DNA of 21,096 nt from a virus: positions 1 through 21,096 of the IMG/VR virus record IMGVR_UViG_3300047480_000945, one strand, 5' to 3'. Below, one piece after another: positions 1-21,096 of the stretch. Below the pieces are notes generated by a model. That model did no database searches, was not told the DNA's origin, and saw only the letters and a program-made list of their open reading frames with translations. Position numbers and translations under genes: made by a program. Every line of letters starts with the position of its first letter. Position 1 is the stretch's first letter.

Positions 1-351
1 TTTCAATTCTTAGATGTAGAAGAAAAGGATGAAGTGCTTGACGAGGAAATGCGTTGTAGCCATGAGCAAGCCTCAGAGTTGGTAAGACTGTTACAACATG
101 CGTTAGAAAATAAAATGAATGTAATTGTTCATTGTTACGCTGGTGTATGCCGTAGTGGTGCTGTATGCGAAGTCGGTGTGATGATGGGCTTTGATGATAC
201 TGAGGCTTTTCGCAGTCCTAATTTGTTAGTAAAGCATCGTATGATGAAGGCATTGGGCTGGGCTTATGACGAAAATGAAAAGCATAGTATCAACGGAGAA
301 ACAACAGATTGGGGTTTTGTGATTCCAAAAACACGCCGAGGTAATGCATGA
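1..351 (+). CDS. Protein tyrosine / dual-specificity phosphatase-like protein, 5' end outside window
   Basis: The reading frame is open from base 1, so the gene begins upstream of the window; a GTG at 34 is only the first possible internal start. The fragment is about 116 residues. It contains the PTP signature HCxxxxxR as HCYAGVCRSG, with the catalytic Cys codon at 133-135 and the phosphate-loop Arg at 151-153, preceded by a hydrophobic strand (NVIVHC) as usual. By family knowledge this is a cysteine-based phosphatase acting on phosphoproteins or other phosphomonoesters; the substrate is not evident. The stop overlaps the start of the next gene (ATGA, 348-351), so the two are probably translationally coupled. 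The motif is clear; the biological role in the phage is unknown. Confidence 0.75.
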   Translation, partial: FQFLDVEEKDEVLDEEMRCSHEQASELVRLLQHALENKMNVIVHCYAGVCRSGAVCEVGVMMGFDDTEAFRSPNLLVKHRMMKALGWAYDENEKHSINGETTDWGFVIPKTRRGNA

Positions 352-668
352 ATAAAGTAGTTCGCAATGGCCTTGTAGCAGTGCTTTACAGTCCACGATA
401 CGGTGCTGGATGGTATTCGTGGAACTATGATCGTGGCTTTGACAGTCTTGAACTGGTTTTTGATCCTGGACTAGTTTCTTTGGTAGAACAAGGCGATCAA
501 GAAAAAATTCTAGCGTATGCCACACTTAAATGGCCCGATGCTTATTTGGGAGGTCTTGACGATATACAAATTAGATGGATCCCTCAAGGCACTGCATTTA
601 GAATTGAAGAATACGATGGTTCAGAATCTATTTCATTCATGGATGATATAGATTGGATTAAAGCATAA
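348..668 (+). CDS. Conserved-looking hypothetical protein, 106 aa
   Basis: Not assigned to a function. The product is 106 residues, soluble, aromatic-rich at the N-terminus (GAGWYSWNYDRGFDSL) and acidic at the C-terminus (EEYDGSES, DDIDWIKA). The N-terminal segment is followed by a short helix (SLVEQGDQEKILAYATLKW) and a beta-rich end, suggesting a compact alpha/beta fold. The start overlaps the upstream phosphatase stop by ATGA, and the next gene begins 10 bases downstream, so it sits in an operon. I have an impression of similar small proteins in other phages and bacteria, but cannot name a family with certainty. Confidence 0.7.
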   Translation: MNKVVRNGLVAVLYSPRYGAGWYSWNYDRGFDSLELVFDPGLVSLVEQGDQEKILAYATLKWPDAYLGGLDDIQIRWIPQGTAFRIEEYDGSESISFMDDIDWIKA

Positions 669-677
669 AGACAAAAC

Positions 678-971
678 ATGGGCATTAAATTTCCAGTATC
701 AACACCTACCCCGCTGTATGATTTTACTCTTCGGTATAATAAACTGCATGAAGAACGAATCATCAAGCATCGCAATTGGCAAAACAACTGGCAAGACTTT
801 TACGAACTGAAAATGAAACAAGTTCAGGAAAGTCATAGAATTGCCAAAGCAGAATTGAGACGAGCCGAACTAGATCAAGTACATCAGTATGAAGTCTTAG
901 ACAAAAGACACGCATACGCTAATTACCAGTACATGTTCTATGTGGGCACAAAATTTGATGTTTATATTTAG
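678..971 (+). CDS. Hypothetical protein, 97 aa, helical and charged
   Basis: Unrecognised. The middle (residues about 20-80) is rich in Lys, Glu, Gln, His and Arg with a heptad-like pattern (NNWQDFYELKMKQVQESHRIAKAELRRAELDQ, split here across two helices), so a helical or coiled-coil protein is likely. The C-terminus is aromatic (YANYQYMFYVGTKF). It begins 10 bases after the previous stop, and its TAG stop is part of the Shine-Dalgarno sequence of the next gene, consistent with one transcript. No weight can be put on a function. Confidence 0.6.
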   Translation: MGIKFPVSTPTPLYDFTLRYNKLHEERIIKHRNWQNNWQDFYELKMKQVQESHRIAKAELRRAELDQVHQYEVLDKRHAYANYQYMFYVGTKFDVYI

Positions 972-980
972 GAGGCTACT

Positions 981-1568
981 ATGCCCACAACTTTTGTAAT
1001 TTCAGACACACACTTTGGACATCTTGGTGTATGTAAGTTTATGCGTAATGATGGTGTAACAAAACTTAGACCATGGGATAGTCCTGAAGAAATGGACGAA
1101 GCCATGGTCGAGCGTTGGAATGCTAGAGTGCGCCCCAATGACAAAGTATATCACCTCGGTGATGTAGTCATTAACCGTAAAGCTCTGCACATTCTGCATC
1201 GCTTAAACGGTGACAAAGTACTGATCAAAGGCAACCACGATATTTTCAAACTGTCAGACTATACTGAACATTTTAGAGATATTCGTGCTTACCATGTACT
1301 AAATGGCATGATCTTTAGTCATGTACCTGTGCATGAAGAAAGCCTTGCTCGTTTTGGTTGCAACATTCATGGACACTTACATGCTAACCGTGTTATGACT
1401 GTAAAGCATAAAAATGCTGTACCTGAAATAGATCCTAGGTACTTTTGTGCCTGTGTTGAGCACACTGACTTTGCTCCTATCAGTCTTGAAGAAATTGGGG
1501 ACAGGATTAGAGCACAGGGCGGCCATGTTGGATTTAAAAACGGCAACGGCCCTACCGCAGTAATGTAA
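981..1568 (+). CDS. Calcineurin-like metallophosphoesterase, 195 aa
   Basis: All blocks of the calcineurin-like phosphoesterase family are present in order: DTH with D9 and H11, GD with D61, GNHD with N85 and H86, H114 in FSHVP, and GHLH at 131-134. These residues bind a two-metal centre that hydrolyses phosphomono- or diesters. At 195 residues it matches the short single-domain forms frequent in phages and in bacterial YfcE/MJ0936-like proteins. The start is supported by a strong ribosome site (AGGAGG, 970-975) five bases before ATG. No signal peptide is seen, so it should act in the cytoplasm. Natural substrate unknown; candidates include cyclic nucleotides, nucleic acid ends or dinucleotide polyphosphates. 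The family call is firm, the substrate is not. Confidence 0.9.
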   Translation: MPTTFVISDTHFGHLGVCKFMRNDGVTKLRPWDSPEEMDEAMVERWNARVRPNDKVYHLGDVVINRKALHILHRLNGDKVLIKGNHDIFKLSDYTEHFRDIRAYHVLNGMIFSHVPVHEESLARFGCNIHGHLHANRVMTVKHKNAVPEIDPRYFCACVEHTDFAPISLEEIGDRIRAQGGHVGFKNGNGPTAVM

Positions 1569-1689
1569 ATACACTGAGCAGACCCATTTGACTCGCAAGA
1601 GATGAAATTCTGCTTCCGCGGCGCACGAAACATGGGATGGGCTGTGCGTCCGGGGTTGATAGTTATCCTGTCACCCAGAAAACTATCAA
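1569..1689 (+). ncRNA. Possible structured RNA or 3' leader in a gene-free stretch
   Basis: This stretch of about 120 bases has no convincing ORF but good pairing potential. GCGCAC (1621-1626) pairs with GTGCGT (1644-1649), and TTGATAGTT (1656-1664) pairs perfectly over nine bases with AACTATCAA (1681-1689). CCCAT (1583-1587) can also pair with ATGGG in the first loop (1632-1636), and GGG (1653-1655) with CCC in the second loop (1674-1676). A standard intrinsic terminator follows immediately. It may be a small RNA, the structured 3' end of the upstream transcript, or a 5' regulator of the NAD synthetase gene. No tRNA or known riboswitch consensus was recognised, and no promoter was found in front of it. 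Confidence 0.35.
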
Positions 1690-1716
1690 ATAGAGCCTTC
1701 GGGCTCTATTTTTTTG
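1690..1716 (+). terminator. Intrinsic terminator before the NAD synthetase gene
   Basis: An 8-base-pair stem, ATAGAGCC paired with GGCTCTAT, closes a TTCG tetraloop (1698-1701) and is followed by a run of T to 1715. This is a textbook Rho-independent terminator. It ends the upstream transcript and lies about 43 bases before the nadE-like start, so it could also act as an attenuator for that gene. Confidence 0.85.
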
Positions 1717-1758
1717 ACTAGATTTTAAAAAAGATAATTACTAGTATTCGAGGAAACT

Positions 1759-2727
1759 ATGAGTCTAAAACAACAAATTCTTACCTACAGCCGCCAAGAA
1801 ACCATGCAACCATTAAGTACTTGGTTCGATTCTAAGTTAGAACAACTCATTGACATAGGAATTTATTCTGACTTTAATACTCTTGAAGACACAGGACAAA
1901 AACTAGTTCAAGGACTAAAAGATTACAGCAACAAATATAATATTAATAATGTTGCACTAGGTATGAGTGGCGGTGTAGACAGTGCATTAACAGCAGCATT
2001 ATTTAAAACAGCAGGGTGGACAGTGACAGGTGTTACTATGCCCATTCACCAGAATCCCACAGAAACAGAACGAGGTATTGAAGCTTGTTCTGCACTGGGT
2101 ATTAAACATGTGCATATCGATTTAACAAAACCCTATGATGATTTGGTAAAAAGCATTGAACTATGGGATCATGAAATTAATCATGCAGGGCATGTAATTC
2201 GTAGAGCCAACCTGCGTGTAAGGCTGCGTATGATGACAGTGTACAATGTAGCCAGCAGTCTGCGTGGGCTTGTGGGCAGCACAGATAACTTCAGCGAGCT
2301 AGCCGCAGGTTTTTGGACACTACATGGTGATGTAGGAGACTTGGCACCTATTCAAAGTTTGAGTAAAAGCTGGGAAGTACCCAAGCTGGCAGAAATTTAT
2401 GGAGTACCTAAATCCACAGTGTTTGCCAAACCCACAGACGGTCTAGGTATCAGTGATGGCGATGAAGCACAGTTTGGTTTCAGTTACTTGGAATTTGATA
2501 TTGTGTTGTTAATGTTATGTCTTCACAAAGAAATTAAAACAAGACAACAAGCATTAGAATACTTGTTGCCCGGTACAGCAGACATTGCCAAAGTAAATAG
2601 TATTTTGGATCGTATCGCTGGCAGTACATTTAAAAGAGCTAATCCTTTTAACTTACCACACCCACAAGACCGTGAAAGATATGTGGGCTTACAAAATCTT
2701 GACACTGCACTGTGGAAAAAATTATAA
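1759..2727 (+). CDS. nadE: NH3-dependent NAD+ synthetase-like protein, 322 aa
   Basis: An adenine-nucleotide alpha-hydrolase (PP-loop) enzyme that would amidate deamido-NAD to NAD+ with ATP and ammonia, the last step of NAD synthesis, in the cytoplasm. The PP-loop SGGVDS is at residues 70-75. A second conserved region, VGSTDNFSELAAGFWTLHGD, corresponds to the family's GTxNxSE...GDxxxD segment, followed by LAPIQSLSK and a PTDGL stretch near the C-terminal part. No nitrilase (glutaminase) domain is fused, so free ammonia would be the donor; 322 residues is slightly longer than the usual 270-290. ATG at 1759 is preceded by GAGG (1750-1753). The last bases contain the late promoter of the next unit. 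Phages carrying NAD-supply genes are known; substrate specificity is inferred. Confidence 0.8.
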   Translation: MSLKQQILTYSRQETMQPLSTWFDSKLEQLIDIGIYSDFNTLEDTGQKLVQGLKDYSNKYNINNVALGMSGGVDSALTAALFKTAGWTVTGVTMPIHQNPTETERGIEACSALGIKHVHIDLTKPYDDLVKSIELWDHEINHAGHVIRRANLRVRLRMMTVYNVASSLRGLVGSTDNFSELAAGFWTLHGDVGDLAPIQSLSKSWEVPKLAEIYGVPKSTVFAKPTDGLGISDGDEAQFGFSYLEFDIVLLMLCLHKEIKTRQQALEYLLPGTADIAKVNSILDRIAGSTFKRANPFNLPHPQDRERYVGLQNLDTALWKKL

Positions 2728-2732
2728 TAGTA

Positions 2733-2740
2733 TATAAATA
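2733..2740 (+). promoter_or_regulatory. T4-type late promoter TATAAATA
   Basis: An exact match to the T4 late promoter consensus (single -10-like element read by the gp55 sigma factor). It lies just after the nadE stop. A start about six bases downstream of the element would leave a leader of roughly 20 bases before the ATG at 2766, with an AGGTAG ribosome site (2756-2761) in between. It is the only exact TATAAATA I found between genes, and would place the whole sugar cluster under late expression. Confidence 0.7.
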
Positions 2741-2765
2741 CCATTATAAAACTCCAGGTAGCGAC

Positions 2766-3206
2766 ATGATTTACACTATAAAAGACACACAGGATCCTTA
2801 TGCTGGTTATCTTAAAGATGATCCAGTGCGACCACATATTCCCAATGAGCAGAGATTTGGCAGCAATAGAGCAGTGCTGGCACTGACAGATGATAATCAT
2901 GTTCAAGCAGTGGTCTGTACTAGACTTTGTAGTTTGATTCCTACCAGTGAAGAGGAACTGTTAATGGACAACAGTGCTGACCCTGATACTGCTGTGTTCT
3001 ATACAATATGGAGCTACACACCTGGGGCAGGCCAACAGTTAATAAGAGAAGGCCTGGCCAAACTGCAGCAGGAAAACCCCAACATCAAAAGATTTGTCAC
3101 TCTCAGTCCTCCTACTGAGATGGCAAAACGATTCCATTTAAAAAATGGAGCTCGCATATTCAGAGTTAACGATACAACAGTTAACTATGAATATATAAGT
3201 ATATAA
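2766..3206 (+). CDS. GNAT-fold protein resembling the malonyl-CoA decarboxylase C-terminal domain, 146 aa
   Basis: The product is 146 residues if it starts at ATG 2766. The frame is open further upstream (from 2712), but that would place the start before the predicted late transcription start, and AGGTAG precedes 2766. The central part, AVFYTIWSYTPGAGQQLIRE, then LQQENPNIKRFVTLSPP, follows the pattern of the catalytic domain of malonyl-CoA decarboxylase (FYSIS..., KTFxTLSPxPGF), which has a GNAT acetyltransferase fold. The glycine-rich turn before a helix would be the CoA-binding loop. Whether it decarboxylates malonyl-CoA or acylates something is unknown; the decarboxylase helical domain is absent. 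As first gene of the late unit it might acylate a sugar or protein. The resemblance is from memory, not a search. Confidence 0.55.
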   Translation: MIYTIKDTQDPYAGYLKDDPVRPHIPNEQRFGSNRAVLALTDDNHVQAVVCTRLCSLIPTSEEELLMDNSADPDTAVFYTIWSYTPGAGQQLIREGLAKLQQENPNIKRFVTLSPPTEMAKRFHLKNGARIFRVNDTTVNYEYISI

Positions 3207-3219
3207 ACTAAAAATTAGC

Positions 3220-3987
3220 ATGACAATCAAAAACTATGTGGTCTGCGCTCACCGCAGAATCAAAAGCACCAAATGGGTTTGGAAAGATACTGCCGCAGAA
3301 GGCGATATTTATGAAACTTACAAACAAATGTGTTTGTTAAGTTTGGCCAGCGCACGACACTTTTTAGAAGGTGACTGGGAATATATTTTATTCGACGAAG
3401 AAATTGACAGCATCAATGATGCCATGCCCTTAAACAATGACAGAGTCTATGACCTGTGGCACAGTGAACCTTGCAACATATTGTGGGTTGGTCCTGATGT
3501 TCAATTTGTTAAACCTACAAAAATATTTGGTGAATTCAATGAATTTAGGCTGTTTAATTGGACTGACCCAAAAAGCTGGCATGAAGCTAATCAGTACAAT
3601 GCTGGATTTGACAATTTGTTCAACAATGACTTACAGTATTACCCCAGTACAATGGATGCCAAACTTTGGGAAACCGAACGCAAAATGCGAACTGAATGGG
3701 ACAACAGTGACGGCATGAGCAGTTATAACAATCAACAGATTATCCATAACACTATGTTTTGGAGTCAAGGCCTTGCTTGGTCTGATGCACACCGCCCAGA
3801 GTTATTTTATCAAGCACAATGGTTACCATGGCAAGATTTAACTGTTCAAGACGAGTGGAATCAGTGCAAGTATCAAGATGCACATGTAATTCATTGGCAC
3901 AGCAGTAGACATAGCCCCACTAAGTTGGACTGTATGCAACAAGTAAATGATGCACTAGGTATTCCTGCTGTAACTGAACTTAAATGA
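3220..3987 (+). CDS. Glycosyltransferase-like protein (probable GT-A fold), 255 aa
   Basis: Likely a nucleotide-sugar-dependent transferase. The N-terminus (YVVCAHRRIKS) resembles a GT-A first strand, and CNILWVGPDVQFVKPT (residues 85-100) resembles the metal-binding block of small glycosyltransferases (hydrophobic strand, then DxD-like residues; here only D93 is clearly kept). Near the C-terminus HVIHWHSSRHS recalls the His-containing end block of GT8/GT32-like enzymes. No signal peptide or membrane segment is seen. It starts 14 bases after the previous gene and overlaps the next (ATGA, 3984-3987), inside a run of nucleotide-sugar genes, which supports a role in transferring the sugar made by its neighbours. 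The family is not certain; acceptor unknown. Confidence 0.55.
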   Translation: MTIKNYVVCAHRRIKSTKWVWKDTAAEGDIYETYKQMCLLSLASARHFLEGDWEYILFDEEIDSINDAMPLNNDRVYDLWHSEPCNILWVGPDVQFVKPTKIFGEFNEFRLFNWTDPKSWHEANQYNAGFDNLFNNDLQYYPSTMDAKLWETERKMRTEWDNSDGMSSYNNQQIIHNTMFWSQGLAWSDAHRPELFYQAQWLPWQDLTVQDEWNQCKYQDAHVIHWHSSRHSPTKLDCMQQVNDALGIPAVTELK

Positions 3988-4775
3988 AAATAGCTGTAAT
4001 TGGAAGTAACGGTTTTTTAGGCCGTTATTTGACTAAATTACTGTCACTGAAATATACAGTATTGCCAGTAACAAGACAAACTGTAGACATCAGCAATTAT
4101 GCTGCTGTGCAAGTATGGTTACAAGAACATAAACCTGATGTAGTTGTAAATTGTGCAATCAGTGGAGGCGGCCCAGCTGTAGATGAAATTAACTACAGTC
4201 ATGTTCAACATGATCTCGCAGTATTTTTAAATTTTTACAACAGCAACTATGTAATGAAGTACATTAACATTGGCAGCGGTGCAGAATTTGACCGCCGAAC
4301 TGACATTAACTGTGCCAAAGAAGATGATATAGTTGTTGCCAAGCCCTTAGAAAGTTATAGTTTTGTAAAAAATACCATAGCAAGACTCTGCAGAAATCGT
4401 ATGAATTTTTATACACTGAGATTGTTTGGTTGCTTTGACAGCAGCGAACCAGACTTTAGACTATTGAAAAAATTCAAAGAAGACAGTAAAATTGAAATCC
4501 AAGATAGATATTTTGACTATATCAGTTTACGAGATTTTGCCACAGTGGTTGATTACTATATAAGGGAAGCTGGCCCACAAGACATTAATTGCGTTTACGC
4601 AGATAAATTATTACTCAGTGAGCAACTTAAAAAGTTTGCCAAGTATCATGTACCCGACAGCACTATTTCTTGTAAACTTGAGTTAGGTCGATCTTACACA
4701 GGCAACGGTGATAAACTTCAACAACTGAATTTAAATCTTGCGGGACTCGAAGAAAGTTTAAGATTATATGAATAA
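3984..4775 (+). CDS. NAD(P)-dependent SDR-type nucleotide-sugar reductase or epimerase, 263 aa
   Basis: An extended short-chain dehydrogenase/reductase. The Rossmann motif GSNGFLG is at residues 7-13 (GxxGxxG) and the catalytic YxxxK is YSFVK (Y125, K129). NIGSGAEFD (95-103) occupies the place of the usual Ser/Thr catalytic strand. It resembles RmlD, GDP-fucose synthase and related 4-keto-sugar reductases. At 263 residues it is short for the group. It overlaps the glycosyltransferase-like gene by four bases and the 4,6-dehydratase gene by eight, so all three are co-translated. It would reduce a keto intermediate made by the downstream enzymes, or the side-chain keto group of a branched sugar; which one cannot be read from sequence. 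Confidence 0.8.
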   Translation: MKIAVIGSNGFLGRYLTKLLSLKYTVLPVTRQTVDISNYAAVQVWLQEHKPDVVVNCAISGGGPAVDEINYSHVQHDLAVFLNFYNSNYVMKYINIGSGAEFDRRTDINCAKEDDIVVAKPLESYSFVKNTIARLCRNRMNFYTLRLFGCFDSSEPDFRLLKKFKEDSKIEIQDRYFDYISLRDFATVVDYYIREAGPQDINCVYADKLLLSEQLKKFAKYHVPDSTISCKLELGRSYTGNGDKLQQLNLNLAGLEESLRLYE

Positions 4776-5721
4776 AAAAATTGTTTATGTAACAGGCTGT
4801 CTGGGCTTTATGGGCAGTCATGTTACAGAAGCCTGTTTGGCCAAAGGATGGTATGTGATTGGTGTTGACAACTGCACTTATGCAGCCAATACTGCATGGA
4901 TTGACAGTTGGGATCTGCGGTTCCCTGACCAATTTAATTTCATTAAATCAGATATCAATGACTTAGATAAGCTCTACGACTGCGACTATATTATTAACAT
5001 GGCCGCCGAAACTCATGTAGACAACAGCATCGAAGACAGCGATAGATTTGTACACAGCAATATCAACGGTGTACACAATCTTTTAAAACTTATTAACAAA
5101 AAGAAATATCATAAACCTGTGCTGTTACACTTCAGCACAGATGAAGTCTATGGAGACATTGAGCAGGGCAGTCACAAAGAAACTGACTTATTAAAACCTA
5201 GTAATCCCTACAGTGCTACCAAAGCAGCAGCAGATCATTTGGTAACAAGTTGGGCTAGAACTTATGGATTGTCTTATGTAATTGTTCGCCCTACCAATAA
5301 TTATGGCATTGGCCAGTATGTAGAAAAACTTATTCCTAAAACTGTAAAATATTTAAGTATTGGTCGTAGAGTTGATCTGCACAATAACGGCACACCTGTG
5401 CGTACTTGGTTGTTTGCCGGCGATACTGCCCAAGCTGTTATTACAATAATCGAATCAGGTGTTAAAAACGAAATATTCAACATCAGCGGTAATTATGAAA
5501 CTGCAAATATTACAGTAGTTAAAAAGATAATTGATCGTATGATGCCCAGTCAAACCGTTGATATTACCAACTATATTGAACACATGGTTAGAATTGGACA
5601 GGATGTTCGTTACAGTATCGATGACACAAAACTCAAACAATTGGGATGGCAACCGCAGGCAGACTTTGACAAAGAGCTGGAAAAAATAGTACAATACTAT
5701 CAAGAAAACTTTATTTGGTAA
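4768..5721 (+). CDS. rfbB: Nucleotide-sugar 4,6-dehydratase, RmlB type, 317 aa
   Basis: Converts an NDP-hexose (typically dTDP-glucose) to the 4-keto-6-deoxy sugar using bound NAD+. Visible motifs are GCLGFMG (residues 10-16) for NAD binding, AAETHVDNS (80-88), the TDE triad FSTDEVYGD (122-130) and YSATK (Y148, K152). Length is typical (about 320-360). The TDE motif favours the dTDP-glucose class over CDP-glucose dehydratases, which usually lack it; this matters because the next enzyme's relatives act on CDP sugars. The start ATG overlaps the reductase stop (4768-4775), and the next gene follows after three bases. Together with the next three genes it suggests synthesis of a 3,6-dideoxy sugar. 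Confidence 0.88.
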   Translation: MNKKIVYVTGCLGFMGSHVTEACLAKGWYVIGVDNCTYAANTAWIDSWDLRFPDQFNFIKSDINDLDKLYDCDYIINMAAETHVDNSIEDSDRFVHSNINGVHNLLKLINKKKYHKPVLLHFSTDEVYGDIEQGSHKETDLLKPSNPYSATKAAADHLVTSWARTYGLSYVIVRPTNNYGIGQYVEKLIPKTVKYLSIGRRVDLHNNGTPVRTWLFAGDTAQAVITIIESGVKNEIFNISGNYETANITVVKKIIDRMMPSQTVDITNYIEHMVRIGQDVRYSIDDTKLKQLGWQPQADFDKELEKIVQYYQENFIW

Positions 5722-5724
5722 CAC

Positions 5725-7044
5725 ATGGAACAGATTCTACAACAAGTTAGAGAATACATTAGAAACAAGCAAGAAACAAAAACTTGGCGTGAAGGCCAAG
5801 ACTTTGTTAACTATGCTGGCGCTTACTATGACGAAAGCGAATATGCGGCTGGAGTAGAAAGCTTACTAAAAGGTTGGTTGGCCATGGGCGATGCTGGTCT
5901 TAGATTTGAACGAGAGTTTCCTAACCAATTTGGTAAGACTAAAGGCATTGTGACTAACAGCGGCAGCAGCAGTAACCTGTTGATGATGGCCAGCCTAACC
6001 AGCAAGCGTGGCTATAATTTGCCTAAAGGCACAAAAGTGTTGATGCCTATTGCAGGCTTTCCTACTACACTGAATCCCACACTACAAGTGGGTTTTCAGC
6101 CCATCTTTGTAGATATTGAATTAGACACGCTAAATTTAAATTTAGATCAAGTTGAAGCAGCACTTAAACAACAACCTGACATTCGTGTCATTACTTTTGC
6201 TCATGTACTAGGTAATCCTCCTAACATGAATAGGCTTATGGAGTTAGTAAAACGCTATGATTTGATTCTATTAGAAGACTGCTGTGATGCATTGGGCAGT
6301 ACTTACGACGGTGTGCCTCTTGGATCGTTTGGTCTTATGTCATCATGCAGTTTTTATCCTGCACATCACATGACCATGGGCGAAGGTGGATTTGTAGCTA
6401 CCAATGACGCCGACCATGATGTTATTCTTCGTAGTTTCCGTGAATGGGGTCGTGGCTGTTACTGTGTAGGGCCCGAAGCCAATAAATTGAAATGTGGAAC
6501 TTGCGGCAAGCGTTTTAACAATTGGATTCCAACACTGCCCGACGAAGTATTTGACCACAAATATGTCTACGATGAAATTGGCTATAACTTAAAACCCATT
6601 GAACTACAGTGTGCCATGGGCTTAGAACAGTTAAAGAAGCTGCCCGAGATTCATGCACTGCGCCGTCGTAACTACGCACTGCTGTTTGACATTTACAAGC
6701 CCTACGAAGAATTTTTCCATTTACCCCGAGCACAGGCCAAGTCGGATCCATCATGGTTTGCTTTTCCCTTAACAATAAGGCAGGGCGCACCATTTAGTCG
6801 CAGTGATATAGTAGACTATTTGGAAGAAAACCTTATACAGACTCGTCCGTATTTTGCTGGCAATATTATGTTACAGCCAGCATACAGCCATTTGATGGAT
6901 CCGATGGTAGCTAAAAATAATTTCCCCATGGCCACTCATGCCATGACACACACTTACTTCCACGGAACAAGTCCTGTGATTACACCTGAGCAGATTGCTT
7001 ACATTGGCAAAATAGTTCAAGGTTTTATGAGTTTATATCAGTGA
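5725..7044 (+). CDS. rfbH: RfbH/E1-type NDP-4-keto-6-deoxyhexose 3-dehydrase (PMP and [2Fe-2S]), 439 aa
   Basis: A DegT/DnrJ/EryC1-fold enzyme in which the PLP lysine is replaced by histidine: SFYPAHHMTMGEGG (209-222), with H214 where aminotransferases have Lys. This is the hallmark of CDP-6-deoxy-4-hexulose 3-dehydrase (E1, ascarylose pathway) and ColD. The iron-sulphur cysteines of E1 are also present: C187, then 57 residues, C245, one residue, C247, and a fourth at C257 or C260 before GKRF. The first spacings (X57, X1) match E1 exactly; the last is longer because of a small insertion that adds an extra Cys. ColD lacks the cluster, so this is the E1 type and should need a reductase (E3), which is not in this window. 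It would remove the 3-OH of the product of the upstream dehydratase. Length agrees with RfbH (about 437). Confidence 0.9.
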   Translation: MEQILQQVREYIRNKQETKTWREGQDFVNYAGAYYDESEYAAGVESLLKGWLAMGDAGLRFEREFPNQFGKTKGIVTNSGSSSNLLMMASLTSKRGYNLPKGTKVLMPIAGFPTTLNPTLQVGFQPIFVDIELDTLNLNLDQVEAALKQQPDIRVITFAHVLGNPPNMNRLMELVKRYDLILLEDCCDALGSTYDGVPLGSFGLMSSCSFYPAHHMTMGEGGFVATNDADHDVILRSFREWGRGCYCVGPEANKLKCGTCGKRFNNWIPTLPDEVFDHKYVYDEIGYNLKPIELQCAMGLEQLKKLPEIHALRRRNYALLFDIYKPYEEFFHLPRAQAKSDPSWFAFPLTIRQGAPFSRSDIVDYLEENLIQTRPYFAGNIMLQPAYSHLMDPMVAKNNFPMATHAMTHTYFHGTSPVITPEQIAYIGKIVQGFMSLYQ

Positions 7045-7051
7045 GAAACCT

Positions 7052-8062
7052 ATGAGAGTATGTGATTGGATTCCTCAGTATCTTAAGTCAATTGGTGTAA
7101 AACGAGTGCATGGTCTAATGGGCGGCGGCGCTGCAGGTCTTAATGATGGATTTATCAAAGCAGGCATGCCCTATATCTGTTATCATCATGAGCAAGGTGC
7201 CGGACATGCTGCTATTGGTGAAAGCAAGTATACAGGACAGTTATCAGTAGTTAATCCTACCACTGGTTGTGCTGGTACTAACTGCGCTACCAGTGTGCTA
7301 AATGCTTGGCAGGACAGTACCCCTGTGCTGTTTATCAGCGGTAATGTTAGGTTAAACACTTGCAGCGGCTGGATTAATTTTAAAAATCCCGGAATAAACA
7401 TTCGCAAATACGGTATTCAAGAACACCATGTAGTTGAGACTTATCAGTCAATGACCAAATACAGTAGATTTATTACCAGTGTAGACGATGTTGCTTATCA
7501 TATCAGTTATGCGGTACACTGTGCTACAACTGGAAGGCCCGGGCCTGTATGGATCGACATTCCTGGTGATATTCAATTAGCAGAAATGCCTGAACAGTAT
7601 AATTTATATGTGCCTCCCACAGATCACTATTTGCCGACGAAATTAGATAAAATTAAATCAAAGATCCATCACAGTGAAAGGCCCTTAATTCTAGCAGGTT
7701 ATGGTATTAGGCAAAGCAACACTGTTGAACAATTCAATAGATTTATCGAGCAGTATGAAATTCCTTTTGCCAGTACTTATGGTGGCCGCGACTATACTGC
7801 TGGCAATCATCACTACAGTCTCGGTACTGTGGGACAAAAAGGCAGTAGAGCAGGGAACTTTGCTGTACAAAATTGTGATTTATTATTGGTCTTGGGCAGC
7901 AGTTTAAATGCCAGTGTTGTGGGCTATGATCCTAAACAGTTTAGTCCGCATAGTTATAAAATTGGAGTAGATATTGATAATGGTGAACTTAACAAAGATA
8001 TTGTTCAATTGAATGAAAAAATTAACATGAGTTTACAAGACTTTTTTAAGGTAATGCTATGA
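7052..8062 (+). CDS. ThDP-dependent enzyme, N-terminal (PYR) and central domains, acetolactate-synthase type, 336 aa
   Basis: First part of a split thiamine-diphosphate enzyme. The PYR-domain glutamate that activates ThDP is E47 in YHHEQGAGHAAIGE, followed by the family pattern VVNPTTGCAGTNCATSVLNA and VLFISGN. The middle (about 195-336) is the nucleotide-binding-like central domain (RPLILAGYGIR, DLLLVLGSSLNASVVGYDP). The usual C-terminal ThDP-pyrophosphate domain is missing but is encoded by the next gene, with a four-base overlap. In this sugar context the nearest functional analogy is YerE, which adds an acetyl unit from pyruvate to a 3,6-dideoxy-4-keto sugar. Plain acetolactate synthase, or another carboligase, is the alternative. 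Family certain, substrate inferred. Confidence 0.85.
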   Translation: MRVCDWIPQYLKSIGVKRVHGLMGGGAAGLNDGFIKAGMPYICYHHEQGAGHAAIGESKYTGQLSVVNPTTGCAGTNCATSVLNAWQDSTPVLFISGNVRLNTCSGWINFKNPGINIRKYGIQEHHVVETYQSMTKYSRFITSVDDVAYHISYAVHCATTGRPGPVWIDIPGDIQLAEMPEQYNLYVPPTDHYLPTKLDKIKSKIHHSERPLILAGYGIRQSNTVEQFNRFIEQYEIPFASTYGGRDYTAGNHHYSLGTVGQKGSRAGNFAVQNCDLLLVLGSSLNASVVGYDPKQFSPHSYKIGVDIDNGELNKDIVQLNEKINMSLQDFFKVML

Positions 8063-8811
8063 CAAGATCAGAATGGTTAGCTAAATGCCTGCACTGGAAA
8101 CAAAAATGGCCTGTTATTCAGCCCGAACATGCAGCAGACAACACCACAGGTGCTGTTAACATTTATGCAGTATTGGATTGGATCAACAAGCACAGCAGAC
8201 CCGAACAAGTGCTTATGGGAGATGCTGGCAGTATCAGCTATGCAGGGCCAACTGCTTTAGAAACAAAACCGGGACAGAGAATGGTGTTTAGTCCTGCACA
8301 AGCAGACATGGGGTGGGCAGTGCCTGCAGCTATTGGTGTTTGTCTCGCCAATGGTAATCAAAGTGTAATTACCATAACCGGTGACGGCAGTTTTATGAGT
8401 AACATACAAGAACTAGCAGTTATAAAAGAACACAATCTAAATGTTAAAATTGTTATTTTAAACAACGGCGGCTATCTCAGCATTAAAAACACACAGGAAA
8501 AATACTTTGAAGGTCGTGTCTATGGCACCAGCAGTAAAAAAGGTCTTTGGTTTCCAGACTTTGCAGAAGTTGCTGAATGTTTTAAATTTGAATACTTTAA
8601 GATTACCAGTCAGCGGGATATGGATAGATACGCAGAAGTTTTAAAATATGGCGGCAACAGTCCTCAGATATTTGACTGTGTATGTTTAGAAAATCAAGAA
8701 ATTCTACCAGCACAGGCACTAAAAAATGGTCAGCAAGCTGGCCTGCACGACATGACTCCTTTTCTCAGCGACGAAGAACTAGCCGAAGAAATGATTGTCA
8801 GCATTAAATAG
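8059..8811 (+). CDS. ThDP-dependent enzyme, C-terminal (PP) domain, second subunit of the split enzyme, 250 aa
   Basis: This carries the ThDP-binding motif GDGS (108-111, D109 for the metal) followed 24 residues later by NN (135-136), the standard GDG-X-NN signature, after the family segment MGWAVPAAIG (84-93). Together with the upstream 336 residues it makes about 586 residues, the normal length of a one-chain acetolactate-synthase-like enzyme, so the two products probably assemble. The ATGA overlap (8059-8062) favours equal synthesis. The first 30 residues look like an added N-terminal extension (KCLHWKQKWPV) rather than a relic of a frameshift, and the start is clean. This suggests a genuine two-gene arrangement, not a sequencing error, though a fusion broken by one mutation cannot be excluded. 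Confidence 0.85.
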   Translation: MTRSEWLAKCLHWKQKWPVIQPEHAADNTTGAVNIYAVLDWINKHSRPEQVLMGDAGSISYAGPTALETKPGQRMVFSPAQADMGWAVPAAIGVCLANGNQSVITITGDGSFMSNIQELAVIKEHNLNVKIVILNNGGYLSIKNTQEKYFEGRVYGTSSKKGLWFPDFAEVAECFKFEYFKITSQRDMDRYAEVLKYGGNSPQIFDCVCLENQEILPAQALKNGQQAGLHDMTPFLSDEELAEEMIVSIK

Positions 8812-8815
8812 CTGC

Positions 8816-9184
8816 ATGAGCTGGCATGATTTTGTAAGAGCAAGTTATGACTTGGTAATGGAAAGTGAGGGTCTCAGTGACACTTACTTAGACACAGAAG
8901 TAGAAACTTATGTTGTTCATTTGTTAGCTAAAAACTTTGTTAAATTAAACATTGACGAAGAAGCCATTGCCATACAGATTCTTAATGGCACTGACTTTCA
9001 ACACATAGGCGATGAGTGCTTATTAATAAACAGTTATCCTTTAAAACGGCGTCGCTGGCCTACCAGCACTTACTATAGAGACATGGGTACAGTTGCCTAT
9101 GGTATGGCTAACATAACTATAATGGAATCAAACTTTGATGATGCCAGTCGTGTACTACATCATGTGTTTAGCCGAATAAGTTGA
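8816..9184 (+). CDS. Hypothetical protein, 122 aa, end of the sugar operon
   Basis: Unrecognised. The start chosen is ATG 8816, four bases after the upstream stop, giving MSWHDFVRASYDL; a TTG at 8795 would extend it by seven residues into the upstream gene. No good ribosome site precedes it, so reinitiation from the ThDP gene is likely. The N-terminal half is acidic and helical (YLDTEVETYVVHLLAKNF, IDEEAIAIQIL). A basic patch KRRRWPTSTYY lies near residue 81. The last gene of the late unit; role unknown. After it comes a host-type promoter for the next unit. Confidence 0.65.
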   Translation: MSWHDFVRASYDLVMESEGLSDTYLDTEVETYVVHLLAKNFVKLNIDEEAIAIQILNGTDFQHIGDECLLINSYPLKRRRWPTSTYYRDMGTVAYGMANITIMESNFDDASRVLHHVFSRIS

Positions 9185-9209
9185 TCTTCAATTAGTAATA
9201 TGCTAACAT
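9181..9209 (+). promoter_or_regulatory. Candidate sigma70 promoter TTGATC-N17-TAACAT
   Basis: TTGATC (9181-9186) and TAACAT (9204-9209) are separated by 17 bases, and a predicted start near 9215 would give a short leader with GGAG (9228-9231) before the ATG at 9237. Each box matches the consensus at four of six positions, so this is moderate evidence. Confidence 0.4.
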
Positions 9210-9236
9210 TACGGCTCAATTAACTTTGGAGTTATA

Positions 9237-9392
9237 ATGTTTGAATCTATCGAAATCCGCAAAGCCGCAAACGGTTTTATTCTTGTTGTCCACACCGAAG
9301 ACGAAGACAAGGAATATGTCTACGACACTAGCCGTAAACTCATGCGGGTGATCAAGCAATACATTGACGCAGACAACAAATCTGAAGAGTAA
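9237..9392 (+). CDS. Small hypothetical protein, 51 aa
   Basis: A short gene with a ribosome site (GGAG, 9228-9231) six bases before ATG. The product runs MFESIEIRKAANGFILVV, then an acidic turn HTEDEDKEYVYDTSRK and a helix LMRVIKQYIDADNKSEE. The strand-turn-strand-helix pattern looks like a small folded domain of a type I associate with T4-like phages, without known function. Host-type codon use, good start and the promoter in front make it likely real. The stop TAA lies inside the first GTAATAC palindrome. Confidence 0.7.
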   Translation: MFESIEIRKAANGFILVVHTEDEDKEYVYDTSRKLMRVIKQYIDADNKSEE

Positions 9393-9428
9393 TACCTAAG
9401 TATTAATCCTTCGGTTTACTTGGGTATT
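9389..9428 (+). terminator. Long hairpin after the 51-aa gene, containing the GTAATAC palindrome
   Basis: Bases 9391-9402 (AATACCTAAGTA) pair with 9417-9428 (TACTTGGGTATT) over 12 positions with one G-U wobble, and AATC/GGTT extends the stem inside around a TTCG-containing loop. No T-run directly follows; TTTTTT comes about 13 bases later. The 5' half alone also forms the shorter palindrome TAATACCTAAGTATTA (9390-9405), so two alternative structures exist. It may be a terminator, an RNA-stability hairpin or a DNA-binding site; the same motif recurs at 9701 and 15193. Confidence 0.5.
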
Positions 9429-9456
9429 TGCAAATAATTCTTTTTTCTGTTATAAT
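9428..9456 (+). promoter_or_regulatory. Strong sigma70 promoter TTGCAA-N17-TATAAT
   Basis: A perfect -10 TATAAT (9451-9456) lies 17 bases after TTGCAA (9428-9433). The predicted start near 9463 leaves a leader of about 20 bases with AAAAAAGGA before the membrane-protein ATG at 9483. It starts exactly at the 3' foot of the preceding hairpin. Typical of a phage early promoter read by the host polymerase. Confidence 0.7.
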
Positions 9457-9482
9457 TGCATTATTGCAAAAAAGGATATTTT

Positions 9483-9704
9483 ATGACCCCTAAACAAACC
9501 GCTGTTCTTAATGTGGTGAAAATTTTTGCCATTGGCATTGGTGCTGGCATTAGCATCGCATTTTTAACTGAACTTTTTACCCTTGAACAATTGGGCATTG
9601 GGGTTAGTGTTGCTTTGCTGGCCTATATGATTAAAATGGTCTACGACATCGAATTGGCCAAAGCAGAAACTCTAGCAAAGTTAAACGAAATCAGCAAAAA
9701 GTAA
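9483..9704 (+). CDS. Small two-helix membrane protein, 73 aa
   Basis: Start at ATG 9483, behind AAGGA (9472-9476); the frame is open upstream, but those bases precede the predicted transcription start. Two hydrophobic helices are visible: VVKIFAIGIGAGISIAFL (about residues 10-27) and LGIGVSVALLAYMIKMVY (about 38-55). A short charged tail follows (DIELAKAETLAKLNEISKK). This is the topology of small holins or other inner-membrane phage proteins. There is no adjacent lysin, and the early-type promoter argues against a classic holin. Function unknown. The stop TAA is inside the second GTAATAC palindrome. Confidence 0.65.
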   Translation: MTPKQTAVLNVVKIFAIGIGAGISIAFLTELFTLEQLGIGVSVALLAYMIKMVYDIELAKAETLAKLNEISKK

Positions 9705-9718
9705 TACTTAGGTATTAC
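9701..9718. repeat. GTAATAC inverted repeat, copy 2
   Basis: GTAATACTTAGGTATTAC has perfect 7-base arms (GTAATAC and GTATTAC) around TTAG. It overlaps the stop of the membrane-protein gene and precedes the promoter at 9752 by 34 bases. A second imperfect pair, AATAACCC with GGGTATT (about 9727-9753), lies between it and the -35 box. Confidence 0.7.
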
Positions 9719-9751
9719 ATTTGAGTAATAACCCATCACTAAGAAAGGGTA

Positions 9752-9780
9752 TTGCTCAAAAATGGTTAATTTGTTATAAT
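9752..9780 (+). promoter_or_regulatory. Strong sigma70 promoter TTGCTC-N17-TATAAT
   Basis: TTGCTC (9752-9757), then 17 bases, then a perfect TATAAT (9775-9780). The predicted start falls at about 9787, on the A of an in-frame ATG, so the leader of the AAA-ATPase mRNA would be zero or 24 bases depending on the start codon used. Confidence 0.7.
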
Positions 9781-9810
9781 AATGACATGATGAACAAAAC
9801 AGGAGCTAGT

Positions 9811-10839
9811 ATGTCAGCAACGATTCGTATCCGCAAAGGCACTTACCGCAACCAGCAAGTTAAAGGTCAAGTGTTTGAGTTGGTTGAGCAGTACAAACGA
9901 ACTGCCACTGGCGGCTTTGTTACTGTTCGCAACGGTGACAATTTTCCTGGCTTTCCCGATACCATTCGCATCAAAGTCGCAGGTGTTGATGCCTACGAAT
10001 TTGTCAGCGGTGAAGACACTGTTACTAGTTCTAAGGTTGAAGCAGTAGACACCAACACCGAATCCGACGAAGCAGCAATGACTCGTATTCGTGAGCGTTT
10101 TGAAATTCTCACTGAGATGACCAAAGCTTCTACCAATGGCGACATTCGTGCTATGATTGTGTCAGGCCCCCCGGGTGTTGGTAAGAGCTATGGTGTTGAA
10201 ACTGAAGTTGAAAAGGCCTGTTTGTTTGATCAGATTGCTGGCAAGCGTCTGCGAGCAGAAGTTGTCAAAGGCTCAGCCACTGCGCTGGGTCTGTATGTTA
10301 CTCTGTACAAATATTCGGACTCAAATTGTGTGTTGGTGTTTGATGACTGTGACAGCATTTTGCTGGACGATGTCAGTCTTAACCTGTTGAAAGGTGCCCT
10401 GGACTCAGGCAAGAAGCGCAAGATTTCTTGGCTCAGTGACAGTTCTATGCTGCGCCGTGAAGGTGTGCCAGATCAGTTTAACTTCAATGGTAGTATTATC
10501 TTTATTACCAACTTGAAGTTCGACAAGATGAAATCGCAGAAATTGCGTGATCACTTGGATGCACTGCAAAGTCGCTGTCACTATCTGGATTTGACCTTGG
10601 ACACTATGCGTGACAAGTTCCTGCGTATTAAGCAGATTGCTGGTGACGGCGAATTGTTTCAGGACTATGACTTTGGTGACATTGGTCGTGACGAAATTCT
10701 TGACTTCATGTATGAAAACAAGAACAGCCTTCGTGAAATGAGCCTGCGTATGGCGCTGAAGATTGCGGATCTCCGCAAGAGCTTTCCCCTGCGTTGGCAA
10801 GCTATGGCTCGTACGACCTGTATGAAGCCTGCAGAATAA
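9811..10839 (+). CDS. AAA-type ATPase of phage type, 342 aa
   Basis: An ATP-driven remodelling enzyme. Walker A is GPPGVGKS (residues 119-126), Walker B VLVFDD (174-179), and a sensor-1-like Asn sits in IIFITNLKF. RMALKIADLRKS near the C-terminus fits a lid helix bundle. The first 75 residues form a beta-rich N-terminal domain (KGTYRNQQVKGQVFELVE, then GGFVTVRNGDNF), perhaps for target binding. ATG 9811 was chosen because AGGAG (9801-9805) is ideally placed; ATGATG at 9787 in the same frame is an alternative that would coincide with the transcription start. I recall single-domain AAA proteins of this kind in T4-like phages, without an established function. Family sure, role unknown. Confidence 0.85.
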   Translation: MSATIRIRKGTYRNQQVKGQVFELVEQYKRTATGGFVTVRNGDNFPGFPDTIRIKVAGVDAYEFVSGEDTVTSSKVEAVDTNTESDEAAMTRIRERFEILTEMTKASTNGDIRAMIVSGPPGVGKSYGVETEVEKACLFDQIAGKRLRAEVVKGSATALGLYVTLYKYSDSNCVLVFDDCDSILLDDVSLNLLKGALDSGKKRKISWLSDSSMLRREGVPDQFNFNGSIIFITNLKFDKMKSQKLRDHLDALQSRCHYLDLTLDTMRDKFLRIKQIAGDGELFQDYDFGDIGRDEILDFMYENKNSLREMSLRMALKIADLRKSFPLRWQAMARTTCMKPAE

Positions 10840-10850
10840 CCCCTGCCGTG

Positions 10851-10891
10851 TGCGTGACCGGCATTCCACGCAAGTGTGATGTAAGTCCGGT
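10851..10891 (+). promoter_or_regulatory. Possible pseudoknot in the mRNA leader
   Basis: TGCGTG (10851-10856) pairs with CACGCA (10867-10872), and the loop segment ACCGG (10857-10861) pairs with CCGGT (10887-10891) downstream. This interleaved order is that of an H-type pseudoknot. The ribosome site AAGGAG (10898-10903) follows seven bases later and ATG at 10912. A translational operator, as at T4 gene 32, or a small riboswitch is conceivable. No known riboswitch consensus was recognised. Pairing seen directly; function inferred. Confidence 0.4.
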
Positions 10892-10911
10892 TTCGATAAG
10901 GAGAAATTGAA

Positions 10912-11244
10912 ATGCCATGTTTGAGTTATGATACTGAATGGGTCAATAAAAGTAGCCGAAAACACGATATTGAAATTAAAGTGTTGAAAGAAGAAGCTGA
11001 CAAGTTGGCTCGTATTGCTTGTCAAGCTCTTGCTGAACTTGAAAAAGTTGCTCCAGATTCTGGCTTACTATCATTTCCCAGCGAACTGACTCGTTGGTGG
11101 GACAGTCATAAAAAAGCAGATGCGGCCCGTAAAGCTGCTGAACAAAAGGAAAAAACCAAAAATGCAGAATTGGCCCGTAAGCGTAAGGCCGCATTGGCCA
11201 AATTAACTGCTGAAGAAAGGTCTGCGTTCAAACTAAGGAAGTAA
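10912..11244 (+). CDS. Hypothetical Lys/Glu-rich helical protein, 110 aa, paralogue of the next gene
   Basis: Unrecognised. Largely helical. It shares with the next product the series EADKLA, ALAELEK, ELTRWWDS, AARKAAE and a C-terminal block KLTAEERSAFKLRK. The C-terminal third (about 66-105) is very rich in Lys, Ala and Glu (AARKAAEQKEKTKNAELARK), like a coiled coil or a basic nucleic-acid-contacting helix. AAGGAG stands eight bases before ATG, behind the possible pseudoknot. Gap to the next gene is one base, so the pair is one operon. Function unknown. Confidence 0.7.
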   Translation: MPCLSYDTEWVNKSSRKHDIEIKVLKEEADKLARIACQALAELEKVAPDSGLLSFPSELTRWWDSHKKADAARKAAEQKEKTKNAELARKRKAALAKLTAEERSAFKLRK

Positions 11245-11245
11245 C

Positions 11246-11557
11246 ATGGACAAACATGACATTTTAGAAATAATTCAAAAAGAAGCCGATAAACTGGCCC
11301 CGGGTTATGTTCGTTATGCTAAATTGGCCATGCTGGAACTTGAACGCAACGACATGACTTCATTTGTTTTACTTCGTAATGACGAACTGCGAGTATGGTG
11401 GTCAAGCGAAATTGACAGAATTGAAAAACAGTATGCTCGTGCCGCTGAAGCCCGTAGAGCCTACGAAATTAAAATTGAAGCATGGAATAAACTAACTCCT
11501 GAAGATCGAAGGGTATTAGGCCTTCGTAAACCTGTTGAACCCAAGAGTATGAATTAA
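11246..11557 (+). CDS. Hypothetical helical protein, 103 aa, paralogue of the previous gene
   Basis: Aligned by eye with its upstream neighbour: EADKLA at the start, AMLELER, ELRVWWSS in the middle, EKQYARAAEARRAYE, then KLTPEDRRVLGLRK near the end. It lacks the first neighbour's N-terminal 20 residues and carries a short C-terminal tail (PVEPKSMN). ATG 11246 has AAGGAAG upstream. The two genes are a tandem duplication that has diverged strongly in protein sequence while keeping WW and the LTxExR...LRK ending, so those are probably the functional or structural core. No function assigned. Confidence 0.7.
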   Translation: MDKHDILEIIQKEADKLAPGYVRYAKLAMLELERNDMTSFVLLRNDELRVWWSSEIDRIEKQYARAAEARRAYEIKIEAWNKLTPEDRRVLGLRKPVEPKSMN

Positions 11558-11716
11558 TTGCATATAGCATATATATTAGATAAATAAAAATGCAGCGCCG
11601 GCGCAATGCTGACGCAGAGTTAATCTCAAAACGCTTGACACTCAATGTCTTTACTGTAGTTGTGCTACAGAACGCAGCTAATTACCAAAATATTTTAATT
11701 TCCTGCTTACTGAAAG
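11558..11716 (+). other. Non-coding stretch with hairpins before the PP-loop gene
   Basis: About 160 bases without a convincing ORF. It holds GATAAATA (11579-11586, one mismatch to the T4 late element), a 10-base GC palindrome GCGCCGGCGC (about 11595-11604) and a perfect hairpin CTGTAG-TTGTG-CTACAG (11654-11670). A good -35-like TTGACA (11635-11640) has no matching -10. There is no T-run behind the hairpin, so it is not a standard terminator. No tRNA is present. It may be a leader or small RNA; little can be claimed. Confidence 0.35.
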
Positions 11717-11722
11717 TATAAT
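11694..11722 (+). promoter_or_regulatory. Candidate promoter TTTAAT-N17-TATAAT with start at the ATG
   Basis: A perfect -10 TATAAT (11717-11722) with a weak -35 TTTAAT (11694-11699) at 17 bases. Only six bases separate the -10 from ATG 11729, so transcription would begin at the start codon and the mRNA would be leaderless; no ribosome site is seen before this ATG, which agrees. Confidence 0.45.
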
Positions 11723-11728
11723 TATACC

Positions 11729-12919
11729 ATGGAACAACACCCTCAACCCTTTGGCAGCTCATTTAGCGAGCTGCAGTCGATGTTCATGACTCGACTTGCT
11801 TTACTGGAAGAAAACCCCAATGTATATTGGTCCTGTAATGGGAATCCTATAAGATCAAAATACAAGGCCATGCAGAATTTAAGCCAAGGTCAACAAACTT
11901 CATTTTACTTTTATGATGACCAATGGGCCCAAGCAGATTGGTCTCGACCGGTTGATGCTACATTTGAACAACTCTTAATTGATCGTGCTCTTGATATCAG
12001 ACGCAAACATGACTATGTGCGTATTGCTTACAGCGGGGGGTCAGATAGCCATACTGCATTACTAGCTTTCAAACTTGCCGGAGTAGCGCCAGACGAGATT
12101 TATTATTGGACTAAGCTCGATGAATATCCTACCATATTCGACAATAATTTCGAGATACACAGGTCCGTGGTGCCTTATATTTCAACAATTCAACAATGGT
12201 TTCCATCGACAAAAATTCGCCATATTAACATAGATTATGATCGATATCGAGCATTAAAATTATTAACTCCATCTCATCCTGCTTTTGAAGTAGGAGCAGG
12301 GCTTAGGTCTCTTGCTATTGAATTTAGCCTTGCAGTATTCGACGATTTTGATATTGGTCCAGGTACAATAACCATCAGTGGTTGTGATAAGCCAAGGTTA
12401 GATTATATTAATGGTCATTGGTATGCTTGGCTCACTGATGTTGGGTGCATGATGGCATGGGGCAAAAACATTGAAGGATTTTTTACTCCAGAAAATCCTG
12501 AATTGTATATTAAACAATGTCATGCTCTTAAAGAGTATATTGTTCAGAAATTTCCAAATGTTTCTCGGTCAGATTTATTAAAATTGCAGACTAAAGGAGA
12601 TTTGAATATTAGAAAAGAAATAAACACGGCCATTGGAAGACTTCCACAATTTGACATAATATCAATGTCTCGTAAACATACTAAACGAAAGTTTAGACCC
12701 GGGGAGACCGGAATAAAAGCATACTGTCTTTGGAGAACTATTCGTTCACTTGAAGGCGGCACTGAGTTCTTACAGAAATGGCAAGACATTAAACAACAAT
12801 TTCAAGACGAAACTGGATATTATCCTGATGTTGAAGTTTTTGGAAAATTTTATAATCTTGACACAGGCAGTATTCACACTGTGGATGAGTTGTTTCCGTA
12901 CGGGTGGCATCCTGATTAA
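11729..12919 (+). CDS. PP-loop ATPase (adenine nucleotide alpha-hydrolase superfamily), 396 aa, role unknown
   Basis: The PP-loop SGGSDS is at residues 102-107 in VRIAYSGGSDSHTALLAF, a clear N-type ATP pyrophosphatase motif, so the enzyme probably adenylates a substrate. Unlike NadE, GuaA, QueC or asparagine synthetase, the PP-loop comes after about 95 residues of N-terminal region, and the C-terminal half (about 230-396, with GCDKPRLDYINGHWYAW and GYYPDVEVFGKF) is not one I recognise. No glutaminase domain is visible. Possible jobs are amidation, thiolation or PAPS-reductase-like chemistry. ATG 11729 has no ribosome site and lies at the predicted transcription start. It is followed by the transporter genes after 26 bases. 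Fold firm, function open. Confidence 0.7.
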   Translation: MEQHPQPFGSSFSELQSMFMTRLALLEENPNVYWSCNGNPIRSKYKAMQNLSQGQQTSFYFYDDQWAQADWSRPVDATFEQLLIDRALDIRRKHDYVRIAYSGGSDSHTALLAFKLAGVAPDEIYYWTKLDEYPTIFDNNFEIHRSVVPYISTIQQWFPSTKIRHINIDYDRYRALKLLTPSHPAFEVGAGLRSLAIEFSLAVFDDFDIGPGTITISGCDKPRLDYINGHWYAWLTDVGCMMAWGKNIEGFFTPENPELYIKQCHALKEYIVQKFPNVSRSDLLKLQTKGDLNIRKEINTAIGRLPQFDIISMSRKHTKRKFRPGETGIKAYCLWRTIRSLEGGTEFLQKWQDIKQQFQDETGYYPDVEVFGKFYNLDTGSIHTVDELFPYGWHPD

Positions 12920-12945
12920 AATGTACAATATAATAAGGATTGACT

Positions 12946-14274
12946 GTGATTGATATAACTGGTGTCGCAGTATCCACAATACTAGGCACATTATCAGGTA
13001 TCACTGTTGGTTTGTTGCCAGGGTTAGGCGTAAGCACTGCTACACTGTTATTGGCTCCTTTATTGGTACAATTCAACCCAATATATGGTTTGATATTTTT
13101 TGTGGCATTATTGGTAACTAGCCAGTATACAGGCACAATTACAGCATTAATTTATGGGGTGCCCGGAGAACTCAGTAGTTATCCAGTGATTAACGAGCGC
13201 AAACACTTGCTTGACAAGGCCTCTGATGTTTTGCAACAATCTGCGTTAGGCAGTTTCGTTGGTGCTACTGTGGCCATGACTGTATTTGTGTTCTTGATGT
13301 ATTTGGCAGATCTTTGGATAAAACTTTATAATTATAAAGTTTTTGGTTGGGTAATTCTTTTGACGGTGATATCGGTCATAATGTTTGGTAGCCAAACCAA
13401 CAAGGTCTTGACCAATTTGGTTTTGTTTACATGCGGATATTTTTTGTCCAAAATTGGTTATAACGCAAATTTAGCGGTCGAATGGGGCACTTTTGGTTTT
13501 ACCAGTCTACTCAACGGCGTTCCATTAATGGCATTAGCATTTGGGCTAGTAGTGATCCCTAACATCAGCATTGGTGCTCGGTACCCAGTAATCTCTCAAG
13601 CAGTTGATGATTTAACACGATCTTATACACGATGGGCCGCTATTATTAGAGGTTCTATTTTGGGAATAGTTGGGGGATTGGTCCCGGGTGTAACATACAT
13701 GGTCAGTACCCAGATGAGTTATGTGACTGAACAGCGGTTGAGTAGAACTGACGCAGTGTGCCGGGTGGTGGCCCCCAGTACAGCAGACAATGCTGGGGCA
13801 GTCAGCAGTCTCTACACATTATTTTGGTTGGGAATTCCCATTACTCTAGGCGAAGCTGTGGTTGTTTGGTTGTTTGACAAAAGCAATCAGCCGCTGACTT
13901 GGAGTTCATTGAATCAACACATGCTTACGCCATTGGGTAACTTGACTTATTTTGAAATCATATTGTGTGCATTTTTTACGGCCAATTTAGCAGCATACTT
14001 ATTGACAGGACCATACAGAACTTTGTCAAAAAAACTTGCTCGTCATTTATTGACACCATTTGCCGGTTATGTTATACTGACCATTGCGATCTGCAGCTTA
14101 TATTTTGCTGCTGCCGAATCTAGAAGCCAACTGATATTTTTAATTACTTTGATAATTTCGTCGGCAGTAAGTCTTGTTCTAAGACGAATAGATTGGATGC
14201 CATTGATAATTGGATTTATTTTACAAGATATCATCGAGGGTATTTTGTATAAATTGAACATTCTCATTTTTTAA
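12946..14274 (+). CDS. tctA: TctA-family permease (tripartite tricarboxylate transporter large membrane subunit), 442 aa
   Basis: A polytopic inner-membrane protein with about ten or more hydrophobic helices. Both family hallmarks are present as an internal pseudo-repeat: GTLSGITVGLLPGLG near the N-terminus with TALIYGVPGE after it, and GIVGGLVPGV about residue 240, followed by VAPSTADNAGAVSS and WLGIPITLGEAVV. These match TctA's repeated G-x-LPG and AAxxAANNA...TLGIPG blocks. TctA normally works with the small membrane protein TctB and periplasmic TctC to import carboxylates with a cation gradient. 442 residues is shorter than the usual 490-510. The start chosen is GTG 12946, seven bases after AAGG; TTG 12940 is too close to it. 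A transporter in a phage genome is unusual. Substrate unknown. Confidence 0.85.
   Translation: MIDITGVAVSTILGTLSGITVGLLPGLGVSTATLLLAPLLVQFNPIYGLIFFVALLVTSQYTGTITALIYGVPGELSSYPVINERKHLLDKASDVLQQSALGSFVGATVAMTVFVFLMYLADLWIKLYNYKVFGWVILLTVISVIMFGSQTNKVLTNLVLFTCGYFLSKIGYNANLAVEWGTFGFTSLLNGVPLMALAFGLVVIPNISIGARYPVISQAVDDLTRSYTRWAAIIRGSILGIVGGLVPGVTYMVSTQMSYVTEQRLSRTDAVCRVVAPSTADNAGAVSSLYTLFWLGIPITLGEAVVVWLFDKSNQPLTWSSLNQHMLTPLGNLTYFEIILCAFFTANLAAYLLTGPYRTLSKKLARHLLTPFAGYVILTIAICSLYFAAAESRSQLIFLITLIISSAVSLVLRRIDWMPLIIGFILQDIIEGILYKLNILIF
13320..13343. repeat. 24-base perfect palindrome inside the permease gene
   Basis: Half-site AAAACTTTATAA, followed by its exact complement, with no loop. It encodes the residues KLYNYKVF in a loop between membrane helices. 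It may be a cruciform, RNA hairpin or protein-binding site, or simply chance in AT-rich coding sequence. Confidence 0.6.
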
Positions 14275-14284
14275 AAGGAAAATT

Positions 14285-15163
14285 ATGAAAAATACTATTA
14301 AAATAACTAAATTTTTAGCAGCAATATGCTTGTCAACGGCTGCGTTCAGTGCTGCAGCCAGTGATTACTTAATGGTTATTAATACTGGAAATCCAACTGG
14401 TGCTACAAGAATCGTCGCTGATCAGTATGCTACCGAATATCGCAAGCATTACAAATCAGTTGAAGCATTGACCCCGGGTGGATGTTTGCCTGTGATTGCT
14501 GGTATTAAAGAAAATAAAGGTCCCACTGTAGTAATATGGGATAATTCAGTATTGTTTAACGATACCTGTAAGTCAGAATTTACTAAACAAAAACAAATAG
14601 CAACATTTGGTGGTTACTACTATCTCTGTACAGCCAAAGAAAACAATCTTACTGTTCAAGATTTTGCAGAAGGTCGTGGGCGAGTAGCTTTGCTACCTCC
14701 TTTTCCTTTCTGGGATAAATGGTTTAAAGATATGGGCACACATCTTGGTGTGCAATATCTCACTATGCCAGTGGGTGACAGTGGCAAAGTTATCCTTAGT
14801 TTGTTGAGCAAAGAAACCGATTGGGCATTAGTAAATAGTCAGCGGGCTCTAGTTCAAATCAAAGAAAATAAGTTAAAGTGCGTAGCATCGCTTAATCCAG
14901 CTGGCGAAAATGGGTATCCATATCTTGGTAAGTATAACAAGAACTTTCCCAACAGCTCAATGTTGTTAGGCACGAATGTATATGTAACAAATGCATCAGC
15001 GACAGAAAAGAAAAAAATAGAAGATATATTGTTGAATTTTCACCGTACCAGCGAGTTCCAAAACTTTATATTAAGGAGTGTATTAACTGATTATACACTG
15101 GCTGATCCTGTGTCCAAAGACAAATTTTATGAAACTATGATCAAATCGAGTTCAGTGAAATAA
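14285..15163 (+). CDS. tctC: TctC/Bug-like periplasmic solute-binding protein, 292 aa
   Basis: The N-terminus is a clear Sec signal peptide: basic MKNTIKITK, hydrophobic FLAAICLSTAAFSA, cleavage probably after A25 (AAA/S). The mature part resembles TctC/Bug binding proteins: an N-terminal strand with NTGNPTGATRIVADQYA where Bug proteins have the phosphate-free ligand loop PxGxxD, then VALLPPFPFWDKWF, and GDSGKVILSLLSKETDWALVNS in place of the usual GxxxAxxALLGGxVD block. The match is distant; five cysteines (one in the signal peptide) are unusual. The gene follows tctA by ten bases with AAAGGAAA before ATG, so the pair is an operon. It would capture a substrate for the permease. A general periplasmic-binding-protein fold is the fallback call. 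Confidence 0.65.
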   Translation: MKNTIKITKFLAAICLSTAAFSAAASDYLMVINTGNPTGATRIVADQYATEYRKHYKSVEALTPGGCLPVIAGIKENKGPTVVIWDNSVLFNDTCKSEFTKQKQIATFGGYYYLCTAKENNLTVQDFAEGRGRVALLPPFPFWDKWFKDMGTHLGVQYLTMPVGDSGKVILSLLSKETDWALVNSQRALVQIKENKLKCVASLNPAGENGYPYLGKYNKNFPNSSMLLGTNVYVTNASATEKKKIEDILLNFHRTSEFQNFILRSVLTDYTLADPVSKDKFYETMIKSSSVK

Positions 15164-15192
15164 TATTTGGTTAATTTATTCAGAAACCCAAG

Positions 15193-15229
15193 GTATTACG
15201 CTATAATTATTAGTAATATAATGTAATAC
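15193..15229. repeat. GTAATAC inverted repeat, copy 3, with AT-rich inner hairpin
   Basis: GTATTAC (15193-15199) and GTAATAC (15223-15229) are inverted arms, here 23 bases apart, and the interval can itself fold (ATTA-TTAG-TAAT and flanks). The arms are identical in sequence to those of the copy at 9701. It lies 41 bases before the -35 box at 15270, in the gap after the transporter genes. A TATAAT (15202-15207) in the loop has only a poor -35 (TTCAGA) and is not called as a promoter. Confidence 0.6.
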
Positions 15230-15269
15230 TTGAGTTTATATTATTATTACAAAACCATCAAAAATATTG

Positions 15270-15298
15270 TTTACATTAAATCCCGATTTAGTTATAAT
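15270..15298 (+). promoter_or_regulatory. Sigma70 promoter TTTACA-N17-TATAAT
   Basis: TTTACA (15270-15275), 17 bases, TATAAT (15293-15298). Predicted start near 15305, leader about 30 bases with AGAGG (15321-15325) before the ATG at 15336. It would drive the unit 15336-17702. Confidence 0.7.
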
Positions 15299-15335
15299 AC
15301 AAGCTCGACATTGCAGTTCAAGAGGATAAAAATCA

Positions 15336-15731
15336 ATGAGCGGATATAACACATACACTAAGTTTCAACGCATCGAAGCACAGGCCAAAAGTTTGGGCTT
15401 TCGTCTAGGAAGCCCCTCACAGCACTACGGTTCGCGAGATTACGGTGATATGGTTTCGCTGTATCCTGATGAAACTGCACTGCCCATTTACAGCCGCGAT
15501 GCTGAAATTTGGACCGGCTCATTCGCTGACATTGAATTGTTTTTAACTGGATGGGTCAAGGCACAACAGTATGACGCTATGCTGAGAATGACTGACGATA
15601 AACGCCGCAAGCGATACGAAGCCAAAGAAGTTGACCGTCAACGGATTTCTAAAGAGCGTGAAGAAAAGCGAAAGATGTTTGCTATTCTGGCAAACAAAAC
15701 CGAAAAACAAGTTGATCGATTGGTAAAATAA
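15336..15731 (+). CDS. Hypothetical protein, 131 aa, basic C-terminus
   Basis: Unrecognised. The N-terminal 75 residues look folded (FQRIEAQAKSLGFRLG, then SLYPDETALPIYSRDAEIWTGSFADIELFLTGW), with a pattern of helix, strand, helix. From about 80 to 131 the chain is highly charged and Lys/Arg-rich (DDKRRKRYEAKEVDRQRISK) and probably one long helix. AGAGG is ten bases before ATG. First gene behind a strong host-type promoter, so probably early; a nucleic-acid-contacting role would fit the basic tail but is only a guess. Confidence 0.7.
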   Translation: MSGYNTYTKFQRIEAQAKSLGFRLGSPSQHYGSRDYGDMVSLYPDETALPIYSRDAEIWTGSFADIELFLTGWVKAQQYDAMLRMTDDKRRKRYEAKEVDRQRISKEREEKRKMFAILANKTEKQVDRLVK

Positions 15732-15742
15732 TGGAGAATATT

Positions 15743-15853
15743 ATGTTTGAAATTTGGGAAGGTGATTTGTTCTTGTTCACTGTAGACTTTGAATCTGAGG
15801 CAGACCTGTATCGTGAACAGGGCTATACTGTAAAGGCTATTGCCAATGCTTGA
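15743..15853 (+). CDS. Small hypothetical protein, 36 aa
   Basis: A mini-ORF with TGGAG (15732-15736) six bases before ATG; it ends overlapping the next start by eight bases, so it sits cleanly in the operon. The product (MFEIWEGDLFLFTVDFESEA, then DLYREQGYTVKAIANA) is acidic with two strands and a helix. The alternative is a leader peptide for the next gene. Spacing and ribosome site support it; function unknown. Confidence 0.5.
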   Translation: MFEIWEGDLFLFTVDFESEADLYREQGYTVKAIANA

Positions 15854-16025
15854 GCAGATTGTTTTAGTTGCTGTCTTGACTTTGCCTAATAGTTCCGCTA
15901 TAGTGCAAGAAGTACAAGGTAGATACCAAACCATGCAGGAATGCCAGCGTGGTCGAACTAAGGCACTAACGGTGCCGGATCGATATCGCAAAAGTCTTGT
16001 ATGTTTGCCTGTAGATCCAGATTAA
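15846..16025 (+). CDS. Small hypothetical protein with N-terminal hydrophobic segment, 59 aa
   Basis: Starts at ATG 15846 overlapping the preceding mini-ORF (a TTG at 15840 would add two residues). The first 20 residues (MLEQIVLVAVLTLPNSSAIV) are hydrophobic and could be an export signal or membrane anchor, followed by a hydrophilic part with two cysteines (QECQRG and SLVCLPV) that could form a disulphide in the periplasm. Small exported proteins of this layout are common in phage early regions. No function assigned. Confidence 0.55.
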   Translation: MLEQIVLVAVLTLPNSSAIVQEVQGRYQTMQECQRGRTKALTVPDRYRKSLVCLPVDPD

Positions 16026-16038
16026 CAAGGAACAAATT

Positions 16039-17163
16039 ATGCCTCGCAAGAAAAAAGAAACAGTAGAATCAAATCCCGAACACGATAAACTAATTGAAAC
16101 ACTAAAATTTACTCCACGCACTTACAAGATTTCGCTGTGGGGCTATGGCGGAGAAACAGTCATGGGCACTGTCAGTCGCGCCACCTACGACTATTTTAAG
16201 CAACACAGAATCAGTGTAAGTGATTATGCTTGGGACTACAGTGACGATGATAATCCCTTGCCTGATGTGCCAGAAGAGCTACAGCCTTTTACTCCTGGAT
16301 CATGGCATGACTGTGACAACATGGGACACTGTTGGGGTGTAGATCGCAGTGCAGGCACACTACAAGTCAATGATGAAAACGACAATACTGTCTACGAAAT
16401 TCAGTTGGACAATGTCAGCGGCATGGGCGTAGACGAGGACCATCCTGAAAATTCAGAACCTGAATGGATGGGTGGTGAAGAAATTTGGATCGACAGTCAA
16501 CCCGCAGGCACTGTGGTGTTTATTGGTAACAGCAGTGAAAAAGGCACTTTCTTTGAAGGCGAAATTGAACTTAAATCACCTTTTAATCCGGGCCTTATTA
16601 CATTAACATACGACGAAATTGACGGCAATGAAATCGTTACTGGTGTCATATACGACGGGGAGGATATTGATAACTTTGGCGGTGACACTTCGGGTAAAAG
16701 TTCAGACTTTGGATTTTACATTGCCGGCAGTCAAAAGACCACAGGTAAGTGGGAACGATACAAAGACATGGATGATATCAACTACGGCTTAACTGAATGG
16801 TTCCCGGCAAAAGTAAATCCTGTTCGTGAAGGGCAGTATAATATTAAAACCAAAGACGGTTACGAGTATCGTGCCGTATGGACAGGTGAACGGTGGCGAC
16901 AGACTTGGAACGAAGATAAACTTAAAATCACTGAGTGGCAGGGCATTGCCTATGATCCCGATGAACACTTTTTGCGCGAAGAACTAGACAAGATTCATTT
17001 GGCATTCCCTGATAGATTTCCCAGTGCTGAAGAAATTAATAACTTAGAAATTGTAGAATGTGTTCAATGCAATTGGTCTGGTAAACTGGATTCAACTGCA
17101 CATAATGAACATGACGAAATGGTTTGTCCGGTATGTGGCAGCGCTGTAGAATTTAAACACTAA
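16039..17163 (+). CDS. Hypothetical acidic protein with C-terminal zinc ribbon, 374 aa
   Basis: The last 34 residues carry two CxxC pairs, CVQC (C341, C344) and CPVC (C363, C366), forming a zinc ribbon. The N-terminus is basic (MPRKKK). The body is acidic and rich in Asp, Gly, Trp and Tyr (SVSDYAWDYSDDDNPLPDVP; WMGGEEIWIDSQPAGTVVF; YDGEDIDNFGGDTSG), with little predicted helix. No family recognised. AAGGA is about eight bases before ATG. It is followed at 11 bases by another very acidic gene with Trp and Gly-rich segments, and the two may work together. The zinc ribbon suggests contact with nucleic acid or with the transcription machinery; inference only. Confidence 0.7.
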   Translation: MPRKKKETVESNPEHDKLIETLKFTPRTYKISLWGYGGETVMGTVSRATYDYFKQHRISVSDYAWDYSDDDNPLPDVPEELQPFTPGSWHDCDNMGHCWGVDRSAGTLQVNDENDNTVYEIQLDNVSGMGVDEDHPENSEPEWMGGEEIWIDSQPAGTVVFIGNSSEKGTFFEGEIELKSPFNPGLITLTYDEIDGNEIVTGVIYDGEDIDNFGGDTSGKSSDFGFYIAGSQKTTGKWERYKDMDDINYGLTEWFPAKVNPVREGQYNIKTKDGYEYRAVWTGERWRQTWNEDKLKITEWQGIAYDPDEHFLREELDKIHLAFPDRFPSAEEINNLEIVECVQCNWSGKLDSTAHNEHDEMVCPVCGSAVEFKH

Positions 17164-17174
17164 GGAAAATTAAA

Positions 17175-17702
17175 ATGGCTATTTGGAAAATTTCCACACT
17201 AGAAAAAAAGAACTGCGAAGAACGCGAAATCTGGATCAAGGACGGTGAACAAATTGTTCGCATCAACGGGTTTCGTTGGGGTACATTTACTGTAGAAACA
17301 ACCAACAATAATCCTCCCGAAGGTATTACTGCTGACAATACTGACGGCATTGACATGTACAGTTATTTGGGAGAAAATGCGCCTGACGGTGCAGTACTAG
17401 AAAGCATGGATGATGGATGGTTGGGCGATTGGGAATTTCCAGATGACATGGATGAAGACGAACAGCAACGCATCATGGATGGATATGACGAAGAAGCTTA
17501 TGAGTTTATGGAAAACGAAGGTTGGTACAACGACGAAACCGAAGCTTGGTTATTTGGACCTTTGGAAATTGTTCGCATTGACGACTCCAAGGATTCCATG
17601 CAAGATCAACCCGAACCCGGCACTGCACCGCATAGACCCTCAGAAACTGCACCAGGTGTAGGGACTATTTTAGAAGGCAAGAAGAAACAATGGCCTTTTT
17701 AA
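17175..17702 (+). CDS. Very acidic hypothetical protein, 175 aa
   Basis: Starts MAIWKISTLEKKN with AAGGA shortly before ATG. Residues about 80-140 are extremely acidic (WEFPDDMDEDEQQRIMDGYD, then EEAYEFMENEGW), a composition seen in phage DNA mimics and in some T4-like phage proteins of unknown role. RWGTFTVET (34-42) and GPLEIVRID (127-135) look like flanking strands. The tail (about 145-175) is low-complexity with prolines. Last gene of its unit; a hairpin and terminator follow. A DNA-mimic inhibitor is a possibility only on charge. Confidence 0.7.
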   Translation: MAIWKISTLEKKNCEEREIWIKDGEQIVRINGFRWGTFTVETTNNNPPEGITADNTDGIDMYSYLGENAPDGAVLESMDDGWLGDWEFPDDMDEDEQQRIMDGYDEEAYEFMENEGWYNDETEAWLFGPLEIVRIDDSKDSMQDQPEPGTAPHRPSETAPGVGTILEGKKKQWPF

Positions 17703-17724
17703 AGAATTTGCTGTAATGGCAAAT

Positions 17725-17764
17725 ATCAGACAACGCTCTAAAACTAGCTCCTGCGTTATCTGAT
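17725..17764 (+). other. Imperfect hairpin before the terminator
   Basis: ATCAGA-C-AACGC (17725-17736) pairs with GCGTT-A-TCTGAT (17753-17764): 11 pairs with one C-A mismatch and a 16-base loop. It is followed seven bases later by a standard terminator, the same order of hairpin then terminator as at 1656-1716. It could be a 3'-end stabiliser or part of a small RNA. Confidence 0.5.
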
Positions 17765-17771
17765 CTTTTAG

Positions 17772-17795
17772 CCCTGCTTCGGCAGGGTTTTTTTT
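17772..17795 (+). terminator. Intrinsic terminator
   Basis: CCCTGC (17772-17777), TTCG loop, GCAGGG (17782-17787) and a run of eight T. Rho-independent terminator closing the unit 15336-17702. The T-run merges with the -35 box of the next promoter. Confidence 0.9.
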
Positions 17796-17822
17796 GACTT
17801 TGCTGTGTTATTAGTGTATAAT
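17794..17822 (+). promoter_or_regulatory. Strong sigma70 promoter TTGACT-N17-TATAAT, start at the ATG
   Basis: TTGACT (17794-17799) and TATAAT (17817-17822) are 17 bases apart: five of six and six of six matches. The predicted start is 17828-17830, and the gene's first good ATG is 17829, so the transcript appears leaderless. Confidence 0.75.
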
Positions 17823-17828
17823 TGTCGT

Positions 17829-18878
17829 ATGGTAACATTTAACTACATCGAAGACTACATTGAATTTATTGGTGGTTATCGTGACATCAATAATCGCAAA
17901 CTGGGCCTTTTTGATACTGTGGCTTCACCTGTTAGTTTGGCCAGATACGACATAAAAATTATTGACAGTCTTGCTAGTCAAACTGCTGAACGAAATATTG
18001 GCTACACTGACAAGCAAGCAGAACTAGCTAGAAAGATTGTGGTCAAGTATCGTAGACAGTTAAGTCAATTGCCGCAACCTGTTGCAGTTGATGAAAATAT
18101 CAAAAGTTACAGAATGGGCATAAGGCAAGTAGATAGAAGTCGCCGAGCATTTATTCGTGACAACAAAATTATTTTAAAGTTTCCCTATGATATTGATTTA
18201 ATTGATGCAGTTAAAGTACAGAGTCGCCAAGGTGATGGTTCGGGTGTTTTCCTTGCTGAAGAAAAGCTTTGGCAATTTGGCGTCACAGAAAGTGTTGTCA
18301 ACTGGATCTGTACTATCAGTGAAAAGCATAATATTGAAGTAGACAAATCTGTCACAGATCTTTATGTTAAGATTCTAGAATGCGAACAACAGCCCTATGC
18401 CATCGAATTGGTAGATACTGGCACTGGTTACGACATTACAAATGCTGCTGAAAATCTTAAAGACTATATTATAACAAATTTAGGTGGCTTTGGCTACGAT
18501 AATTTGTTGATGCTGATTGACAATGCAGAAGTCCTGGGTTATACTGTGCCAGACGGGTTGTTGCTGCAATTTTACAAACAATTTAGGCCAACACTGTCTG
18601 TTAGACAGCGGCTTTGTACAGCTAAAAACCGTCGCAGATTTAACAAATCAACTGGTGATCTTGAAGAAATTGTTGAGTATGCTCGTGCAACAAACAGACT
18701 GCCAGTATATGTCTATGCCACTGGTTTACCAAAAACCAGTACTGAAGAAGTTAAATACTTGAGACAGGAAACAGTTGATACAAAAATCAAATGCCTTGTC
18801 AGCGAAAGCAGACTGTTAGTGGGCACACGCAAACAAGCTTGGATGAAACAAGCTGAAAAAATCTTTTACCTTGAATGA
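17829..18878 (+). CDS. Conserved-looking hypothetical protein coupled to UvsW, 349 aa
   Basis: ATG 17829 follows the -10 box by six bases; an upstream TTG (17805) lies inside the promoter and is rejected. No family is certain. The central part, IILKFPYDIDLIDAVKVQSR then GVFLAEEKLWQFGVTESVVNW (about 110-165), resembles the HARP-like domain that accompanies annealing helicases such as SMARCAL1. The C-terminal part ends in short strands (VDTKIKCLVSESRLLVG). The stop overlaps the uvsW start (ATGA, 18875-18878), so it is probably a partner of the helicase in recombination or fork processing. It may be a nuclease or accessory subunit; no catalytic motif is obvious. HARP resemblance is by eye. Confidence 0.65.
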   Translation: MVTFNYIEDYIEFIGGYRDINNRKLGLFDTVASPVSLARYDIKIIDSLASQTAERNIGYTDKQAELARKIVVKYRRQLSQLPQPVAVDENIKSYRMGIRQVDRSRRAFIRDNKIILKFPYDIDLIDAVKVQSRQGDGSGVFLAEEKLWQFGVTESVVNWICTISEKHNIEVDKSVTDLYVKILECEQQPYAIELVDTGTGYDITNAAENLKDYIITNLGGFGYDNLLMLIDNAEVLGYTVPDGLLLQFYKQFRPTLSVRQRLCTAKNRRRFNKSTGDLEEIVEYARATNRLPVYVYATGLPKTSTEEVKYLRQETVDTKIKCLVSESRLLVGTRKQAWMKQAEKIFYLE

Positions 18879-20332
18879 CTACCTGTATAATTGAAATCAA
18901 AGATGAAGTAAACTGTAAACTTCATAATCTTGAATTGACTGATCGCAAGCGTTTAGTTGAAAAGTTCAAGTACGAAATACCCGGGGCCAGATACTTGCCA
19001 GCTGTGAGACTGGGACGCTGGGATGGAAAAGTACCTTACTTTAATCTTGGTGGCACTACTTACATAAACTTACTGCCTGATATTTTGCCCTTTATTCAAG
19101 AACGGGGCTATGACATTGACATACAGGACACAAGAGAATATACTACTACCTTTGAATTTGAGCCTGTTACAGAAACTACTTTTGCTGATATCAAATGGCC
19201 TAAAGGTCATCCTGCCGAAGGCGAACCCATACTATTGCGTGACTATCAAGTCGAAATTATTAACAGGTTTTTAGAAAATCCACAGTGTATACAAGAAGTG
19301 GCCACAGGCGCCGGTAAGACCATCATGACGGCAGCTCTGTCCGCAAGTGTGCAAAAATATGGTCGCAGCATTGTTATTGTGCCCAGCAAGAGTCTAGTTA
19401 CACAAACAGAAGCAGACTATATCAACATGGGCCTAGATGTTGGTGTACTTTTTGGTGATCGCAAAGAATACAACAGAACACATACTATCTGCACTTGGCA
19501 AAGTCTTAACACTCTGTTAAAAAACACAAAAAACTACGAAGCAGATATTACAATACAGGAATTTGTAGAAGGTGTTGTGTGTATCATGGTAGATGAAGCC
19601 CACAGTGCCAAAGCAGACGCACTAAAAAGCTTGTTAACTTCAGTGTTTGCTACTACAGCTATTCGTTGGGGTTTGACAGGCACTATTCCCAAAGAAGACT
19701 TTGCGTTTCAAGCACTGAACTGTTGCATTGGTCCAGTAGTAGGTAGATTAAGTGCTAGTGAACTTCAAGAAGCAGGCCATCTCAGTAACTGCCATGTAAA
19801 TATAGTTCAACTGGTAGACTATGTAGAATACAAAGACTATCAACAAGAACTGCGATACTTACTGGAAACTCAAGAACGAATTGACTATCTCAGCCAGTTA
19901 ATTAATAAAATAGCTGATTCTGGCAATACACTGGTGCTGGTAGATAGAGTAGGGCCCGGCAAAGAACTGGCCAGTAAAATCAATAATGCTGTGTTTGTAA
20001 GTGGTGCAACCAAAGCAAAGGATAGAAAGGAAGAATATGATGAAGTGGCTGTTTCAGATGGCAAGGTTATTGTGGCGACTTATGGTGTGGCCGCTGTGGG
20101 CATTAATATTCCTCGGATCTTTAATTTGGTTCTTGTGGAGCCCGGAAAAAGCTTTGTCAGGGTTATACAGTCTATTGGGCGAGGTATTAGGAAAGCGCAA
20201 GACAAGGACCATGTTGAAATTTGGGACATCACCTCAACCTGCAAATTCGCCAAACGACACCTTACTAAACGAAAAGCCTTTTACAAAGAAGCCAACTACC
20301 CATTCAGCTTGGAAAAACTAGAATGGCAATAA
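18875..20332 (+). CDS. uvsW: UvsW-type superfamily 2 DNA/RNA helicase, 485 aa
   Basis: In T4, UvsW unwinds branched DNA and R-loops and drives the switch from origin- to recombination-dependent replication. The helicase motifs are present in order: RDYQ (122-125), ATGAGKT (143-149), VDEAH (239-243), LTGT (267-270), then ATYGVAAVGINIP and QSIGRGIRK near the end (motifs V and VI). The first 100 residues (with LPAVRLGRWDGKVPYF) match the small N-terminal DNA-binding domain of UvsW. Length agrees with T4 UvsW (about 500). It is coupled to the upstream unknown gene and overlaps the next by ten bases. It is the best single marker that this is a T4-like phage. Confidence 0.93.
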   Translation: MTTCIIEIKDEVNCKLHNLELTDRKRLVEKFKYEIPGARYLPAVRLGRWDGKVPYFNLGGTTYINLLPDILPFIQERGYDIDIQDTREYTTTFEFEPVTETTFADIKWPKGHPAEGEPILLRDYQVEIINRFLENPQCIQEVATGAGKTIMTAALSASVQKYGRSIVIVPSKSLVTQTEADYINMGLDVGVLFGDRKEYNRTHTICTWQSLNTLLKNTKNYEADITIQEFVEGVVCIMVDEAHSAKADALKSLLTSVFATTAIRWGLTGTIPKEDFAFQALNCCIGPVVGRLSASELQEAGHLSNCHVNIVQLVDYVEYKDYQQELRYLLETQERIDYLSQLINKIADSGNTLVLVDRVGPGKELASKINNAVFVSGATKAKDRKEEYDEVAVSDGKVIVATYGVAAVGINIPRIFNLVLVEPGKSFVRVIQSIGRGIRKAQDKDHVEIWDITSTCKFAKRHLTKRKAFYKEANYPFSLEKLEWQ

Positions 20333-21024
20333 AGAAAAAACTGGCTGTATGCGGTTGCAGTTTTATGTGGTCTAGTAGGGAATTATATAATAAATGTAAA
20401 GGAAAATCATGGAGTCAAAAGTTTCCCATTGAAGAATCTTTACATATAAAACAAGAAAAACTAAATCTTAATTATCAACACTGGCCCCATTTTACAGATA
20501 TTTTTGCTGACAAATATAACTATGATATTGTTAACTATGCACAAGGTGGGGCCAGCAATTTTCAAATTCGTGAACAATTAAACACAGCAATTTTAAATAA
20601 ACCTGATTTAATAATTATTGCGGCAACCGATCCTAATAGATTTGAATTAAAAAATATTAATAATCAGTTTTCTACAAATTGTTTTATTGATAATCCAGAT
20701 CTTTTTCATAAAAGTACGCTATTTGCCTATAAAAATTATGTTAGTTTTTTACACGATGATAAGTTAAGTGAAAAAAAGAGCTACTATATAATTCAAAACG
20801 GATTATATTTTTTAGATAAAGAAAAAATTCCTTATATTTTTTTAGCCGGGCCGATGAAAAGTTTAAATTGGGACGGGCATTCATTGATTTGGCCAATTGA
20901 GCTAGAACAACCTTGGGACTTAAATAAATCAAAAGATTGGCTTAAGGAAGGAAATCATTATGCAGTAGATAAGCAGTTTTCTTTTTTTAATAATCTAGAA
21001 AAATTACTTGACAGCTTTATATAA
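20323..21024 (+). CDS. SGNH/GDSL-hydrolase-like protein, 233 aa
   Basis: The N-terminus VCGCSFMWSS would supply the catalytic Ser of block I (GxS). YAQGGASNFQIREQL supplies the block II Gly (and possibly III Asn), and DLIIIAATDPNRFE the following strand. GNHYAVDKQ near residue 212 may carry block V His. Such proteins are esterases or lipases, acetyl-xylan/sugar deacylases, or acyltransferase partners. The order of blocks fits, but the GxND motif is not clear. It overlaps the uvsW stop by ten bases (start ATG 20323). It is visibly more AT-rich, with long A/T runs, than uvsW, hinting at separate origin. Its end contains a strong promoter. Family moderately sure, substrate unknown. Confidence 0.6.
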   Translation: MAIKKKLAVCGCSFMWSSRELYNKCKGKSWSQKFPIEESLHIKQEKLNLNYQHWPHFTDIFADKYNYDIVNYAQGGASNFQIREQLNTAILNKPDLIIIAATDPNRFELKNINNQFSTNCFIDNPDLFHKSTLFAYKNYVSFLHDDKLSEKKSYYIIQNGLYFLDKEKIPYIFLAGPMKSLNWDGHSLIWPIELEQPWDLNKSKDWLKEGNHYAVDKQFSFFNNLEKLLDSFI

Positions 21025-21035
21025 GATATTATAAT
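21008..21035 (+). promoter_or_regulatory. Near-perfect sigma70 promoter TTGACA-N16-TATAAT
   Basis: Consensus -35 TTGACA (21008-21013) and -10 TATAAT (21030-21035), 16 bases apart. Predicted start about 21042. The -35 box lies in the last codons of the SGNH-like gene. It should drive the gene starting at 21056. Confidence 0.7.
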
Positions 21036-21055
21036 TAGTTAACTTTTAATCATAT

Positions 21056-21096
21056 ATGAGACTATTAACACTGGAACATAATACAGCCTACGAGCT
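21056..21096 (+). CDS. Start of a gene that continues past the window
   Basis: ATG 21056 opens a frame with no stop before the end: MRLLTLEHNTAYE. It lies about 14 bases after the predicted start of the strong promoter; no ribosome site is obvious. Too short to identify; the reality of the gene rests on the promoter. Confidence 0.4.
   Translation, partial: MRLLTLEHNTAYE

Follow-up and report, generated by a model that had tools for sequence, protein, structure and literature searches.

The window, a stretch of 21,096 nucleotides, carries at one end of its sugar-related region a glycosyltransferase-like gene and at the other a thiamin diphosphate (ThDP) enzyme in two parts, six open reading frames in all (table 1). 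ORF coordinates and family matches bear out the families named in the preliminary description, including the division of the ThDP enzyme. That description had called the genes adjacent and overlapping; adjacent they are, and overlapping is nearly exact, since neighbours overlap by 4–8 bases or sit 3–7 bases apart, the E1 gene itself overlapping neither neighbour. Among relatives dN/dS is 0.04–0.15 wherever it can be computed, many dS values being saturated, and the same gene set recurs in dozens of related phages. This low dN/dS and this recurrence place the gene set far beyond chance. The cassette is under purifying selection.

Table 1. Position and predicted class of the six genes at 3220–8811.
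Predicted product	Position	Strand	Length (aa)	Family match
GT-A-fold glycosyltransferase-like protein	3220..3987	+	255	
SDR, NDP-sugar ketoreductase type	3984..4775	+	263	Epimerase/RmlD (PF01370/PF04321)
RmlB-class (dTDP-glucose type) 4,6-dehydratase	4768..5721	+	317	E 2e-58
E1/RfbH-type PMP-dependent 3-dehydrase	5725..7044	+	439	DegT/E1 E 2e-70
ThDP enzyme subunit 1, Pyr + central domains, YerE-like	7052..8062	+	336	PF02776 + PF00205
ThDP enzyme subunit 2, PP domain, GDG...NN ThDP/Mg motif	8059..8811	+	250	PF02775

What carries the cassette? Gp23 and terminase are present in four large cassette-bearing records and absent from the others, which are possibly fragments. The carrier is a large T4-like phage. 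Elsewhere in the window, a secreted ORF at 14285 has no match among solved structures.

At 443.8 bits the E1-like protein exceeds the cut-off (423) of the RfbH equivalog NCBIfam NF011936, and the solved structure nearest to it is E1 itself (3bcx, E 1.5e-96). H214 corresponds to His220 of E1, which replaces the lysine of the aminotransferases, while C187, C245, C247 and C260 correspond to the Fe–S cysteines C193, C251, C253 and C261. The histidine and the four cysteines, pointed out beforehand from the window alone, are invariant in 85/85 phage E1 sequences. Sequence thus supports an enzyme of the E1/RfbH type, with C3 deoxygenation as its predicted activity.

Which nucleotide carries the sugar? 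The dehydratase scores 295.3 bits against TIGR01181 (RmlB), under the cut-off of 365.1, and 76.8 bits against TIGR02622 (CDP-glucose 4,6-dehydratase, RfbG), where the cut-off of 278.5 is not reached. Its closest solved relative is 2hun, a hypothetical dTDP-glucose 4,6-dehydratase. Because it falls under the RmlB equivalog cut-off we term it RmlB-class only, and leave the nucleotide uncertain. RmlB-class dehydratases occur in 113 phage loci; among the phage loci fetched, RfbG above 120 bits occurs in none, and RfbF is absent from the cassettes, its single match (45 bits) lying outside one. Since the window's source record is a fragment of just 21 kb, RmlA and the E3 reductase were sought in relatives only. 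PF00483 gave weak matches (21–30 bits) in 4/22 phage records, which we did not accept as RmlA. Neither Fer2 nor NAD_binding_1 of an E3-type reductase appeared in the 22 larger phage records, and no flavodoxin in 18; these records may be incomplete, and the reductase can come from the host. SpnQ, an E1-type enzyme with a dTDP-linked substrate, is fed by general ferredoxin/flavodoxin reductases (PMC8987622). The preliminary description had remarked both on the discrepancy between a dTDP-class dehydratase and neighbours of the CDP-sugar type and on the lack of a nucleotidyltransferase and E3. Each is real, and general across the phage cassettes, in which neither RfbF, RfbG nor E3 was found.

The two ThDP proteins together hold the complete set of the decarboxylase superfamily: Pyr, central and PP domains, the catalytic Glu and the GDG...NN motif. 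The catalytic Glu47 of the first subunit is invariant, as are G108-D109-G110 and N135-N136 of the second in 29 split sequences. By sequence, the closest solved relatives of both halves are 8rph, taken as JanthE from its CDG motif, and 5ahk, which we take to be PpYerE. Could the pair be an acetolactate synthase instead? The N part reaches 176.5 bits against TIGR00118 (cut-off 538) and 187 against NF006524 (cut-off 738), and the single-chain relative L037, at 276.6 and 277.9 bits, also stays under both. Two trees set the phage ThDP proteins apart from Salmonella IlvB, IlvG and IlvI, with supports of 98/89 and 100/99 in the more careful one; they lie outside the amino-acid-pathway clade, and a firm placement inside it was what the preliminary description had said would refute its reading. 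The branches of JanthE and PpYerE are long and unsure: the first tree joins the phage proteins to JanthE with 89% support and PpYerE to the Ilv proteins. Records in the phage collection that do match acetolactate synthase are mostly short or bacterial contigs (Salmonella, for example), and three of them served solely as reference sequences. YerE-like enzymes in phages form a broad pool of several separate clades.

How is the enzyme divided? Most close phage relatives are split ahead of the final domain, against 0/80 bacterial relatives, all of which are single-chain. The start of the second subunit overlaps the stop of the first (ATGA), AAGG lies a few bases 5' and an in-frame TAA stands just upstream of the ATG, from which we conclude that two separate proteins are made. 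A programmed −1 frameshift fusing the halves was considered and rejected: the T6A is out of register, and the TAA precedes the ATG in the second frame. The pair is best taken as a putative divided YerE-like carboligase, with predicted activity on a ketone acceptor.

A scan of bacterial genomes with an alignment of the split type alone found no relative, and a wider ThDP alignment was therefore used. The closest bacterial ThDP relatives it returned are about 35% identical. Bacterial loci picked by ThDP alone have E1 close by in 45/80, RfbF (glucose-1-phosphate cytidylyltransferase) in 36/80 and RfbG in 35/80, family assignments being confirmed on locus L189. Phage loci selected by E1 alone contain RmlB (55/63), SDR (43/63) and ThDP (34/63) within 5 kb.

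What roles might be played by the remaining two proteins? The SDR model (pLDDT 93.5) lies nearest to GDP-4-keto-6-deoxymannose epimerase/reductase, MlghC and RmlD, and Tyr125 of its Y-x3-K motif is invariant. The SDR goes with ThDP: in E1-selected phage loci with full flanks it accompanies E1 in 21/23 with ThDP and in 5/12 without (Fisher p 0.003). We propose that it reduces the carbonyl of the branch. Its fold neighbours are C4-ketoreductases, which a plain 3,6-dideoxyhexose fits too. The glycosyltransferase-like protein matches nothing in Pfam, NCBIfam or PHROG; AlphaFold predicts a GT-A fold for it (pLDDT 89.6), with glycogenin and blood-group transferases as best Foldseek matches and VIA-align Z scores of 14.5 against the UGGT catalytic domain and 13.9 against glycogenin. 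Homologues, 27 of which were compared and keep D93 and G91 invariant, lie close to E1 in 49/90 phage loci with distinct E1. We propose that the protein transfers the sugar.

Taken together, the genes suggest that the phage makes a yersiniose-like sugar, a 3,6-dideoxyhexose that bears a carbon branch at C4 and is linked to an NDP, probably dTDP; we give this pathway a probability of roughly 0.7. The RmlB-class enzyme would oxidize and dehydrate dTDP-glucose from the host, yielding the 4-keto-6-deoxy sugar, from which the E1-type PMP/[2Fe–2S] enzyme would then remove O-3, drawing electrons from a host ferredoxin/flavodoxin reductase. The two-subunit ThDP enzyme would decarboxylate an α-keto acid, in the simplest case pyruvate, and place the acyl unit on the C4 ketone to leave a tertiary alcohol; the YerE reaction is known for yersiniose (PMC12247030). 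The SDR would reduce the branch carbonyl, and the GT-A enzyme would hand on the sugar, the likeliest acceptors being a glycan of the host surface or a protein of the virion. This sequence of classes, from an NDP-4-keto-6-deoxyhexose through C3 deoxygenation and ThDP carboligation at C4 to reduction, is the best-supported reading, because E1 lies above the RfbH cut-off, the ThDP proteins stand apart from Ilv and their bacterial relatives lie near E1; the nucleotide, donor acid, exact product and acceptor we infer. The yersiniose-like chemistry first suggested for the locus thus gains support from the RfbH score, the nearest YerE-like structures and the grouping of the genes.

The branch built by the same pathway might also differ from the two-carbon hydroxyethyl group found in yersiniose: with a keto acid that is longer or hydroxylated, the ThDP enzyme would give an erwiniose- or caryophyllose-like sugar. 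ErwE indicates that YerE-like enzymes may refuse pyruvate, and both ErwE and MMAR_2332 take longer or hydroxylated donors (PMC12247030). A class I aminotransferase, potentially a maker of keto acids, accompanies the split ThDP in 24/29 of its phage loci; in a contig from Pacearchaeota, one that is 50% identical directly precedes ThDP. In a sister phage (E1 96%, UvsW 96%) a NeuB/AroB-like module replaces the branch part, which suggests that related phages exchange the branch module. The window, however, has none of these extra genes, and the SDR alone suits the reduction of a simple acetyl branch; we regard a different branch as the less likely case here, though a serious contender.

Less probable by far is an unbranched 3,6-dideoxyhexose of the paratose or abequose type, with the ThDP enzyme serving elsewhere, for example as a stand-alone acetolactate synthase and auxiliary metabolic gene. 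The resemblance of the SDR model to NDP-sugar C4 reductases would suit it, as would the 12/35 full-flank phage E1 loci that have no ThDP within 6 kb, an SDR being present in 5 of these; against it stand the scores far under the acetolactate synthase cut-offs, the position outside the Ilv clade and the bacterial relatives located with E1. That the E1-like protein is an aminotransferase for a 4-amino-4,6-dideoxy sugar is very improbable: the fold family is shared, and SpnQ can transaminate when no reductase is present (PMC8987622), but the histidine and four cysteines are retained throughout and the RfbH model outscores aminotransferase models by far. We dismiss a recent frameshift leaving a dead enzyme, for although some close relatives (L037–L041) are single-chain, the identical split with overlapping stop and start recurs in >40 loci, dN/dS is 0.06–0.15 in each half where dS is unsaturated, and the motif residues do not vary.

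How far does the yersiniose-like pathway extend? Because dozens of related phages share the set, phages seem to produce their own rare surface sugars and to exchange them. Tentatively, and at a little under even odds, T4-like and jumbo phages may hold a dTDP-based C4-branched dideoxysugar pathway whose carboligase was split into subunits within phages, with close relatives exchanging the branch module (pyruvate, aminotransferase-linked and NeuB/AroB types) while RmlB and E1 are retained. If so, phages build rare sugars with an exchangeable branch, and infected cells or virions would bear phage-dictated, lineage-specific sugars. This would give a testable handle on the purpose of such clusters, be it superinfection exclusion, virion shielding or receptor change, and the divided carboligase and the phage YerE-like pool would be of interest for the synthesis of chiral tertiary alcohols.

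Phage sugar clusters are already known; the literature searched describes no phage that produces a sugar with a carbon branch or encodes a YerE-like enzyme. The LPS-type clusters of cyanophages and jumbo phages, P-SSM2 for example, also hold NDP-sugar epimerase/dehydratases and glycosyltransferases, and are proposed to alter host surface glycans; a text search of the review describing them found neither thiamine nor acetolactate (PMC7824862). Cyanophage RN05-S has a relative of E1 (40%) and no annotated ThDP gene within 6 kb. The Yersinia pseudotuberculosis pathway to yersiniose A shares the classes 4,6-dehydratase, E1, YerE-like ThDP carboligase and SDR (PMC12247030). There E1, YerE and the reductase run on CDP sugars, whereas the phage has an RmlB-class rather than a CDP-glucose dehydratase, a split ThDP enzyme, and no cytidylyltransferase or E3 that we found. 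JanthE and PpYerE are ketone-accepting and YerE-like as well, but single-chain and distant from the phage pair, JanthE having CDG where the second phage subunit has GDG. SpnQ of the spinosyn pathway resembles the phage E1 in being a PMP/[2Fe–2S] 3-dehydratase, on a dTDP-linked sugar (PMC8987622). It differs in that its substrate is a 2,6-dideoxy sugar and that its reaction is not followed by branching through a ThDP enzyme. AviB1/AviB2 of avilamycin and Pau11/Pau12 of paulomycin are of the 2-oxoacid dehydrogenase E1 α/β type, in contrast to the phage pair, a putative divided YerE-like decarboxylase. They too are proposed to be two-protein enzymes, attaching an acetyl branch derived from pyruvate at C4 (PMC4753412).

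What do the six ORFs encode? They lie where the preliminary description placed them, and Pfam and NCBIfam identify an NDP-sugar SDR, an RmlB-class dehydratase, an RfbH/E1 3-dehydrase and a ThDP enzyme spread over two ORFs, with the N-terminal and central domains in one and the PP domain in the other. The first ORF matched no family in profile searches; its confident AlphaFold model has a GT-A fold, closest to glycogenin, UGGT and the blood-group transferases. The modelled SDR is closest to NDP-sugar ketoreductases. From sequence and gene context a pathway of the yersiniose class is well supported, whereas the exact sugar, nucleotide and acceptor are not. No phage YerE-like enzyme or branched-sugar pathway was found in the literature searched, which omits most subscription papers.

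Positions of cassette genes, neighbours and related features
Record	Positions	Feature	Remark
Window	1759-2727	NAD synthase-family gene	adjoins cassette, also in sister phages
Window	2712-3206	small protein	partial match to malonyl-CoA decarboxylase C-terminal model; adjoins cassette in sister phages too
Window	3220-3987 (+)	ORF 1, glycosyltransferase-like	
Window	3984-4775 (+)	SDR	
Window	4768-5721 (+)	RmlB-class dehydratase	
Window	5725-7044 (+)	E1	
Window	7052-8062 (+)	ThDP, first subunit	
Window	8059-8811 (+)	ThDP, second subunit	
Window	12940-14274	tricarboxylate transporter gene, TctA family	PF01970, 159 bits
Window	14285-15163	ORF with signal-peptide-like start	TctC-like by eye only
L020, 193 kb viral contig	13967-15404	AhpD-like and AhpC-like ORFs (by eye)	next to cassette
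L054, sister phage	664-9047	elaborate branch module	replaces split ThDP and neighbours
L107, phage contig	916-2745; 4666-6480	two different ThDP genes	E1 also present
L162, Candidatus Pacearchaeota contig	6778-7932	relative (50%) of phage class I aminotransferase	immediately 5' of ThDP gene

The strongest evidence for the pathway is that these genes associate in loci selected in two ways. Within 5 kb of 63 distinct phage E1 genes, selected by E1 alone, we found RmlB-class genes in 55, SDR in 43 and ThDP in 34; SDR presence tracks ThDP (21/23 loci with ThDP versus 5/12 without, p 0.003). Among 80 bacterial loci selected by ThDP alone, E1 is nearby in 45, RfbF (glucose-1-phosphate cytidylyltransferase) in 36 and RfbG (CDP-glucose 4,6-dehydratase) in 35. 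In one of the compared loci, from Chromobacterium (L189), family models confirm cytidylyltransferase, CDP-glucose dehydratase and RfbH, with ThDP downstream. Of the 29 loci with the split ThDP, 24 also have a class I aminotransferase, which may supply a keto acid donor.

Might E1 be an ordinary aminotransferase? This is strongly disfavoured, because the catalytic His and four Fe-S cysteines, already noted in the window, are invariant in 85/85 phage sequences. The cassette E1 exceeds the curated RfbH cut-off of NCBIfam (443.8 vs 423 bits), and its closest solved structure is Yersinia E1 (3bcx).

Might the ThDP protein be an amino-acid-pathway acetolactate synthase, the placement earlier named as refuting? 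On two trees the phage clade is separate from Salmonella IlvB, IlvG and IlvI (branches starred), and scores fall far under the acetolactate synthase cut-offs of NCBIfam. JanthE and PpYerE, YerE-like enzymes of solved structure, are placed unsurely because their branches are long; the first of the trees groups PpYerE with the Ilv sequences. On the trees, phage ThDP proteins form several separate clades. For both halves the closest solved structures are 8rph and 5ahk, the latter being PpYerE. The 8rph sequence carries the CDG motif ascribed to JanthE (PMC12247030). In three loci (L089, L093, L116) GEG replaces the canonical GDG ThDP-binding motif, comparable to this CDG.

Close viral relatives share the split point, at the central/PP boundary with stop and start overlapping, except L037-L041, which are single-chain (62-63% identity overall). 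One of these nests in the split group on a careful tree (support 97/90), which suggests re-fusion or more than one fission; bacterial relatives are single-chain in 80/80. An AAGG shortly 5' of the second start, with an in-frame TAA upstream of that start, indicates that two proteins are made in the window phage. Where computable, dN/dS is 0.06-0.15 for both halves, many dS values being saturated.

L054 is a sister of the window phage (UvsW 96%, E1 96%, RmlB 89%). Its module comprises NeuB-like, single-chain ThDP (34%), FabG-like SDR and AroB-related (TIGR04425) genes, a putative FGGY-type kinase (by eye, without family match), an FkbM methyltransferase, a 38% SDR and a second methyltransferase. 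NeuB-like and AroB-like genes occur in bacterial ThDP loci too. The branch appears to have been swapped between these sisters. The window, a 21 kb genome fragment, has a UvsW closest to those of jumbo phages PA5oct and Phosso (51-53%); T4-type gp23 and terminase were both found in four large cassette-bearing records. For the transporter region, 50,697 phage records gave three weak matches and viral contigs none.

How are nucleotide and electrons supplied? The dTDP-type dehydratase, at first a discrepancy of one cassette, proved general: RmlB-class genes occur in 113 fetched phage loci, with no cassette RfbF and no RfbG-class gene above 120 bits. The E3 reductase sought beyond the window did not appear, 22 larger phage records holding no E3-type domains and 18 no flavodoxin. 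Because the cassette dehydratase scores short of the equivalog threshold for RmlB, the identity of the nucleotide is inferred. Phage cassettes differ from bacterial ThDP loci, some of which hold RfbF and RfbG. Since no cassette RfbF or RfbG and no E3 turned up in these phage records, the host would likely provide dTDP-glucose and electrons, and phage enzymes would carry out the remaining steps; a precedent is SpnQ, an E1-type enzyme of the spinosyn pathway whose substrate is a dTDP sugar and whose electrons can come from general reductases (PMC8987622).
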